Shown piece after piece: positions 1 to 64,000 of a DNA stretch of 64,000 nucleotides. A program made the translations under genes and the position numbers. The stretch covers positions 372,001-436,000 of the forward strand of contig NC_015577.1 of the NCBI RefSeq assembly GCF_000214355.1, read 5' to 3'. This stretch comes from Leadbettera azotonutricia ZAS-9. Its GTDB lineage: Bacteria; Spirochaetota; Spirochaetia; Treponematales; Breznakiellaceae. The notes beneath the pieces were generated by a model. That model saw only the letters and a list, made by a program, of their open reading frames with translations. It searched no databases and was not told where the DNA came from. Every line of letters starts with the position of its first letter. The stretch's first letter is position 1.

Positions 1-1449
1 GCCCTCTCCATTGAACAGATGGAAACAGCCCTAAAGGAATTGGGTTTTGCGGGGGCTGAAGAAACTGCCCTTGGCGCGGCCATTATCAAACGTCAATACG
101 ATGAAATGGTCAAGCGGGAGGACAAGAACATCGTTATTTCTACCTGCTGCCATTCGGTAAATCTTTTGGTGCAAAAATACTACCCTGAGGCACTGCCCTA
201 TATTGCGCCTCTTCTTTCGCCCATGCAGGCCCACAGTGTGGATCTTAAGCGCCGTTATCCTGGGGCAAAAACAATTTTTATCGGGCCCTGCATTTCCAAA
301 AAGGATGAAGCTGACCGTTATGGCGGTATTGTGGACTGTGTGCTTACTTTTGCCGAGTTATCCCAATGGTTTAAGCAGAAACGCATTGATATTGGCAAAT
401 GCGCTCCCAGGAACACAGAAAGCCCGGTTACGCACACCCTTACCCGGCTTTTCCCGGTAACAGGCGGCATACTGCGTACCATGGCGAAAGAAAACCCCCA
501 ATACACGTACCTTGCAATAGATGGTGTGACCAATATACAAAGAGCCCTTGAAGACATTATTAAAGGCAAATTGGACAAGTGCTTTATCGAAATGTCCGCC
601 TGTACCGGAAGCTGTATCGGCGGTCCTTCCATGCAGAATGTGGCTGCCACCAACGGGATTCAGCGCAATACCGCGCCTGTACGCGATTATATCGCCATTA
701 ATGCCTATGCAGGCAGCGAAGACGATCCGGTATTTGCATATGACACTAAAACGCTCTCGAAAAGCTTCCCTTCGCTTGCGGTACGAAAAGTGCATTTGGG
801 GCAAAACGCCATTGATGAAGTACTGCGGAAAATCGGTAAAACAAAGCCCGAGCACGAATTAAACTGCGGCTGCTGCGGGTACAATACCTGCCGCGACAAG
901 GCTCTTGCGGTGCTCGAAGGGAAAGCAAACCTTACCATGTGCCTGCCCTACCTCATCGAGAAGGCAAACTCATTTTCCGACGATATCATTAAAAATACGC
1001 CCAATGCCATAATAGTACTGAACGAAAGTTTTGAAGTGCAGCAGATAAATAACGCTGCCTGCAAAATGCTCCACATCAACGAGCATGATATACTTGGCGA
1101 TCAGGTTGTTCGCCTCCTTGATCCTATCCCGTTCATCGAAGTGAAAGACGAAGAAGAAAACCGCTACAACCAGCGCACCTATCTTGCCGATTATAAAAAG
1201 CATGTGGAGCAGACCATAATTTATGATAAAAGCTACCATATTATCATCTGTATTATGAGGGATATTACCGAGGCAGCGGATAAAAAAGAAGAAAAAACCA
1301 GGTTCAATCAGGAGACTATCGCCATTGCCGATAAAGTGATAGAAAAACAAATGCGCACAGTCCAGGAAATCGCATCCCTGTTGGGCGAAACTACAGCGGA
1401 AACAAAAATAGCCCTGACCAAGCTGAAAGAAGGCTTGTCAGGTGAATGA
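1..1449 (+). CDS. sensory [FeFe] hydrogenase with FeS and PAS domains (5' partial)
   Basis: The reading frame is open to base 1, so the N-terminus lies outside the window. Numbering from the first visible Met (base 19), H-cluster loops are seen: STCCHS (41-46) in place of the usual TSCCP, GPCISKKDE (89-97), and EMSACTGSCIGG (191-202). A small Fe-S domain follows (Cys 283, 285, 286, 291, 308), then a PAS-like domain (about 320-415) and a helical tail. This is the layout of sensory (HydS-like) hydrogenases thought to report H2 or redox state rather than turn over H2 in bulk; that role is known for the family and inferred here. The Gly before PC in loop 2, instead of Met, also fits the sensory groups. 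The stop overlaps the start of the next hydrogenase gene (ATGA), so the two are probably translationally coupled. Confidence 0.88.
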   Translation, partial: ALSIEQMETALKELGFAGAEETALGAAIIKRQYDEMVKREDKNIVISTCCHSVNLLVQKYYPEALPYIAPLLSPMQAHSVDLKRRYPGAKTIFIGPCISKKDEADRYGGIVDCVLTFAELSQWFKQKRIDIGKCAPRNTESPVTHTLTRLFPVTGGILRTMAKENPQYTYLAIDGVTNIQRALEDIIKGKLDKCFIEMSACTGSCIGGPSMQNVAATNGIQRNTAPVRDYIAINAYAGSEDDPVFAYDTKTLSKSFPSLAVRKVHLGQNAIDEVLRKIGKTKPEHELNCGCCGYNTCRDKALAVLEGKANLTMCLPYLIEKANSFSDDIIKNTPNAIIVLNESFEVQQINNAACKMLHINEHDILGDQVVRLLDPIPFIEVKDEEENRYNQRTYLADYKKHVEQTIIYDKSYHIIICIMRDITEAADKKEEKTRFNQETIAIADKVIEKQMRTVQEIASLLGETTAETKIALTKLKEGLSGE

Positions 1450-2975
1450 GGCAATGTATGGCACATTACAATAACAACGCCGTCCTCATAAAGCGTCAGC
1501 TTTTGGTTTCTATAATCAAATTGCTGCTTGAAGATAAACTGGAAGATGAGGTTGATCGTATTCCCTATGAGATGACCAAGGGAGCGGATTACGAATCCAT
1601 CCGCTGCTGCGTATACCACGACCGCAGCATTTTAAAAACCCGCATTTTGGCGCGGCTTGGTTTTTCCATCGAGGATTATATTGAAGACGGAAGCTCCCTT
1701 GTTCCCCAGGTCCGAAAGGCGCTAAAACGCAAAAAAATCGAAGGGCCTATACTCACGGTTTTGGATGAGGCCTGCAATGCCTGCATTAAAACCCAGTACC
1801 TCATAACTGACGCCTGCCAGGGTTGCCTGGCGAGGCCGTGTACTATGAACTGCCCCAAAAAGGCTATTTCTTTTAGCCGGAACAGGGCGGATATTGACAA
1901 GGCAAAGTGCATTAACTGCGGCATTTGCCTTCAAGCCTGTCCGTATCACGCGATTATCAAAATTCCGGTCCCTTGCGAAGAAGCATGCCCTGTGGACGCT
2001 ATTGCCAAAGATAATGACGGCAAAGAACGGATCGACTTTACCAAATGTGTTTTTTGCGGGAATTGCATACGCACTTGCCCCTTTGGCGCCATGATGGATA
2101 AATCGCAAATTGTGGACGTGATAAATGCAATGAAATCAGGGAAAAAACTATCCGCCATGATTGCCCCCGCAATAGCAGGGCAGTTCCGCGCTACCCTCGA
2201 AAAACTTGTAGGCGCCCTTAAGCAGGCAGGTTTTGACGAAGTCTACGAAGTTGCCCTGGGCGCTGATATAACAGCCCGGAAGGAGGCGGAAGAATTCGCC
2301 GAGCGTATGGAAAGGGACGAATCCTTTATGACCACCAGCTGCTGCCCTTCGTATATTGAAATGGTAAAAAAGCATCTCCCTGATCTTAAAAGCCACGTTT
2401 CGAACACCCGCACTCCCATGCACTACACTGCGGAAATCGCCAAAAAAGATCATCCCGATTATGGGCGGGTTTTTATCGGCCCTTGCCTTGCAAAACGCAA
2501 AGAGGGCATTGATGATCCCCTGATTGATTATGTTCTGACTGCCGAAGAAATCGGCGCTCTTTTTACTGCCATGGATATTAATGTTATGGAAGCAGAGGAT
2601 GGAATAGCTGCAGGGGGCAATGCGAGAAAGGAAGGCCGCAGTTTCCCCTGGTCCGGAGGGGTCGCGGAAGCGGTCAAGCTGAATCTGAAGGCTATTTCCC
2701 AATTTAAGTCAGTTCCTGCTTCCGGCAGGGGCAAGAACGATTCAAAGACAGTTTTGGTTGATGTAATGTCGTCTTTTGAGCCTGTCAGGATAGATGGTTT
2801 TACAAAAGAAGGCGTCCAAACCCTTAAAGACTGGTCGTTAGGGTATAATACAGGCACTATCCTTGAAGTAATGGCCTGCCCCGGAGGATGTATATCGGGC
2901 CCTATGGTTATCGCAAATCCGAAAATTGCATTGAACCAGGTGAAAAAACTTGCCGAAGAAGGCAGTCATGAATGA
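1446..2975 (+). CDS. [FeFe] hydrogenase with N-terminal ferredoxin clusters
   Basis: The 509-aa protein has an N-terminal region of about 105 residues, then a run of 4Fe-4S ferredoxin motifs (Cys 124/127/132/136, 155/158/161/165, 201/204/207/211, with extra Cys 177 and 181), then the H-cluster domain. The three catalytic loops are TSCCPSY (297-303), GPCLAKRKE (345-353) and EVMACPGGC (474-482). Loop 1 is canonical, unlike the upstream gene, so this subunit may be catalytically competent. Its neighbours (PAS hydrogenase, PP2C phosphatase, 2Fe-2S protein, Rex) match the phosphatase-linked sensory hydrogenase clusters of anaerobes. It starts on an ATGA overlap with the gene before it and ends 8 bp inside the phosphatase gene. 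A second Met at codon 5 is an alternative start. Confidence 0.92.
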   Translation: MRQCMAHYNNNAVLIKRQLLVSIIKLLLEDKLEDEVDRIPYEMTKGADYESIRCCVYHDRSILKTRILARLGFSIEDYIEDGSSLVPQVRKALKRKKIEGPILTVLDEACNACIKTQYLITDACQGCLARPCTMNCPKKAISFSRNRADIDKAKCINCGICLQACPYHAIIKIPVPCEEACPVDAIAKDNDGKERIDFTKCVFCGNCIRTCPFGAMMDKSQIVDVINAMKSGKKLSAMIAPAIAGQFRATLEKLVGALKQAGFDEVYEVALGADITARKEAEEFAERMERDESFMTTSCCPSYIEMVKKHLPDLKSHVSNTRTPMHYTAEIAKKDHPDYGRVFIGPCLAKRKEGIDDPLIDYVLTAEEIGALFTAMDINVMEAEDGIAAGGNARKEGRSFPWSGGVAEAVKLNLKAISQFKSVPASGRGKNDSKTVLVDVMSSFEPVRIDGFTKEGVQTLKDWSLGYNTGTILEVMACPGGCISGPMVIANPKIALNQVKKLAEEGSHE

Positions 2976-4203
2976 GCGAATTGACAATAGCTTAAACGAA
3001 CTCTGTACTGACGTAGGATTTGTCAATGTAAACAAACACGGCGAGCAACTCTGCGGCGATCATGTCGAAGTGATCCCCGATGACAAACTTACCGTCATGG
3101 TTCTGGCTGACGGGCTTGGAAGCGGAGTAAAGGCGAATATCCTTTCGACATTGACCTCAAAAATAATTTCCACCATGATAGCCAATTCGCTCCCCATAGA
3201 AGAATGCGTTAACACTATTGCTTCTACATTACCCCTTTGCAAAGAAAGGCAAATAGCTTATTCAACCTTTACCATAGTGAGGATAAGCAATAACATGGAA
3301 GCTGAAATTATCCAGTACGACAATCCCTGGGTAATTCTTTTGCGGAACGGCAAGAATTTTGATTATCCCAAAACTGCGGAATTTGTTGCAGATAAGGGAG
3401 AAGCAATTTTCAGCAAGGGAGTTATCAACAAAAAAGTTATTTATAAAACCAAAATCCGCCTCCAGGAAAATGATACATTTATTGCCATGAGCGATGGGGC
3501 TATACACGCCGGCATTGGTAAAAGCCTCAATTTCGGCTGGCAGCGGGATGACATCATTAAATACATGGAAGAAATTTACCAGAGCGATTATTCTGCAAAA
3601 ACTACCAGTTCTTTGCTTTTAAGCAAGTGTGTTGAGCTTTATGGCGGCGAACCCGGGGATGATACTACAATAAGCACCGTAAAGATACGCCGCCGCAGGC
3701 CCATCAATTTGTTGATCGGCCCTCCCGCGAATCCCCAGGATGTTATGAAAATGATGGCCCTCTTTTTTGCCAAAGAAGGGAAGCACATTGTCTGCGGCGG
3801 CACTACTTCAACTCTGGCAGCGGAATTCCTGCGCAAGTCTTTGAATACCGGCCTTCCCAATTATGTTGATCCTGACATTCCGCCTACTGCCGCCATTGAC
3901 GGGGTTGATCTTGTAACCGAAGGTGTCATCACCATGAGCCGGGTGCTCGAATATGCCAGGGACTATCTAAAAGACAATGATGATTATTTTCACTGGAAAA
4001 CAAGCGAAGACGGAGCATCCCAAATCGCGCAATTGCTGTTTGAAGAAGCCACGGATATTAATTTTTATGTAGGCCGGGCAATGAATGCTGCCCATCAGAA
4101 TCCGGATTTGCCTATAGGCTTTAGCATCAAAATGCATATAATTGATGAACTCTCAACTTGTTTAAAAGCAATGGGAAAACAGATTAAGGTTAGTTACTTT
4201 TAA
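2968..4203 (+). CDS. SpoIIE/PP2C-type serine phosphatase of the hydrogenase operon
   Basis: The N-terminal half carries PP2C/SpoIIE metal-binding motifs: ADGLGSG near residue 45, MSDGAIHAG near 175 and PGDDTT near 230. The C-terminal part (about 245-411) contains a GPPANPQDV segment and is not a domain I can name. I chose the ATG at 2968 because GAAGAAGG precedes it; an upstream in-frame ATG at 2950 would lengthen the overlap. The gene overlaps the end of the hydrogenase by 8 bp. In comparable operons such phosphatases are thought to relay the hydrogenase-sensed state by dephosphorylating a protein partner. That role is inferred, and no cognate kinase or anti-sigma factor is visible here. Confidence 0.85.
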   Translation: MNERIDNSLNELCTDVGFVNVNKHGEQLCGDHVEVIPDDKLTVMVLADGLGSGVKANILSTLTSKIISTMIANSLPIEECVNTIASTLPLCKERQIAYSTFTIVRISNNMEAEIIQYDNPWVILLRNGKNFDYPKTAEFVADKGEAIFSKGVINKKVIYKTKIRLQENDTFIAMSDGAIHAGIGKSLNFGWQRDDIIKYMEEIYQSDYSAKTTSSLLLSKCVELYGGEPGDDTTISTVKIRRRRPINLLIGPPANPQDVMKMMALFFAKEGKHIVCGGTTSTLAAEFLRKSLNTGLPNYVDPDIPPTAAIDGVDLVTEGVITMSRVLEYARDYLKDNDDYFHWKTSEDGASQIAQLLFEEATDINFYVGRAMNAAHQNPDLPIGFSIKMHIIDELSTCLKAMGKQIKVSYF

Positions 4204-4211
4204 AGGAAACG

Positions 4212-4460
4212 ATGATGGTAGAATTATGTGTATGTATAGGCAGCTCCTGCCATATCAAGGGTTCTTTTGGGGTGATACAGGCTTTTAAGCAGCATATTGA
4301 AGAAAAAAGCCTCCAGGACAAAATCAACTTTAAATCAAGTTTCTGCATGAAACAGTGCAGCAATGCGGGAGTGGCGGTATCAGTGGACAATGTTATCCAT
4401 CAGGTAAGCCCGGACAAAGCAGGGGAATTTTTTACCGCACAGGTAATGCCAAAGGTCTAG
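4212..4460 (+). CDS. thioredoxin-like [2Fe-2S] ferredoxin
   Basis: This 82-aa protein has the cysteine spacing of the NuoE/thioredoxin-like ferredoxin fold: CVCIGSSC at 6-13 and FCMKQC at 44-49. It begins 8 bp after the phosphatase stop with an AAGGAAACG ribosome-binding region. Stand-alone proteins of this family pass electrons to or from [FeFe] hydrogenases. Its position between the phosphatase and rex suggests it is the electron carrier of the sensing complex (inference). Its stop codon abuts the GTG start of rex. Confidence 0.85.
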   Translation: MMVELCVCIGSSCHIKGSFGVIQAFKQHIEEKSLQDKINFKSSFCMKQCSNAGVAVSVDNVIHQVSPDKAGEFFTAQVMPKV

Positions 4461-4462
4461 TG

Positions 4463-5083
4463 GTGAAACCGAGAGTACCCGCTGCCCCATCGGTACGAAG
4501 GCTGCCGTCTTATCTTCATGTTATTAACAACCTTCCCGTGGAAGGGGAATACATTTCAGGTACGTTTATAGCGGAAGAGCTTAATCTTGACTCCATCCAG
4601 GTGCGCAAGGATCTAGCCATCACCGGGGTCACAGGCAAGCCAAAAAAGGGCTACCGTATCGAGGCTTTGCGGGACGCAATAGAAAATTTCTTGGGCTGGG
4701 ACAAGGGTTTCGATGCGGTGCTGGTAGGAGTCGGTAACCTTGGTTCGGCATTGATGGGGTACAGCGAACTTGTCCGTCACGGCCTTCACATTATTGCGGC
4801 TTTTGACAATAATCCCAGGATGGTAGGGAAGAGGGTGCATGGCATACCCATACTCAACACCAAAACCATGGATATCCAGCTTCGAACCCTCGGTGCCAAA
4901 ATAGCTATCCTCTCTGTTCCTGCGGAAGCGGCCCAGGAAACAGCCGATGTTCTGATTCGGGCGGGCATCACGGGGCTTTGGAATTTTACAAACGTTAAGC
5001 TCAAAACGCCCGAGGGTATTATTGTTCAAAAAGAAGATATATCATCAGGGTATGCAATGCTTTGCGTTCGCATGAAGGAGTAA
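4463..5083 (+). CDS. rex: redox-sensing transcriptional repressor Rex
   Basis: With a GTG start at 4463 (another GTG at 4460 overlaps the preceding stop) the protein is about 206 aa, the normal Rex length. It has an N-terminal winged helix (YISGTFIAEELNLDSIQVRK) and a C-terminal Rossmann fold with GVGNLGSALMGY followed by FDNNPRMVGK. Rex senses the NADH/NAD+ ratio and represses fermentation and hydrogen-metabolism genes when NAD+ is high. Placement directly after the hydrogenase-sensor genes makes it likely that H2 sensing and NADH sensing feed the same regulon (inference). The operon promoter, where a Rex operator would be expected, lies outside the window. Confidence 0.95.
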   Translation: MKPRVPAAPSVRRLPSYLHVINNLPVEGEYISGTFIAEELNLDSIQVRKDLAITGVTGKPKKGYRIEALRDAIENFLGWDKGFDAVLVGVGNLGSALMGYSELVRHGLHIIAAFDNNPRMVGKRVHGIPILNTKTMDIQLRTLGAKIAILSVPAEAAQETADVLIRAGITGLWNFTNVKLKTPEGIIVQKEDISSGYAMLCVRMKE

Positions 5084-5086
5084 ATC

Positions 5087-6619
5087 ATGAACAGTATTCA
5101 GCTTAGTCAAACGAATCTTTCCAAATTGAATAAGGCTATCCATACACCTTCGTATGACCGGAATCAACGCTCGCCCGCAATAGTCCACCTTGGGCTGGGG
5201 CACTTTCACCGGGCCCACATGGCTTTCTTCCTGGATGCCCTGCTTAAAACAGGCATAACCAGGGCGGGCATTTTTGAGGTGAACCTTGTCCCGGACCGCC
5301 TTCCCATAGGGAAGATACTTAAGGAACAGGATTATCTCTATACCCTGCTCACGAAAAGCGGAGCCGGAAATCACAGCGAAGCTCCCAGCGGGAAGGAAGA
5401 CGCTATAGTAATCGGCTCAATCTTGAGTTATGCCAATGCCTCGGATAGCCTTGCCGAAAAAAACAGGCTCATCGAAAAGGTTGCCTCCGGGGAAACAGCC
5501 CTTGTCAGCCTTACCATCACTGAGAAGGGCTATTGCTTTATCCCTGCCGATTTTACCCTTGACCTTAACCACCCTGCAATCAAGCACGATCTTGAACACC
5601 CCGAAGATCCCCAGTCTGCGGTCGGCTTCCTCGCTGCAGTCCTGAGCAAGCGTTCTGCCTCAAATAGGCAGCCCCTTACGATCATGTCCTGCGATAATTT
5701 CCCCTCAAACGGGGAAACCCTTAGCCGTCTTATCCGCACTTTTTGCGAGAAGGTGTATCCTTCCTGCATCTCCTGGATAGAAGAAAATGTCGCCTTCCCC
5801 TGTTCCATGGTTGACCGCATTACCCCCAATACCACCCCGGCCCACTCCAAAGAGCTGGAAGAAAAATTCGGCATCATTGACAATTGGCCTGTCTGCTCCG
5901 AAGATTTTATCCAATGGGTTTTGGAAGATAATTTTCTTCTGCCCCCCGGATCGGCCTTTAATCCAAAAGATTTTGCCAAGGTTGGCGTACAGCTCGTAAA
6001 GGATGTAGAGCCTTACGAACACATGAAGCAGCGCATCCTCAACGGAAGCCATTCAGCCCTTGCCTATACTTCCTATTTAATGGGCATCAGGAAAGTCGAC
6101 GAAGCCATGGCTGACCCTCAAATTTTCAAATTTGTGCGCAGCCTATATATGGAAGAAGCCGGGGCAGCCCTTCCGCCCATAGAAGGCGTGGATCTTAAAG
6201 CGTATAAAGACACAACGGCAAACCGTTTTTGCAACCCCAATATCTCCGATACTATCCTTCGCCTTTGCGAAGACGGCTCTACCAAGATTCCCAATTTCAT
6301 ACTCAGGCCGTTAAAGGACGCCTTGCAGCAGAATCTCGGATATCACGCCTTTGTCTTTGCCCTCGCAGGCTGGGCTCGTTTCCTTACAGGTTCTGATGAA
6401 CAGGGGCAGCCCATACCGATTAATGACCCCAACGCTGATGCGCTTAAGGCTGTTGCGGCACAGGCGCGGGAAAATCCTGCGGCGTTTTTGCGAAGCATTG
6501 GCGTTGCGGATATTTCTGATGATGCTTTTGGCAAATTAACTGCCCTGTTTAAGGACTACCTTGAAAAATTCTATAGCAAGGGTGCAAGGGAAAGTTTGGG
6601 GGAATTTCTTAAACAGTAA
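5087..6619 (+). CDS. mannitol dehydrogenase family oxidoreductase
   Basis: The 510-aa protein belongs to the polyol-specific long-chain dehydrogenases. The N-terminal nucleotide-binding motif is HLGLGHFHRAH, and the catalytic region MKQRILNGSHSALAY holds the family Lys, Asn and His. The family reversibly oxidises mannitol to fructose, or reduces fructuronate or tagaturonate, with NAD(P)(H). The exact substrate cannot be read from sequence; mannitol 2-dehydrogenase or fructuronate reductase are the main options. It starts 3 bp after rex with AAGGAG, so it is probably cotranscribed, tying an NAD(H)-linked sugar reaction to the redox operon. Confidence 0.87.
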   Translation: MNSIQLSQTNLSKLNKAIHTPSYDRNQRSPAIVHLGLGHFHRAHMAFFLDALLKTGITRAGIFEVNLVPDRLPIGKILKEQDYLYTLLTKSGAGNHSEAPSGKEDAIVIGSILSYANASDSLAEKNRLIEKVASGETALVSLTITEKGYCFIPADFTLDLNHPAIKHDLEHPEDPQSAVGFLAAVLSKRSASNRQPLTIMSCDNFPSNGETLSRLIRTFCEKVYPSCISWIEENVAFPCSMVDRITPNTTPAHSKELEEKFGIIDNWPVCSEDFIQWVLEDNFLLPPGSAFNPKDFAKVGVQLVKDVEPYEHMKQRILNGSHSALAYTSYLMGIRKVDEAMADPQIFKFVRSLYMEEAGAALPPIEGVDLKAYKDTTANRFCNPNISDTILRLCEDGSTKIPNFILRPLKDALQQNLGYHAFVFALAGWARFLTGSDEQGQPIPINDPNADALKAVAAQARENPAAFLRSIGVADISDDAFGKLTALFKDYLEKFYSKGARESLGEFLKQ

Positions 6620-6635
6620 ACCGTGGTTTTTTTGT

Positions 6636-6839
6636 TCAGAAGGTTTCAAAATAACAGGCAAATTCCCGGGAATCCTGCCTTTCCCTGCCCCAGACGAGAA
6701 ATTCAGAACTTATAACTGAGTTGTAGAGAACGCTGGCGTTGCTCCATTCGCCAAACCTTTTCTCAAAACGCTGTATAACCTCGCTTTTGGGCAGGCCGTT
6801 TTTAATCAGCTTCTTGATATAATCGAGTTTCCTATCCAT
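6636..6839 (-). CDS. small hypothetical protein (67 aa)
   Basis: A 67-aa ORF runs opposite to the operon just downstream of the mannitol-dehydrogenase gene. An AAGGGGATGAG ribosome-binding region lies before its ATG. The product is charged, predicted helical and without membrane segments or a domain I recognise; it contains IKNGLPKSEVIQRFEKRFG, which could be a small helix-turn-helix-like unit. Function is unknown. Confidence 0.5.
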   Translation of the reverse strand: MDRKLDYIKKLIKNGLPKSEVIQRFEKRFGEWSNASVLYNSVISSEFLVWGRERQDSREFACYFETF

Positions 6840-7064
6840 TTCTCATCCCCTTAAAATAGAAAGCATATCGCAGGAATTTGGAAAAACCAATGTTTTTGTG
6901 GACTTTTAAGCCAAATTTTGAAGGAAGCAAATGACAGAATATGGGAAAACGTCATTCTGCATCCATTAATATCAGAATTACCCTTTCGTTAAAAAACACG
7001 GATTTCCCGTAATTCTTAAAATATTTCCCCTCCTCACTTGTCTGCATAAGTAGAGGAGATATAT

Positions 7065-7457
7065 ATGAACAAAAAATTTGCTAAACATGGTTTTGTGGGT
7101 ATTTTGATTTTCCTGGCCGCCATTGCTGTTTTCAGCATAGCCGCCATGCTCTTGTGGAACTGGCTCGTGCCGCCAATTTTCGGCCTCCCTGCGATCAGTT
7201 ACCTCCAGGCCCTGGGGCTTATGGTCCTGGTACGTATTCTGCTCTCGGGCCTTCCCTTTAACGGGATAAGGGCAATGAGGGGCGCGGCTCTTTGGGGCAA
7301 GAATAACCCCATCAGGGAAAAGTGGATGAATATGACCGAAGAGGAACGCAATGAGTTTGTGATGAGGGAAAGGGGTTTTCATAATCATTTCCATGGCCAC
7401 GCAAGGGGCGAAGGTCATGCAAAGGGCGATGACACTAAAGGAAAAGAAAATGACTAA
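7065..7457 (+). CDS. hypothetical membrane protein, first gene of an ABC operon
   Basis: This 130-aa protein has two hydrophobic segments (about 8-38 and 50-70) and a His-rich hydrophilic C-terminus (HNHFHGHARGEGHAKG). The His-rich tail could bind metal, but that is speculation. GTAGAGGAGATATAT supplies a good ribosome-binding site. The gene overlaps the ATP-binding subunit by 8 bp, so it is likely translated with the exporter and may be an accessory subunit. The roughly 225 bp upstream are AT-rich and should hold the operon promoter; no specific operator is evident. Confidence 0.75.
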   Translation: MNKKFAKHGFVGILIFLAAIAVFSIAAMLLWNWLVPPIFGLPAISYLQALGLMVLVRILLSGLPFNGIRAMRGAALWGKNNPIREKWMNMTEEERNEFVMRERGFHNHFHGHARGEGHAKGDDTKGKEND

Positions 7458-8223
7458 CTCAGCCATTGAAGTCAGGAATCTGACCAAAAGGTACAAGAAT
7501 TCCGGAATCCCTGCTGTTGATGATGTCAGCTTTTCGGTGGACGAAGGGGAATTTTTCGCCTTCCTCGGGCCCAACGGGGCGGGTAAAACCACTACCATTT
7601 CTATACTGACCACCACCCTGGGCAAGACTTCGGGCAGCGTTTCCATAGGGGGCTATGATCTTGAAAAAAGCCCCCAGGAAGTCAGGGCCAACATCGGCAT
7701 TATTTTCCAAAAGCCCAGCCTCGACCTGGATCTCTCGGCGGAAGAAAATATCAGGCTCCACGCCTGCATGTACGGCATGTATATGTACAAACCCTTCTTC
7801 AAGTGGATGCCGAAGGCTTATAAGGACAAGGTGATGGACCTGGCTGATATCATGGGCATCAAGGACAAACTCTGGAAGCCCCTCAGGACTTTTTCCGGCG
7901 GCATGCAGCGCAAAATTGAAATCGTCCGCAGCCTGATCCATCAGCCCCAGGTGCTTTTCCTTGACGAGCCTTCCCAGGGCCTCGACCCTGTAAGCCGCCG
8001 CTCCCTCTGGGATTACATCAACCAGACGCGGAAGCAGTACGGTACCACGGTTTTTCTCACCACCCACTATATTGACGAGGCGGAAAACGTAGATACTGTG
8101 TGCATGATCAACAAGGGGAAGATCATCTTCTCGGGTTCGCCCATGAATCTCAAATCCAGCCTTCGCGAGGCTTCGCTGGAAGACGCCTACATCAATTTGC
8201 TCACTACAGGAGATGCAGCATGA
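7450..8223 (+). CDS. ABC-2 type exporter, ATP-binding protein
   Basis: A standard ABC ATPase of 257 aa: Walker A GPNGAGKTT (40-48), signature FSGGMQRK (148-155), Walker B VLFLDEP (168-174) and an H-loop TTHYIDEAE. The start at 7450 is preferred over upstream in-frame Mets because AAAGGAAAAG precedes it and similarity to ABC proteins begins there. It pairs with the permease that starts on its stop codon. The DrrA/CcmA-like type fits export of drugs or lipids, but the substrate is unknown. Confidence 0.9.
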   Translation: MTNSAIEVRNLTKRYKNSGIPAVDDVSFSVDEGEFFAFLGPNGAGKTTTISILTTTLGKTSGSVSIGGYDLEKSPQEVRANIGIIFQKPSLDLDLSAEENIRLHACMYGMYMYKPFFKWMPKAYKDKVMDLADIMGIKDKLWKPLRTFSGGMQRKIEIVRSLIHQPQVLFLDEPSQGLDPVSRRSLWDYINQTRKQYGTTVFLTTHYIDEAENVDTVCMINKGKIIFSGSPMNLKSSLREASLEDAYINLLTTGDAA

Positions 8224-9047
8224 ATGCCGTCGCATTAAATCCGATTCCCATGACTATGCCCAAGGTATTGCGGGAATTAAACGCCATAATTACCATCGTA
8301 TGCCGGGATGTTTTTCTGGCAGTCAAATCGCCGCCTAAAATATTCATGGCGATCCTTATGCCGGTTATGATGCTCGGCATGTTCGGTAGCCAGCTCTCCC
8401 AAAACATGGGTATCAACATGGGCTTCAATTTCAATCAGTTTATGCTGGTCGGCATGTTGGTTAACGGCCTTTTTATGATAACCATGATGGGCATTACTTC
8501 CCTTGTGGAAGACAGGGAAACTGATTTTACCCAGGAAATCCTGGTCGCCCCTGTGTCCAGGTATTCCATAATTTTTGGAAAGATTATCGGCGCTTCTGTA
8601 ATGAGCTATATCCAGTTTTTTGCGACACTCATTGTGGGCCTTTGCATCGGCGCAACCCTCAGCACAAAGGAACTGCTCATGCTGTTCGCTGTCTCGCCCC
8701 TTATGTGCCTTGCCGCCGGTTCTCTCGCAGTGGTGTGCATTGGTTTTATCCATAAAAGCACTACTGCTAATTTTGTGGTAATGATGTTGTCCATGGCGCA
8801 GATGTTCCTCTCGGGCGCGATGATTCCGATCAATAATTCAAAGGGCCTCATGGCTGTTTTAAGCCGCCTCCTGCCCATGACCTACTGTATTGACTTTGCC
8901 CGGGGAATGTTCTACCAAAATACAGGGGAAACCGTGAATGTTACGCTTTATCCGCCCGCAGTCAACCTTATTATCATCGCTTCATTTACAGCTGTGTTTT
9001 TTATAAGCGGTACTATTGCCTTTGTTCATGCAGAGACGAACAAATAA
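8220..9047 (+). CDS. ABC-2 type transporter permease
   Basis: A 275-aa integral membrane protein with about six hydrophobic segments and the ABC-2 layout: VEDRETDFTQEILVAPVS marks the cytoplasmic loop, and SGAMIPINNS precedes the last helices. It starts at the ATG that overlaps the ATPase stop (ATGA), behind AGGAG. It forms the membrane channel for the preceding ATPase; the exported substrate is unknown. Confidence 0.88.
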   Translation: MNAVALNPIPMTMPKVLRELNAIITIVCRDVFLAVKSPPKIFMAILMPVMMLGMFGSQLSQNMGINMGFNFNQFMLVGMLVNGLFMITMMGITSLVEDRETDFTQEILVAPVSRYSIIFGKIIGASVMSYIQFFATLIVGLCIGATLSTKELLMLFAVSPLMCLAAGSLAVVCIGFIHKSTTANFVVMMLSMAQMFLSGAMIPINNSKGLMAVLSRLLPMTYCIDFARGMFYQNTGETVNVTLYPPAVNLIIIASFTAVFFISGTIAFVHAETNK

Positions 9048-9071
9048 TTAAAAGGAGATATTAATTATAGC

Positions 9072-10358
9072 ATGGCTGCGTTAAGCGTATTCGAATATTT
9101 CCTTGTTTTATTGGCGGCCATACTTGCATCCAATGTAATAAACCGTTTTTTGCCCTTCCTGTCGGTTCCCATAATACAAATTGTACTGGGCGCCCTTATT
9201 ACGCTTTTACCCCTGGGCTTTCATTTTGAATTGGAACCGGATCTGTTTTTTGTGCTCTTTATTGCGCCCTTGGTATTTAATTCAGGCAAGGATCTGGATA
9301 AAAAGACTTTCTGGTCTGTCAAAGGGCCTATCCTGAACTTTGCCTTTTTGCTTGTGTTTGTGACGGTTATTTCTGTCGGGTACTTCGTACATTTCATTAT
9401 ACCTGCTATTCCCCTCGCAGCCGCCTTTGCCCTTATCGCTTCCCTGGGGCCCACTGACGATGTGGCGGTGGATTCGGTGGTAAAACGGCTCAAAATGCCT
9501 CCCAGAATAATGAATATCCTCGTGGGTGAATCCCTCTTGAATGATGTCTCGGGCATTATCAACTTTCAATTTGCCCTGGCTGCCGCGGTTTCAGGAACTT
9601 TTTCCTGGATCGCTGCAGGCAGGCAGTTTCTTATTTTAGGCCTGGGGGGTATATTAATCGGCCTTGCCTTTACGTTAATCAAATTACTGTTGGTTAGATG
9701 GCTGCGTTCCCTGGGTATGGAAAATGTTACTTTCCATATATTAATAGAATTACTCACCCCCTTTTTGGTGTATATTATTTCCGAAAAATGCGGAACCAGC
9801 GGCGTCCTCGCAGTATTTACCGCCGGTGTTGCCCATTCCTTTGGGAAAAATAAACTGAACCCTGAAACCGCCAATCTCAATATAGCTTCTGAAAATATAT
9901 GGTCTATGGTATCATTTACCCTGGACGGCCTTGTATTTCTTATACTTGGTACCCAGCTTCCCGGAATTTTAATAACCATTATAGGCAGCCCCTATTCCAT
10001 AAGCACAGGAAGGGTAATTCTTGTAATTCTTCTTATTACCGCCCTTTTTATGCTTATCAGGTTTTTATGGACTTTTTTCACTTTGCGCAAAAAAGCCTAT
10101 AATGAACCGGAAAATCCATTGGGAAAATTGAAGGCAAGCCTTTTTATCAGCCTTTCGGGCGCCCGGGGAACCGTTACGCTTGCAAGTATACTTTCTATCC
10201 CCTATATTTTAAGCAATGGGACTCCCTTCCCTGAACGGGATCTTTTGATACTCATTTCTACCGGCGTCATTTTATGTACGTTAATTGTTACAACTTTTAT
10301 TCTCCCGTCTTTATTGAAAAAAAGGCCGAGGCCAAAAACAGCGAAGGAGAAAGGATAG
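9072..10358 (+). CDS. CPA1-type Na+/H+ antiporter, transmembrane part (frameshifted)
   Basis: 428 residues with about twelve hydrophobic segments and the CPA1 core, including SLGPTDDVAVDSVV near 130 and VGESLLNDVSGIINF near 153 with the ion-binding Asp residues. The frame stops soon after an A7 tract at 10317-10323. In the -1 frame, translation continues with a long hydrophilic C-terminal domain typical of NhaP/YjcE-like antiporters. This ORF therefore probably represents only the membrane part of a roughly 660-aa protein. The AAAGGAGAT motif is unusually far (about 14 nt) from the ATG. Confidence 0.85.
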   Translation: MAALSVFEYFLVLLAAILASNVINRFLPFLSVPIIQIVLGALITLLPLGFHFELEPDLFFVLFIAPLVFNSGKDLDKKTFWSVKGPILNFAFLLVFVTVISVGYFVHFIIPAIPLAAAFALIASLGPTDDVAVDSVVKRLKMPPRIMNILVGESLLNDVSGIINFQFALAAAVSGTFSWIAAGRQFLILGLGGILIGLAFTLIKLLLVRWLRSLGMENVTFHILIELLTPFLVYIISEKCGTSGVLAVFTAGVAHSFGKNKLNPETANLNIASENIWSMVSFTLDGLVFLILGTQLPGILITIIGSPYSISTGRVILVILLITALFMLIRFLWTFFTLRKKAYNEPENPLGKLKASLFISLSGARGTVTLASILSIPYILSNGTPFPERDLLILISTGVILCTLIVTTFILPSLLKKRPRPKTAKEKG

Positions 10359-11065
10359 CCTATATTGAAATTCTTCAAAATGTTATTCATCAACTTACAA
10401 ACCTTCTCAATACCGAAAACAAGGGCGCCGTAGGAATGGTCATCGCCAATTACTATAGAAGAATAGCGGATTTAAGCCAGCGCCGCGGACCTGTGAAGGG
10501 TATTGAATATGAAGAAATCCGCAAGTTTCGGATAATGATCTTTGAATGGGAAAAACAGTATACCCGGAGCCTTGCGGACAAAGGGGAAATTGACAGCCCT
10601 ATTGCGGACCAATATATAGATATGAGCGAAAGGCAGATTAAAAATATGTCAAATTCAAAACACAGCGGCTATGCGCGAATTTTTGGGTTTGTTCTGCATT
10701 CTTTCAGCCTTGATCGGAAAAAATTCAACCATGAATCGCAAAAACAATATTTTGAATTAAAAAAATTGAATAATGTTCAGGTACTGGAAAAATTAAAGCA
10801 TTTACAGGTTACAAAAAATACGCCTTATCTGGAAAAGTTAACAACTGACTATGAACAGATGATGCTCATGGTGAATGCCCATAGTAACCAGGCTAATGGA
10901 GTTCAAATCCCCGTGGACAGTGAAAACGAAATTGACAAAATTGCAGCCCTTGGGTTTCAATATGAACGTGACGCTATACAATCAATGTATGAAACAGGCC
11001 GTATTTCCCGGGATTTGTCAAAGAAAATGCACGATAATATATCCCTTTTGGAGATACAGGTTTAA
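10322..11065 (+). pseudogene. C-terminal cytoplasmic domain of the Na+/H+ antiporter, in the -1 frame
   Basis: About 247 residues follow the A7 tract in the -1 frame: SEGERIAYIEILQNVIHQL and a helical, charged domain ending at 11065. The join of LLKK with AEAKNSEGERIAY would be seamless if one base were added or ribosomes slipped -1. This region matches the cytoplasmic tail expected of long CPA1 antiporters. No independent ribosome-binding site and start are evident; the first ATG in this frame (10274) lies inside the antiporter. It is probably not an independent gene. Confidence 0.7.
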
Positions 11066-11070
11066 TATCC

Positions 11071-11628
11071 ATGCCTCAAAATATCACCGCAGTATTTAAC
11101 ACCTACCGTGAAAGGCTGACCAATTTTATCCGCAAGCGGGTTTCTTCTTTGGAAGATACCGAGGATATTCTGCAGGATGTTTTTTACCAGTTTACCCGCA
11201 TGGATAGCATTGAAAACCCCGTGGAGCAGACTGCGGCATGGCTCTACCGTGTTGCGCGGAATAGAATAATCAATCACCAGAATAAAAAGCATGACGCTGA
11301 AATGCCTGTCTATTATGACGATGATAGCGATGACGACGATTTTGTGTTTCAGGACATTGCAGATGTTGTTTTTGACACCGAGGTAACTCCCGAAACCGAA
11401 TATCTCCGGTCCATGATCTATGACGAAGTAAAGACAGCTCTTGCAGAACTGCCCCAGGAACAGCGTGAAGTATTTGAGCTGTCCGAATATTCAGACTATT
11501 CGGTAAAGGAAATTGCAGAAAAAACCCATACGCCGATTAATACGGTATTATCGCGGAAGCATTACGCGGTGCTGCATTTACGAAAGCGGCTCAAGGAGCT
11601 TTATGCGGATATTATGGGCGGAGGGTAG
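11071..11628 (+). CDS. RNA polymerase sigma factor, ECF-like
   Basis: This 185-aa protein has sigma region 2 (FNTYRERLTNFIRKRV then DTEDILQDVF), an acidic linker rich in Asp (about 82-92), and region 4 (LAELPQEQREVFELSEY, then SVKEIAEKTHTPINTVLSRKH). It fits the extracytoplasmic-function class. It starts 5 bp after the antiporter tail, which argues for cotranscription. No anti-sigma gene adjoins it; the following membrane protein is not an obvious anti-sigma factor. Confidence 0.88.
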   Translation: MPQNITAVFNTYRERLTNFIRKRVSSLEDTEDILQDVFYQFTRMDSIENPVEQTAAWLYRVARNRIINHQNKKHDAEMPVYYDDDSDDDDFVFQDIADVVFDTEVTPETEYLRSMIYDEVKTALAELPQEQREVFELSEYSDYSVKEIAEKTHTPINTVLSRKHYAVLHLRKRLKELYADIMGGG

Positions 11629-11674
11629 CGCCGCCCACTTGAAATATGCTGTACTAAATCGGTAGAATAACATC

Positions 11675-12439
11675 ATGTATAAAGTGATACCTGTAAAACT
11701 GTTATACTATTTTCTCTATTTCGGTGTTATGTCTTTTATCGGCTGGATCATAGAAGTAATATACCGTTCCTGCAAAGAGAAAAGGCCTGTTAACCCCGGA
11801 TTTCTTTCAGGCCCTTTTCTTCCGATCTACGGATTCGGCGCTGTGATTATTACCGCAGTGAATGTAGAGGCTAAGACCTTGTCCCCGGTTTTAGGATGGG
11901 CCATTACCCTTATTTCACCGACTGTTCTTGAATATTTCGGCGGGTGGATAATGGAAAAGTTTTTCAACATGAAATTATGGGATTATCATAAGCAGCGTTT
12001 TAACCTGCAAGGCCGTATATGCTTACGGTTTTCGATATATTGGGCAGCCCTTGCAGCGGTTCTTATATTGGTCATACAGCCTAGGGTGTATACAAGAATT
12101 TCCATTCTGGGTCCCTACCTATCCCACTTTTTTGCCGGTGCGCTTTTCGCCTATATCCTGTTTGACCTGACCTATTCAATAAAGGCAATGACAAATTTCA
12201 AAGCTTTCCAGCAGGATCTGGCCTTGTTAATTGAAAAGGGTAAACAGTACCATTCTGTTTTCGAATTTGCTGAAGATGGCAAGGGCAAGATTTTAAAACT
12301 CCCCGAAGAAGTTAAGCGCATATTAAAACCATTGAATGCATTTCCCTCACTCAGGCAGGATTTTAAGGCAAAATTGCCTGTATTCCCCGATTGGATAAAA
12401 AAGCATCTTGAGAACCGTTTTTGGAAGGAATTAATTTAA
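11675..12439 (+). CDS. CmpB-like (putative ABC-transporter type IV) membrane protein
   Basis: A 254-aa membrane protein with four or five hydrophobic segments. The opening YYFLYFGVMSFIGWIIEVIY followed by NPGFLSGPFLPIYGFGA matches the CmpB / putative ABC-transporter type IV family. Residues after about 170 are soluble. The biochemical role of the family is not established. It lies 46 bp after the sigma factor gene on the same strand. Confidence 0.8.
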   Translation: MYKVIPVKLLYYFLYFGVMSFIGWIIEVIYRSCKEKRPVNPGFLSGPFLPIYGFGAVIITAVNVEAKTLSPVLGWAITLISPTVLEYFGGWIMEKFFNMKLWDYHKQRFNLQGRICLRFSIYWAALAAVLILVIQPRVYTRISILGPYLSHFFAGALFAYILFDLTYSIKAMTNFKAFQQDLALLIEKGKQYHSVFEFAEDGKGKILKLPEEVKRILKPLNAFPSLRQDFKAKLPVFPDWIKKHLENRFWKELI

Positions 12440-12495
12440 TATCGAGAATGATGCGTTCATATCAACAATAGAGTAAAATTGTTTTATTTTGGAAC

Positions 12496-13749
12496 CTACT
12501 TCTGATTCTGATTCTCTTTCTTGAATCCCATTGAGAAGCGTTCCAGAAGGCCCTCTATCTGTTTCCTGGAGGTGATGCTGAAATTCGCAAGGACGGCGGG
12601 ATCAAACTGGTCAAAGGTAACATTGCCGGCCTCGAGTTCGCAGAACATGTTGGCAAGGTAGACTGTTTCCACCAGGTCTTTGTAATCAGCAGGGGCTGAA
12701 GTGGGATCGTGGTGGAAGCGTATGGCCGCCACAAGGCCTTCGGGGAAGTTCCACTTTTCGGCGATAAGGGCGCCGATTTCCGCGTGGTTCATGCCTGCGG
12801 AAAGATCTTCAAATGTGGAGGTAGGGAGGTTCTTCTCGGAGCAGAAATTCTTGATATTGTTCAGGAGTTCAGGGTGGATATTGGAGAAGACGATCTTGCC
12901 CATATCGTGGAGTATGCCCCCCACGTACACATCGTCCAGAAGGTTCCGGTCTTTCCGGAAATTCTTGATAAGGTTAAATGCATAGAAGGCGGTCTTATAA
13001 CTGTGTTCCCAAAGGCTCTTCTTGTCCGCAGTTTCGTCGCCCAGGATTTTTTGGGTTCCATAGGAATAGAGGAGGTTTTTAATCCCCCTGATGCCTACCA
13101 TTTTTACGGCCTCGGAAATACTGTCAACTTTTTTTGCAAGCATATACTGGGCAGAGTTGACTATTTTGAGGAGGTCGGCGGTGAGGGCCGGGTCCATGGA
13201 GATCTGGCGGGCAATGTCGGTCATTTCAGAATTGGGATCGTTGATAAGCTTCTGCACCAAAAGAATATTTTCGGGGAACTGGGGCAGGGAATTCACGTTG
13301 TCAACAATAGTCGAGGAAAGGATCGAAATATTTTCCAGCCTGGCCTGCTCCAGGGGGATGATGATCTTGGCGATGGTCTCCTTGTCCGAACCGGTAATGT
13401 CGAAACAGTCTTCGTCGAGGCCCATCTTTTTGAGCATGAGCACAAGAATGACGAGGCCCAGTCCTGCGCCTTCTGAATCGTCCAGCACCTGGGAGAGGGC
13501 ATCTTCGAGATTGGAGTACTGGCGGGAACGGGCGAGCTTGTCGTGGATGCGGATAAGCTCGGTCTTGGTGACCGCCACATTATTGCGCACTTCAATATTG
13601 ATAATGTTATTTTTTATCTGCAGTATAAGTTTTATGTAGAGGCCCTTCTCTTTTTGCAGCTGCAGGTAGTGTGCGATATTGCCAAGGGTGTTCTCTTTAA
13701 AGCCCGACATGCCTTCTTTGTAATCTTCAGGATTGGCAAGGTCCAGGCC
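12496..13749 (-). CDS. HDOD-domain signalling protein (main part; frameshift at N-terminus)
   Basis: The C-terminal half is an HDOD domain: NVNSLPQFPENILLVQKL, then QISMDPALTADLLKIVNSA, and GGILHDMGKIVF. Before it lies a segment ending in EGAGLGLVILVLMLKKMG, the G-box of a GHKL-type ATP-binding fold. The matching N-box (QELAVNAKKA) is encoded just upstream in another frame (13748-13996). Together they form one protein of roughly 500 aa, interrupted by a single-base frameshift around a CCCC/AAAA stretch at 13748-13760. HDOD proteins act in bacterial signalling and cell-cycle or motility control; the partner is unknown. Confidence 0.8.
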   Translation of the reverse strand, partial: GLDLANPEDYKEGMSGFKENTLGNIAHYLQLQKEKGLYIKLILQIKNNIINIEVRNNVAVTKTELIRIHDKLARSRQYSNLEDALSQVLDDSEGAGLGLVILVLMLKKMGLDEDCFDITGSDKETIAKIIIPLEQARLENISILSSTIVDNVNSLPQFPENILLVQKLINDPNSEMTDIARQISMDPALTADLLKIVNSAQYMLAKKVDSISEAVKMVGIRGIKNLLYSYGTQKILGDETADKKSLWEHSYKTAFYAFNLIKNFRKDRNLLDDVYVGGILHDMGKIVFSNIHPELLNNIKNFCSEKNLPTSTFEDLSAGMNHAEIGALIAEKWNFPEGLVAAIRFHHDPTSAPADYKDLVETVYLANMFCELEAGNVTFDQFDPAVLANFSITSRKQIEGLLERFSMGFKKENQNQK

Positions 13750-13996
13750 CCTCAATAAAATAGACCCGCTTGGTATTGGCTTTTTTGGCGTTGACCGCCA
13801 GTTCCTGTACGCAGTACACGATGTAATCCTTGAGCTTCTCCTGGTCCACCTGTTTGAGGAAAACCGCAATGACCTGCTCAATATACATCTCTATTTCATG
13901 GGGAAGGGTAAAGGTAGTGACGGTCAGGGGTATCCCGGACTGAACCGCTTTTTTGACTTTAGCTTCATCGACAACCAATTCCCTTGGTGCAGGCAT
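13748..13996 (-). pseudogene. N-terminal fragment of the HATPase-HDOD protein, shifted frame
   Basis: This ORF starts at an ATG behind GGAAGGATGG and encodes about 82 meaningful residues ending in ELAVNAKKANTKRVYF, an N-box-like signature. It then runs into a stop after eight junk residues. The next frame resumes with RGLDLANPEDYKEGM and the rest of the HDOD protein. Removing one base of the G4 run on the minus strand joins them as YFIEGLDLANPEDY. It is the true start of the downstream HDOD gene. Confidence 0.72.
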
Positions 13997-14118
13997 AAGT
14001 TTTTTTCCATCCTTCCACTATAAATACTGATATGACTTTCTATACTATACTTTTTTACCTGTATGCGCAATAACCCTTTATGTATAGATTTTGAATCCCT
14101 GCAAGTATATACTGGCAA

Positions 14119-15522
14119 ATGATGCAGGAAATCTGGATACCTGAGTTTTTTATTGCCCTTTTCCTCTTTTTGCCCCTGATCAGGTCCAAGGTTAAGAAAT
14201 TAGAGCCCCAAACCGGCATTGTTTGGCTGCCTCTGACAGCTTTTATCCTCTCCATTGGCCTTTTTTTTGCTTATGGATTCAGACCCGAAGCCATTCCCCT
14301 TCTTCTCCTGGCCGGGATAATGACAATTTTCCATATTCCTGTCATGATCGCCTTCCGCAGCAGTGCCGGATTTGATGACTTTCCCAGGAAACACCGCATC
14401 TTCACCCCTTTGGGCCTTATAATCCTGGCCTTGGCCCTGTTCCCCGCCTTCTGGTTTTCGCCCTATGATGATGCAGAAGACAATACCGAAGGGGTCTATT
14501 CCTTCATTTTAAAGGAAGGCAGCAAGGCTTTTAATGCGCGTTTATACAGCGATGGCGAATCCGGCTTTCGAACGGCGAGGCCCCTTCTGGTGCTGGCGCC
14601 CCCGGTTTTCGGCGCCAGGGCCCTTGATGCGGTGGCCAAAGCTTCGCGAGACAGGGGCTTTGCGGTGCTTACATATATCCCCAGGGGCCTTGATTCGCCT
14701 GCTGAATGGCTGGGGCATTTCCGCGCATTTACCGCAGGCATGAAGCGGGCATCGGCCAATGCCAAAGGCAGGGCCTTTGAGGAAAGGCGCAAAGGGGAAA
14801 TTCTATCAATTTTGGGCCTTGTTAAGCAAAACCCCTCAATCGGGGAGGGCTTACGGCTCTCTGATCGTGCTTCAGCAGGTCAAATTTTCATAGGAGGTTA
14901 TGATGCCTCAGGCTCTGCCCTTGTTTTGCTTGGCGGAAACCCTGAATTTACGCGGAATAACCCCGAGGTAAAAGGCCTTTTGGCAATGGAAAGCCCCCTT
15001 TGGTCGCTTTTCCGGGAGGAAGAGCGGGTTTTTAACCCCCTGCCCCCCGATTCGGGCTGGTTTTTATCGGTAAAAACCGGGATAGGCCACTGGTTTGCGG
15101 GTCTAAAGCCAAAAAAGATCGCTGGCTTGGGCGAAACCCCCAGGGTGAATTTCCCTATGCTTTTTATGATGTCCGACAAGGCCCTGACAGCCCAGGGCAA
15201 GGACGGGCAGTACGCTGCAGTTTACAGCGCCTTGCGATCCTGCCGGGAGCCCTCCGCCCTGGCTGTTGCCGACGGGGCAGGCCCCCTGGATTATGCAGGT
15301 TTCCCTTCCCGCTATCCCGTGCTGTCCCTTCTTTACCGGGGCAGGGGAAAGGAAGTTTGGCGGGATGCTGATTTTGCGAACGGGACAGCCCAGATAATCG
15401 CGAATTTCGCAGCCCTGGTACTGGATGCCGATGGCATAGCAAACCCGCTCCGGAAAATAGCCCTCCCCAAGGATGTGCATATAGAACCCCACTCTTGGAC
15501 TCTGCCCAATCTTGGTTTATGA
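14119..15522 (+). CDS. membrane-anchored alpha/beta-hydrolase-like protein
   Basis: A 467-aa protein with four hydrophobic segments in the first 120 residues, followed by a large soluble domain. LLVLAPPVFGARALDAVAK, GYDASGSALVLLGG and a late His region are reminiscent of an alpha/beta hydrolase fold, but a clear Gly-x-Ser-x-Gly elbow is not present, so catalysis is doubtful. ATG codons at 14119 and 14122 are both possible and neither has a strong ribosome-binding site. It precedes the NIF3 gene with only a few bases between them. Confidence 0.72.
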   Translation: MMQEIWIPEFFIALFLFLPLIRSKVKKLEPQTGIVWLPLTAFILSIGLFFAYGFRPEAIPLLLLAGIMTIFHIPVMIAFRSSAGFDDFPRKHRIFTPLGLIILALALFPAFWFSPYDDAEDNTEGVYSFILKEGSKAFNARLYSDGESGFRTARPLLVLAPPVFGARALDAVAKASRDRGFAVLTYIPRGLDSPAEWLGHFRAFTAGMKRASANAKGRAFEERRKGEILSILGLVKQNPSIGEGLRLSDRASAGQIFIGGYDASGSALVLLGGNPEFTRNNPEVKGLLAMESPLWSLFREEERVFNPLPPDSGWFLSVKTGIGHWFAGLKPKKIAGLGETPRVNFPMLFMMSDKALTAQGKDGQYAAVYSALRSCREPSALAVADGAGPLDYAGFPSRYPVLSLLYRGRGKEVWRDADFANGTAQIIANFAALVLDADGIANPLRKIALPKDVHIEPHSWTLPNLGL

Positions 15523-15529
15523 TAGAACA

Positions 15530-16300
15530 ATGAACGCTATGACCACAGCCAAACTGGACTCCTTTTTCCGCAGCAAGCTTGATATCGAAGGCTTTCTGCC
15601 TGCCGACAGCTCCCTCAACGGCCTGCAGGTTGATAACAATGGGGACGAAATAACGAAGATAGCCTTCGCGGTGGATGCAAGCCTCGAGACCTTAAGGCGG
15701 GCGGCAGCCCTTAAGGCGGGAATGGTCTTTGTGCACCACGGCCTTTTTTGGGGCCAGCCCCTGCGCCTGGCCGGAGGGCACAGGGAGCGGGTCAAATTCC
15801 TTTTTGATCGCAATATAGCCCTCTATGCGGTCCATCTTCCCCTGGATCATCATCCCAGCCTGGGGAACAATGGCGCTTTGGCTGAACTTTTGGGGATAGA
15901 GGACCCTGAGCCCTTCGGCCTCTACCACGGGAAGAAGATAGGCTATAAGGGGAAGCTTAAAAAACCGCTCACTATCGACGAGGCAGTCATACGCATCACC
16001 TTTATGGGCAGGCCCCCCCTGGGGGTTTATCCCTTTGGGAAAGAAGAGAGCCTGACCTGCGCGGTAATTTCCGGCGGCGCCGCTATCGAAGCTTTTCAGG
16101 CCATAGACGAAGGTGTGGACCTCTATGTAACCGGGGAAAGCTCCCACACAATATACCACCACGCCATGGAAGCGGGCCTTAACCTGATTGCCGGGGGGCA
16201 TTATTCCACCGAGGTATGGGGGGTGCGCCGGATGATGGAGCTTTGCTCCTCTGAACTCAATTTGGAAACAGAATTCATCGACATTCCAACCGGTTTATGA
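15530..16300 (+). CDS. NIF3-like dinuclear metal-binding protein
   Basis: The 256-aa protein has the metal-ligand motifs of the NIF3/YbgI family: FVHHGLFWGQ, VHLPLDHHPSLGNNGAL and TGESSHTIYHHAM with GGHYSTE near the C-terminus. The family was annotated as GTP cyclohydrolase I type 2, but its cellular role is unsettled. I chose the ATG at 15530; a start at 15512 would overlap the preceding stop and 15539 is also possible. Confidence 0.88.
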   Translation: MNAMTTAKLDSFFRSKLDIEGFLPADSSLNGLQVDNNGDEITKIAFAVDASLETLRRAAALKAGMVFVHHGLFWGQPLRLAGGHRERVKFLFDRNIALYAVHLPLDHHPSLGNNGALAELLGIEDPEPFGLYHGKKIGYKGKLKKPLTIDEAVIRITFMGRPPLGVYPFGKEESLTCAVISGGAAIEAFQAIDEGVDLYVTGESSHTIYHHAMEAGLNLIAGGHYSTEVWGVRRMMELCSSELNLETEFIDIPTGL

Positions 16301-16313
16301 TATAGTGACTCCA

Positions 16314-16850
16314 ATGAAGATCATTTTCGACAAGCAAAAATGCCTGCCCTTTACCCTCACTGCCCTTATCATTTTGGCGGACCAGCTGGTAAAGGGCTTC
16401 ATCGTCAAGAACTGGCCCGGGGAAGGGACTTTTATAAAGGACCTTTTTAGCAACGGCCTCGTCCAGTTTTGGCATGTGCGGAACAGGGCCATTGCATTCA
16501 GCCTTGGCCATAACCTGCCCGAATCGCTGCGGCCCGCCCTGTTCGTAGTGCTGCCCATTGTCGTGCTGGGTTTTCTCCTATGGTATTATTTCAAATCCCC
16601 CGATTTCCGCACCCCCCAGCGTTGGGCTGTGGCGGGCATCATAGGCGGCGGCGCAGGGAACATCATCGACAGGATTTTCCGGCCCGAAGGGGTAGTCGAT
16701 TTTGTCAGCGTAAAGTTTTTCGGACTTCTTGGCATGGAGCGATGGCCCACATTTAACATTGCCGATGCCAGCGTAGTGGTCTGCTGCATCGTATTACTCG
16801 TAACAATTTTAATTAGCCCTAAAGAGGTTCACAATGAGCAAGAAAACTAA
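16314..16850 (+). CDS. lspA: lipoprotein signal peptidase (signal peptidase II)
   Basis: A roughly 178-aa inner-membrane aspartic protease that cleaves prolipoprotein signal peptides. The catalytic Asp motifs are visible as GGGAGNIIDRIF and FNIADASVVV, with four hydrophobic segments. The ATG at 16314 is preferred; a GTG at 16305 is in frame. Several lipoproteins in this window, such as the EEP protein and the 558-aa lipoprotein, are expected substrates. The gene overlaps the following small membrane protein by 17 bp. Confidence 0.93.
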   Translation: MKIIFDKQKCLPFTLTALIILADQLVKGFIVKNWPGEGTFIKDLFSNGLVQFWHVRNRAIAFSLGHNLPESLRPALFVVLPIVVLGFLLWYYFKSPDFRTPQRWAVAGIIGGGAGNIIDRIFRPEGVVDFVSVKFFGLLGMERWPTFNIADASVVVCCIVLLVTILISPKEVHNEQEN

Positions 16851-17124
16851 TACCCTCTGGTTTATCCTGGGGGCCACTGCCTTTAACATCCTGGTAACCG
16901 TCGTTTGCTTTGTTGCGCTGCTGATCCTCTACGCAAGGCTCATCCTGCCCCTGCTGCCCGAAACCACAGCAGCCTGGGGCTTCCCCGTCATCTTCATTGG
17001 CGCCATCGCCCTCTCATTCGTGATTTACCGCCTGGTACTTAAACAGATTATGAAGAAGGTGGATATGGAAAAGCACTTCGACCCAATTTTTGGGCATAGA
17101 AGGCCGCCGGCGAGGAGGGATTAG
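16834..17124 (+). CDS. small membrane protein downstream of lspA
   Basis: This 96-aa protein has two hydrophobic helices (about 9-36 and 47-66) and a basic C-terminus (GHRRPPARRD). It overlaps the end of lspA by 17 bp and uses an AAAGAGG ribosome-binding site inside lspA, so the two genes are coupled. No catalytic motif is visible; a link to lipoprotein maturation is suggested only by position. Confidence 0.75.
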   Translation: MSKKTNTLWFILGATAFNILVTVVCFVALLILYARLILPLLPETTAAWGFPVIFIGAIALSFVIYRLVLKQIMKKVDMEKHFDPIFGHRRPPARRD

Positions 17125-17157
17125 GGGGGAAAACGATTCTCCTTTTTCATTGTATTG

Positions 17158-18000
17158 TTATATATACATATCCAATTGATTCTTTTTAAAAGTATAATAT
17201 TCCAAATCGTAATTTTTCAAATATTTTTCATAGAATTTTCTTAATAGTTCTTTCATGTCATCTTCTAATTTGCTGTTTACAAAGTCAATAAACGGCAAAG
17301 GAATATTTTTATAAAAAGCCTCTGCGATACTGCCCGTAATACAGGCCAGGGTATCAGAGTCCCCGCCTAACGAGATGGCAATTTGAATAGAATTTTCAAA
17401 ATCAGTGCTTTCCAGAAATGCCATTATCGCCTCTGGTACAGTACCTTGGCATGTATTCAGTTTTCCACCAAATCTATATGTCTTTCTTAATTTAGATAAA
17501 TCTTTGCCCAATTTATATTTGAATTCACCTTCAATGTATTCTTTAATTTCATTTTTAGTTTTGCCATTGCGAGCAAGGTAGATTGCAGACGCAATAGCCA
17601 TTGCTCCCTTCATGCCTTCTTTATGATTATGGGTAATCTGGGCAGATTTCCTCGCTTCGGTTAAAGTTTCTTCTAAAGTATCAAAACACCAACCGATAGA
17701 GCCTACTCTCATAGCTGAACCATTGCCATAACTATTGTATGGTTTGGGGGAATTTTGATTAAACCAATTTCTAAATTTCCCCCCATATCCACAATTCGGA
17801 TATTTCTTTGTCCATATCAACAATGAATCTTGGTAATGATAGTTGCTTAATACAGCGTTCGCTATTGCAAGTGTTAATATCGTATCATCGGTGTAATAAC
17901 ATTTTTGATTTATCAATTCAATCTCATGCGGCCTATCTGTTACATGATTATTCCATTCATATATGGAACCGCATATATCACCAATAATAGAACCATACAT
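17158..18000 (-). CDS. ADP-ribosylglycohydrolase (DraG family)
   Basis: A 280-aa protein with the full set of metal-binding motifs of ADP-ribosyl-glycohydrolases: GSIIGDICGS at the N-terminus, YTDDTILTL (33-44 region) and LGGDSDTLACITGS near 212. The enzyme removes ADP-ribose from proteins or other acceptors. The gene is much more AT-rich than the lspA region and sits at the edge of an AT-rich island that also holds a toxin-antitoxin remnant and two DUF262 genes. That suggests horizontal acquisition and a possible defence or counter-toxin role (inference). TCCTCC just upstream of the start (on the + strand) is its ribosome-binding site. Confidence 0.88.
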   Translation of the reverse strand: MYGSIIGDICGSIYEWNNHVTDRPHEIELINQKCYYTDDTILTLAIANAVLSNYHYQDSLLIWTKKYPNCGYGGKFRNWFNQNSPKPYNSYGNGSAMRVGSIGWCFDTLEETLTEARKSAQITHNHKEGMKGAMAIASAIYLARNGKTKNEIKEYIEGEFKYKLGKDLSKLRKTYRFGGKLNTCQGTVPEAIMAFLESTDFENSIQIAISLGGDSDTLACITGSIAEAFYKNIPLPFIDFVNSKLEDDMKELLRKFYEKYLKNYDLEYYTFKKNQLDMYI

Positions 18001-18191
18001 AATTATTTCCTCCTGATTCCTGATAATCTACTACGGTTTCCTTTATCCATTCTTCTCTACTCCTTAATATCAGGCAGCTTAACGGTGGTTAAGCATTGCT
18101 TCTTGCCTACCATAATACTACAGAGGTATGTCACAGACTGACATAGCTGAAAAACATTTACAAATTCACTTATTAATCGCTCTCACGTTCG

Positions 18192-18220
18192 TTGAAACCA
18201 GGGGAAGTATGATATATTAT
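18192..18220 (+). promoter_or_regulatory. sigma-70-type promoter of the Phd-Doc remnant
   Basis: TTGAAA at 18192-18197 and TATTAT at 18215-18220 are separated by 17 bp, and a strong AGGGGGAGG ribosome-binding site follows 20 bp before the ATG at 18240. The rest of 18001-18190 contains nothing I can interpret. Confidence 0.6.
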
Positions 18221-18239
18221 AAAGAGGGGGAGGTTTATT

Positions 18240-18480
18240 ATGACAATAACACAAGAAAACAGGGTCACTTACGATGAGGTGAGCCAGAATTTCCCAAACA
18301 TTGCCGAAATGGTGGACAGAATTGGCAGCACTGTGGTAATGAAAGACAATATGCCCCATTATATCATACTGGACTTTGCTCAGGTTGGGGGGAAGAAACT
18401 GCAACCAATGCAGAAGTCATGAAATCAGCCCGGAATTTGATAGCCCACCACCTTCCAGCCTTCCAGGAACTGGCTAAGTA
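18240..18480 (+). pseudogene. Phd/YefM-type antitoxin, frameshifted in a G6 tract
   Basis: The ORF starts behind AGGGGGAGG and encodes MTITQENRVTYDEVSQ followed by an antitoxin-like strand (VVMKDNMPHYIILDF), then stops at 18422. A -1 shift at the G6 run (18387-18392) restores EETATNAEVMKSARNLIAHH and a natural end LPAFQELAK at 18480, the usual end of Phd partners of Doc toxins. The intact product would be about 79 aa. The shift could be a mutation, phase variation at G6, or an assembly error. Confidence 0.6.
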
Positions 18481-18498
18481 AGGTCGGTCCCGGCTCAA

Positions 18499-18667
18499 AT
18501 GAAGCGTGTTACCATCGAACAAGTTATGGGAATGCTGGTTTTTTGATGTTAATGGTATACCCGTCCATTGCGCCAATGAGGAACTGATTAAGCTTGGCCT
18601 TGGGTTTACAGAGGGTAGAATTGATGAAGCTGCGGTGATAGACTTGATTGTGGAGCGGAATACGTAA
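18499..18667 (+). pseudogene. Doc (Fic-fold) toxin remnant with the catalytic core deleted
   Basis: Nineteen bases after the restored antitoxin stop, an ATG begins MKRVTIEQVMGM, which resembles the N-terminus of Doc toxins. After a junction near 18537-18545 (a T6 run) another frame reads FFDVNGIPVHCANEEL and continues GLGFTEGRIDEAAVIDLIVE to a stop at 18667, resembling the Doc C-terminal helices. The central Fic motif (HxFx[D/A]GNKR) is absent, so roughly 70-80 residues are missing. The assignment rests on motif resemblance and on the adjacent antitoxin. Confidence 0.5.
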
Positions 18668-18699
18668 TGTCTTAAAACGAAGCGCTATTTGGAGAAAGC

Positions 18700-20055
18700 A
18701 TGGAAGAAAATAAGAATCCGGTACAAGCAATAGTCAAATTGAGAGATTTGATAAATACAGAATTGATAATTCCACCATATCAACGTCCGTATAAATGGCA
18801 ATCAAATAATGTGATTCATTTATTGGACGATATTTTTGAGAATGTAATTCAAAATAAAAGAATTTACAGAATTGGCAATATTATTTTGCACGAAGACAAA
18901 GAAAAGAAACAAAATATTGTTGATGGTCAGCAACGATTAACGACAATCTCAATACTGTTGAATTGTTTGGATATAAGTTTTAGCGGATTGCTGTTAAAAC
19001 AAAAGTTCAAGCACAAGATTTCAAAAGATAACATTTTTTACAACAAACGAATTATTGATAATTGGTCCTCAAAAATTATTGATAAAAACTTTGTCAAAAA
19101 CACAATTCTCGAAAAATGTGAATTTGTGCTTTTTACCGTGTATAAAGAAGACGAAGCATTTCAATTGTTTGACTCGCAAAATGCAAGGGGGCAATCATTA
19201 AAGCCATACGATCTGCTTAAAGCATTTCATCTGCGTGAAATGGAATTTGAAACAGAAGAAGAAAAAGCAGCTTGTGTGAAACGCTGGGAAAAGTCTATCG
19301 ACAATGGAAGTTTAAAAACAATACTTGGTAATCATCTATTTCGTATCCGCAAATGGAGTAAGAATGATAATAAATATAATTTTACCAAAGACGAAATTGA
19401 TGAGTTTAAAGGTATCTCTTTGTACAAAAATCAGGAGTATCCCTATGAAAAAGCATTAAGAATGTTAGACGGCTTGGTAGAAAATGCTCAAAAAGACAAA
19501 CTATTAATGAATTTAGATGTTGCCCAAACTTACCCATTCTCAATAACAATGACTATAATAAATGGGAAACGATTTTTTGAATATGTAGATTATTATATTA
19601 GCTTAAAAGACAATTTGGTTAAAAACGATACAACTGATTTTTATAGATTTCATCAATTTTATTGTTTGGGAAACTCAGATTATAAACCAGAAAAAGAACC
19701 TAATGAATATATAGGCGCTGGGCGTTCAGGCGATGAAAAAGTAAAAAATTTGTACGAAAATATTGTTTTGTCTTTCGTTGATAAGTTTGGCGAAATTACA
19801 GACTTTAATGTGTACTTCGAAGCATTCTACAAGATTGTTTATCTGATTAGATGTAAGTATAAATCGATACGGATGGAAACCATTCTTAATAGTGACGTTA
19901 AAAAAATTGTCAGAGAAATAGGTGATGCCGTAATGCCTGAACAATTAAATAAATATCAATTCAGAAAAAATAAAATAGACGAACTAGATTTTGTAAAAGG
20001 AATTGAACCTATAAAAAACTTTATTAGCTCAAAAGAGGAAGAAAATGGCAGATGA
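18700..20055 (+). CDS. DUF262 protein A (GmrSD/ParB-like family)
   Basis: A 451-aa AT-rich gene. The N-terminus carries the DUF262 signatures IPPYQRPYKW (24-33) and IVDGQQRLTTI (73-83), followed by FDSQNARGQSLKPYDLLKAF. The DUF262 (GmrS-like, ParB/sulfiredoxin-type) domain is known in GmrSD type IV restriction enzymes, where it binds or hydrolyses nucleotide to license the nuclease. I see no DUF1524/HNH nuclease motif in this subunit. It overlaps the second DUF262 gene by 11 bp, so the two are probably a functional pair. ATG at 18700 is preceded by GGAGAAAGC. Confidence 0.85.
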   Translation: MEENKNPVQAIVKLRDLINTELIIPPYQRPYKWQSNNVIHLLDDIFENVIQNKRIYRIGNIILHEDKEKKQNIVDGQQRLTTISILLNCLDISFSGLLLKQKFKHKISKDNIFYNKRIIDNWSSKIIDKNFVKNTILEKCEFVLFTVYKEDEAFQLFDSQNARGQSLKPYDLLKAFHLREMEFETEEEKAACVKRWEKSIDNGSLKTILGNHLFRIRKWSKNDNKYNFTKDEIDEFKGISLYKNQEYPYEKALRMLDGLVENAQKDKLLMNLDVAQTYPFSITMTIINGKRFFEYVDYYISLKDNLVKNDTTDFYRFHQFYCLGNSDYKPEKEPNEYIGAGRSGDEKVKNLYENIVLSFVDKFGEITDFNVYFEAFYKIVYLIRCKYKSIRMETILNSDVKKIVREIGDAVMPEQLNKYQFRKNKIDELDFVKGIEPIKNFISSKEEENGR

Positions 20056-21886
20056 AAAAGCACATAGCGTAAAAGATATTTTGTCGAATAACAATTACGT
20101 TATTCCCATTTACCAGCGTAACTACGATTGGGGAAAACAGGAAATATCACAACTAATAAAGGATATAGTAGAATTTTTTAATATGCAAACCTATGATGAA
20201 TCAAAGACATATTATTTGGGTTCGTTAGTCTGTTTCAAAAGAGAAGACAAAGACGGAACTTTTGAATTGATTGACGGGCAACAACGGCATACTACGTTGA
20301 CCTTAATAAACATTGTCCTTAAAAATTATAAAAATTCACAAATTGATAATGTCGATGCATTAAAATTAAAATTTGACTCTCGAAAAAACACACAAAGATT
20401 CTTGGAAGCAATATATCAGAATTTTGAAAATTTGGACACATTAAATATTGATGGTATTGGAAATATGAAATCTGCGGTAGATATAATTAGGGACGAGTTA
20501 AGAATGCAAGTAGGAGAGGATAATATTTTGAATTTTGCAAAATATTTTTATAATAATGTGAAACTGTTCCGTGTAGAAGTTCCGTACGATACCGATTTAA
20601 ACCACTATTTTGAAATCATGAATAATCGAGGCGAACAGTTAGAAAAACACGAAATTATAAAAGCTCTTTTGATGGAGAAAATTGAAATAAGTGATGAAAA
20701 AGGGCAAAAAGAGATTGAAAAAACAAAAAATGCACAATATAAATTTGCGGCAATTTGGGATGCCTGCTCCGATATGGGCGATTATGTGTGTTTTAACCTC
20801 AACTCTCTTTTTGGTATTAATGGAAATATTGAAATAGATAAAATTGACTTTGATAGCATAGAGATAAATCAAAATAATGAGGATAAAGATAATTCGTTAT
20901 CAGATATTTTGTTATACCATACTATTCCAAATGATTTTCCAAAAAAAGAAAAATATACGAAAGAAAAATACAAGTCAATCATTGACTTTCCTAATTTTTT
21001 ATTACAAGTTCTGAAGTTACGATACCCTGATATTTCCCTTGATGATAAAAAGTTGTTGGAACAATTTCAAAAATATTTGTCGGAGTTAAATTTTTCTATA
21101 GATTTCATTACAAATTTATTGAAATGCAGGATACTATTTGATAAATACATAATAAAACAGGATTTATCAGATGCCGATGATAACAAACAAAATTGGGGAA
21201 TAAGAAAATCAAATTCTTCTTTTGACGGAACTATTAAAACATTTGACGATGACGATGAACTGGTAAAACTACAAGTGATGTTATATTATTCGGATTCTAC
21301 AAATACTTATAATACTTGGCTGTACGAGATTCTTAATAAGTATCTTTTCTTTTTTGAGGGTCAAGAGGATGTCGTAAAATACACTTTGAATATTTTGGCA
21401 ATTGCAGAAAACAAATTTGATTCAAATAATCTATCATATCCCGATATAAGTATTTTTAATTTATATTTTATTGATTTTCTGCTGTGGAAGTTATATATAA
21501 CAGAAGTTCAAAGTAAAGAAGGTAATTATCAATATCAGGAACCATTGCTTGAACTCAAACAAAAAATTTTTAAGAAAAGGAGTTTATTTAATACATTCAA
21601 ATTTAGGCAGCTTAGTTCAAAAGAACATCTTTTTCCTCAAGCGAAGTCAAATGACTTTAATGTGGCTTATGATTGCTTGAATTGCATTGGGAATCTTTGT
21701 TTAATTTCGTCTTCTCAGAATTCACAAGGTAATAAAGATATGCCTATTGCTAAAAAGAAATCTTTTGAAAGTGACAATTCAAGTCTAAAACGATTAATAA
21801 TGTTTGAAAGTTTTGAAGACGACAAATGGGAACAATCTCAAATTGAAAAACACAAAGAAGAAATAAGGAATCTGATAGATTGGTAA
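20045..21886 (+). CDS. DUF262 protein B with C-terminal DUF1524/HNH-like region
   Basis: A 613-aa protein with a second, divergent DUF262 domain: IPIYQRNYDW (20-29), LIDGQQRHTTL (75-85) and FEIMNNRGEQLEKHEIIKAL. The C-terminal SKEHLFPQ (near 533), then LNCIGNLCLISSSQNSQGNKDM, resembles the HIxPQ and N-x-GNL-x-L motifs of DUF1524 HNH nucleases, with Leu-Phe replacing the usual residues. It starts inside the previous gene behind AGAGGAAG. A paired DUF262/DUF262-HNH unit in an AT-rich island is a good candidate antiphage restriction module. Confidence 0.85.
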   Translation: MADEKAHSVKDILSNNNYVIPIYQRNYDWGKQEISQLIKDIVEFFNMQTYDESKTYYLGSLVCFKREDKDGTFELIDGQQRHTTLTLINIVLKNYKNSQIDNVDALKLKFDSRKNTQRFLEAIYQNFENLDTLNIDGIGNMKSAVDIIRDELRMQVGEDNILNFAKYFYNNVKLFRVEVPYDTDLNHYFEIMNNRGEQLEKHEIIKALLMEKIEISDEKGQKEIEKTKNAQYKFAAIWDACSDMGDYVCFNLNSLFGINGNIEIDKIDFDSIEINQNNEDKDNSLSDILLYHTIPNDFPKKEKYTKEKYKSIIDFPNFLLQVLKLRYPDISLDDKKLLEQFQKYLSELNFSIDFITNLLKCRILFDKYIIKQDLSDADDNKQNWGIRKSNSSFDGTIKTFDDDDELVKLQVMLYYSDSTNTYNTWLYEILNKYLFFFEGQEDVVKYTLNILAIAENKFDSNNLSYPDISIFNLYFIDFLLWKLYITEVQSKEGNYQYQEPLLELKQKIFKKRSLFNTFKFRQLSSKEHLFPQAKSNDFNVAYDCLNCIGNLCLISSSQNSQGNKDMPIAKKKSFESDNSSLKRLIMFESFEDDKWEQSQIEKHKEEIRNLIDW

Positions 21887-22197
21887 CAAAAAACATTTAA
21901 TATATTTGATAGACAGGAGGCGGTAACATCAGTTATTTCACCTTGCATAATATTTTTGAAACATTTTTAGGGGCATTAAAGTATATTATTTTTTGTTCAT
22001 ATTTATCCCATTCGTCTCTCCAATATCCGGCACCAAAACCACCCCAACCCAGAGTAGGGGTGCCGGAAGCCACCGCAGGAGCCGAAGGCGACGAGGAGGC
22101 TGTAGGCAGGGGGAGCAGCGTCAATGCGGTTTACACCATAGCCCACAGACGCTGGGATATGCCGAGTATGTGCTCCCCCTCTTGATTCTTCTCCTTA
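21887..22197 (+). other. intergenic stretch at the island edge, possible gene fragment
   Basis: About 310 bp without a convincing gene. On the minus strand, codons 21933-22060 read YWRDEWDKYEQKIIYF and a natural-looking AT-rich C-terminus, but upstream the frame turns into low-complexity Pro/Ala/Ser and has no supported start. It may be the tail of a gene truncated when the island was inserted. Composition switches sharply from AT-rich to GC-rich near 22025. Confidence 0.35.
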
Positions 22198-23871
22198 TCA
22201 ATACCCGTCCGACATCGACCTGTTCACATCCCTCTGGAACAAATCCTGATACACATAGCTGCGGTTTTTGAGCTTTTCCTTGATGGGCTTGGTGAAGGGC
22301 ATGTGGCGCCAGAAAACTCCGCGCAATTCCTTGTCAAGTTTTTGGGTGCCTTCGCTTTCTTTGAGCATCCAGGTTATGTAGTCTGATATAAAGGCTTCCT
22401 TAACGTCGCCCTTGAGTTTCATTTTTTGGAACCACTGGTAGTAGGCGCCGGTGAGGCCGTCTTCCATCCAGAAACGGGAAGCCTTTTCCTTGGCGACCTG
22501 CCAGCGGAGATCGCCGACTGCGGAAAGCATGGCGGTCTGGAGGTTCTTGGAGTACATGGGGACGACTATGCGGCCCCGGCTTGTTGCACGGTTATAGCGG
22601 TCGAAGGGTTCCCAGCACATGCCGGAATCGCCGTAGGTGGGGAGCAGCACCACGTAAGGGATGATGCGGTTGAGGCGGTTCCTGTGGAAACGGCAGAAGG
22701 CTTCGGCGTCTATGCTTTCTATCCAGGCCATGACGCTGATGACGTTTTCGCGGTAGCCGATGTCGTTGGGCATGCAGTGGAAGTACTCGCTGGTAAGTAT
22801 GGGGAAGTGGTTGCCCTGGCGGCCTATGGTCATTTTGGCCATCTGCTTGATGGTTTCGAATTCTGTGTCCACTGCTTTGACATCGACAGTTATGCCGCCG
22901 CCTTCTTCTTCGACTTTGTCCTGCAGGGTTTTGACATCCTGCTCGGCCTGATAATATTCCTTGAGGAAGAGATCGAGGTCGTGGTCAACTTTGAGGAGGT
23001 TTTTAAGTATTTCCATTATTTCGCCAAAGACCCGTTTCTGGGATTCGCTGTAACAGGCTGAGATATCCCGAAAGCCGTCCAGGGGGAAGTGCTCGAAGAT
23101 GAGCTGGACGGAGTCGGCAAGGATTTTTTCCTGGTTGGTGCGCTCCTCGTCCTTGGCTTTGAGGAGGCTTCTGGCCCCGTCGAGTTTGCCCTGGGCTTTT
23201 TCGAGGAGCTGCTGGATCCTTATGGCGCTATTGCTTTTAGCTACCCTGACCTCGTCGGTGGAGGAATTGCGGACTGTCCCGGTTCCCACGGCCTTGAACC
23301 ATTCGTCAAGGTAATACACAGGCTCTTTAAGGTAGTCGTTTACCACAAACTTGGCAAAAAGGGCGCGGTTTTCCCCATCCAAAAAGGTGGGGTGGAGTAT
23401 GCTGAAACGAAGCAGGTATTTTTTGGGATCGGGAAGCTTGCCAGGCGCTTTGCGGGCTACATTGATGAGGAAGTCCCAGTAGGCCAGAATGAACTGCTGG
23501 CGGAAGACGCCCTTATCCTTGGGGTCTTTGGCATTAAGGTACTTTTGAAGTATCCCATGCACCCTTTGGGCTATGTCCCCCTCGCCCGAAAGGGCCACTT
23601 TATAGTAATTCGGGTCATTGAAAGCCTCGATAGGGATGCTTTCGAAGCGTTTGGTAATCTCCGGGAAGCTGGCTATGGTGAGATCTATGTCCCCGGAGGG
23701 GGCTTCGCCGCCTTCAAGGTTGTCATCAAAAACAGAGGCAAAATCCGTTGCCGGCGCGCCCGGACTTCCAGCGAAGCTCCCTGCGGAGGCCTTGGGTTTT
23801 GCCTCGGTTCCGAGCAATGCGGCGATTTCCGGGTCCATTTCCCCTTGAAACATGTTATTGTCCTGGGCCAT
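22198..23871 (-). CDS. conserved-looking hypothetical protein (557 aa), divergent from an AAA+ gene
   Basis: A soluble 557-aa protein with a low-complexity N-terminus (about 25-60), then a helical region (PEITKRFESIPIEAF), a coiled-coil-like stretch (about 225-330) and a C-terminal region rich in aromatic residues (CWEPFDRYNRATSRGRIVVP). No signal peptide, membrane helix or catalytic motif is evident and I do not recognise the family. It is divergent from the AAA+ ATPase gene across a 260-bp shared promoter region, so it may be that ATPase's partner or substrate. Confidence 0.8.
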   Translation of the reverse strand: MAQDNNMFQGEMDPEIAALLGTEAKPKASAGSFAGSPGAPATDFASVFDDNLEGGEAPSGDIDLTIASFPEITKRFESIPIEAFNDPNYYKVALSGEGDIAQRVHGILQKYLNAKDPKDKGVFRQQFILAYWDFLINVARKAPGKLPDPKKYLLRFSILHPTFLDGENRALFAKFVVNDYLKEPVYYLDEWFKAVGTGTVRNSSTDEVRVAKSNSAIRIQQLLEKAQGKLDGARSLLKAKDEERTNQEKILADSVQLIFEHFPLDGFRDISACYSESQKRVFGEIMEILKNLLKVDHDLDLFLKEYYQAEQDVKTLQDKVEEEGGGITVDVKAVDTEFETIKQMAKMTIGRQGNHFPILTSEYFHCMPNDIGYRENVISVMAWIESIDAEAFCRFHRNRLNRIIPYVVLLPTYGDSGMCWEPFDRYNRATSRGRIVVPMYSKNLQTAMLSAVGDLRWQVAKEKASRFWMEDGLTGAYYQWFQKMKLKGDVKEAFISDYITWMLKESEGTQKLDKELRGVFWRHMPFTKPIKEKLKNRSYVYQDLFQRDVNRSMSDGY

Positions 23872-24053
23872 GTTTTAAATATCCTCCAATGCCTTATCCA
23901 TTGTTTCTAAAACTATTATACAATATTATATAAAAAACAATGATCAAAAAAGCCCTTTATATCAGGAATTGACGAACATTGTTTGTTTGCCCCGAATTCA
24001 TCGGTTTTCTCCCAAATCTCCAAAAGCCCAAATCCGCAAGAGATATTCGCTGC

Positions 24054-24106
24054 CACAATGCAAAAAAAAGTGGAATTTTTTCCCATTGTGTCTGTATATA
24101 TATAAT
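24054..24106 (+). promoter_or_regulatory. inverted repeat and -10 box between the divergent pair
   Basis: CACAATG (24054-24060) and CATTGTG (24084-24090) form a perfect inverted repeat around complementary A8 and T6 tracts, and a TATAAT box sits at 24101-24106, 26 bp before the AAA+ start codon. This could be an operator over the promoter or a hairpin in the leader. Confidence 0.45.
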
Positions 24107-24131
24107 ACCGTTTTACACCACAGGAGGAAGT

Positions 24132-25847
24132 ATGCCGGACTTTGCAGAAATGGAACTCGCCAAGGGCCAGATGCCCCTTGAGTACAGCGCCGAAGAAATG
24201 GCGCCGGAACGCCTGTCCATGCTGGACCTGATGGAGAAGATCATCGATTACACTGAGGCCATAGGGATAAGCGATCTGCTTTTTCAAAAGGCTTTTCCCG
24301 TCGTCAACCTCGCGGCAGAGCGGCTCAACGTGACGCCTATGCAGATGGTTTTGTTTGCCATGCTCTTTAGCAGGTTTAATGCTTCCGCCCTGGACGAGGA
24401 GGATCTGGCGAACCTTTTCAGGTGCACCCCAATCAAACTCCTCCGCTACATGAATGACCTTGAGACGCTGCAGAAGAAGAGGCTCATAATCCCCCTGCGC
24501 AGAGGACGGGAAGGCAAAGCCTACCGCATTCCCGCCGATGTCGTGAATGCGATAAGGCGGGATGAGGATCTTGCTGCAGAGGTCAAAAAAGATCTCACCA
24601 TCGATGAATTCTTCAGCGACCTTGAAGATATCTTCGATGCCCAGAACGATGGGGATCTTAGCCAGGAGGGGTTCAACAATGAACTTAAAACTATTGTTGA
24701 TAATAACATGCATCTCCTCTTCTGCGGGAAGCTTGCGAGCTATAAGCTCTGCGACGAGGATGCGCGGCTCCTTCTCTGCTTCTGCCACCTCTATGTCAAC
24801 AACTGCGATGACAACATAGGCTTTCACGATTTCGAATTCATCTTTGACAAGAAGTCCCATGCCCGCGCAATTTCCCGCCAGTTCAGGGAGGGCGACCATA
24901 CCCTTATTTGCGCGAAATTCATCGAGAACACCAACTGCGACGGCTACGTGAACCGCGAAGCCTTCAAGCTTTCGGATTTTTCCAAAAACGAAATGCTCGC
25001 CGAAATTGACCTCAAGGAAAGGCAGGTAAAGCGGCGCAAGGGCCTTTTGCTCTGGGAGAGCATAACCGAGAAAAAGCTCTTCTTCAACGAGAAGGAAAAC
25101 CGCGAGATAGCACGGCTTGTTTCGCTTCTTAAGGAAGAGAACTTCAAAAATATCCAGGAGAAGCTCAGCGGCAACGGTATGAGGAAAGGTTTCGCCTGCC
25201 TTTTTTCGGGCAGCCCGGGCACAGGCAAGACCGAGACGGTTTACCAGATAGCCAGGGAGACCCATCGCAGCATCATGGTGGTGGACATTTCCTCGATTAA
25301 GGACATGTACGTGGGAGAAACCGAAAAGCACATGAAGGCGGTTTTCGACAACTACCGCACTGCGGTCTCTGCCAGCGACATCGCCCCCATACTCCTCTTT
25401 AATGAGGCCGACGCAATCATCGGGAAACGCATGGAATTCGGCGCGTCAAGCCATGCGGTGGATCGCATGGAAAACACCATGCAGAACATTATACTGCAGG
25501 AACTCGAAAACCTCTCGGGCATACTCATCGCCACCACGAACCTGACCCGGAATATGGACAAGGCTTTTGAGCGGCGCTTCCTCTACAAGATTGAATTCGA
25601 GAAACCCGGCCTTGAAGTGCGCCAGTCCATCTGGCAATCCCTGATGCCCGACCTCGCCGAAAACGAGGCGAAGGAACTTTCCTCCCGCTTCGACTTTTCG
25701 GGCGGTCAAATCGAGAATATATCCCGCAAGCGTACTGTAGACATGATTCTGGACGATGCCGCCCCTTCCCTTGACGATCTCATTGCGTCCTGCAAAGAAG
25801 AAGTCCTGGTGAAGGAGAACCCCAATGTCATTGGGTTTATCGCTTAG
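24132..25847 (+). CDS. AAA+ ATPase (FtsH/VPS4-like module) with large N-terminal domain
   Basis: The ATG at 24132 follows CAGGAGGAAG and gives 571 aa. The first 340 residues include helical, winged-helix-like segments (FRCTPIKLLRYMNDLETLQK) and an acidic middle. The AAA+ core follows: Walker A GSPGTGKTE (about 358-366), Walker B LLFNEADAII (about 420-429) with Asn-Glu-Ala-Asp replacing the usual Asp-Glu, and the arginine-finger region AFERRFLYKIEF. Such enzymes remodel or unfold partner proteins. Its divergent neighbour is the natural candidate partner. It ends overlapping the convergent kinase gene by 4 bp. Confidence 0.85.
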   Translation: MPDFAEMELAKGQMPLEYSAEEMAPERLSMLDLMEKIIDYTEAIGISDLLFQKAFPVVNLAAERLNVTPMQMVLFAMLFSRFNASALDEEDLANLFRCTPIKLLRYMNDLETLQKKRLIIPLRRGREGKAYRIPADVVNAIRRDEDLAAEVKKDLTIDEFFSDLEDIFDAQNDGDLSQEGFNNELKTIVDNNMHLLFCGKLASYKLCDEDARLLLCFCHLYVNNCDDNIGFHDFEFIFDKKSHARAISRQFREGDHTLICAKFIENTNCDGYVNREAFKLSDFSKNEMLAEIDLKERQVKRRKGLLLWESITEKKLFFNEKENREIARLVSLLKEENFKNIQEKLSGNGMRKGFACLFSGSPGTGKTETVYQIARETHRSIMVVDISSIKDMYVGETEKHMKAVFDNYRTAVSASDIAPILLFNEADAIIGKRMEFGASSHAVDRMENTMQNIILQELENLSGILIATTNLTRNMDKAFERRFLYKIEFEKPGLEVRQSIWQSLMPDLAENEAKELSSRFDFSGGQIENISRKRTVDMILDDAAPSLDDLIASCKEEVLVKENPNVIGFIA

Positions 25848-27229
25848 TCCTTTTCCCAGAACCTTTCGATGATGGCGGGGCATTCGCCGAGGGCAATAAG
25901 CTTGCCGGCCACTGCGCCGATAAGGGCAGCCCCCAAGGCAGCCCCGCCGTCAAAGGGCGGGATTTTAATTTCAAGATCGAATTGGCGTTCCAATGCACGT
26001 ATAAAAAGATCGTTTTTCCGTACCGCGCTGCCTGCAACCACCACAGATTTTATCGGGTCAAAGGCAGGGCCCAGATCTTTTCTGAAGTCCGCCAATTCCC
26101 GCACTATGCCGTCTATGCCTCCAAGCACGAGGTTCCCCACATTGAAGTTATCCAGGGTTATATTGGCAATGCTGCCGCGCCGCGCATTATCCCTGCGGGT
26201 GCCGTTGATTGCGGTGTCGAATACGAGGGAAGCGGCGCCGGGGTTCTCCTTTAGGATTTCCCGCGCTGCGCCTTTCATCATGTCGAATATTGCGCCATCA
26301 TCAATATCAAGCGGGAGCTTTGCCGAGGCTGCGTACCGGCTGATAGCCTCCCGGAAAAGGGATGCCAGCACTTCGTAGGCTTTGCCTGCGCAAAGAGTGG
26401 CGCCTACCTGGAGATAGCCCGGCATAATGAAGGGGCGCAGCTCCATGGTATTGGGGCATGAAGGGGTTTTTGAATACACCGATATTTGCCCTGATGTGCC
26501 AATGCTGACAAGGCAGGATTCTTCGGGTTTTGAGAGGAGGCCGAAAAAGGCAGTCTGGTTGTCGCCCACAGGGACAGCCACCGGTATCGAAGAACGGGTT
26601 GTTCCCGCAAGGCTGAAAGGCTTTGCCAAGCCAAGAAATTTTGGCAGAGGGGACGGCATCACTTCTTCCAAGAGGCGTGTGTTCTGTGTCTCCGCTGCCG
26701 GGTCAAAGCCGCCGAAACAAGCGAGATCGCTTGCATCCGCCGCATCCAGGGGCTTTCTTGCCAGGAACCCTGCGACCAATTCATTGATGCCTGTAAAGCG
26801 GGCTGCGCCCTCCGGCACGCGATGGAAAAGGCGGTTTGCATAATGGGTGAGCAGACCATAACCCGCAGGAAGGGTGACGCCGGTTTTTTCCGCCAGTATT
26901 TTTTGAGGCGTGGAACCCCGGAAATCTTCGGTGCCATGCCGATCGAGCCAGCCATAGAGGGGCGAGAGAGGCTTCCCGTTATCGTCGGTGTAGACTATCC
27001 CGTGAACCTGGCCGGTGATCCCGATGGAACCAATGGGCTGCTTTATGGAAGCGAGCATTTCTTCGACAGATTCAAGGACACCGGCGGCGTCTTGCAAAAA
27101 GGCGTAGGGATCACAGGTGGCCACACGTTTAACCGGCGCAGACCGGCGTTCCACGATACGGCAGCTGTCCAGGGAAACAAGGGACAGTTCCAGGTTGGTG
27201 GTTCCTATGTCTATTCCGGCGGCAAACAT
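25844..27229 (-). CDS. FGGY-family carbohydrate kinase, sedoheptulokinase-like
   Basis: A roughly 461-aa sugar kinase. The phosphate-1 motif AAGIDIGTTNLELSLV opens the protein, followed by GSIGITGQVHGIVY and GWLDRHGTEDF, and the C-terminal ATPase motifs include KSVVVAGSAVRKND and GGAALGAALIGA. The pattern is closest to sedoheptulokinase/xylulokinase-type FGGY kinases, which phosphorylate a sugar with ATP in the cytoplasm. The substrate is uncertain. I used the Met at 27229 because the GIDIGTT motif should be near the start; an upstream in-frame start at 27274 adds 15 poorly conserved residues. Confidence 0.82.
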   Translation of the reverse strand: MFAAGIDIGTTNLELSLVSLDSCRIVERRSAPVKRVATCDPYAFLQDAAGVLESVEEMLASIKQPIGSIGITGQVHGIVYTDDNGKPLSPLYGWLDRHGTEDFRGSTPQKILAEKTGVTLPAGYGLLTHYANRLFHRVPEGAARFTGINELVAGFLARKPLDAADASDLACFGGFDPAAETQNTRLLEEVMPSPLPKFLGLAKPFSLAGTTRSSIPVAVPVGDNQTAFFGLLSKPEESCLVSIGTSGQISVYSKTPSCPNTMELRPFIMPGYLQVGATLCAGKAYEVLASLFREAISRYAASAKLPLDIDDGAIFDMMKGAAREILKENPGAASLVFDTAINGTRRDNARRGSIANITLDNFNVGNLVLGGIDGIVRELADFRKDLGPAFDPIKSVVVAGSAVRKNDLFIRALERQFDLEIKIPPFDGGAALGAALIGAVAGKLIALGECPAIIERFWEKD

Positions 27230-27356
27230 GGGTCTTAGGATATAGAAAACAGGATATATTTGCCAGAGGAGCAATTATATTTTATTTTTCGGAAAAAACG
27301 CAGGAAAAAATGAAGCGCCCCGCATCCTGATGCCATATAGGGTATAGGAGGACGCA

Positions 27357-28457
27357 ATGAAATATGCTACGCGTTTTTTTGGGTTTGTTTTGATGGCGGC
27401 GATCCTGGGGGCTTGCCGTGTGGTGCCAGGCACTGACGGGGAGGGCGCCACTGAAAAGGAAAAAGCGTTTATCGCGGTTTCGTGGAACGTGCAGGCGCTT
27501 TTCGATTGGAAGGTGGATGGTTTCGAATATGGCGAATACTTGCCTTCTGCGGGGTGGAACAGGGAGAAGTATGATGCCCGCATCCTTTCAATTTCAAAGG
27601 CCCTGGGTGGGCTGGCGGAAACCGGAGTTCCGGACCTGATTGGGCTTGTGGAGCTTGAGAATTCAGGGGTTCTGGAGGATTTGGCCAATGGGGCGCTTTC
27701 AAAGTATGGGTATAAGTATATGTTCTTTGGGAATGCGCCGGGGTCGTCATTGGGGGTCGGGGCTTTGAGCCGGTTCCCCCTGACTGAGGTCAAGGTGCAT
27801 TCCATTACGGTGAATGGCGAGACTACGCCGAGGCCGGTGCTGGAGCTGCGGGTGGAAAAGGAGGGGGAAGGGCTGGTGTTTTTTGTCTGCCATTGGAAGT
27901 CGAAGCTGGGCGGGGATGAGGCTACCGAAGCGTTGAGGCGGTCTTCGGCGAAGGTGATCAAACGGAGGCTTGAAGAACTGCATAAGGATGAACCAGGGCT
28001 GCCTGTCGTGGTGATGGGGGATTTGAATGAGAACCATGATGAATTTTACCGGCAGGCGGGAGTGTCATTAAGCGCATTGCTACCGGATGATCCGAAGGCT
28101 GCGGAACTTGCGGGCGGCTTAAACAGCCTGGATTTTCTTGTGCTCAGCGGAGAGAAGCCGCCCAGGGCCAGGTATTTCAATCCCCGGATCCCTTGCCTGT
28201 ATACTCCCTGGGGCAGGGAGCTTGAGGATGGTTCCTACTATTATAAAAACAATTGGGAGACCATCGATCATTTTCTGTTAAGCGCAGAACTGTTTAATGG
28301 CAGGGGTTGGGATTTTGATACCGCAAAGGTGGTAAACCAGCAGCCCTTTGCAAATGAATCGGGTATCCCTGCTTCTTATAATCCTAAAAGCGGGATAGGG
28401 ATGAGCGATCATCTGCCTCTCGCGCTTTTTCTGCGAAAGGCGGATGATTCGCGGTAA
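27357..28457 (+). CDS. endonuclease/exonuclease/phosphatase-family lipoprotein
   Basis: A 366-aa exported protein with an N-terminal signal and lipobox (AAILGAC, Cys about 20). The catalytic EEP motifs are in order: SWNVQALF, GLVELENSGVL, HWKSK, VVMGDLNENHDEF, and a terminal SDHLPLALFL. The family hydrolyses phosphodiesters or phosphate esters using Mg2+. Here it would act at the outside of the cytoplasmic or outer membrane. ATAGGAGGACGC gives a strong ribosome-binding site. Confidence 0.85.
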   Translation: MKYATRFFGFVLMAAILGACRVVPGTDGEGATEKEKAFIAVSWNVQALFDWKVDGFEYGEYLPSAGWNREKYDARILSISKALGGLAETGVPDLIGLVELENSGVLEDLANGALSKYGYKYMFFGNAPGSSLGVGALSRFPLTEVKVHSITVNGETTPRPVLELRVEKEGEGLVFFVCHWKSKLGGDEATEALRRSSAKVIKRRLEELHKDEPGLPVVVMGDLNENHDEFYRQAGVSLSALLPDDPKAAELAGGLNSLDFLVLSGEKPPRARYFNPRIPCLYTPWGRELEDGSYYYKNNWETIDHFLLSAELFNGRGWDFDTAKVVNQQPFANESGIPASYNPKSGIGMSDHLPLALFLRKADDSR

Positions 28458-28459
28458 AA

Positions 28460-29221
28460 TTACGCGGCATCTGAAAGCACTTTGTGGATCGCCACATTCC
28501 TCTGCCGGAGGAAGGCTTCCTTCTCCTGGGGGATCTTGTCGTCCGTGTAGACTTCGGCGACCTCTGCCGAATCCATGAGGCCCACAACCCCCGAGGTGAG
28601 GAACTTGTCCGACTCGGTGAGCACGATGACCTGGGAAGCCTGTTCGGCTAAAGCCCTGACGGTCTGGGCGCGATGGTGATCCTTTCCGGTGAAGCCCAGC
28701 TTCTCGTTGAAGCCGTCGGCGCCGATGAAGAATTTATCCGAAGAAAAGATCTCTGCGCACTTGCGGGTAATGGAACCTACCAGCACCTGTGAATCGCTCT
28801 GGTAATAGCCGCCCAGAAGGATGATTTTCCCGAAGGGTGCGTAGCGCACGTGGTTTGCGAGGAACACCGAATTGGTAATGATGGTGATATCCCGCTTGGT
28901 GGTGGTCAGTTCTTCTGCCAAAAGGGCGCAGCAAGAACCGGATTCTATCATCACGGTTTCGCCGTCCTCCACGGTCTTGGCGGCTTCCTGGGCTATACGG
29001 TGCTTAACGCCGTAATGGAAGGCGAGACGCTTCCCCACGCCATCCACTGAATCCAGGCTGGCAAATCCATGCTCGCGTTTGATGAAGCCCTGATCTTGAA
29101 GGTAATTCAGGTCCTTGCGTATCGTCACCTGGGAAACTCCCAGCATCGCGGCGAGCACCACTACTTCGATGCGCGGCTGTTTTGCCAGCGCTTCCAGAAT
29201 CTTGGTATGTCTTTCTATCAT
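28460..29221 (-). CDS. DeoR-family transcriptional regulator
   Basis: The 253-aa protein has the N-terminal DeoR helix-turn-helix (VLAAMLGVSQVTIRKDLNYL) followed by KREHG, and a C-terminal sugar-phosphate-binding domain of the ISOCOT fold (IESGSCCALLAEEL, IILLGGYY, FIGADGF). It should repress a sugar-metabolism operon until a phosphorylated sugar is bound. The nearby FGGY kinase and hxlB are possible targets, but no operator was identified. Confidence 0.88.
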   Translation of the reverse strand: MIERHTKILEALAKQPRIEVVVLAAMLGVSQVTIRKDLNYLQDQGFIKREHGFASLDSVDGVGKRLAFHYGVKHRIAQEAAKTVEDGETVMIESGSCCALLAEELTTTKRDITIITNSVFLANHVRYAPFGKIILLGGYYQSDSQVLVGSITRKCAEIFSSDKFFIGADGFNEKLGFTGKDHHRAQTVRALAEQASQVIVLTESDKFLTSGVVGLMDSAEVAEVYTDDKIPQEKEAFLRQRNVAIHKVLSDAA

Positions 29222-29339
29222 TCTAAAACCTCTTACCTATAAAATACTAATATTATTAAAATAGTCAAGAAATTTTTTCAAATGAACTGCATTTTTTTGA
29301 AATTTTTTTCAATTTGGGCCTGGGCTGGCTTTAGGGCAG

Positions 29340-29388
29340 ACAAAAGCCGGCAAGTGGAATCTTGGAGGAGAAAATCCACCTGCCGGCT
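29340..29388 (-). terminator. rho-independent terminator after the nitroreductase gene
   Basis: An AGCCGGCA...GTGGA / TCCAC...TGCCGGCT stem (29345-29358 with 29375-29388, one mismatch) is followed on the minus strand by a short TTTT run, 36 bp downstream of the nitroreductase stop. Confidence 0.6.
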
Positions 29389-29423
29389 GAAAACTGGGTC
29401 TACTAAGCAAAAAATGCGGTTTT

Positions 29424-29948
29424 TTACTTAATTTTGATGATATAGTCGGTTTTTCGGGGTTTTGCCTCGGGTTTTTCGTTGGCATAGCCCAAGAGCACGT
29501 GGCCCACAGCCTCATAATCGGCCGAAAGTCCCCATTCTTTCACCAGGGCCTTGCCGTCTTTGCTCGAAAACACCTCTTTTGCCCGGTAAATATAGCATGC
29601 TCCGAGGTCCAGCGCGGCTGCGGCGTTCAAAATGTTACCGATTACCAGGTTGCCATTCTCAATCGGGGTGGGTTTGGTCTTGTCCACGAAGATATTCAGC
29701 ACCGTGGGGGCCTTATAGAAGGGTTCGGCCTTGGGATCCTTGAGCACATCGGCGTTGAGCTTCTGGATTTTGGCGATTACTTCGGCTTTTTGGACCGCTA
29801 CTATGACGACTCCCTGGCAGCCCATGCCTGTGGGCGCCCAGGTTCCGGCTTCGAGAACCGCATCGAGTTCCTTGTCTTTTATCTGGCCCAGCTTATAGGC
29901 ACGTATGCTCCGGCGTTTTTTCAGATCTTCTAATGTGTTTTTGCTCAT
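29424..29948 (-). CDS. nitroreductase-family protein
   Basis: A compact 174-aa nitroreductase-fold protein with the flavin-binding start RRSIRAYK and an AGTWAPTGMGCQG segment, plus LGACYIYRA and LLGYANEKPE near the C-terminus. These FMN enzymes reduce nitro compounds, quinones or flavins with NAD(P)H. The ATG is behind AAGGAGT. It is monocistronic and ends at a clear terminator hairpin. Confidence 0.87.
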   Translation of the reverse strand: MSKNTLEDLKKRRSIRAYKLGQIKDKELDAVLEAGTWAPTGMGCQGVVIVAVQKAEVIAKIQKLNADVLKDPKAEPFYKAPTVLNIFVDKTKPTPIENGNLVIGNILNAAAALDLGACYIYRAKEVFSSKDGKALVKEWGLSADYEAVGHVLLGYANEKPEAKPRKTDYIIKIK

Positions 29949-29991
29949 TTCCTACTCCTTATATATGAATAATAAACTATTGCTTAAATGG

Positions 29992-31776
29992 TTACAAGCC
30001 GAGATCCCTGGTCTCGACCTTTTTGACCGCATAATCGGCGAAATCCGCGATCTTCATCGTCGGGGCTGCGGCCGGCTGGCCGTCGCGGCGGCGTATGGAG
30101 ACTGTGCCTTCGCCGGCCTCTTTTTCGCCCACCACGAGCATGTAGGGGATTTTGCGGTTTTGGCAGTCCCGGATTTTGGCGTTAAGGCGGCCATCGTCCA
30201 GTTCGGTGGTTACACGCAGATCCCGGGCCTTGAGTTCGGCGGCTACTTTTTTGGCATAGTCGTTGAAGGTCTCGGCCACGGGGATCACGGCGATCTGTTC
30301 CGGGGCTATCCACACAGGGAAAGCTCCGCCAAAGTGCTCGATGAGCACGCCGAAGAAGCGTTCCAGGGAGCCGAGGAGGGCGCGGTGAACCATGTAGGGC
30401 CGTTTGTGCTGGCCGTCGGCATCCACGTAGGTCATGTCGAAGCGTTCAGGTTCGTTGAAGTCGAACTGTATGGTGGTCATCTGCCATTCGCGGCCCAGGG
30501 CGTCCAGTATCTTGAGGTCGATCTTGGGGCCGTAGAAGGCGCCACCGCCTTCGTCAATTTCGTAGGCCATGCCTTCGGCATCCACGGCTTTACGGAGGCT
30601 TTCGAGGGCGGCGTCCCAGCGGGACTGTTCGCCTACGGATTCTGCGGGCTTGGTGGCGAGGTAGGCTTTGATCTCCTTGAAGCCGAATATCTTCCAAATC
30701 CAGAGGGAGAAGCGCAGGACTTCGCGGATTTCGCTTTCCATCTGTTCGGGGGTGCAGAAGATGTGGGCGTCATCCTGGGTAAAACCCCGGACGCGGAGGA
30801 GGCCGTGGAGTACGCCGGATCGTTCATAGCGGTACACGGTGCCGAGTTCGGCCCAGCGCAGGGGGAGATCCCGGTAACTGCGGCCCTTGTTCTTGTAGAT
30901 CATGATGTGGAAGGGGCAGTTCATGGGCTTTATGATGTAGTCCTGGTTATCGATCTGCATGGGGCTGTACATATTGCCCTTGTAAAAGCCCAGGTGGCCC
31001 GAGGTTTCCCAGAGCCAGGATTTCCCGATGTGGGGGGTGTAGAGGATTTCGTAGCCGTTGCGGTAGTGCTCTTTGCGCCAGAAATCTTCGATGGCCACCC
31101 TCATACGGCCGCCGTTCGGGTGCCAGTAGATGAGGCCCGCGCCGGCTTCTTCGTGGATGGAGTACAGATCCATGTCCTTGCCCACCCGGCGGTGATCCCG
31201 CTTTTCGACTTCGGCGAGGAAGGCGAGGTAGGCCTTGAGGTCTTTGGGGTTTTCCCAGGCCGTGCCGTAGACGCGGGTGAGCATGGCGTTTTTTTCGTCC
31301 CCCCGCCAGTAAGCCCCGGCTATGTTCATCAATTTGAAGGCTGCGGAGTTGATTTCGCGGGTATTGGCCACATGGGGGCCCCGGCAGAAGTCGGCCCACA
31401 CTATTTTACCATCGGCGTCTTTGTTTTCGTAGATGCTGATGGTTTCGCTGGCGGGGAGTTCTTTGATGAGCTCGGTTTTGAATTCTTCCCCGGCGAAACG
31501 TTTGAGGGCTTCGTCGCGGCTTACTTCGAGGCGGACAAAGTCCTGACGACTGTCGATGATCTTCTTCATCTCCGCTTCGATAGCGGGGAGATCTTCGGCC
31601 TGTATGGGCTTGGGGAGCAGGAAATCGTAATAAAAGCCGTCATCGATGCTGGGACCTATGGCCACCTTGGTTCCGGGGAAGAGACGGGTTACGGCCTGGG
31701 CCATGATGTGGCTTACCGAGTGGCGGATGGTTTCGAGCTTTTCGCTTGATCCTGGTTTTTGATTCTGTTCGGGCAT
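29992..31776 (-). CDS. thrS: threonyl-tRNA synthetase lacking the TGS domain
   Basis: The start at 31776 is chosen because CAGGAGGTACAC sits just upstream; longer in-frame extensions run into the leader RNA. The 594-aa protein begins directly with the editing domain (RHSVSHIMAQAV, later ADFCRGPHV with the Cys and His of the editing site), so the usual N-terminal TGS domain is missing. The class II catalytic core follows (MNCPFHIMIY, RYERSGVLHGLLRVRGFTQD) and then the anticodon-binding domain (AEQIAVIPV region). It charges tRNA-Thr. A T-box leader precedes it. Confidence 0.95.
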   Translation of the reverse strand: MPEQNQKPGSSEKLETIRHSVSHIMAQAVTRLFPGTKVAIGPSIDDGFYYDFLLPKPIQAEDLPAIEAEMKKIIDSRQDFVRLEVSRDEALKRFAGEEFKTELIKELPASETISIYENKDADGKIVWADFCRGPHVANTREINSAAFKLMNIAGAYWRGDEKNAMLTRVYGTAWENPKDLKAYLAFLAEVEKRDHRRVGKDMDLYSIHEEAGAGLIYWHPNGGRMRVAIEDFWRKEHYRNGYEILYTPHIGKSWLWETSGHLGFYKGNMYSPMQIDNQDYIIKPMNCPFHIMIYKNKGRSYRDLPLRWAELGTVYRYERSGVLHGLLRVRGFTQDDAHIFCTPEQMESEIREVLRFSLWIWKIFGFKEIKAYLATKPAESVGEQSRWDAALESLRKAVDAEGMAYEIDEGGGAFYGPKIDLKILDALGREWQMTTIQFDFNEPERFDMTYVDADGQHKRPYMVHRALLGSLERFFGVLIEHFGGAFPVWIAPEQIAVIPVAETFNDYAKKVAAELKARDLRVTTELDDGRLNAKIRDCQNRKIPYMLVVGEKEAGEGTVSIRRRDGQPAAAPTMKIADFADYAVKKVETRDLGL

Positions 31777-31789
31777 GTGTACCTCCTGT

Positions 31790-32060
31790 GCCTTTGCCGG
31801 GGACGGGTTCTTATTTATAGAAGAAACCCGCGGTACCACCCCGCTTCGCTCTCCCATGGCAGGAGGCGCGCTCATCATCCTTAACGTGGATTTACGGCTT
31901 TGATTATTCAGACTGCCGTGTTGGGGCGGCCCTTTCCTCAAGCTGCTCGGGAGGGGTTTTCGGCGTTTCCTGGATAACCGCGCTTTCAGCCATGGCACGG
32001 TCTCTCTGTAACCCGGTGTGACGCTTACTCGTCTCCGTCAATGCATTTAGATAAGGATGG
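31790..32060 (-). promoter_or_regulatory. T-box leader RNA of thrS (probable Thr-responsive riboswitch)
   Basis: On the minus strand the conserved T-box sequence GGGGTGGTACCGCG lies at 31829-31842. Upstream is a stem-I-like region with GACGAGTAAGC and AGAGAG elements; an ACC triplet after GAAA (31955-31957) is a candidate Thr specifier. After the T-box comes a CGGGTTTCTT / AAGAACCCG hairpin that lacks a U-run. A CCTCCTG segment (about 31861-31870 region) is complementary to the thrS ribosome-binding site CAGGAGG, so control may be translational. A consensus TTGACA lies at 32077-32082, a plausible -35 box. Confidence 0.8.
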
Positions 32061-32145
32061 TGGAATTTGGGGGAGATGTCAAGGTCTATAGGCCGAAAAC
32101 CAAACCTCCACTGCATTGATGATGTATCTTGATTTTCCATTCCTT

Positions 32146-32181
32146 CAATGATATAGTCTGACTAGTCAGACTATATCATTG
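32146..32181. promoter_or_regulatory. 36-bp perfect palindrome, probable antitoxin operator
   Basis: A perfect 36-bp palindrome centred on CTAG, with the core GTCTGACTAGTCAGAC, ends 17 bp before the antitoxin ATG. Phd/YefM-family antitoxins repress their own operons by binding such palindromes, so this is the likely autoregulatory operator. It could also form a cruciform or a leader hairpin. Confidence 0.75.
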
Positions 32182-32198
32182 TTAAGGACGGCTTCCCT

Positions 32199-32465
32199 AT
32201 GCAGACCTTGAAGAAAAAGACTTGTTGGCAGCTCCAAGAGGCTAAGGCTCAACTTAGTCAGGTTATCAGAAATGCAGCCACCTCACCGCAGATCATTACG
32301 CTGCGGGGAGAGGAGGCGGCAGTAATTCTATCCACAGAGCAGTACAACAAACTGACCAAACCAAAGATGGGAGTTGTTGAATTTTTTCAGAATTCTCCAT
32401 TGGCAGATGTGGCAATAGATTTGAAACGGGATAAGTCCACCGAGATCAGGACGATTAATTTATGA
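32199..32465 (+). CDS. Phd/YefM-family antitoxin
   Basis: An 88-aa protein with the Phd fold: WQLQEAKAQLSQVIRNAA for DNA binding, then PQIITLRGEEAAVILSTEQY, and a C-terminal toxin-binding tail. It overlaps the PIN-domain toxin gene by 4 bp (ATGA), the typical arrangement, and is preceded by a 36-bp palindrome. It should neutralise the downstream toxin and autorepress the operon. Confidence 0.9.
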   Translation: MQTLKKKTCWQLQEAKAQLSQVIRNAATSPQIITLRGEEAAVILSTEQYNKLTKPKMGVVEFFQNSPLADVAIDLKRDKSTEIRTINL

Positions 32466-32884
32466 AGTATCTCCTGGATACCAATGTCATATCTGAAATC
32501 CGCAAAAGGAATAGCAATCCACGGGTACTCTCATACATGCGGAATATCCCCATTGAGGATCTTTTTCTTAGCGTTGTTTGTATCGGGGAAATTGCCAAAG
32601 GAATAGAAAAACTCCCCTTGGGGAAAAAGAAAGAAGAATTAGCCTACTGGCTCGACTCTGCCGTGCCGGAACAGTTTGCCGATTGTATTCTTCCGCTTGA
32701 TTCAGAGTGCATGCAGGAATGGGGCCGTATGTGCGCCAAATCCAAACGGACGCTACCCGTCCTCGACTCGCTAATTGCCGCTACCGCCCTGGTCCATCGC
32801 TTGATTTTGCTCACACGAAATATCTCTGATTTTGAGGATATCCCGGGACTAAGCTGCATCAGCCCATGGAATGGTAAACACTAA
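32462..32884 (+). CDS. vapC: PIN-domain toxin (VapC family)
   Basis: The 140-aa protein has the acidic PIN residues: LLDTNVISE at the N-terminus, IGEIAKG in the middle, LPVLDSLIAATAL and TRNISDFE near the end. VapC toxins are Mg2+-dependent RNases, often cutting tRNA or rRNA. Start and stop are coupled to the Phd-type antitoxin, so the pair looks complete and potentially active, unlike the Phd-Doc remnant at 18.2-18.7 kb. Confidence 0.9.
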   Translation: MKYLLDTNVISEIRKRNSNPRVLSYMRNIPIEDLFLSVVCIGEIAKGIEKLPLGKKKEELAYWLDSAVPEQFADCILPLDSECMQEWGRMCAKSKRTLPVLDSLIAATALVHRLILLTRNISDFEDIPGLSCISPWNGKH

Positions 32885-32893
32885 TTCATAGCC

Positions 32894-33463
32894 CTATTCT
32901 ACATTCCTATGCCTCGCAGCCATCTCCTCGTGGCTGAGCTTAAGCTCCTTCTCCAAAAGGATGATGACGACATCAAAGAGCAGAAAAAGGTGCTGCTCGA
33001 AAAGGTTGCCCATAGGCTGGATTGAGGGTGTTACGGGGTCGGTTCCCTTGTAGACTGCGGCGGGTACAAACAGGATGAAGTCCGCTATTTTAACACCTGC
33101 TCCCGAGGGGGAACCTGAAATACAGGCGATGTGGGCGCCGGATTGTTTGGCCTGGCTCATCACGTAATTTATGTGGCCGATGTTGCCGCCGCCGTTTACC
33201 ACGATAAAGAGGTCGTCTTTGCCCATGCCAGGGGTGGTGTCGTCCCAGATCCAGTGGACATCTTTGCCCAGGTGCATGAGGCGCATGGCAAAGCCCCGGG
33301 CGGCTATGCCTTCGCGGCCTGCGCCCATGATGAAGATGCGCTTGTGGGAGGCGATGAGATCCATGAAGCGGCGGAGCATTTGGATATCCTGGGCTTCAAA
33401 AACCTGGCGGTGTTCTTCCAGAATGGTTTTATAGAGGGAGCTGTAATCTTCGGCTAATGACAT
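32894..33463 (-). CDS. hxlB: 6-phospho-3-hexuloisomerase (SIS domain)
   Basis: This 189-aa single SIS-domain protein has IFIMGAGREGIAARGFAMRL, GKDDLFIVVNGGGNIGHINY and ACISGSPSG, as in HxlB/PHI enzymes. They interconvert hexulose-6-phosphate and fructose-6-phosphate in the ribulose monophosphate pathway or in ribose supply. No hexulose-phosphate synthase gene is next to it, so a related sugar-phosphate isomerase role is possible. Confidence 0.83.
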   Translation of the reverse strand: MSLAEDYSSLYKTILEEHRQVFEAQDIQMLRRFMDLIASHKRIFIMGAGREGIAARGFAMRLMHLGKDVHWIWDDTTPGMGKDDLFIVVNGGGNIGHINYVMSQAKQSGAHIACISGSPSGAGVKIADFILFVPAAVYKGTDPVTPSIQPMGNLFEQHLFLLFDVVIILLEKELKLSHEEMAARHRNVE

Positions 33464-33500
33464 ATCGTACCTCTTGTATAAAATAATATTACCCTGTGTT

Positions 33501-36500
33501 TTAGTCCACAGCTTTCATGGATTCCGCCATTTTGATAGTGCGGATTTTTTTCAGCATGAGCAGGTCTACTGCGCCGGAAAAGAAGAGGGTAATTACTGCG
33601 GACAATATAAAACTCATTGAAGAAATATGCCTGCCAAACATGAGATCTGTGGTTTCTGCTACGCCGATAACAAAACGGTGCAGGGGAATGCCCAGCAGCA
33701 GTCCGGCTGCGGCGCCTGCAATGCTGAGCACGGTTATTTCCCTGAAAATGTAGGCAGCGGCTTCAGCCTGATGGAAGCCGAGAACCCGCAGGGTTGCCAA
33801 TTCCTTGGTCCGTTCGTTGATATTAATATTGGTAAGATTGTAGAGCACAATCATGGCGAGTCCCCCGGCGGCAATGATGAGTATCAATACTACATAGCTG
33901 ATGCTTGCCAGGAGATTGTTGTAGGACTCCTGCGTACGGGAGGTAAATTCCGCTCCTGCCACGGCATCCTCTGAAAGCAGCCGGCTGATAAGTTCGTCCT
34001 TTTCCTGCTCCGTTTTTATATTGGTTCGGGCAAACAGGGTTCCATAGTCAAGTGCTGTACCGAATACCGCCTGAGAAGCCTCAGAGCCTAAATACACAAA
34101 ACTCCCCACATAATTTTCGGTAATTCCGGTCAGGGTAAATTCCCCCTGTTTCCCCTGGGCATTTTCCAGGATAAAGGGGTCCCCTGTTTTGAGCTTAAGC
34201 ATACTGGCGGTTTTTTCTGTAAGCACCACAGAAGAAGCGGTAAAGTTTATGGGGCTTCTGCTTTTTCTATCCTGCAGCTTGATATACTCGGTTAAGGTAT
34301 CCGCCTCTTTGGGAATATACATTGAAACGCTGAGCCGTTCATTCCCGGCAATCGCATAAGCGCTCTGGCTGTGTATTTCTGCGTAATCACCTGGCAGGGA
34401 TTCTCCGTCTTTCAGTTCAATTTTTAAATCATAGCTTAGTATATCGCTAAACTGGGTTCGGGCAATATTTGTCAGGGAATCCCGCAAGCCGAAGCCCGTA
34501 ACCATCAGGGCGGTACAGCCTGCTATACCGGTAACGGTCATAAAAAAATGTTTTTTATACCGGATTATATTCCGGGCCGTAACTTTGTAGGTAAACCGCA
34601 TGGGCTTCCAGATAAAGGATATATATTCCAGGAAAATGCGTTTGCCTGCCTTGGGAGAGCGGGGGAGCATGAGCAGGGCAGGTTTTTCACGAAGGGAACG
34701 GTAACAGACTGATACAGTTACTCCCATGGTACAGATTAAGGCTGCTGCTGCCGAGATGATCCCGAAGGTCCAGTTGAACCTGGTCACCAGAGGAGGCAGA
34801 TGGCCCATGGTGGCAAAGGCGTTGTAAATGATAGCGGGGATGCCGTAAAATCCCAGGGTCATACCTGCGGCGGAACCGAAAATACTGATCAAACCGCAGT
34901 AGACAAGGTACTTGCCGGCGATTACCCGTTTACGGTAACCCAGGGCTTTCAATGTGCCGATTTGAATACGTTCTTCCTCTACCATCCTGGTCATGGTGGT
35001 AAGAACTACCAGGGCAGCTACCAAAAGGAAGAACACCGGAAAGACCCTGGCTACATCAGCTATTTTTTCGATATTGAGCGTATAGCTTACATACCCCACA
35101 TTGGTATTGCGATCCAGAACATACCATTCCGGTTCTGCTGTTTCCAAATCCTTGATTTTTTCCCGGCCTTCTTCCAGGGCTTCCTTGCCGGATTGCAGTT
35201 TTTCTGTTGCCTCATCCAGGGTCGATCTGTAAGCTGCTTCCCCTGCGCTTAATTCTTCTTCTCCCAGGGTTAACTTCTGCAGGCCTGCGGCAAGTTCCGC
35301 ATCAGCAGCGTCAAGTTCCGCCTGGGCCTTGCCAAATTCCACCTCGGCCTGGGCTTTTCCTGCTTCCAGCAAGGTCCGGCCAACACGCAGTTTTTCTTCA
35401 TTCTCTGCTACTATGAGGCGGCCGGTTTCGTATTCCGCCATTCCCGCATCGTATTGGGCAACCCCCTGCTTGGCCTTGGGAAACAACATTCTAAAAAAGG
35501 AGTTTCTGGTTTTTTCTACCTCTTCCCCGGCGGCCTGCAGCTGGGCTCCGGCTTCTGCCAGGGTTTGTTTGGCAGATGCAATTTCCGCCTCTCCCTGCTG
35601 CAGGTCAAATTCATTGTCCGCCAGTTCACGGGTAACCCGGAGGCGTTCTTCCGCCAGCTGGGCCCGGCCCTGGGTTATTTTTGTTTCGGCTTCTGCCAAC
35701 TCGGCAAGCCCTGCGTCCCGGCTTGCTGCCCCTGCGTCCAGCTTTTCCCTGGCGGCGCCAAGTTCAGTTCGGGCGGTCTGTTCTGCGCTGTGGTATTCTG
35801 CAGTGCCATCGCTGAGTTTTTTCCAGGCCTCTGCAAGAAGTTCTTCCCGGCGTATTCCGGAACGCAGCTTTCCCAGGGATTTTACTTCCGCGGCTGCGGT
35901 ATCGGTCAGGGCCTGGGTGTCCAGGGCAGTACGGGCGGCGGCGCCGGTAACGGTCATAAACAGATCCGTATACGCAGGGATGCTATAACAGGTATCCCTG
36001 ACATACAGTACTACCCCAAGCCGTCCGTTACCGATGCCGCTGGGTTCCCCTTCTGTGGAAATAAAGAGGGGACTTTTAACTATCCCGGTAACGGTAAACC
36101 GGGTCACCCTGTATCTGTCAGCCAGAGTTTCAAAATCTTCGGAACCGGCGTTCTCCTGAGCGATGGTGAGGACAGAGCCCAGAGGGATGGCGGAGAAAAA
36201 TCCCCCCGGCTGCTGCACAAGACATTCATCATCCTGCTCCGGCATCCGGCCTTCGAGGATTTCCATGCGGTTTATAAAATCATTGTTTGCTGCGTTTCCC
36301 AGGGGAAGTCCATAAATGCGGCTTACCAGGGTTTCTTCGTTCGAGGTATGGATCAGGGCATCGGTAATATAGGCGCCTTGAACCAGGGTAATCTCATCAA
36401 GGGCGCTTACTGCTTCGATATCACTCCGGGTGATACCCATGGTTGCCTTGATATTGAGATCCATCATGTTGGTCTTGTCAAAGTAGGTATCCACAGAGAT

Positions 36501-36662
36501 CTTCATGTCCGGGGTGGTTGCCAGGAGGCCTGCGAGAAACCCTGCGCCCAAAGCAACAATGCCGAAGATGGCTGCGAAACGGCCAAAAGAAAACCGGATT
36601 TCACGGACTATGGTTTTTATATAGGTTTTACCCAGGGAACGGGGCTTATGTTTACCACTCAA
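33501..36662 (-). CDS. FtsX-type ABC permease with a long extracytoplasmic coiled coil
   Basis: A 1053-aa permease with an N-terminal membrane helix (AAIFGIVALGAGFLAGLLA), an extracytoplasmic domain containing about 250 residues of Ala/Glu/Leu-rich heptad-like coiled coil (about 275-530), an FtsX membrane block (about 550-680), a second soluble domain, and a C-terminal FtsX block (about 930-1050). It is the permease for the adjoining LolD-like ATPase, with an 11-bp overlap. MacB/FtsX-type systems do mechanical work across the envelope or export lipids or peptides; the substrate is unknown. Confidence 0.85.
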   Translation of the reverse strand: MSGKHKPRSLGKTYIKTIVREIRFSFGRFAAIFGIVALGAGFLAGLLATTPDMKISVDTYFDKTNMMDLNIKATMGITRSDIEAVSALDEITLVQGAYITDALIHTSNEETLVSRIYGLPLGNAANNDFINRMEILEGRMPEQDDECLVQQPGGFFSAIPLGSVLTIAQENAGSEDFETLADRYRVTRFTVTGIVKSPLFISTEGEPSGIGNGRLGVVLYVRDTCYSIPAYTDLFMTVTGAAARTALDTQALTDTAAAEVKSLGKLRSGIRREELLAEAWKKLSDGTAEYHSAEQTARTELGAAREKLDAGAASRDAGLAELAEAETKITQGRAQLAEERLRVTRELADNEFDLQQGEAEIASAKQTLAEAGAQLQAAGEEVEKTRNSFFRMLFPKAKQGVAQYDAGMAEYETGRLIVAENEEKLRVGRTLLEAGKAQAEVEFGKAQAELDAADAELAAGLQKLTLGEEELSAGEAAYRSTLDEATEKLQSGKEALEEGREKIKDLETAEPEWYVLDRNTNVGYVSYTLNIEKIADVARVFPVFFLLVAALVVLTTMTRMVEEERIQIGTLKALGYRKRVIAGKYLVYCGLISIFGSAAGMTLGFYGIPAIIYNAFATMGHLPPLVTRFNWTFGIISAAAALICTMGVTVSVCYRSLREKPALLMLPRSPKAGKRIFLEYISFIWKPMRFTYKVTARNIIRYKKHFFMTVTGIAGCTALMVTGFGLRDSLTNIARTQFSDILSYDLKIELKDGESLPGDYAEIHSQSAYAIAGNERLSVSMYIPKEADTLTEYIKLQDRKSRSPINFTASSVVLTEKTASMLKLKTGDPFILENAQGKQGEFTLTGITENYVGSFVYLGSEASQAVFGTALDYGTLFARTNIKTEQEKDELISRLLSEDAVAGAEFTSRTQESYNNLLASISYVVLILIIAAGGLAMIVLYNLTNININERTKELATLRVLGFHQAEAAAYIFREITVLSIAGAAAGLLLGIPLHRFVIGVAETTDLMFGRHISSMSFILSAVITLFFSGAVDLLMLKKIRTIKMAESMKAVD

Positions 36663-37353
36663 TACATTCTACCGCCAGGGGATTTTCGTTTTTTTCATTG
36701 CTGATAATTTGGCCGTTTTTTACTTGAATGACCCGATCCGCCATAGCTGCGATAGCATGGTTGTGGGTAATTACGATGACGGTTTTGCCGGTACTCTTGC
36801 AGCTGTTTTGCAGGAGTTCCAGGATATGCTTTCCTGTTTCGTAGTCCAGGGCGCCGGTGGGTTCATCGCAGAGGAGGATCTTGGGGTTTTTCGCTATTGC
36901 CCGTGCAATGGCAACCCGCTGCTGTTCACCCCCTGACAACTGAGCCGGAAAATTGTCCAGCCGTTCCACAAGCCCCACCGCCTGCAGGGTCTCGCGCGGA
37001 TCATGGGGCTCATGGCAAATTTCCGAAGCAAGCTCTACATTTTCGAGGGCCGTAAGGTTTTGGATAAGATTGTAAAACTGAAACACAAAGCCCACATCGT
37101 AACGTCTGAAATCGGTAAGATGCTTCTCGTTTAAGCCGCTGATTTCTTGGCCATCCAGTATGATGGTTCCCTGATCGCAGGAATCCATACCTCCCAGCAT
37201 GTTGAGCAAGGTGGTCTTGCCTGCGCCGCTGGGCCCCACAATCACACAGAATTCACCCTGTTCGATGTTGAAGTTCATGCGATCTGCGGCGGCGATTGTA
37301 TGTTCACCAAGATGATAAAATTTACATACATCATGAAATTCAACAAAACTCAT
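36652..37353 (-). CDS. LolD/MacB-type ABC ATP-binding protein
   Basis: A roughly 233-aa ABC ATPase with Walker [11 protein letters not shown], signature [15 protein letters not shown] and Walker [13 protein letters not shown]. The ATG at 37353 follows GAAGG at a good distance; a GTG three codons upstream is the alternative. It overlaps the permease start and therefore forms a two-gene transporter with it. Confidence 0.9.
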
Positions 37354-37366
37354 TCTCTGCACCTTC

Positions 37367-38578
37367 TCATTTATGGTCTGAATTACTTTTAAATCGAATT
37401 TTACCGCACTGTTTATCAGCGCGCCTCCTGTGTTTTCTCAGTTTCTTTTCCCGGGAGGCATCTTTTGCCTTTATGGCGTCTTCAAACATCTTTTCAAGTT
37501 TTTTACCCGAATGGCTTATCCGGTAACGATCGCCCAGTTTGGCGTATTCTGTCTCCATCTGTTTCCGTTCTTCGGGGTGTTCTATCCAATAATCCAGCTT
37601 GTCCCGGAGATCCAGATAATTCCCTTTTTTAAAGAGGCTCCGTTTATCCAAAGCAAACTGGGAAGTGGCAGATTTTTTGGAATCCGAAATAATAGGTACC
37701 TTGCCGCAGGCTAACGCTTCTATACAAGATATACCTTCGATCTCAGCGTCGGAGGCATGGATATAAATATCGGTTTTATATATTTGTTCCAGCAATTGTT
37801 CCTGGTGCAGGAAAGAAAAGCCCAGCGGGTTGGGCAGGCTTGCCGCCATACGGCTATAAACCTTCTCCATGGGACCCTTGCCGGCAAAGAAGAGCTGTAT
37901 CTTGTCGCGGTATTTGGAATGGTTAACCGCTTTGATAATAAGATCCTGACGTTTCTCCCTTGCCAATCTTCCTATCATCAGAACGTTAATTTTATCGTCA
38001 GTTCTTTTGGGCGGTATTGCGGCAGGTTTAAAAAAATCTGATACGCCATTGGAAATGACATAGAGCCTTGCATTGTACCGGTGCTTTTTCAGCTCTCCGG
38101 CAATAAAGGCTGAAGGACAGTGGATAAATTTGAATTTACCATACAGTTTTATCCTGAACAAACGATAGATATAGCTATTGAGGAAGCCGAGAAAACCCAA
38201 TCCCATATTGTAGGTAACATTTTCGGGCTGACAGTGGAAGGCCCCAGTTACAGGTATGCCCATCTTAGCTGCTATTTTAAAACACTTACGCTCCAGCTTC
38301 CAGGGGAAAACCATGTGCACTATATCGGCCCCCGTAAGCGCTTCGGTCACCACCTTTTTGTCAAATTTGGCAAAGTGCATACTGTTTTTTCTTGCTACAA
38401 AACTTACCAGGGGAATGAGATTTTCTTCAAGGCCGTACATATCCTGGCCTTCAACATCCCGGGCCAGAATCCGGACCGTATGCCCCTGTTTTATCAGCTC
38501 TTCCCGGAAACGATGGGCAGAAATTGTAGTCCCGTCGGTTTTATGCAAAAAATTATCGGCAACAATAACAATGACCAA
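37367..38578 (-). CDS. glycosyltransferase, GT4 type
   Basis: A 403-aa cytoplasmic GT-B enzyme. The N-terminal domain opens with IVIVADNFLHKTDGT and the donor-binding domain has VLMIGRLAREKRQDLI and AEIEGISCIEALACG, the E-x7-E signature of GT4. Such enzymes transfer a sugar from a nucleotide donor to a lipid or glycan acceptor. It lies between the ABC genes and the TPR/envelope genes on the same strand, consistent with envelope glycolipid work. Confidence 0.87.
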   Translation of the reverse strand: MVIVIVADNFLHKTDGTTISAHRFREELIKQGHTVRILARDVEGQDMYGLEENLIPLVSFVARKNSMHFAKFDKKVVTEALTGADIVHMVFPWKLERKCFKIAAKMGIPVTGAFHCQPENVTYNMGLGFLGFLNSYIYRLFRIKLYGKFKFIHCPSAFIAGELKKHRYNARLYVISNGVSDFFKPAAIPPKRTDDKINVLMIGRLAREKRQDLIIKAVNHSKYRDKIQLFFAGKGPMEKVYSRMAASLPNPLGFSFLHQEQLLEQIYKTDIYIHASDAEIEGISCIEALACGKVPIISDSKKSATSQFALDKRSLFKKGNYLDLRDKLDYWIEHPEERKQMETEYAKLGDRYRISHSGKKLEKMFEDAIKAKDASREKKLRKHRRRADKQCGKIRFKSNSDHK

Positions 38579-38595
38579 TTTATAACTCCGGAAAA

Positions 38596-39330
38596 TTAAT
38601 GTAGCTGATCCACCATCCCTAAAGCATATTTGTTTGTGGGATATAGCTCAAGGGCCTTTTGCAGCCAGACCAGGGCCTCTTCCTTTTTTTCCAAACCGAT
38701 ACAAACATAGCCCATGGCTGAATAGACATTAAAACGATCATCTTTTTCAAGACCCTGGTCATAGCCGCTGATAATTTCTTCCAGCAGGCGGAAGCCTTTT
38801 TTATAATTGTTAAAAGTCGAAGGGGCAAAAACATAGCGGGCCGCTATAAGGTACAGGGCAGCGGCGTTTTGTTTGTTCAGTTCCAGGGCCTTATCGGCAT
38901 GACGCTCTACCTTAAGGCCATGGGCCATAGCATACGAAAACGGACGCACCCTGCAAAGATAGGCCAGGTTCTCCGCCAGCATGCGCCAGCCCTCGGAAGA
39001 AGCTTGCGCATTCAGGGCCGCTTGCGCCTGAACCATGCCCTGCTCATAGCAGGCGGCAGCCTCATCCTTTTTATCTTCATATTCAAAGGAACGGCCCATC
39101 ATGTATTCACAGCGGGAAAGCATAAGCCAAAGCCCGGGACCGGAAAGCTCTTTTTGGGCCTGCTCCTTTGCCGTAGCATACAGCGGCGCTATGCCGGCGG
39201 AATTTAACTCCTGCTCATAGACAGCTTCCCTAAGCTCAATAAACCACCCCGGCAAAGTCTCCGCACAGAGAAGAGATATTGAGGGTTCCAGCCCGAGAAT
39301 AATAAAAAGCAAACCAAAAAGTTTTTTCAA
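38596..39330 (-). CDS. exported TPR-repeat protein
   Basis: A 244-aa protein with a signal peptide (MKKLFGLLFIILGLEPSISL) and several TPR-like helix pairs, including KDEAAACYEQGMVQAQAAL and KEEALVWLQKALELYPTNKY. TPRs mediate protein contacts in the periplasm. It follows the envelope-signalling genes on the same strand, separated from the broken paralogue by 28 bp, and probably belongs to that operon. Confidence 0.83.
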   Translation of the reverse strand: MKKLFGLLFIILGLEPSISLLCAETLPGWFIELREAVYEQELNSAGIAPLYATAKEQAQKELSGPGLWLMLSRCEYMMGRSFEYEDKKDEAAACYEQGMVQAQAALNAQASSEGWRMLAENLAYLCRVRPFSYAMAHGLKVERHADKALELNKQNAAALYLIAARYVFAPSTFNNYKKGFRLLEEIISGYDQGLEKDDRFNVYSAMGYVCIGLEKKEEALVWLQKALELYPTNKYALGMVDQLH

Positions 39331-39358
39331 TTCAGATATCTCTTGATTAGGGTCTTAA

Positions 39359-39622
39359 TTAGGGATAGATGAATATTCTTGTTTTGTCAATGCCGGCCTT
39401 TATCTTCCCTGCTTCTATTTCAAAGGCTTTTACTATCTCGCTTTCGGCGGGCAGATCCGGCATGCGTCCGGAAGTGTTTGGCACACTTACTGCCGGGTAC
39501 AGTTCCCAGGCTTCCCGTATTGGATAGAGCTTCCCCGCATCTCCGGCGTTTTTCCACTCCCGGACTCCCACCCGTACTGCCTGGGTAAAGCCTTCGTTGG
39601 GGATTGTAATTTCAACGGGCAT
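39359..39622 (-). pseudogene. C-terminal part of the envelope protein downstream of an in-frame amber codon
   Basis: These 87 codons continue in the same frame directly after the TAG at 39623-39625. The ATG immediately after the stop is just the Met of a conserved segment FWMPVEI, matched by IWLPLSM in the paralogue at 44079-46010. It has no ribosome-binding site of its own. It is therefore the severed C-terminus of the upstream gene, unless the amber codon is read through. Confidence 0.75.
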
Positions 39623-40969
39623 CTAGAATTTTCCGTCATGTTCAATTAGGCCATCGGCCATAAAGGATCCAGGTTCAACGCCGGTATTGAAAGCGGCGTA
39701 AATATGGCCGGGTATGGTAATAAAGGCGGTATCAATTTCCAGAACTTCCAGGAGGGAACAAAACAGAATCGAAAGATCGTCGCAGTCCCCGCCCCGGTAA
39801 AAAAGTGTTTGGTAGGGATAGTTTAGATTGTCAATGCTTGAAGCGTTTTCTGACATTTCAATGTATGAGCTCGCGGGATCTATAATATAATTTATTCCAT
39901 ACACCCTGAGGGCTTCAAATAAGGCCAGGGCATACCGGATGTTCCGGGGAATGCCGGAATCCTTTGCGCTGTCCGCTGCGGATTCCACATACCGGGCAAA
40001 AAGGCGCGCCGCTGGGTCGTGGGTGGATACGAAAGACGCTGCCCGTCTGTCATCATCCCAGGACATTGCGTTCCGGTGATATATTGGCATCTGTACTCCA
40101 AAGTCCGTCTGTTTTCTGCTTCCCAAACTTCGGTAATTGATCAGCACCAGGGCATTGGCGTTTATATTTTCGATCAGGTCCAGCATGGATTCATTAAAAA
40201 GAGCTGTTACCGGAACCTCTATGGACTCTCCTGGCAATAACAGGGGAATAAGGGCAAATGGTGTTGATTGATTCATGTATCGTTCCAGAAAGAACGAAAG
40301 GCTAAGCTCTGTAATGGCGTTTGGTTCATTATTGGTAATTTTAACCGCTGCTACCGGATTATCCTCGTACCATGCATATGATACCGGGAACACCCGCTGC
40401 TGTTCTGTCTTTTCTCCGCTGACGCGGGTTTGGGGTTTTAAAATTTCCGAAAGGTTTAAGCGCAGACCAACCCCGGCCGTAATGGCGTTGATCGGCCTGT
40501 CTGCAGAAAAGGCATACCAGGAGTAAGCTCCGGAACCATAGAGGGAAATATACGGGGAAAGATGAAAATAAGCGGATATGCCGGTTCCAATCCGTATTTT
40601 GTTATTGGCTGCATCGCCCCACTGATAATGGTAAACCCCGGCGTTAATATCCGATTGAAGGGAAAACCGGTCCAGGGGTCGCCAGGTAAAAAACGGTCCA
40701 AGACTTCCCTCAAATATGCTGAAAGCCGGACTGCCTTCTATAGAGAGACTCGAAAATCCTCCCCCTGCGGACAGACCCAGGCCGAATTTTCCCCAGAAAA
40801 GAAATTTCCAGTCAAGAGAAAGGGCGGCTCCAAAACCGGGTCCGAAATTCTTCACCTCTATGGGCGCGATAAAGATCGGCATAAGGCGGAGGCCAAATTC
40901 ATTTTCAGAATAGACAAGCTGTGTACTGATGAGCGCCAATAGTGCGGCAGCCAATAAGCCCTTTTTCAT
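39623..40969 (-). CDS. envelope protein with transglutaminase-like C-terminus, ended by amber codon
   Basis: 448 aa with a signal peptide (GLLAAALLALISTQLVYS), an N-terminal beta-rich, barrel-like region (about 25-190), a middle beta domain, and a C-terminal transglutaminase-like segment YRGGDCDDLSILFCSLLEV followed by PGHIYAAF, giving Cys and His candidates. The frame ends at TAG exactly where a paralogue has Trp (TGG to TAG is one change). The full protein would be about 536 aa including the fragment at 39359-39622. It sits in the lipoprotein/FecR/cyclase operon. Confidence 0.8.
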   Translation of the reverse strand: MKKGLLAAALLALISTQLVYSENEFGLRLMPIFIAPIEVKNFGPGFGAALSLDWKFLFWGKFGLGLSAGGGFSSLSIEGSPAFSIFEGSLGPFFTWRPLDRFSLQSDINAGVYHYQWGDAANNKIRIGTGISAYFHLSPYISLYGSGAYSWYAFSADRPINAITAGVGLRLNLSEILKPQTRVSGEKTEQQRVFPVSYAWYEDNPVAAVKITNNEPNAITELSLSFFLERYMNQSTPFALIPLLLPGESIEVPVTALFNESMLDLIENINANALVLINYRSLGSRKQTDFGVQMPIYHRNAMSWDDDRRAASFVSTHDPAARLFARYVESAADSAKDSGIPRNIRYALALFEALRVYGINYIIDPASSYIEMSENASSIDNLNYPYQTLFYRGGDCDDLSILFCSLLEVLEIDTAFITIPGHIYAAFNTGVEPGSFMADGLIEHDGKF

Positions 40970-40984
40970 CTTATATTCCTTGCA

Positions 40985-43642
40985 TTATTTTTGCGAAAGG
41001 TTATGTACTCCGTCCCAATCGGGAGGAGGAGGATTTTTTAGATACTGTATACACCGGCTTTCGTAGAATTTTGCGGTCTGGTCGCCGGGATTTTTTTCTG
41101 CCAGGGCCCGGAATAAAAAGGCGGCTTTCCGGTACTGCTGATTTTCAAAAAACAGCATTGCCTTTTCCCATTCAGAAAGAATGACCAAAGAATCTTTTTT
41201 TGCTTCTGCCCGCACTCCCAAAAGCTCGTATAACCTGACCGGGGTATTGATGCCGACAACCCTAACCTGATCAAGGCTCCGGTACAAAAAATCTTCACCT
41301 GCCTGATTCTTGGTATATTCGCTTATCAATATGCCTCCGGTGTGGTACTGCTTGTTTACTCCTTCAAGACGCGCGGCCAGGTTGACTGCATTCCCCATGA
41401 TGGTATAGTTCATTTTATCGACAGTCCCCATATTGCCGACAACCATATCCCCGGTATTTATTCCTACCCTGGTATAAAGCGGACTGGGGCTTAAATTTTC
41501 TTCACGTATTTTTTTATTTAATTCTTTTTCCGCTTTTTTGATTCCTATGGCGCTGTAGCAGGCAGAGGCCGCGTGATCCGCCTGATAGAGGGGCGCTCCA
41601 AAAAAGGCGATAATTGCGTCCCCTTCATATTTGTCAATGGTACCCCGGTTTTTAAGGATGATGTCGCTCATCTCTGTCAGATAGACATTGAGAAGCGTAA
41701 CCAGATGGGTGGGGTCAAGCTGTTCCGATATGGTAGAAAAACCCTGTATATCGGTAAAAACAGCGCTTATTTCCCGCTTTTCGCCCCCCAGGTTGAGTTT
41801 TGAAGGGTCGTTGATAATTTCCCCGATAACCGCCGGAGAAAGATAGCGGGAAAAGGCCATGCGGAGAAAGGATTTTTCCCGGCTGGTGGAAATAAACTTG
41901 ATGCCTGTCATGCTTAAAAAGGCAAGGCCCATGGAGACAAGGGGATAAACCATGCCTATATATATTTTTGTAATGATGAAAAACAAAACAAACAGAAAAG
42001 CACAAAGGAGGAGCGTCAATATTCCCGCCGCCATAGCCTCTCCTGTATCCAGATGCACAATAAAAAACGAGAGTATAAAACAGAGAACTACGGCGATGCC
42101 AAAGGAAAGCGCTTTTGGCGCATCATCAAGAAATTCTCCGGAAAGGATCATGTTTGCCAAAACCGCATAGGTTCCCACATTCGGGTATTGTTCCTCAAAG
42201 GTGATAAGACCTGTATCGCTCATGGAAGTGGCGTCCGAACCGATAATGCAGAAGGCCCCTGATAGGGTTTGCAGATTTTCCCGTATCAAAAGCATTCGGG
42301 AAAATTGTTCCTTTGCGGCGCGGAAAATAGTTGTTACATATTCGGAAAGTTCCTTGTCTTCTTTTACACTTTCCTTTATGGCGTCTTCGTAAGATCCGGA
42401 AAGGAAGGCCGCGGTTTTTTCAAAAAAAATCTTCCGGTGATCCAGCCATTGTTCCCTGTTTGATACATTATTTTTGAGATCTTCTGCGCGGGCATAAGCT
42501 TCCCGGGGATTTTCTCCGTCATCCCAAAAAGCAAAGAATCCTGATTCATCCATAAGGGCCAGATTTTGGGCAAGTACCGGCTCAATGGCGGTATATTGAA
42601 TACATTCCAAAAGGGATACGACGCGGTAATCGTAAAAAGATTTTTTCGGATACTTTAAGAGCACTGATCCGTCCTGGGCGCGGGGAATGGCAATGTCCTT
42701 TCGTATATTGTTAACCAGGGCGTTTTTAAGGGTAATGGCGGAATCGGAAACTTCAATTTCGTTTATATCCAATGTTTTATTCAGGGCAGCCAGGGCAAGA
42801 TGCCCGTAGTAGTGATCCTGGTATTTTATCAACAGATCAATACGCCGCCTGTATCCATCTTTATCCGGGTCGGCGTTGACAAAGCCTGCGCCCTTTGCCC
42901 GAAAAAGAAGCGTGCTTATGGCGGGCATAACTCCTGCTGCCTGGGGAGTCCGCCGGTCATTACGGGGGATAATATTTTTTAAGGCGAAGGTATTTTCCAA
43001 AAATGATTCGTCAGTATTGGCGGCTGCAGAATTGATGTCCGAAAAAAGATTTTCCTGTTTTATCATGGTGAGGGTGAGCCAGGAATTGTCCGTAAAAGCC
43101 AGGGCCTTTCCAAAATACTCGTCAACATCACGGGTTAAATAGGCAATGGAACCTTCAAGTTCCCTTCGTACTGAGCGGTTAATTCCCAGGAATTCGTTCT
43201 TTATGGTTTCCGCTTCTCCGGACTTTATGATTCCGCCGGAAAATCCGTCAATCACCTGGACTGCGGCCTCGTCGATGCGTCCGAAGCCGTCGTCCAGATA
43301 TTGGGAAAATATCGCCGCCGCATAATCCGGGTTAAGCCGTTCGGGGCTTGGATCAAGGTAATTCAAGTCAAATACAAGGGCTTCAACCCCGATTTCCCTG
43401 AGCAGCACTGTCACATCAGCCATGACATCCCTCGGAAACGGGAAGCCTCCGCCATATTTTATTGAGTCGTCGTCCAGGGTAAGCACTACCACCGAATCAT
43501 CCTCTGTCAGCGAGGGTATGGCCCTGAGAAATAAATCAAAGACCTGATTGTCCAGAGAACTGAAAAAAAGAGGGATAGCAAGTACAAGCGCCCCCAGGGG
43601 AACCAGAAAAACCGGTAACTTACGGATCCCTTTTTTGCTCAT
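40985..43642 (-). CDS. CHASE2-domain adenylate/guanylate cyclase
   Basis: An 885-aa membrane sensor enzyme. After an N-terminal helix comes an extracytoplasmic CHASE2 domain (about 30-480, with VVVLTLDDDSIKYGGGFPFPR-like start), then three hydrophobic helices (about 500-580) and a class III cyclase domain (about 610-800) with metal-site motifs VFTDIQGFS and YEGDAIIAFFG, and NAVNLAARLEG. A short helical tail follows. It should make cAMP or cGMP in response to an extracytoplasmic signal. It overlaps the FecR-domain gene by 4 bp, a pairing typical of this sensor type. Confidence 0.9.
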   Translation of the reverse strand: MSKKGIRKLPVFLVPLGALVLAIPLFFSSLDNQVFDLFLRAIPSLTEDDSVVVLTLDDDSIKYGGGFPFPRDVMADVTVLLREIGVEALVFDLNYLDPSPERLNPDYAAAIFSQYLDDGFGRIDEAAVQVIDGFSGGIIKSGEAETIKNEFLGINRSVRRELEGSIAYLTRDVDEYFGKALAFTDNSWLTLTMIKQENLFSDINSAAANTDESFLENTFALKNIIPRNDRRTPQAAGVMPAISTLLFRAKGAGFVNADPDKDGYRRRIDLLIKYQDHYYGHLALAALNKTLDINEIEVSDSAITLKNALVNNIRKDIAIPRAQDGSVLLKYPKKSFYDYRVVSLLECIQYTAIEPVLAQNLALMDESGFFAFWDDGENPREAYARAEDLKNNVSNREQWLDHRKIFFEKTAAFLSGSYEDAIKESVKEDKELSEYVTTIFRAAKEQFSRMLLIRENLQTLSGAFCIIGSDATSMSDTGLITFEEQYPNVGTYAVLANMILSGEFLDDAPKALSFGIAVVLCFILSFFIVHLDTGEAMAAGILTLLLCAFLFVLFFIITKIYIGMVYPLVSMGLAFLSMTGIKFISTSREKSFLRMAFSRYLSPAVIGEIINDPSKLNLGGEKREISAVFTDIQGFSTISEQLDPTHLVTLLNVYLTEMSDIILKNRGTIDKYEGDAIIAFFGAPLYQADHAASACYSAIGIKKAEKELNKKIREENLSPSPLYTRVGINTGDMVVGNMGTVDKMNYTIMGNAVNLAARLEGVNKQYHTGGILISEYTKNQAGEDFLYRSLDQVRVVGINTPVRLYELLGVRAEAKKDSLVILSEWEKAMLFFENQQYRKAAFLFRALAEKNPGDQTAKFYESRCIQYLKNPPPPDWDGVHNLSQK

Positions 43643-44046
43643 TCTTCTGTTACGGGATATTCTTCGGCCGCGTCCGAGGCCCGGGCAGAAGCGGTAGAAA
43701 TTTTCCCCGCAGTTCTGGAAACAGACCCGGTGTCTGTTTCCGCCACTTTGCCGCTGATGCGTAAACCGGAGGCTATTGCTTCTGCGCTTAAATCCTTAAC
43801 GGTCCCATTTGACATGGCCCTGATGATGAAATTCTGATTTCCCGATCGTACTGTGACGCTTGCCCCAAGGCCCGTGTGAATCACCGTCTGTTCATCAAGC
43901 ACATCACCCGCCTTGACTTCCACCCTTTTGCCGTTGGCTTCCTGCTCTACCCTGCCTGTAACGCTTTCCACAGTGTAGCGCTCCTGAGCGGAAACAATTC
44001 CCGTAAAAGCCAGAACCAAAATCGCCGTAAAAAAAATCTTCTTCAT
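43639..44046 (-). CDS. exported FecR-domain protein
   Basis: Starting at the Met behind AGGAGTATAAAT, this 135-aa protein has a signal peptide (MKKIFFTAILVLAFTGIVSA) and a FecR-like beta domain (VESVTGRVEQEANGKRVEVK, then LGASVTVRSGNQNFIIR). FecR-domain proteins often sit beside CHASE2 sensors and may provide the extracytoplasmic input. Its stop overlaps the start of the cyclase gene. Confidence 0.87.
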   Translation of the reverse strand: MKKIFFTAILVLAFTGIVSAQERYTVESVTGRVEQEANGKRVEVKAGDVLDEQTVIHTGLGASVTVRSGNQNFIIRAMSNGTVKDLSAEAIASGLRISGKVAETDTGSVSRTAGKISTASARASDAAEEYPVTEE

Positions 44047-44078
44047 ATTTATACTCCTGTAAAAAATATTTTTCATGC

Positions 44079-46010
44079 TTACTTATCATTTGCCTTCTCT
44101 ATGCCCCGTTTTGCGATCTCGTTATCCGGTGACACCACCAGGGCCTGGGTAAACCACCGCTTCGCCGTTGCATAATCCATTTCCATCAGCGCCAGATTCC
44201 CCCGGTTCGTCATTGCCGGGATTGACCCCATCCCGGCGGCCCGTTCGTAGGCTGCCTTTGCATCCGCTGTTTTCCCTGTCCGTATAAGCAGTATCCCAAG
44301 GCGGTTATACAGGGCTGCCGTGGGCGCGGTCCGTATTTGTTCCTGTACCGCGCGCAACAAAGGTGCAATGTCGGCGTTGACATAGCCAGTAAAAGCTGCC
44401 TCCACATTCCTCTGCAGCAGGGACGTTTCAGGCTTGCTGAATTGTATTCCCTGTGCAGCCAGGGGCGCAGGAGGATACAGTACCCAGGCGTCTTCCAGCA
44501 CAATACAATCCGCAGTTGCCCCTGCCGCAAAAACAGCGGAAAGCCCTTCCGACGCCTTTCCCCAGGAAGCGGTAAATCCGTTGTTAAAGGCCGCCATTGA
44601 AAGAGGGAGCCAGATTTCGTCATCAATTATGAGGAGTTTTTCTGTACCGTTAAACAGGGTTTCCGCCTGAGCCCTGTCAATTCCCAACGAAAGGGCGGTG
44701 ATAAAATCATTGCTTGTGGGAATAAGCGCCGCCCGTATTCCCGAAGCTTCCAAAGCTGCCGCGTAGAGGAGGCCTGCATCAAGTTCATGGCCGCCCCTGA
44801 ATCCCAGGGTTTCAACGGGGAACTGAATTTCCATGGGGCTTCCTTCTTCCCTGTCCCCTGTTTCCCGTGTCCGCACACCTGCTGCCCTTAAACCCTCAAA
44901 GAGCCAGATCCCAAACTGCATATTCTGGTTCAGCCCTATCCGCTGGTTTGTCCGGGCCATACCGGTAATGTATTTCGCGTATTCCAGCACTTCAGGCGAT
45001 GTGGGCGACACAAAGGCCGCAAGACCCGCAGAATCGCCCGAGGGATAGGCATTCCGGTTATACACCTGTACTGCCGCTGTCCTTACCTGTTCCCGCTCCT
45101 TCCCCAGAAATGAATACCGTATGACCGCTTCCCCTACAATCCGTCCCCGGTCGGTGAAATTTAAAACTTCCGGAGAAAAATCCGCATACAGGGGAAGCTC
45201 CACGGTCCGCCCTTTGGCGATGAGGGGAATCGTCCCGCAGGCATATTCCGAAGCCGTATACTTACCCGCCCGGAAACTCACCCGCACATTCCGTATCTCC
45301 GCGTTTTCGTTGTTTCGTATCAAAAGCGTTCCTATGCTGTTCCGCTGGTACAGGGAAAGGTATACGGGGAAAACCGCCTCATCCTGCTGTACCGTGAGAT
45401 CCACATCCCCGGCGCCTGCCCTGGTTTCAAAATTGAGTTGAGCCGTAAGGCCGATATACATTCCTGAATGAAGGGCGCCGCCCTGGTCATGGTAATTCCT
45501 GTAGCCGCTGTTGGCGGAGAGAACAAAGGAGGGGACAAACCGAAAGCCGATTCCGCCCCCCGCGCGCAGCCACCATGACGCAGGGGTCCGGCTTTTTTCC
45601 ATGATCCCCGTATAAACACCTGCGGCCCCGTCAAGCCGGAGCAGCAAACGGGACAGAGGATAATAATAAAGGCTTAAGCCCGCCCCTGCCGAATAGAGGC
45701 TCAAGCCTTTATCCGTCCCGCTTGCCAGAGGCGCGTAATTTATGCCCCCTTCAATACCTGCGGTGTATCCAATACCCAGTGGATTGGGCCAGACGCTTGA
45801 AAGGTCAAGATCAAAAAGCAGGTCCCCGCCGCCCCCCAGGTCATAACGGGTTTTCGCCGGTTCCCCCAGGGGGATAAACAGAAAGCCGCCGGGCCTGAGG
45901 GAGAAGTCAAGGGCGGGGAGGGCAGGAACAAAAAAGACGGTAATGGCAAACATTGCCCAATATCTCTTTTTACAAGACCGTCTGCCAGAAGCGGCATAGA
46001 TTCTCATCAT
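44079..46010 (-). CDS. envelope protein paralogue with degenerate transglutaminase-like region and TPR tail
   Basis: A 643-aa exported protein (hydrophobic YWAMFAITVFFVPALPALDF near the start) with a beta-barrel-like N-terminal half, an Ig-like middle, and a region aligning with the 39623-40969 protein. There LGFRGGHELDAGLLYAAALEA replaces the Cys-containing GGDCDDLSIL, so the catalytic Cys is gone. It ends with TPR-like helices (TGKTADAKAAYERAAGM and ATAKRWFTQALVVSP). It is probably a structural or binding paralogue. It starts 10 bp after the lipoprotein gene. Confidence 0.82.
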   Translation of the reverse strand: MMRIYAASGRRSCKKRYWAMFAITVFFVPALPALDFSLRPGGFLFIPLGEPAKTRYDLGGGGDLLFDLDLSSVWPNPLGIGYTAGIEGGINYAPLASGTDKGLSLYSAGAGLSLYYYPLSRLLLRLDGAAGVYTGIMEKSRTPASWWLRAGGGIGFRFVPSFVLSANSGYRNYHDQGGALHSGMYIGLTAQLNFETRAGAGDVDLTVQQDEAVFPVYLSLYQRNSIGTLLIRNNENAEIRNVRVSFRAGKYTASEYACGTIPLIAKGRTVELPLYADFSPEVLNFTDRGRIVGEAVIRYSFLGKEREQVRTAAVQVYNRNAYPSGDSAGLAAFVSPTSPEVLEYAKYITGMARTNQRIGLNQNMQFGIWLFEGLRAAGVRTRETGDREEGSPMEIQFPVETLGFRGGHELDAGLLYAAALEASGIRAALIPTSNDFITALSLGIDRAQAETLFNGTEKLLIIDDEIWLPLSMAAFNNGFTASWGKASEGLSAVFAAGATADCIVLEDAWVLYPPAPLAAQGIQFSKPETSLLQRNVEAAFTGYVNADIAPLLRAVQEQIRTAPTAALYNRLGILLIRTGKTADAKAAYERAAGMGSIPAMTNRGNLALMEMDYATAKRWFTQALVVSPDNEIAKRGIEKANDK

Positions 46011-46019
46011 CTGCCCCCG

Positions 46020-47696
46020 TTATTCATACTTAAAATAAAAATACTCTCCATAGGAGACAGAGTTATCCTGCCTTGGAGCTCTGTTCATATAGTGCCCCAT
46101 TGGGGAACCCCATCCTGCCCAATATGCGAGGGCTGATCCGGGTAAATAGTCGGGTTCGCCGTCAATACTGGGGACAATTAAATAACTTGTAGTACCGGCG
46201 GCATTTTCTGCTTTAAGATTAAGACGAACAACATACAAGGGAAATTCTCCGTGGTAGTATTCATTGCCTTTCATTCTGTCTTTATAGGCGGCTAATATAC
46301 GGTCCCGGCGTTCCTGCTCCGCTGGGGTATTGTCAGGAGAAGATGCGCCTTGGGCATATAAAGAATAAGAATAAACTTTCGCATCGTCGCCATAATTTTG
46401 GGGGGACGCCGGATTTTTATAAAACACCCGGATTCCGTTGACAGGCCACTGAGTGTAAGTTGTCTGAAATATAAAATAAATAGTCTTTGAACTATAATGG
46501 CTTCCCGGCACATCCTCAGGCGAAGGCGGTACTACCACTGGGACCGATGGAGTAACAGCAGCATAGCGCGGGAAAAATTTTGCCGGATTTATTACCCCTT
46601 CGGTATCTTCATGAAAGATGCTCATTGCTGTTTGATAATTCAAATTGGGAAATATATCATTAGCGCTGGTGACAGTAGTGTGGGGGGCGCTGTTATATGC
46701 AGGCGGCGGATAAGAAGAATTTGAAGTATAGTTCGCTTTCATCCGGTAGCGAATACGTTTGTCCGTACCAAGGGAAAGTCCCGAACGGTCTTTGATGTTT
46801 CCGTCAAGGATAATATCAATAAAAATATCATTCCCATCCCAATAGTCACCGCTAAGACTTCCGACAAAAAAAGGGGTTCCTGTGTTTCGCAGCCGTGTCC
46901 ACAAAGTGAGTACTGTCCCATCGGCGCTTAATACCGGCGGACAAAAGAAATTTTCAAGATAATAACCGGGAATGCCAATGCCCGGGTTGGTGCCGGTAAT
47001 GCGGATATTGTTGAATCTGACGCTAAACTGCCCGTTGTTACCCGAGGGGTTAAAGGGGCCGGGGCGCCCAACGTCGATATTGGGATCGTTATACATGGGG
47101 TATGCTGTCCATGTGTCCTTATAGGTTCCGCTGTAATAAGCGTACTGGCTTGCCCTGATAGTATTTTCGTCAATAGGTTTTGAGAACCGTATTTGTACAT
47201 AATGGTTTTGATTTACAAGGCCCTTTGCATCGGGCGGAGGAAAAATAGTAAAATCATTAACGTTATTCGCCCCTTCCCCCAGGGGCACTATTTTTACTGT
47301 CCGACTGCCGGGATTGATATGCACTGTTACCGTAGTTTCAAACTGCCCGGGCGCAGAAAATTCCACTTCCTTTTGCCCAAGCTCTACCCCGTCAAGAAAA
47401 GCTTGCCAGCGAATAAAGCCGTAAGCGGGAAAGGGGGTAAATTTGAGGCTAAAGGGAATATCCAGTTTGCGTCCGGTCAAGGTTCCACCCGGTGTTGCTA
47501 CGCCCGCAAGAACATCCTCCACCATCACATTAATCTCAGGCGCATTGGCTTCCCACACCGCCTGATCAATCTTTCCCGCCACATCATCGTCAAGCCTGGA
47601 ATTAATAAGATCGCAGCCGGTTAAAAGCATACCGCAAAAGAACAGCGCCGCTGCCAGGCAAACAAGCCTCAAAACCGTAATTTTACCGCTTTTCAT
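46020..47696 (-). CDS. large lipoprotein with Ig-like domain, first gene of the envelope-signalling operon
   Basis: A 558-aa lipoprotein with lipobox LLTGC (Cys about 28). A beta-rich region includes PDAKGLVNQNHYVQIRFSKP, which resembles bacterial SbsA-like Ig domains, and the C-terminal half is Tyr/Pro-rich. No enzymatic motif is visible. It begins the minus-strand operon containing the paralogous envelope proteins, FecR protein and cyclase. Two similar 17-bp sites lie 57-116 bp upstream of its start. Confidence 0.82.
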   Translation of the reverse strand: MKSGKITVLRLVCLAAALFFCGMLLTGCDLINSRLDDDVAGKIDQAVWEANAPEINVMVEDVLAGVATPGGTLTGRKLDIPFSLKFTPFPAYGFIRWQAFLDGVELGQKEVEFSAPGQFETTVTVHINPGSRTVKIVPLGEGANNVNDFTIFPPPDAKGLVNQNHYVQIRFSKPIDENTIRASQYAYYSGTYKDTWTAYPMYNDPNIDVGRPGPFNPSGNNGQFSVRFNNIRITGTNPGIGIPGYYLENFFCPPVLSADGTVLTLWTRLRNTGTPFFVGSLSGDYWDGNDIFIDIILDGNIKDRSGLSLGTDKRIRYRMKANYTSNSSYPPPAYNSAPHTTVTSANDIFPNLNYQTAMSIFHEDTEGVINPAKFFPRYAAVTPSVPVVVPPSPEDVPGSHYSSKTIYFIFQTTYTQWPVNGIRVFYKNPASPQNYGDDAKVYSYSLYAQGASSPDNTPAEQERRDRILAAYKDRMKGNEYYHGEFPLYVVRLNLKAENAAGTTSYLIVPSIDGEPDYLPGSALAYWAGWGSPMGHYMNRAPRQDNSVSYGEYFYFKYE

Positions 47697-47752
47697 TGCT
47701 TTTCCTTATAAGCCGATGTAATTAAATTCTAGCCCGTTTCAGAGAAAACAAC

Positions 47753-47817
47753 ATCACCCCAAGTATGATCTTTAGGAAAAAGAGGGAATTTCCGTATCAC
47801 CCCAAGGGTGATATGGA
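47753..47817. promoter_or_regulatory. paired operator-like repeats upstream of the lipoprotein operon
   Basis: ATCACCCCAAGTATGAT (47753-47769) and ATCACCCCAAGGGTGAT (47796-47812) are direct repeats 43 bp apart, about four helical turns. The second is the centre of a 12-bp inverted repeat (47791-47802 with 47806-47817, one mismatch). They suit a dimeric regulator of the operon starting at 47696. The rest of 47697-48022 is AT-rich with no gene visible. Confidence 0.5.
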
Positions 47818-48022
47818 GTTTTAAGTCTCCAAAAACTCATTTTTTGAAAACAAAAAGCTTATTATGTATGAAATAGTATACACTTATTGCGTTTTTTAGC
47901 ATATATTATAAAAGAAGTCATATTTTTCTGAAAAAAAGTAAGAAGTATGATTTTTTCTTATATCAGGTGTTACCTGTTGTTATAATTATATACAGGATAA
48001 AGAATTAGTCAACTACCCGCGT

Positions 48023-48079
48023 TGCCTCATAAATAATCTAACCCAAAACAGGGAATGCCTCATAATAAAATTCTAACCC
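48023..48079 (+). repeat. left IS end: two tandem terminal repeats
   Basis: TGCCTCATAAATAATCTAAC (48023 onward) and TGCCTCATAATAAAATTCTA (48056 onward) are near-identical units 33 bp apart, probably duplicated transposase-binding sites. Confidence 0.75.
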
Positions 48080-48124
48080 AAATTATGTAGCCTATATCCG
48101 GTAACAAGGGTACCGGAGGGCTCA

Positions 48125-49360
48125 ATGGGGTTAACGATGAAAGAGAAACAGGCGCTTGCCAGAGAAATCAGCAAGCGGTATCGCAAAGCCGGGAAAAAGG
48201 GCAAGACCGCTATCCTGGACGAGTTTGTCCAGAACACAGGGTACAACCGGAAATACGCCCTGCACCTTTTGGCGAATTGGGGGAGAACGGAACTGGTCAG
48301 ACTGGCCGGAAGGGTTGTTAAGCTCAAGGCCGATGCGTTTAAAAAACGAAAAGCAGGGGGAGGGCGGAAGCCGGTCTACCAGGCGGCAACGATAAAAGCC
48401 CTCAAACTGATTTGGGAGTTCTTTGATTACATGTGCGGGAAAAGGCTTTCCCCCTTCCTCCGGGAACAGATGCCTTTCCTCAATCCCTGCAAGGAGTTTG
48501 GCATCACCAAGGAGGTAAAGGCGCAGCTGCTTGCCATAAGCCCCGCCACCATCGACCGGAAGCTCAAGCCTGAACGGAAGAAGCTGGAATTAAAAGGACG
48601 GAGCGCCACACGGCCCGGCGGCCTCCTCAAGCACCAGATCCCCATCCGTGTCTTTTATGCCTGGGATGAGAGGAAACCGGGCTTTTTTGAGCTGGATACG
48701 GTGGTTCATGACGGCGGAAACGCCTCAGGCGAGTTCTGCTGTACCCTCAATGCCACCGATGTCTATTCAGGCTGGGTGGAGCTCCGCGCCCTCCTCAACA
48801 AGGCCCATCGCTGGGTTAAAGAGGAGGTGTCTCTCTTCCCCTCCCAGTTTCCCTTCCCCCTTTTGGGCATCGACAGCGATAACGGCGGGGAGTTCATTAA
48901 TTACCAGCTCAAGGCATGGTGTGACGAACACCGCGTCCAGTTCACCCGCAGCCGTTCCTACCACAAGAACGACAACTGCTTCGTGGAGCAGAAAAACGAC
49001 ATGACCGTCCGCAGGACCGTGGGGTACTATCGCTATGACACCCTCCAGGCCAGAGACGCCCTGGCCGAGGTCTACCGCCATCTCTGTCCCCTGCTCAACT
49101 ATTTTTACCCTTCAGAAAAAATAATCGCCAAGGAGCGGATAGGGGCCAGGGTCAAGAAGGTGTACGACAAACCCAAGTCGCCCTACAGGCGCCTCTTGGA
49201 ATCCCCTGACCTTCCTGATATTTTTAAGAACGAGCTTCGACGCAGGGCTGCCCGTCTCAATCCGGTCAAGCAGAAACGCCTGGTCAACCATGCACTGATG
49301 GCTCTCTTCGAGCTTCAGAGCCAGAAGTCCCTTGCTGCTTCGGCTCTTGAAGATATTTAG
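48125..49360 (+). CDS. DDE transposase (integrase catalytic core)
   Basis: A 411-aa transposase with a basic helical N-terminus (LLANWGRTELVRLAGRVVKL) and an rve-type DDE core: Asp191 in FELDTVVHDGG, Asp250 in LGIDSDNGGEF, and Glu288 in NCFVEQKNDM. The C-terminus is helical and basic. I would place it near the IS481/ISNCY-like integrase-core transposases, but the family was not checked by search. Length and frame look intact, so it could be active. A Met at codon 5 (48137) is an alternative start. Confidence 0.88.
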   Translation: MGLTMKEKQALAREISKRYRKAGKKGKTAILDEFVQNTGYNRKYALHLLANWGRTELVRLAGRVVKLKADAFKKRKAGGGRKPVYQAATIKALKLIWEFFDYMCGKRLSPFLREQMPFLNPCKEFGITKEVKAQLLAISPATIDRKLKPERKKLELKGRSATRPGGLLKHQIPIRVFYAWDERKPGFFELDTVVHDGGNASGEFCCTLNATDVYSGWVELRALLNKAHRWVKEEVSLFPSQFPFPLLGIDSDNGGEFINYQLKAWCDEHRVQFTRSRSYHKNDNCFVEQKNDMTVRRTVGYYRYDTLQARDALAEVYRHLCPLLNYFYPSEKIIAKERIGARVKKVYDKPKSPYRRLLESPDLPDIFKNELRRRAARLNPVKQKRLVNHALMALFELQSQKSLAASALEDI

Positions 49361-49364
49361 CTAC

Positions 49365-49421
49365 GGTTAGATTTTTATTGTGAGGCAGCCGTTCTTTTCG
49401 GTTAGATTTTATTTTGAGGCA
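49365..49421 (-). repeat. right IS end: two tandem terminal repeats
   Basis: Two copies starting GGTTAGATTTT and ending TGAGGCA (49365-49387 and 49400-49421) are the inverse of the left-end units. Confidence 0.75.
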
Positions 49422-50523
49422 TTACGCTACCACCTGTTATGTGTCAATACCTACTTATACCTCAAAATATGGGATTCTGCTGTCAGATGTGCTGTCAATT
49501 CTTTTCACCCGCCTAAAACCAGCCCAAACCGCCCCGAATAAGGCCCCCGGAAAGCAGAAAGGACAAAAGCCTACCGGCTTTTCCCAACTCATTAACGCCG
49601 CCCTTTTTTACGCCGCATTGTCCCAGGGTAAAACCTTCGCCCCAAATCGGCGTAAAAAACCCCGGCCCCCACCCCCGCCAACCGGGGCCGTTATCCCCAT
49701 ACCGCCACCACCGTTCCGTAACCCGGCGGCATTGCCGCCGGAATAATCCGTAGGACAAAGCGCCATAGGCCGTTCCGTCCGCTCCGTAAACTCCGCTCCC
49801 TCCACGGCCCAAGGCGCTTACCCGATTTACCAAGGGGGATAAAGGCGGGGGCAACATCACCCAAATTAAAAGCCCCATTTTCACCAACAGTAAAGATGCC
49901 GTCCCAAGCAGCCCCCGCCTTCCCCCTTGAACCCCCATACCACCCTCACTGTCTAAAGCCCCGCCAACACCCGCCGCCTGCCTAACGGCAAGCAGCGCAT
50001 TAGTCGCAAGTGTAAAAATTCCTAAGATCGCAAGCGGAAGCCATCAACCCCGCTATGAAGCATTTACCCGCTATACTCCAAAGCCGGGGCATACAAACAG
50101 CGGCCCTCCATTGCCCCATACCGTATAGCCCTCATGGGGACTAAACCGCATGGGGCAATTCCGGGCCGCCTAAAGCCGTATCCTGGCCAATGGACCCTCC
50201 GGCGCTGCGCTTCTCCGGGACCACCGGCCCCCCGGCTTTTCCGCCTGGTCCTCCGCATACCGGGACCGTTATTCCCATATCGCCGCCCATCGGCCTTTAT
50301 CCGCACAAGCATTTTTCTAAAGCACTCCGGGGGCGTCCTGCCCCCTCCGTGCCGCATGGGGGCTAATCCTCACGCCCCCATGCTTAACTTTATTTCCACA
50401 GGCAATTATCCCAGCGCCCTATCGGGCGCCCGATGCTTCGACAGTAAAAAAATTATTCCCTGCTCCGGCTGTAATAAAACCACACTCCGTAATTCGGCTG
50501 TATATAAACCGTGGGGGGATCAT

Positions 50524-50902
50524 CGTACTACGCCCACCCAGGGCCGCTTCTTCCATCGAGCTAAGAGTAGTTCGGTGGTGGTTTATGGACGACCTGTATT
50601 GTCCCTCCCCCTCGCCGCCGGGCTTCCCCCTCTCTGGCGGGCTGCGCCCGCGAAATATGTTGGGTTTATTCCCGCCGCTCCCTTCGGTCGCTCTGGTCGT
50701 AAACCCTTCATCAACGGCTCAAAGGGGGAGGGACAGCCCCCGGCCCGTGGCCGGGGCCGAGAGGTATAAAAAAATACAAACATCCATGTTTGCATTTTTT
50801 TATTTCCAGGCGGCGTCCTGCCGCCCGTCCATAAACCACCACAGCGGGGCGTACTATGCCCACCCGGATTTTCGGTTTCCCAACAAGCCCTATCGTAGTT
50901 CG
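50524..50902. repeat. repeated module and long-range inverted repeat
   Basis: CGTACTACGCCCACCC (50524-50539) recurs as CGTACTATGCCCACCC (50850-50865), each followed after 27-29 bp by GTAGTTCG (50567-50574 and 50895-50902). Between the modules the perfect 17-bp inverted repeat 50575-50591 / 50826-50842 brackets four hairpins. Confidence 0.7.
50766..50803. terminator. bidirectional terminator-like hairpin
   Basis: An 18-bp stem with one mismatch and a CC loop: A7 and TACAAACAT on one side, ATGTTTGCA and T7 on the other. It would work as a rho-independent terminator on either strand, or as an A-U-rich arm of the structured RNA. Confidence 0.55.
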
Positions 50903-51260
50903 CCCCACGGCTGACGTGAAGTGAAAACCCCTCGGCTGATAAAAACATTCTCCCCACCTTCGCAGACCCTCCCTCGCCGATAGGCGAGTTCTTCACCTTC
51001 ATCGGCAATAACCGCCACCCCTCCGGCCCTGCGGTCCTCCGGGTAGGCGGCCCATGATGCGAACCGATACCATCATCCCCAATTCCCTGACCGCCGCCTT
51101 CTCCCCCGAACCGGGGCCGATGTTGGGTGATGAAGCCTAGTCCCTCCGTAACACCCGCCCACCCTTTCAGGGAGGGCGGGCCGATACCCCAAGTACCGTC
51201 GCCGCCGATGGGTGAACCGCCCCCTGCGGGGGCGGCCCGATGAATGACCGATGACCAAAC

Positions 51261-51605
51261 GAATTCACGAATTCAGCAAGGCCCCTATATAATATATAAG
51301 AAAATTATATTTTCTTTTTTTTAATGACAGAATAGTCATAAAAAAAAGAATAGAGAGTATACGGAATACTCCATAACAAGAGGAAGCCAATAAAAGTAAT
51401 CAGTACCAATGACCGAAACTCCCCGAATCCGGCCCTTATTTCAGTCATTGATGACAACCTGTTCCGACATTATTTCAAACCGGATGAAAATATTCCTGCA
51501 AGCAAGGGGGGAGCGCGCGCCCGCTAAAATTGCCTGTTTTTGCACAAGCAAAATTCAACCTCTGTCCCAATCGAAAAGCAAGACACAAAACCGCAAAACA
51601 CCGTA
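51261..51605. other. AT-rich spacer between hairpin region and prophage
   Basis: No gene is supported here. The stretch 51285-51345 is very AT-rich with TATAAT-like words on the minus strand and could hold the promoter for the hairpin-rich transcript; composition changes abruptly near 51280. A 67-codon + strand ORF (51409-51612) has no ribosome-binding site or recognisable features. Confidence 0.4.
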
Positions 51606-51645
51606 TAAATAAAAAGCTCTGCCGCTAACTCAATAGCAGCAGAGC
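51606..51645 (-). terminator. terminator at the end of the phage operon
   Basis: GCTCTGC and inner GCT pair with AGC and GCAGAGC (51616-51645); on the minus strand the hairpin is followed by TTTTTATTTA. It lies about 100 bp after the primase-helicase stop. Confidence 0.75.
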
Positions 51646-51742
51646 ATACATAGAAAACGCTTAACTAACTCACCCCATGTTTTCACGGCCCAACCAAAGG
51701 GGGCGCACGGGGGGCGGGGAGCAACGGCCCAAAACAAAAAAA

Positions 51743-53137
51743 CTATTCCGTCTTGGCCTTCAGCATAATCCCCGACCAGTACCGGGCCTCTGCGCTCCGG
51801 GTCCGGCTAAAGCCCATTTCCTTTAAGCGCATGGACAAGAGCCGTTCACTCACCGCCCGTTCATTGTTCTGTTCGCACCATTCCTGATACGCCTTAAACA
51901 ATTCCCGTATCCGTATGCTAATCCCCGGCGACTGGATGCAGCACTCTTTCAGGAAGTTCCCGATCACGTCCATTTCACCCTGATAGTCATTGGTAGCGGA
52001 CACGATCACCTCCGGCACTTTAAGCCCCTCCTTACGCCACCGGTATGTCCCTTCAAGCAGCCAGTTTAATATCCCGGAGGCTTCCGCCCGTAATTTCTCC
52101 TCCAGGTGTTTGTCTTGTTTATCCACTTCAATCCGAGTAGTGAAGGGGATCAGTTTAATCCGCCGCCAAATCCCGTAATCAGTACCCCTGATAATAGGCT
52201 TATGGTTTGTCCCCATAAAAATCTTATAGGTCGGCATATAACTAAAATATTCCCCGTACAGGAAACGAGCCGTAATCTTGTCATTCCCCGTAATCTGCTT
52301 TATCAGCGGTTCACTCAGCCGCTTCCCCTGGTCAATTTCCGTAGTCGTTACAAACCGTGCGCCCCGAAGCCGGGCAATGTCATTGGTAATCTGCTCATTG
52401 TTCCGCTTCATAAAGGTATCGGTGGTGGTGGTTATCCCGTAGTCCCCCAGCAAATACATAATCGTATTCAGAAAGGTGCTTTTTCCGTTAGCGCCGGAGC
52501 CGAACAGAATAAACATACTTTGTTCCGACACATCCCCGGTTATACCCAGCCCCGCCACGGTCTGCAAAAACGTGATAATGTCCCCGTTGTAGTTCATTAT
52601 CTCCCGGACAAACTGCTTCCACGCAGGGCAATCCGCCTTCGGGTCGTATTCCACATTGGCAATCTTGGTGATCATGTCCTCCTGCCGATGTTCCCGGAAT
52701 TCCCCGGTCAGAATATCAATAGTTCCGTTCTGCACATTCAAAAGCCAGGGGTTCGTGTCCAGTTCCTCACTGGTGATATTGAGTTCAATAATCCATGAAG
52801 CAGCCTTTATAAAAGCCTCCCGCCGCCGCACATTTTCACTCAACATGGCATATTTCTCAATGTCCATACGCTCCCGGTAATCCGTGGTCTTTAACTGTTC
52901 CTCATAAAGCCCCCGGACCATTTCCAGACCTTTTTCGTGGATCAAAGCCCCATCGTCTATGACCCAGCTTCTACCATCCCACACAATCCATTTTTTCCAG
53001 GCGGCGTTATACCGAATATCCCGGCCATAGATTTCTTTGAGCTTTTCAGCATTGGTTGAGTCGGTAAACTGTATCTTGCCAGCCTTCAAATCCTTAATCC
53101 GCAAATAAATTGATTCATCCCCGACATTCTCATACAT
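51743..53137 (-). CDS. phage/plasmid primase-helicase (D5/P4 family)
   Basis: A 464-aa protein with a D5_N-like N-terminal region and an SF3 helicase core: Walker A FGSGANGKST near 205, Walker B-like RFVTTTEIDQG, and GTNHKPIIRGTDYGIWRRIK (sensor/Arg region), then a C-terminal winged-helix-like tail. It should unwind DNA for phage replication. The ATG at 53137 overlaps the TGA of the preceding gene by one base (TGATG) behind GGGAGG, so translation is coupled. A replication gene at the 3' end of a tail/lysis operon is unusual. Confidence 0.9.
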   Translation of the reverse strand: MYENVGDESIYLRIKDLKAGKIQFTDSTNAEKLKEIYGRDIRYNAAWKKWIVWDGRSWVIDDGALIHEKGLEMVRGLYEEQLKTTDYRERMDIEKYAMLSENVRRREAFIKAASWIIELNITSEELDTNPWLLNVQNGTIDILTGEFREHRQEDMITKIANVEYDPKADCPAWKQFVREIMNYNGDIITFLQTVAGLGITGDVSEQSMFILFGSGANGKSTFLNTIMYLLGDYGITTTTDTFMKRNNEQITNDIARLRGARFVTTTEIDQGKRLSEPLIKQITGNDKITARFLYGEYFSYMPTYKIFMGTNHKPIIRGTDYGIWRRIKLIPFTTRIEVDKQDKHLEEKLRAEASGILNWLLEGTYRWRKEGLKVPEVIVSATNDYQGEMDVIGNFLKECCIQSPGISIRIRELFKAYQEWCEQNNERAVSERLLSMRLKEMGFSRTRSAEARYWSGIMLKAKTE

Positions 53138-53472
53138 CAAGTGCCTCCCTTCATCAGCGCCCGGCCATAAACATGATAGCGGAACGCAAGCAGGTCAAAA
53201 GCCAGTTCCTTTGCATATTCCGGCAATTCCCGCATACATTGTTGGTACAGGGTGTAGCATAAGGTCAAAGACCCCGGCTTGCGTAAATACTCATGGTTCT
53301 TGAAAAACGCAACCGCCCGGTATTCGTCATCCGGCATATCAATTTTTTTCAACCGATACCACATCAAAAGATCATCCGCCCATTCAATTTCATGGGCGGC
53401 GTATTCTTCGAGTGTTTTCCGTTGTTTCCGTACCAGTTCATGGTATCGGGCTTCCGGGTCTTTTGAACGCAT
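53137..53472 (-). CDS. hypothetical phage protein (111 aa)
   Basis: A soluble, charged and aromatic-rich 111-aa protein (IEWADDLLMWYRLKKIDMP; AKELAFDLLAFRYHVYGRA) of unknown family. Its stop shares a base with the primase-helicase start, suggesting a replication accessory role. It begins behind GGGAGAGG. A 190-bp AT-rich gap with no gene separates it from the next upstream ORF and may carry its promoter. Confidence 0.7.
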   Translation of the reverse strand: MRSKDPEARYHELVRKQRKTLEEYAAHEIEWADDLLMWYRLKKIDMPDDEYRAVAFFKNHEYLRKPGSLTLCYTLYQQCMRELPEYAKELAFDLLAFRYHVYGRALMKGGT

Positions 53473-53663
53473 ATACCTCTCCCCTCTATCAAAAAACCAA
53501 AAGAGAAAATTAAAACAGTAACAATAAAACTATCGCAAAGAGCCGCCCTACAGGGGAGGCGACCGTGCCCTCAAATCAATATGTCCCCCAAACGCCCTCT
53601 GTGCGTTTACCGTGGGAACATTACCGAGGAGCCATATAATCAAAAATAAAATATACAGCAAAA

Positions 53664-53954
53664 TTATTTCCCCTCATTCCAAATAAAGACCTTCGCCGCT
53701 TCCCCGGCGGCGGTCCTCCCATCGGTAAAGGTGATGAAGGCCCAGAAGGTCCACCATCCCGCTTTGTCTATCTCCCCCTCAATAACCTCATGAAAAATAA
53801 CCCCCTTCACCATGTCCCCAACCCCCGCCGACAATTCCCCCGTGGAGCCGTCAGGTTTTCGGTACTTGATAACCGCCCCCTCTATCCCCTCCAAATCCGT
53901 AAAAGTCTTGACCGTAATCCGCAGGGCCGATTGCCCTTTATAAATCCGTTGCAT
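53664..53954 (-). CDS. small phage structural-like protein (96 aa)
   Basis: From the Met behind GAGGGGTTGAAT, this protein is beta-rich: SALRITVKTFTDLEGIEGAV, then YRKPDGSTGE and WWTFWAFITFTDGR. It resembles small Ig-like or baseplate-accessory proteins of siphophage tail operons, by pattern only. An upstream in-frame start at 53984 would overlap the preceding gene by 20 bp. Confidence 0.65.
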   Translation of the reverse strand: MQRIYKGQSALRITVKTFTDLEGIEGAVIKYRKPDGSTGELSAGVGDMVKGVIFHEVIEGEIDKAGWWTFWAFITFTDGRTAAGEAAKVFIWNEGK

Positions 53955-53964
53955 ATTCAACCCC

Positions 53965-55755
53965 TCAATGAATCCGGCTTTCAATTTCCAAGTTCCGGCA
54001 AACCGCAGACTTCAACACAATTTCCTCATTGCTTTTCAGGAACCGCCGCAGAAGGTAATCCCGCACCAGCCCCACCGTAACCAGTTTGATAAATACCCCC
54101 AAGCTCCGCACGGGAAGCCCGGTTGACCCGGCTATGTCAGATGTTTCCCGGTAGTATTCCCCTTGATGAACCGTCCCCGCATAATTCCCCGCCTGTTCAT
54201 ACAAGCCCCGAATATACACGTTCCATTTTTCGGCGCTATCCGTTGACCCTGTCTGTTCAATAAGCCGCCGTAACCACCCTGCAAAATACGCCGTTCCATC
54301 CCCGGTTTTAGCGGTTTCAGGCAAAGCCCGGAAAATCCCCCGGCTCCGACTAATCCCGTCATTGCTTCCCGCCGTTGTCCCAATACTCCGGTTATTCCCC
54401 GTACTCCGGTTCGCCGTTGCGGATGAGCGGGCCGTCTCCAACAGGGAGCGATACAATTCCCGGCAATAACCTAATGGCGTAAGTACCCGTAACGTTTCTG
54501 TAATACTCCGGTACATTCCCCGTAGCCAGGGCGTAGTATCCGTCCCCTTTACTTGCGCCGTATGTTTTCTTAAATAACTCGACCCATGCCCCAGGGCCGT
54601 ACCATTCTGCCCATTCATGGTTAAGGTTTTTTTATAGTTCGCCGTCAGCTTCCGGGTGTCGGTCAGTTTCACCCCTTGGGTCAGCATCCGGGTATAGTTC
54701 TGCGCCGAGGTATATTCAAAGTACATGGACATCTTGAAATTCTGGTAGTAGTTGGCATTATAGATAGGGTAAGTATTGGGTATAGTTTCACAATCCCAAT
54801 CATCATGGAAACTTTTCAGGCCGTAGTCAAAACGGGTATACCAAAAATACACCGCCGCCAGCCCAAACCAGATATAAGAGCCGCTTGCGATACTTCCGTT
54901 ACTCTGAAAGGTTCCGCTCCGCCACCCCGCAGGTTTCCCGCTCTTAACTTGCAGGTCAATATAGCTTTCCCCTTTCGATTTCCGGGTCAGAGGTTTGTTG
55001 CTGTTATCGGAATACAAAACCGGGTATCCCCCGGATTCCGGTTCCTCACTACTGTAAACATAAAATTTTGCCGTACAAGTACCGTTAATAGTCTCATTTA
55101 CCAGAAAACGGTTTACCGGCATGGCAATTTCATTCATCAGGGGGATCATTGGTTCAGGTGGATCATTATCCCAAAGATATTGGCTCCCGATAGTATTAGT
55201 CCCGATCACCGGATCGACAATCACCGGATAGGCCGCTTCAGCAAGCCACGTTTCCGGTATCGTGATACAAAGCCTATCCCCGGCAATGGACAAATCCCCC
55301 CACACCCACCGCCCCCGGTTATCAATAATTTTCGGGCGGTGAATATGGCCGAGCTTCCCGGTTCCTTCCCCAATCAGCGTTTCTTTTTTGTAAACCGCAT
55401 AACTGCCTTTCAAAAACGGATCACGGACAAAATCAGGCTGCCGGAAAAAATCGTAGTTTTCCGCACCGTCCATAATCAGGCAAACAGTATTACTCTCCGG
55501 CTCCTTATTCAGAATACAATCGTATTCAAAGCGATCCCCGCCAAGAATCGTAAACCTATGGCTTCGCTTCCGTCCCCGGTAGAGCAGTTGCCGCCTGTTC
55601 CCCCGCAAGGAGAACCCCTCCCCATCATCAGGCGGCCTAAAGCGGAGCGGGGGAACCGATCCCGCTTTTCCCCACCGGGTAAGCCCCCAATCAGGAACTT
55701 CCCGCCCCAAGTCAACGGTAAGCGGAAAGTCCGTCAGGGATTGCCGGAAGGTCAT
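53965..55755 (-). CDS. large phage structural protein (596 aa)
   Basis: Starts on an ATGA overlap with the preceding gene. The N-terminal half is beta-rich (YRGRKRSHRFTILGGDRFEY; YPVIVDPVIGTNTIGSQYLW), with an Asp/Gly/Trp-rich middle. The C-terminal third (about 400-560) has loosely repeated segments with RSLLETARSS, FRALPETAKTG and LRRLIEQTGSTDS. It may be a tail-fibre or baseplate/host-recognition protein; position fits, function is inferred. Confidence 0.72.
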   Translation of the reverse strand: MTFRQSLTDFPLTVDLGREVPDWGLTRWGKAGSVPPLRFRPPDDGEGFSLRGNRRQLLYRGRKRSHRFTILGGDRFEYDCILNKEPESNTVCLIMDGAENYDFFRQPDFVRDPFLKGSYAVYKKETLIGEGTGKLGHIHRPKIIDNRGRWVWGDLSIAGDRLCITIPETWLAEAAYPVIVDPVIGTNTIGSQYLWDNDPPEPMIPLMNEIAMPVNRFLVNETINGTCTAKFYVYSSEEPESGGYPVLYSDNSNKPLTRKSKGESYIDLQVKSGKPAGWRSGTFQSNGSIASGSYIWFGLAAVYFWYTRFDYGLKSFHDDWDCETIPNTYPIYNANYYQNFKMSMYFEYTSAQNYTRMLTQGVKLTDTRKLTANYKKTLTMNGQNGTALGHGSSYLRKHTAQVKGTDTTPWLRGMYRSITETLRVLTPLGYCRELYRSLLETARSSATANRSTGNNRSIGTTAGSNDGISRSRGIFRALPETAKTGDGTAYFAGWLRRLIEQTGSTDSAEKWNVYIRGLYEQAGNYAGTVHQGEYYRETSDIAGSTGLPVRSLGVFIKLVTVGLVRDYLLRRFLKSNEEIVLKSAVCRNLEIESRIH

Positions 55756-56303
55756 TGGCCGAGTATGGTAATTTCCCATTGTATTTGTAATGTATCGCTG
55801 GATGTTACATTGACCACGGGGGTAATTTGAGCGTAGGCCAAACAGTTAGAAGCCGTGGCGTTGCCGTTCAGTAAACAGGCTTCATTTATGCCGTTCACAT
55901 TCAAGGCCCCCGCCGCAAAAGTCGCCCGGTAAATCAGGGTCGTATCCCCAACACTGCCCCAGGCCGCCTTTAATGCGGGGTATCCCGAATCAAGGGCTTT
56001 CATTGATCCGGTAGCGGTATTGCACCGGGTATTCGTCTTGGTACTATTCCCGGTCCAACCCGTACCTACCTGAATAAACCCCGTTGAACTCGTTACCTTC
56101 GCCTTATTGGGACTTACCAGTAAAGCATCGGCAATCAAAGCGTCCCCCTCACGGGTAACAATGTTGTGATGGTGGTAACGCATGGGCCGCCCCGGTATCC
56201 GAAAGAGCCGCCCAAACCATGTCGGCGACCGCCGCTTTACATTCCCGTCCTTATCCAGAACCTGAACCGTAACCATTCCCTTAATCAAAATCCGGTCTCT
56301 CAT
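55752..56303 (-). CDS. phage structural protein (183 aa), tail-fibre-associated type
   Basis: A 183-aa protein with YHHHNIVTREGDALIADALL near the N-terminus, a segment seen in many phage tail proteins that wrap fibre genes, then Gly/Thr/Asn-rich beta sequence. It precedes and is coupled to the 596-aa protein. The exact role is unknown. Confidence 0.68.
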   Translation of the reverse strand: MRDRILIKGMVTVQVLDKDGNVKRRSPTWFGRLFRIPGRPMRYHHHNIVTREGDALIADALLVSPNKAKVTSSTGFIQVGTGWTGNSTKTNTRCNTATGSMKALDSGYPALKAAWGSVGDTTLIYRATFAAGALNVNGINEACLLNGNATASNCLAYAQITPVVNVTSSDTLQIQWEITILGQ

Positions 56304-56585
56304 TTATCGCCCTCCGTAAATCGCAATAGTCCCGGCCCCAATAGCAAGGCCGGATATAAAACAAATCACCCCAGTAATCACGGCGTTTTTAATTCCCTGT
56401 TTTCTTGCGGTTTCATATTTCCCCCGCCATTGATGATTTTCCGCTATAGCCCTGCTTTCCCTCTCAATGGAAGCCAGGGCCGCAGCCTTGGCCGCTTCCG
56501 CCGCCGCCTGTTCTATGGCTTCCTCTGCCGCCGTTGTTAAATCCTCAATCAGCGTGTCGATCTCTAATTCGCTGTATTGCCTCAT
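56304..56585 (-). CDS. small membrane protein of the lysis region
   Basis: From the ATG at 56585 the product is 93 aa: an Ala/Glu-rich helix or coiled coil (DTLIEDLTTAAEEAIEQAAA...) followed by a C-terminal membrane helix (AVITGVICFISGLAIGAG). Its start lies 40 bp inside the preceding ORF. An earlier in-frame Met (56684) would add a hydrophobic N-terminal segment ITATVILMSFLKLPPVFG. It is probably a spanin or holin-like component. Confidence 0.6.
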   Translation of the reverse strand: MRQYSELEIDTLIEDLTTAAEEAIEQAAAEAAKAAALASIERESRAIAENHQWRGKYETARKQGIKNAVITGVICFISGLAIGAGTIAIYGGR

Positions 56586-56832
56586 TCCGCTTTCGGTTGA
56601 ATTCTTCGCTTGCGCTGTCGGCGGCTCCCCGAACACCGGGGGTAGTTTCAAAAAACTCATAAGGATCACGGTTGCGGTAATCATCCTCAATCGCCTGTAT
56701 CTCATTCTGAACCTCCACATATTCAAGCAGTTTCCGGTCCCGCTCATGGAAGAACCGGAACACCGTAATGACCAACACCAGGGCAAGCATACTCACCGCC
56801 CCGGTAATGACCCCCTTAAAAAAATTACTCAT
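56545..56832 (-). CDS. small membrane-anchored protein, possible i-spanin
   Basis: A 95-aa protein with an N-terminal transmembrane helix (VITGAVSMLALVLVITVF) and a charged helical tail, the shape of Rz-like inner-membrane spanins. It overlaps both neighbours by a few to 41 bp. Function is inferred from topology and position only. Confidence 0.6.
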   Translation of the reverse strand: MSNFFKGVITGAVSMLALVLVITVFRFFHERDRKLLEYVEVQNEIQAIEDDYRNRDPYEFFETTPGVRGAADSASEEFNRKRNEAIQRIRDRHAD

Positions 56833-57091
56833 TGCCTATTCCCTTCCAGTGTGATAGAACTTTGAGGCCCACAATTCCAAAAAGCACCATCACCATTACC
56901 GCAAACCATATCCAATCCCGGATAAGCCCCTTCACTAAAAGCCATGTCGCAAGGTACAAACAGAAGGGCTTGAATCCCAGCATTTTAGAGGGCAGGGCAA
57001 TAAGCCGCTTTGCCAAAATCGCCCACAGTTCCCGCCCCGTATGTTCCCAGCTTGCTTTATCAGATATTTGAATACCATCACTATCGCTCAA
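56825..57091 (-). CDS. small membrane protein, holin-like
   Basis: An 88-aa protein with two hydrophobic segments (about 42-56 and 62-80). The frame begins with TTG behind AAGGGGGAAGCG, and there is no in-frame ATG nearby, so TTG is the likely start. Position between the peptidase and Rz-like genes suggests a holin. Confidence 0.62.
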   Translation of the reverse strand: MSDSDGIQISDKASWEHTGRELWAILAKRLIALPSKMLGFKPFCLYLATWLLVKGLIRDWIWFAVMVMVLFGIVGLKVLSHWKGIGNE

Positions 57092-57109
57092 CGCTTCCCC
57101 CTTACCGCT

Positions 57110-57283
57110 TTAGCACATATCAAGAAAATCCCCGCAAACCTTTTTTTCAATCCAGTGTTTTTCTTTGTGGTTCTTTTCGCTTTTTGATTCACTGCAATAG
57201 CAGAGCCGGTTGTTTTTTGTTGACTTCGCGGATACCTTGCAAAACAGGCAGTCAACACAAAATCGTTGTTTTGTCTTTGCCAT
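57110..57283 (-). CDS. 57-aa Cys-rich small protein of the lysis cluster
   Basis: A 57-codon ORF fills the gap between the P60-like gene and the holin-like gene. The product MAKTKQRFCVDCLFCKV continues with RLCYCSESK and ends with VCGDFLDMC: eight Cys in C-x2-C-like clusters, suggestive of a zinc ribbon or knuckle. It starts two bases after the preceding stop. Basic N-terminus, no membrane helix; function unknown. Confidence 0.6.
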   Translation of the reverse strand: MAKTKQRFCVDCLFCKVSAKSTKNNRLCYCSESKSEKNHKEKHWIEKKVCGDFLDMC

Positions 57284-57285
57284 GT

Positions 57286-57810
57286 TTACGCTCCCATGTC
57301 AAAATAGCGGTTCAATTCGCTGTCCAGCCCGTAGCGGTTTTTCCCTTCCCCGGCAAGCCGGGCCAACGCTTCACGGTTCAGCCCCCGGATTGCGCTTGAC
57401 GATCCCCGGTTCCAAAACCAGGCAGACAAACTTTCCAGCCCCTTGATCTGCGCTCCCCCTTCCTGGGAATTAAGAACAACCCCGTCCCCAACCAGTCCGG
57501 CAACATGGGAAGCGATCCCGGTTTTCCCATCTACAAAAAACGCCGCCCGAATATCCGTAGGGCGGGGGTTTATCTTGGTAAACACCCGCTTATACAGATC
57601 ATCCGCCGTAGTCCTGATAAGCAGCCCCGTAGCCGCAAACAGGGCCATGCACACCGCCCCCGAACAATCAGAGCTTTCCGGGTTTTCCTTGCCCCATCCA
57701 TAAGGCGATCCGAATTGCAGCAAAAGAAAATAAATAAACCTGTCCAGTTCATTCATTTTTTCAAATTGCTTTTTTTCATTCTCAAATAATGCATCCCATT
57801 TAATACCCAT
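57286..57810 (-). CDS. NlpC/P60-like cell-wall peptidase (endolysin candidate)
   Basis: A 174-aa protein with YGWGKENPESSDCSGAVCMA holding the catalytic Cys and ASHVAGLVGDGVV holding the His of the NlpC/P60 fold. These enzymes cut gamma-glutamyl-diaminopimelate bonds in peptidoglycan. No signal peptide is present, so release would need the holin-like neighbours. Start chosen at ATG 57810 behind AGAGGTAAGTG. Confidence 0.83.
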   Translation of the reverse strand: MGIKWDALFENEKKQFEKMNELDRFIYFLLLQFGSPYGWGKENPESSDCSGAVCMALFAATGLLIRTTADDLYKRVFTKINPRPTDIRAAFFVDGKTGIASHVAGLVGDGVVLNSQEGGAQIKGLESLSAWFWNRGSSSAIRGLNREALARLAGEGKNRYGLDSELNRYFDMGA

Positions 57811-57813
57811 CAC

Positions 57814-58071
57814 TTACCTCTTGTGCTTAAAAAGATTAACAATGATACTCACCGCCAACGCCGCCGAAGAAATAAAAACACTTACCACCGATAGCCGTTC
57901 CTTGTTCCGTTCCGCCTCCTTCTTTTCCAATTTTTCAACCCGCCCCATGACGTGCAGTTTGAATTCTTTTAGCTCCCCCTTTAGTTCCCGCATTTCCGCA
58001 AGGTTTTCTACCAGTAGCCGCCTGTCCTCATTGGTCATATACTCACCCCCTGTATGCCGTTTTCCCGCCAT
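57814..58071 (-). CDS. coiled-coil membrane protein (XhlA/holin-like)
   Basis: An 85-aa protein with a coiled coil (LVENLAEMRELKGELKEFKL) and one C-terminal hydrophobic helix (VVSVFISSAALAVSIIVNLF) ending KHKR, the layout of XhlA-type phage proteins. An internal Met at 58038 also has a good ribosome-binding site, so two products are possible. Confidence 0.7.
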   Translation of the reverse strand: MAGKRHTGGEYMTNEDRRLLVENLAEMRELKGELKEFKLHVMGRVEKLEKKEAERNKERLSVVSVFISSAALAVSIIVNLFKHKR

Positions 58072-58080
58072 GTTTCCCCC

Positions 58081-59577
58081 CTAAACTAATTCCGTAATCC
58101 GAAACGCCGCCACGAAAGCGGCATCCCGCCTATACCGCAAAGAAAAAGCGTTTATCGTCCCCTTTAATGTTTCTTTGCTTGTCTCAATTTGCACCCTTGC
58201 TCCAATCCGGGCATGGAATAATCCCCGGTGGGTCTTAACCGTAAACTCTCGCCGTTCCTGCAACCGCTCCGTCAGTTCCCGCATGGTCCAGTCCTCATAC
58301 ATGGGAAGGCCGCCTACTGTATCCTCCGAGAAATAGGAACCCGATACATTCAATGCCGCAGTCCCGTATTGGGCGATAGCTTCCGTATCCCGCAAAAAAC
58401 AGGAGCGGTTAAGGTCAAGCACAATAGGCCGCCCACAAATAGAAGCCCGGCGCAAGTCCCCGTCAGTTTCCGTATTCAGGGTGATGATCGCTTTTTCATG
58501 GTGGGTAGTAACGTCATAAGCAGAATACGCAAAAGGCCCACCCTCAAAATCAAGCCGTTCTGTTGCTTCCTCTAGCGTGTCTATCTGGTCGGCGTAAATT
58601 ACCGGGCGTTCCGTACCGCCGTCCTTAATCCGGTACTGCGCTTCATACCCCTGTTGTTGAATATCCCGTAGTACCGTTGACCGGAAAGGATACATCGGCG
58701 TAAGGTCCGTATCGTACAAAACCGGGGGATCGTCATACCGCCAAATTTCCTGTTTTTCCAGAGCAACCGGAATATTTATTTTAAGCCGTACCGTATTCCG
58801 GTAAATTTCCGCTCTGGCCGTTTCCCGCAAGTAAAAGATATGCTCCCCGGTAAAGGTGTAAGAGCAATCGTCAACATTTTCAGTTTCTTGTTGGTAGGGC
58901 GAATGGGCAAAAACTAACGGCTTTTCCGGCGCACATTCCAGATGCGCCCGGTAGGTCTTTGCCAGTTCAGAAAGTTCAGTCCAGATATTTTTCGTCAGCT
59001 TCACGTAGGGTAGGGAAACAGGGATAGTAGCGCAGTCAATATCAGCGGCCTCAATACCCGCCCGCTTCGCAATTAAATGTACCAGCGATTTTTCAGGCCG
59101 TGTTTTATCGCAAATAACCGAGTAGGTGAATACCGCCGGATGTAACCAATCCCGGCTATTTTCTGTTTTCCGTAGCAATGCCGAGCGGTCATGTAAACCA
59201 AGCCGCAAAGTACGCTGCTGTCCCGGCCCCCGTATGTCCTGGAACCCGTTATCGTCCACATACAAAACAAACCGCTGGAACCAGGGCAAACCATCCCCAA
59301 GAGAAAAACTAATCCGTACCTCCCGGCCCGCACCTCTCCCGCCGTTCCCCCCGCAAGCGTAAGTTCCGTAGGTATTATCCAGTAACACTTCCCCCCGTGC
59401 CGTAGTCCCCCCGGACACTTCCTTTAGCCCGTAAAACACGACTTCAATAATGTCATGCTCAAATACCGTTTCAAAAAAGCCGGTATTAGACCAATCAAGG
59501 CTAATCCCCAACCGTACCGGGCTATCTCCCTTTTCAATCGCTTCAAGCAAGGCGTTATCAATATCATAAAATTTCAT
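58081..59577 (-). CDS. phage tail/baseplate protein (498 aa)
   Basis: A 498-aa beta-rich protein in the position of a tail hub or distal-tail/baseplate protein: LEAIEKGDSPVRLGISLDWS at the N-terminus and TVKTHRGLFHARIGARVQIE near the end. There is no tape-measure-like repeat. ATGA overlap with the tail tube gene. Role is inferred from order; the family was not identified. Confidence 0.7.
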   Translation of the reverse strand: MKFYDIDNALLEAIEKGDSPVRLGISLDWSNTGFFETVFEHDIIEVVFYGLKEVSGGTTARGEVLLDNTYGTYACGGNGGRGAGREVRISFSLGDGLPWFQRFVLYVDDNGFQDIRGPGQQRTLRLGLHDRSALLRKTENSRDWLHPAVFTYSVICDKTRPEKSLVHLIAKRAGIEAADIDCATIPVSLPYVKLTKNIWTELSELAKTYRAHLECAPEKPLVFAHSPYQQETENVDDCSYTFTGEHIFYLRETARAEIYRNTVRLKINIPVALEKQEIWRYDDPPVLYDTDLTPMYPFRSTVLRDIQQQGYEAQYRIKDGGTERPVIYADQIDTLEEATERLDFEGGPFAYSAYDVTTHHEKAIITLNTETDGDLRRASICGRPIVLDLNRSCFLRDTEAIAQYGTAALNVSGSYFSEDTVGGLPMYEDWTMRELTERLQERREFTVKTHRGLFHARIGARVQIETSKETLKGTINAFSLRYRRDAAFVAAFRITELV

Positions 59578-60434
59578 TCGATTACTTCCTCACTGGTAGT
59601 AAATACGTCAGCGGAAAAATCCCCCGCGCAGTAGTACCGCAGGGGGCCGATAACCGTATCTCCGGCGTTTATCGCCGTTTCATCAGCCATCAGCACCAGC
59701 CGGGAAAGGTTCAGCCGAAAAGCCCCGTACAAGCGGTAGTCATAATGGTCATGCAGTAGTTGTGCGGTTATTTCCAAAGTCTCAATAATTGGGGGAAGTT
59801 CTGCGCTATTCATAGTCCGGTGTATCCGTACTTCCGTTTGTGTTCCGCCATCTTTCCGGGTAGCAATAGTAAGTCCGTAAATATTTTTATATTCCGTTCC
59901 GTTGATCCGGTACTTAACCCCATCCTCTTTGAAGCGTTCTCCGCTATACACCGCCGCCTTTTCCGGGTAGGGATAGCAAACCGGGGAAAAGTTTCCGGCT
60001 ATATCCAGCTTCAACTTGATAGCCTCACCCCGCATAATCCGCAGTTCAAAATCTTTGACCCGGCACCCCTCATAGAGCGTCCGTACCGCCCCCCGGTCCT
60101 GTATCAAATCAAAGCGCAAGCCGCTTTCCATAGCCGAAAGGTTTACCGTATGGCGGTATAAAACCCGTGTCCCGCTTACAAAAGCCGGAAGCCCCGACCG
60201 TCCCAGGGCCAGCACAAAAAGCAAAGGGGCCGTCTCGATGGAAAGGGGAGTAACCACACAGCCTGTAACCCCCCGGCTCCGCCGTATCGCTCCGCAGTTC
60301 CCGTCCCCCTCAATAGCCGCTTCTTCCTTCAAGATTGATACCGCTTCCCGGATCGTTTCCTCGGAATAGGGCAGCCCCATTTCCCGGTACTGTGTTTTCA
60401 GGGTGATACAACAATCACGGCCTTGTACGCTCAT
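59574..60434 (-). CDS. phage tail tube protein (putative)
   Basis: A 286-aa protein whose order (connector, terminator-like, then this) and segment CRVKDFELRIMRGEAIKLKL resemble siphophage tail tube proteins, where the GC(R)V-x-L motif is typical. It overlaps both neighbours by ATGA junctions. The assignment is by pattern. Confidence 0.65.
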   Translation of the reverse strand: MSVQGRDCCITLKTQYREMGLPYSEETIREAVSILKEEAAIEGDGNCGAIRRSRGVTGCVVTPLSIETAPLLFVLALGRSGLPAFVSGTRVLYRHTVNLSAMESGLRFDLIQDRGAVRTLYEGCRVKDFELRIMRGEAIKLKLDIAGNFSPVCYPYPEKAAVYSGERFKEDGVKYRINGTEYKNIYGLTIATRKDGGTQTEVRIHRTMNSAELPPIIETLEITAQLLHDHYDYRLYGAFRLNLSRLVLMADETAINAGDTVIGPLRYYCAGDFSADVFTTSEEVIE

Positions 60435-60895
60435 ACCGTCATCCCTTCTGTCGTAAGTCGCAGGGTAAAGACCGCTTCCCAGCCTTCGCCGTTAAAAGCC
60501 GTTTTCGGGGAGATGTATTTTTTCGCCGTCAAAACCGCCCGGTCTACCACGCCCCCCAGGGTGGGATCTTCCGCAAGGGCCTTGCCAATCACCGCCCCAT
60601 AAGCGTAGGCGTTCCGTTCACTGTCCGGGCCTTCCGGGATGACCAGTCGGATAGTCAGGGAGTAAGCGTCTAAACGGACAATCCGTTCCTTCTCCGCCCG
60701 TTCACATTCCGAAAGCCGCAGAACAGGCGCAACCGCCCCCACCCCCGCAGGGGCGGCGGACCAGCGGTCCGAAAATTCCAAAGGCGCAATCTGAAATTCC
60801 GATTCCCCCAAAAGTTCATTCACCCGTCCGGTCAGGAGGATTTTTACGGCATTGGTTATGCCTTCTTCTATATATAAATCCCGGTTATCGCTCAT
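60431..60895 (-). CDS. phage tail-terminator-like protein
   Basis: A 154-aa protein coupled by ATGA overlaps on both sides and placed right after the head-tail connector, where tail terminator or completion proteins lie. It contains DAYSLTIRLVIPEGPDSER and WEAVFTLRLTTEG, compatible with the mixed alpha/beta terminator fold. Function is inferred. Confidence 0.6.
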   Translation of the reverse strand: MSDNRDLYIEEGITNAVKILLTGRVNELLGESEFQIAPLEFSDRWSAAPAGVGAVAPVLRLSECERAEKERIVRLDAYSLTIRLVIPEGPDSERNAYAYGAVIGKALAEDPTLGGVVDRAVLTAKKYISPKTAFNGEGWEAVFTLRLTTEGMTV

Positions 60896-61494
60896 ATCAG
60901 CCTTCTCCGATATGGCTCTAAAAGCGTCTTAACATTCTCCGGCATAGACGGTTCCAAATGTTCCCCGTCAGCCTTTAGTCCGTTGCCCCGTACCGCCCCG
61001 GTCATGCCGATACGCCGCCCCCGGTATCGGCTCATGTTCCATGCCGCCAGTTCCAGACACGCCGAGGACAAATCCGGGGGGACTTCCCCGGTCCGGTATC
61101 CCGCCAAATAGTAGATTTTTAGCCCCGAAATCCCCCGGACCAGTTTCACCCCCGGCGAAACCGAGAGGCAAAAAGGCATATCTTCAATTTCCCCGCAATC
61201 CGGGACGGTATGATAAAATTCCGGCTCTACGATTTCCGATTGCGTTAAGGGGTGGGTACGGTACACCGCCAGAATTTCCCGTACCGGGTAATCCTTCAGG
61301 GGGAATTCATACTCACCCGTAAAGGCCGGGAATTCAAAGCGCCGTTTTTTCAGTAACCGCCTATGGCAATATTGCTCAATGGTGTAAGTCGCCGTGATAA
61401 GACAAAACCGGGAAAGGGCATCCTCCCTATCGTCAATAGAAAGCAGGGCCTTAAAATCAGCCAAAGGCATTAAGGTATGTAGGTAATCGGGCAT
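60892..61494 (-). CDS. phage head-tail connector protein (gp6-like)
   Basis: A 200-aa protein with the helical N-terminus of gp6/YqbG-type connectors (ALLSIDDREDALSRFCLITA; EQYCHRRLLKKRRFE) and LKDYPVREILAVYR. It would start the head-tail module, yet nothing to its right encodes portal, capsid or terminase. It begins the phage operon as seen here. Confidence 0.75.
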   Translation of the reverse strand: MPDYLHTLMPLADFKALLSIDDREDALSRFCLITATYTIEQYCHRRLLKKRRFEFPAFTGEYEFPLKDYPVREILAVYRTHPLTQSEIVEPEFYHTVPDCGEIEDMPFCLSVSPGVKLVRGISGLKIYYLAGYRTGEVPPDLSSACLELAAWNMSRYRGRRIGMTGAVRGNGLKADGEHLEPSMPENVKTLLEPYRRRLI

Positions 61495-61734
61495 ATCGGC
61501 CTCCTAATGAAGCCAAAGTAACCCGCTTAAACTGAGATGTAACTAAGGGTTTCCCCTAATTCAGTACGAATTCTGAGCTAAAGCAGCTTGTTTGCGGACA
61601 GCTTTTAACCCCCGTAGGATCACCCTCAAGGAGGTTTGCGGTGGGGTTACTATGAATTTTAACCAAGTGTATAAAAAAGTACACTATTTGGGCATAAATT
61701 TTCAATGTCTTTCAGTCCCCCAATTTTTAACCTG
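61495..61734 (+). other. prophage right boundary region
   Basis: No gene is supported, and the change from GC-rich phage genes to AT-rich DNA occurs here. A short AGTGTA / TACACT inverted repeat lies at 61666-61685, inside a 28-codon ORF (61652-61738) that I do not support. No attachment-site repeat was recognised. Confidence 0.4.
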
Positions 61735-61763
61735 TTGACATTGATATACAGACTGCTCAAAAT
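61735..61763 (+). promoter_or_regulatory. promoter of the NdpA-like gene
   Basis: Consensus TTGACA at 61735-61740, a 17-bp spacer and CAAAAT at 61758-61763, about 65 bp before the start codon at 61830. Confidence 0.55.
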
Positions 61764-61829
61764 ATAGCAGAAGCATAAAATTAGTATAAACTTTGTAATA
61801 TATTATCAACTTGGCAAATGGAGATATAT

Positions 61830-62858
61830 ATGACTATTAACAATCTGATAATCCACAATCTGGCAAAGGAAATTCAAGGCATAGCGTCACTGACACTCTC
61901 AAAAGATGTATTGGGATCATCTGACAAAAAGACTATTTCACTAACCGAAGAATTAAATTCACGCTATCGGAACAATATCACCTATGGGATATTTAGAAAA
62001 AATGAAGATGATGCTGAAACATTTCAAAAGGAATTTGATAAATACCTTAAAAAACGGACAAAGGTTAATTTTATAAAATTCTCAACTAAAACGGTAAATA
62101 TGCTTTATAGCAAAATAAATCCAATTAAGCAAGCAAGAGGTGGCTATTTAGTTTATGCGGATTATACAGATAACAGAAAAAATCAGTTCTTCTCAGTTTT
62201 TTTGATCAGAGATAAAACCGATAAGAGATTCAAAATCAAAGACGGGGTTATTAATATTGATGAGGTTATTTGCGTTGAAACAGACAAACTCGCCATGGCT
62301 TGTAGGATAAATATTAAAAATTATCAAGGTCACAAGACAGGTGATTCTGAAACATATCTTGGCTTTGTAAGTATAAAACAATCAGATACATCTAATTATT
62401 TTTTAGATTGGATAGGATCAGAAAAAAAGGAAAGGGATACTGAAGATACCAGAAATCTTGTCAAAATTTTAAACAATATTGATGTTCCTGATGAAGATGG
62501 GAAACCCATGTCAAAGGAAGGCTTTTGTAGAAAAGCGTATGATATTATACGCTCCTTTGGGAAATCGCCTGTAAATATAAACGCTTTAAGTACGACACTT
62601 TTTGGCGATGAATCAAAACTAAGCAAGTATGCTGAAGAAAATAATATAATATTAAACTCAGAATTTATTCAAGACTCTAAAACAGTTCATAAATTAATTA
62701 GTTTTAGCGTTTTTATTGATAATATCAAACTCGAATTTCCATCAGAATATTATGGTGGAATAGTATCAATTGATGACACTGACCCTGATTTGGTTCTAAT
62801 TCGTTCTGCAAAACTTGCAAGGGAAATAGAGCTAGAGGGATCAGAATGGAAAATTTAA
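61830..62858 (+). CDS. YejK/NdpA-family nucleoid-associated protein
   Basis: A 342-aa AT-rich gene with YejK-like segments: QARGGYLVYADYTDN in place of the YejK GGFVLFCHY region, LGFVSIKQSDTSNYFLDWIG matching the FLKG...DFFMDFLG region, and a similar N-terminus. The ATG at 61830 follows GGAGATATAT; the ATG at 61818 lies within that ribosome-binding site. YejK binds DNA in bacterial nucleoids. Here it is coupled by a 13-bp overlap to a membrane-protein gene next to a prophage, so a membrane-linked DNA-binding defence role is possible but untested. Confidence 0.82.
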   Translation: MTINNLIIHNLAKEIQGIASLTLSKDVLGSSDKKTISLTEELNSRYRNNITYGIFRKNEDDAETFQKEFDKYLKKRTKVNFIKFSTKTVNMLYSKINPIKQARGGYLVYADYTDNRKNQFFSVFLIRDKTDKRFKIKDGVINIDEVICVETDKLAMACRINIKNYQGHKTGDSETYLGFVSIKQSDTSNYFLDWIGSEKKERDTEDTRNLVKILNNIDVPDEDGKPMSKEGFCRKAYDIIRSFGKSPVNINALSTTLFGDESKLSKYAEENNIILNSEFIQDSKTVHKLISFSVFIDNIKLEFPSEYYGGIVSIDDTDPDLVLIRSAKLAREIELEGSEWKI

Positions 62859-64000
62859 ACACGGCCCTTGATATTTTATGGACTATTAAATCTGTATCTT
62901 TATCAATAAACGATAAACTAACATTCAAAGTTCTACCTGATAAGGTTGATGCAATAAAAAAATATCTAAAAGAAAGTAATATAAGTGTTGATGACTTATC
63001 TACAACTGATGAAATTAAATTAAACAAATCGTTTTATGAACAATATAATATTCAGCCTTATGATAGCTTTAATACTTTTTTTAACCGATTCAAGACATCA
63101 GATATTGGTGGTAGAATTATTGTCATCTTGCAGGAAAAAGACAATGATTTTGTCGTGTTTGGAAAACATGGAAATCCAGAAGCATATTTTTATCCTTCGG
63201 GAGAACGTGATATAAAAACACCAAATTATTATTATCTAACAAAAATAAAAGAAGATTTTATACCCAAGATAGCAGATTACACTGATACAGCACATACAAA
63301 ATATATTTTTCTTTCCCCGGAATGTGGTAAATTTGAACTTTTTTATGGTGTATCACCAGATAAAATGGAAACAACCAAACCACTTGAAAATATCTATACA
63401 AATATTAAAGACATTTTAACCCGTCCAAAGGGATGGGAATATATAATGAAAAATCGGATAATCAGAAGCCTTGAAATTATTGAACAATCAGGACAGCGTT
63501 TTTATTGGTTGATTGACAATCTTGACCAACTCATTGAAGCAACATTAAGAGATTATGAGCTGTTCCTGACCTCACATAAACATGAAACAATTATAGAAAA
63601 ATATGAACTGGAAAAAGATTTTTTTGCAGATAAAATCAGAGCAATTCTTGAGAGAATCTCTACAAATTTATTATCTATTCCTATTACCTTTTCTGCCGCA
63701 CTTTTTGGATTTAGAGAAGTCACTGAAAAATGGTTAATTAATATTTTTCTTATCGCCTTGGCTGTATTTGTCTGTTTTTCATGTGTTATCCAGGGGATAT
63801 TTATTTCAGAATTATCAGTAATAAAAAAAGAAATTTATTCAAAAATAGATTATTTTTCACGGGGATTGTCTTTCTTACGGGAAAGATTTAATGTTATTTC
63901 GAGACCTCTAATTAATAAAATTATTTTTTTACAAATATTAACAATTATTGTAATAGTTGTTTTTATCGGCTTATATTTACTCTTAGCAAACAATTATATA
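62846..64000 (+). CDS. membrane protein coupled to the NdpA-like gene (3' partial)
   Basis: An ORF of at least 385 codons begins at the ATG at 62846 inside the end of the NdpA-like gene and is still open at the window edge. The first 270 residues are soluble and charged (MENLNTALDILWTIKSVSLS; FVVFGKHGNPEAYFYPSGE). They are followed by LLSIPITFSAALFGF and WLINIFLIALAVFVCFSCVI as membrane helices, and a final helix LQILTIIVIVVFIGLYLLL. I do not recognise the family. It is probably the membrane partner of the NdpA-like protein. Confidence 0.75.
   Translation, partial: MENLNTALDILWTIKSVSLSINDKLTFKVLPDKVDAIKKYLKESNISVDDLSTTDEIKLNKSFYEQYNIQPYDSFNTFFNRFKTSDIGGRIIVILQEKDNDFVVFGKHGNPEAYFYPSGERDIKTPNYYYLTKIKEDFIPKIADYTDTAHTKYIFLSPECGKFELFYGVSPDKMETTKPLENIYTNIKDILTRPKGWEYIMKNRIIRSLEIIEQSGQRFYWLIDNLDQLIEATLRDYELFLTSHKHETIIEKYELEKDFFADKIRAILERISTNLLSIPITFSAALFGFREVTEKWLINIFLIALAVFVCFSCVIQGIFISELSVIKKEIYSKIDYFSRGLSFLRERFNVISRPLINKIIFLQILTIIVIVVFIGLYLLLANNYI

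Follow-up and report, generated by a model that had tools for sequence, protein, structure and literature searches.

Between an insertion sequence and the end of a phage operon lies a stretch of DNA that is full of perfect stems, and the question it raises is whether it encodes a large structured RNA and, if so, what such an RNA could do. The window that we analysed is the whole 64,000-nucleotide stretch, bases 372,001-436,000 of a genome that consists of one contig of 3,855,671 bases. The original prediction, made from the sequence alone, placed a candidate phage-associated RNA at 49422-51260; its limits had to be shifted, and the unit really spans ~51275 to ~49556 (Table 1). The locus that we found encodes a conserved, modular noncoding RNA whose fold covaries, and it is located at the end of the prophages of one family, beside a D5 helicase-primase gene. 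That the RNA is transcribed, starting at an AT-rich promoter and stopping at a terminator-like hairpin, both of its own, is inferred, and no transcript has been shown.

The predicted location between an IS and a phage operon was correct. The prophage operon has the helicase-primase gene as its last protein gene, and in most loci this gene immediately precedes the RNA; the terminator with which the operon had been proposed to end is present as a terminator-like hairpin after this gene. Other phage-type genes lie upstream of the D5 gene, together with the gene of an NlpC/P60 protein that matches a tail-protein PHROG. The AT-rich promoter-like zone is conserved in about 17 loci; a plain sigma-70 scan found no minus-strand site in it (~51280-51400), and its imperfect palindrome could be promoter and operator. 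In the interval from the D5 gene to the RNA, this palindrome and the GTCAT/ATGAC repeats (73 observed against 9.5 expected in 16 loci) together resemble an iteron-type replication origin, and the same region is also found at distant D5 loci without recognisable RNA.

The RNA unit is near the prophage edge, and in many loci host-type genes come next, beyond a conserved TTGACTAATTC element. This element, a possible integration or crossover site, is present in the window (47990-48012), in L009 (~8687-8709), and in L048, L053, L058 and L064. As for direct-repeat att sites, a second prophage-flanking copy was sought; since TTGACTAATTC is limited to the two prophage ends, att direct repeats are not shown. 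Elsewhere in the window (31796-32050, minus strand), we detected a T-box leader (RF00230, 98.6 bits).

The many perfect stems described earlier were recovered (50600-50612/50723-50735, 49842-49852/49911-49921 and 50354-50363/50374-50383, for example), and the 17-bp long-range inverted repeat is exact, with arms that are 100% complementary. On the minus strand, the fold of a 401-nt stretch has z = -8.0 relative to dinucleotide shuffles, none of 100 being as good. In an alignment of 25 sequences with a mean column identity of 53% (alignment A1), 69 pairs were predicted, 34 of them with compensated changes; this fold, plus the closing stem and minus two weak pairs, gives a core structure of 76 pairs in which 96.2% of the cells are paired. 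Both-side changes were seen in 35 pairs and 162 cells; shuffles gave 17.9 and 43.2, with 0 of 500 as high. When the partners were slid by 1-3 bases, only 46-59% of the cells remained paired and no more than 37 showed double changes, and the folding energy of the alignment was -104.7, against -23.6 +/- 5.3 with shuffled columns. The replacement of AAAC...GUUU by CGGC...GCCG in the stem of hairpin 2 is obvious by eye, and single-strand strings and loops are invariant in the core. The sequences are related, so the counts are not independent, and the alignment used to evaluate the structure is also the one from which it was inferred.

In the covarying columns, G-U pairs occupy 26 cells and A-C pairs 5, whereas the antisense fold gives 5 and 12, and we therefore assign the RNA to the minus strand of the window. 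The earlier statement that the stretch has no believable ORF was upheld: ORFs of up to 211 aa exist, but those tested lacked a Pfam match, and none of the frames stays open in more than 11 of the 25 sequences. Alignment gap lengths divided by three leave remainder 1 in 121 cases, 2 in 27 and 0 in 22. Because indels ignore the frame and no frame stays open, the locus is not a protein gene. With compensatory changes beyond chance and no coding signal, it meets the generic test for a structured noncoding RNA. The computable outcomes that would have refuted the original prediction, namely a protein-like substitution pattern in one frame or absent covariation, did not arise.

Of 200 genomes in the host family, 45 gave DNA matches. 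The same genome carries two more loci, L009, which is a sister prophage where the RNA follows its own D5 gene, and L010. The latter (~6000-8000) contains an RNA copy and parts of the upstream region, without a D5 gene within the 16 kb fetched, and may be a prophage remnant or an independent unit. A D5 gene is upstream on the same strand as the RNA in about half of the 42 loci inspected, and many of the others are at contig ends. A search from the D5 side identified recognisable RNA modules in D5 loci with downstream DNA (L184, L185, L188, L192, L196, L198 and L200); at the search sensitivity used, none were recognised in the distant D5 loci L187, L190 and L195. D5 relatives in six genomes (G184, G163, G199, G143, G003 and G033) have an in-frame stop (TAG, TGA or TAA) within the matched stretch.

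A covariance model of the inner core matched 22 of 394 genomes of the order, all of them within the host family. We searched 84,980 species genomes with a 22-base core pattern and found it in 30 contigs, 25 from spirochaetes, one from a Bacteroidales-labelled MAG and four without model support. The Bacteroidales-labelled contig (L141, 46-202) is a true match at 177 bits and is misbinned or transferred. The four other non-spirochaete matches (L115, L118, L121 and L131) were rejected as chance because the covariance model gives them no support. No match was found by DNA search in 50,697 phage records, nor in IMG/VR with an exact 29-base string; the 22-base pattern identified one prophage contig in IMG/VR and a D5 protein search one locus. 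Carriers are mostly titled Spirochaetia, Spirochaetaceae or Treponema, many being MAGs, and from isolate names and family membership we read them as termite-gut organisms. The minus strand of L069 has five matches to TD-2 RNA (RF03162; 99-196, 711-806, 1371-1471, 3192-3283 and 3575-3669) among prophage genes.

The order on the minus strand, 5' to 3', is primase gene, terminator-like hairpin, GTCAT/ATGAC stretch, AT-rich palindrome, 5' domain, core, module A, module B and a second terminator-like hairpin. L009 and L010 match different segments of the window RNA, which shows that the element is modular. Module A is lost in L058 and L069, and in L184 the core interior is exchanged while the core ends are kept. 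L192 (2392-2824) has the 5' domain in three tandem copies. The terminal stem varies by locus yet stays paired (AAAAGCC/GGCTTTT, AAAATTGC/GCAATTTT, AAAAACCC/GGGTTTTT), with a pyrimidine tail after it.

Table 1. Features of the locus, in 5' to 3' order of the minus strand (window positions).
Feature	Position	Strand	Basis or remark
D5_N helicase-primase, last protein gene of the prophage operon	51743-53140	-	Pfam D5_N 1.6e-32; PHROG DNA primase 4.5e-128
Intrinsic terminator-like hairpin 3' of primase gene	51616-51645	-	related hairpin in L009 at ~6757-6800
Intergenic stretch dense in GTCAT/ATGAC repeats	51162-51712		7 repeats in window copy; iteron-like, possible origin
AT-rich imperfect palindrome, promoter-like zone	51280-51400	-	inverted repeats I9, I12; typical form in relatives TTTATGACTATTATGACAATAAAAAAAAGAAATATATAGGGG
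Inferred RNA transcription unit, ~1.7 kb	49556-51275	-	limits from AT-rich zone and 3' terminator-like hairpin; strand from G-U vs A-C counts
5' domain, hairpin then UUUUACGGA	50994-51187	-	conserved in ~23 loci
Core domain, ~400 nt	50507-50912	-	76-pair consensus fold, 25 sequences
Closing stem, 5' side, GCCGUGGGG	50903-50911	-	helix 1
17-bp long-range helix, 5' arm	50826-50842	-	helix 2; both-side changes in 12/16 pairs
Hairpin 1, GGCAGGACGCC	50812-50822	-	CsrA-like A(N)GGA loop, in 25/25
Hairpin 2, ...AAACAUGGAUGUUU...	50766-50803	-	ANGGA loop, in 24/25; stem both-side changes in 13/16 pairs
Inner core domain	50597-50762	-	most conserved strings GAGCCGUUGAUGAAGGGUUU and GGGGAAGCCCGGCGGCGAGGGG; basis of covariance model R1
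17-bp long-range helix, 3' arm	50575-50591	-	helix 2
Closing stem, 3' side, CCCCACGGU	50508-50516	-	helix 1
Optional module A, ~600 nt	49749-50393	-	whole or partial in about a dozen loci
Module A hairpin, loop GUGAGGAUUA (AGGA)	50354-50383	-	perfect inverted repeat
Module A hairpin GGGGGCAGGACGCCCCC, AGGA loop	50329-50345	-	28 nt from preceding GGA
Module B, 3' hairpin domain	49579-49675	-	
3'-terminal terminator-like hairpin, AAAAGCC-GGTA-GGCTTTT and pyrimidine tail	49565-49582	-	stem covaries in relatives
IS transposase, rve domain, outside RNA	48125-49360	+	27-bp IS end at 9 further genome places
Conserved TTGACTAATTCTTTATCCTGTAT at prophage edge, possible integration site	47990-48012	-	sequence conservation among loci

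Hairpins 1 and 2 carry the two apical loops of the core that keep their motif. Loop 1 is A(N)GGA[C/A/U] flanked by GGC and GCC in all 25 sequences. Loop 2 is A-N-GGA in 24 of 25, with N free and the stem beneath freely exchanged, and reads ACA-N-GGA-YGU in relatives with the AAAC/GUUU stem. The two GGA motifs are spaced by 30-32 nt in all 24 measurable sequences, and a second GGA pair in module A (GUGAGGAUUA and GGCAGGACGCC) is 28-31 nt apart. Stems with identical loops had been proposed, and this holds in part, for GGCAGGACGCC at 50822 and 50342 on the minus strand. Within RNA regions the loop-1 hairpin motif has a density of 0.90 per kb, outside them 0.005 per kb, and with 30 copies in 3.86 Mb it was ruled out as a dispersed repeat. 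In 15 related loci we counted 39 A(N)GGA hairpin apices, compared with 10.1 +/- 3.1 in shuffles.

These loops are similar to the sites of CsrA. The repeat of CsrB is CAGGA(U/A/C)G, the CsrA SELEX consensus is RUACARGGAUGU with GGA in hairpin loops, and CsrA dimers bridge sites 10-63 nt apart with an optimum above 18 (PMC7652899). The host csrA gene adjoins fliW and encodes Leu4 and Arg44 (the residues and fliW were recognised by eye), and csrA was identified in 10 of 12 genomes tested. What is expected of a CsrA-sequestering RNA is met in two respects, with conserved A(N)GGA hairpin-loop sites at bridging distance, although fewer than in CsrB, and with a host that encodes CsrA with RNA-binding residues. 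Because loop motifs, GGA spacing and apex excess match CsrA sites and the host csrA is beside fliW, a phage-borne CsrA-binding (sponge) RNA is in our view the likeliest single mechanism, at a little under an even chance; neither a transcript nor CsrA binding has been shown. Such an RNA would bind the host regulator CsrA. Its rigid stems would present the A(N)GGA loops two by two, some 30 nt from each other, a spacing at which a single CsrA dimer could span both members of a pair. If abundant, the phage-made RNA would titrate CsrA away from flagellin and metabolic mRNAs of the host and reprogram host physiology in favour of the phage, as CsrB or RsmZ acts for the cell, and the surrounding ornate helices may hold, protect or multimerise the loop display.

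Several observations do not fit this sponge well. CsrB carries about 18-22 CsrA sites and the prophage RNA just 2-4 clear ones; the window alone has only 3 A(N)GGA apices where 1.05 are expected, and an ornate RNA of 1-2 kb exceeds the needs of a simple sponge. In L009 the inner core has been replaced, so that the A(N)GGA hairpins left are all other ones, and two of the 12 genomes (78% and 92% complete) show no csrA. Hairpin 2 has 16 pairs, whereas SELEX sites favour short stems (PMC7652899). We put forward only tentatively, as a claim somewhat likelier to fail than to hold, that this large phage RNA represents a new class, one sequestering CsrA via paired A(N)GGA hairpins on an ornate scaffold, that is, a viral sponge and CsrA-antagonist RNA in a FliW bacterium.

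The main rival, which remains and is compatible with CsrA binding, is that the locus encodes a large phage RNA that acts as GOLLD or ROOL do, being made during lytic growth as a multimer or scaffold of RNA alone, in which the GGA loops make tertiary or intermolecular contacts and are not CsrA sites. We regard this as possible, though doubtful as it stands. Phage location, size, an ornate covarying fold, a long-range closing stem, a modular variable part and an invariant core all agree with it, and GOLLD and ROOL are prophage or phage RNAs that form RNA-only nanocages of unknown function (PMC12286853). The likeness to these two RNAs in the original prediction survives in style, but not as membership: no Rfam family was matched at its gathering score, up to E = 10 only chance-level matches appeared, and there is no sequence or structure match to either family. 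Both are often near tRNA islands (PMC12286853); here the location is a prophage, and the window contains no tRNA. The tolerance of A(N)GGA[C/A/U] and the paired spacing are also better explained by CsrA.

An RNA linked to a replication origin is unlikely. The locus would then be the phage origin, and the transcript would prime or control replication by the D5 helicase-primase, consistent with the constant position beside the D5 gene and with the repeat excess and AT-rich palindrome between gene and RNA. However, repeats and palindrome are mostly upstream of the RNA and therefore account for the neighbourhood, not for a kilobase of strand-specific RNA fold, and neither priming nor transcriptional activation requires such a conserved structure.

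Still weaker is the idea of a GC-rich palindromic DNA repeat array or extended recombination site at the prophage edge, without RNA function, to which we give very little credence. Modules are indeed shuffled, duplicated and lost, small GC-rich hairpins are present, and TTGACTAATTC marks the edge; but G-U and not A-C pairs are tolerated on one strand alone, nested helices extend with covariation across hundreds of nucleotides, single-strand strings and loops are invariant, and the loop-1 hairpin is not widely dispersed. Decay of a phage protein gene, or hairpins that arose by chance in GC-rich DNA, is suggested by nothing more than ORFs on both strands and is refuted by the frame, indel, Pfam and fold results, the fold being far beyond shuffles.

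We found no description of this prophage RNA in Rfam or the literature searched, and no clear precedent for phage-encoded CsrA-binding RNAs among the titles and abstracts listed. Few large structured phage RNAs are known, and the best-known, GOLLD and ROOL, are without established function. The RNA described here offers many natural variants with clear module boundaries, a host that is probably cultured, and a concrete, cheap binding test. Were the CsrA reading true, a phage would capture the global post-transcriptional regulator of its host with an RNA decoy, and this would bear on the open question of whether FliW and RNAs of the Csr type work in concert within a single bacterium (PMC7652899).

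Judged by Rfam covariance models, which gave no match to GOLLD, ROOL, OLE, HEARO or the Csr/Rsm families, the prophage RNA is not a member of any of these families, but may still work like one. It shares with GOLLD the character of a large, ornate, covarying phage or prophage RNA with a conserved and a variable part. Unlike GOLLD, it adjoins a D5 helicase-primase gene with no tRNA island in the window, is unrelated in sequence and fold, and was found only in termite-gut spirochaete prophages in the searches made. An RNA of the GOLLD kind would be expected to form an RNA-only nanocage and to rise in expression during lysis. ROOL is likewise a large phage or prophage RNA, pairs in a complex way over long distances and contains no known protein gene, whereas the window RNA is longer, modular, and has paired A(N)GGA hairpins and no tRNA island. 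OLE and HEARO are also large ornate bacterial RNAs, but the window RNA lacks an associated ORF or known partner gene in the locus. Like CsrB, CsrC and RsmZ, it repeats A(N)GGA in hairpin loops, with CAGGA(U/A/C)G among them, at distances suited to bridging; it differs in being phage-encoded, 1-2 kb long and heavily structured, with few clear sites, and in its host, a csrA-fliW bacterium. We know of no CsrA-sequestering RNAs in csrA-fliW bacteria. A large ornate phage RNA is of a known kind; within that kind, one from spirochaetes that is phage-borne, has several domains and bears CsrA sites would be new.
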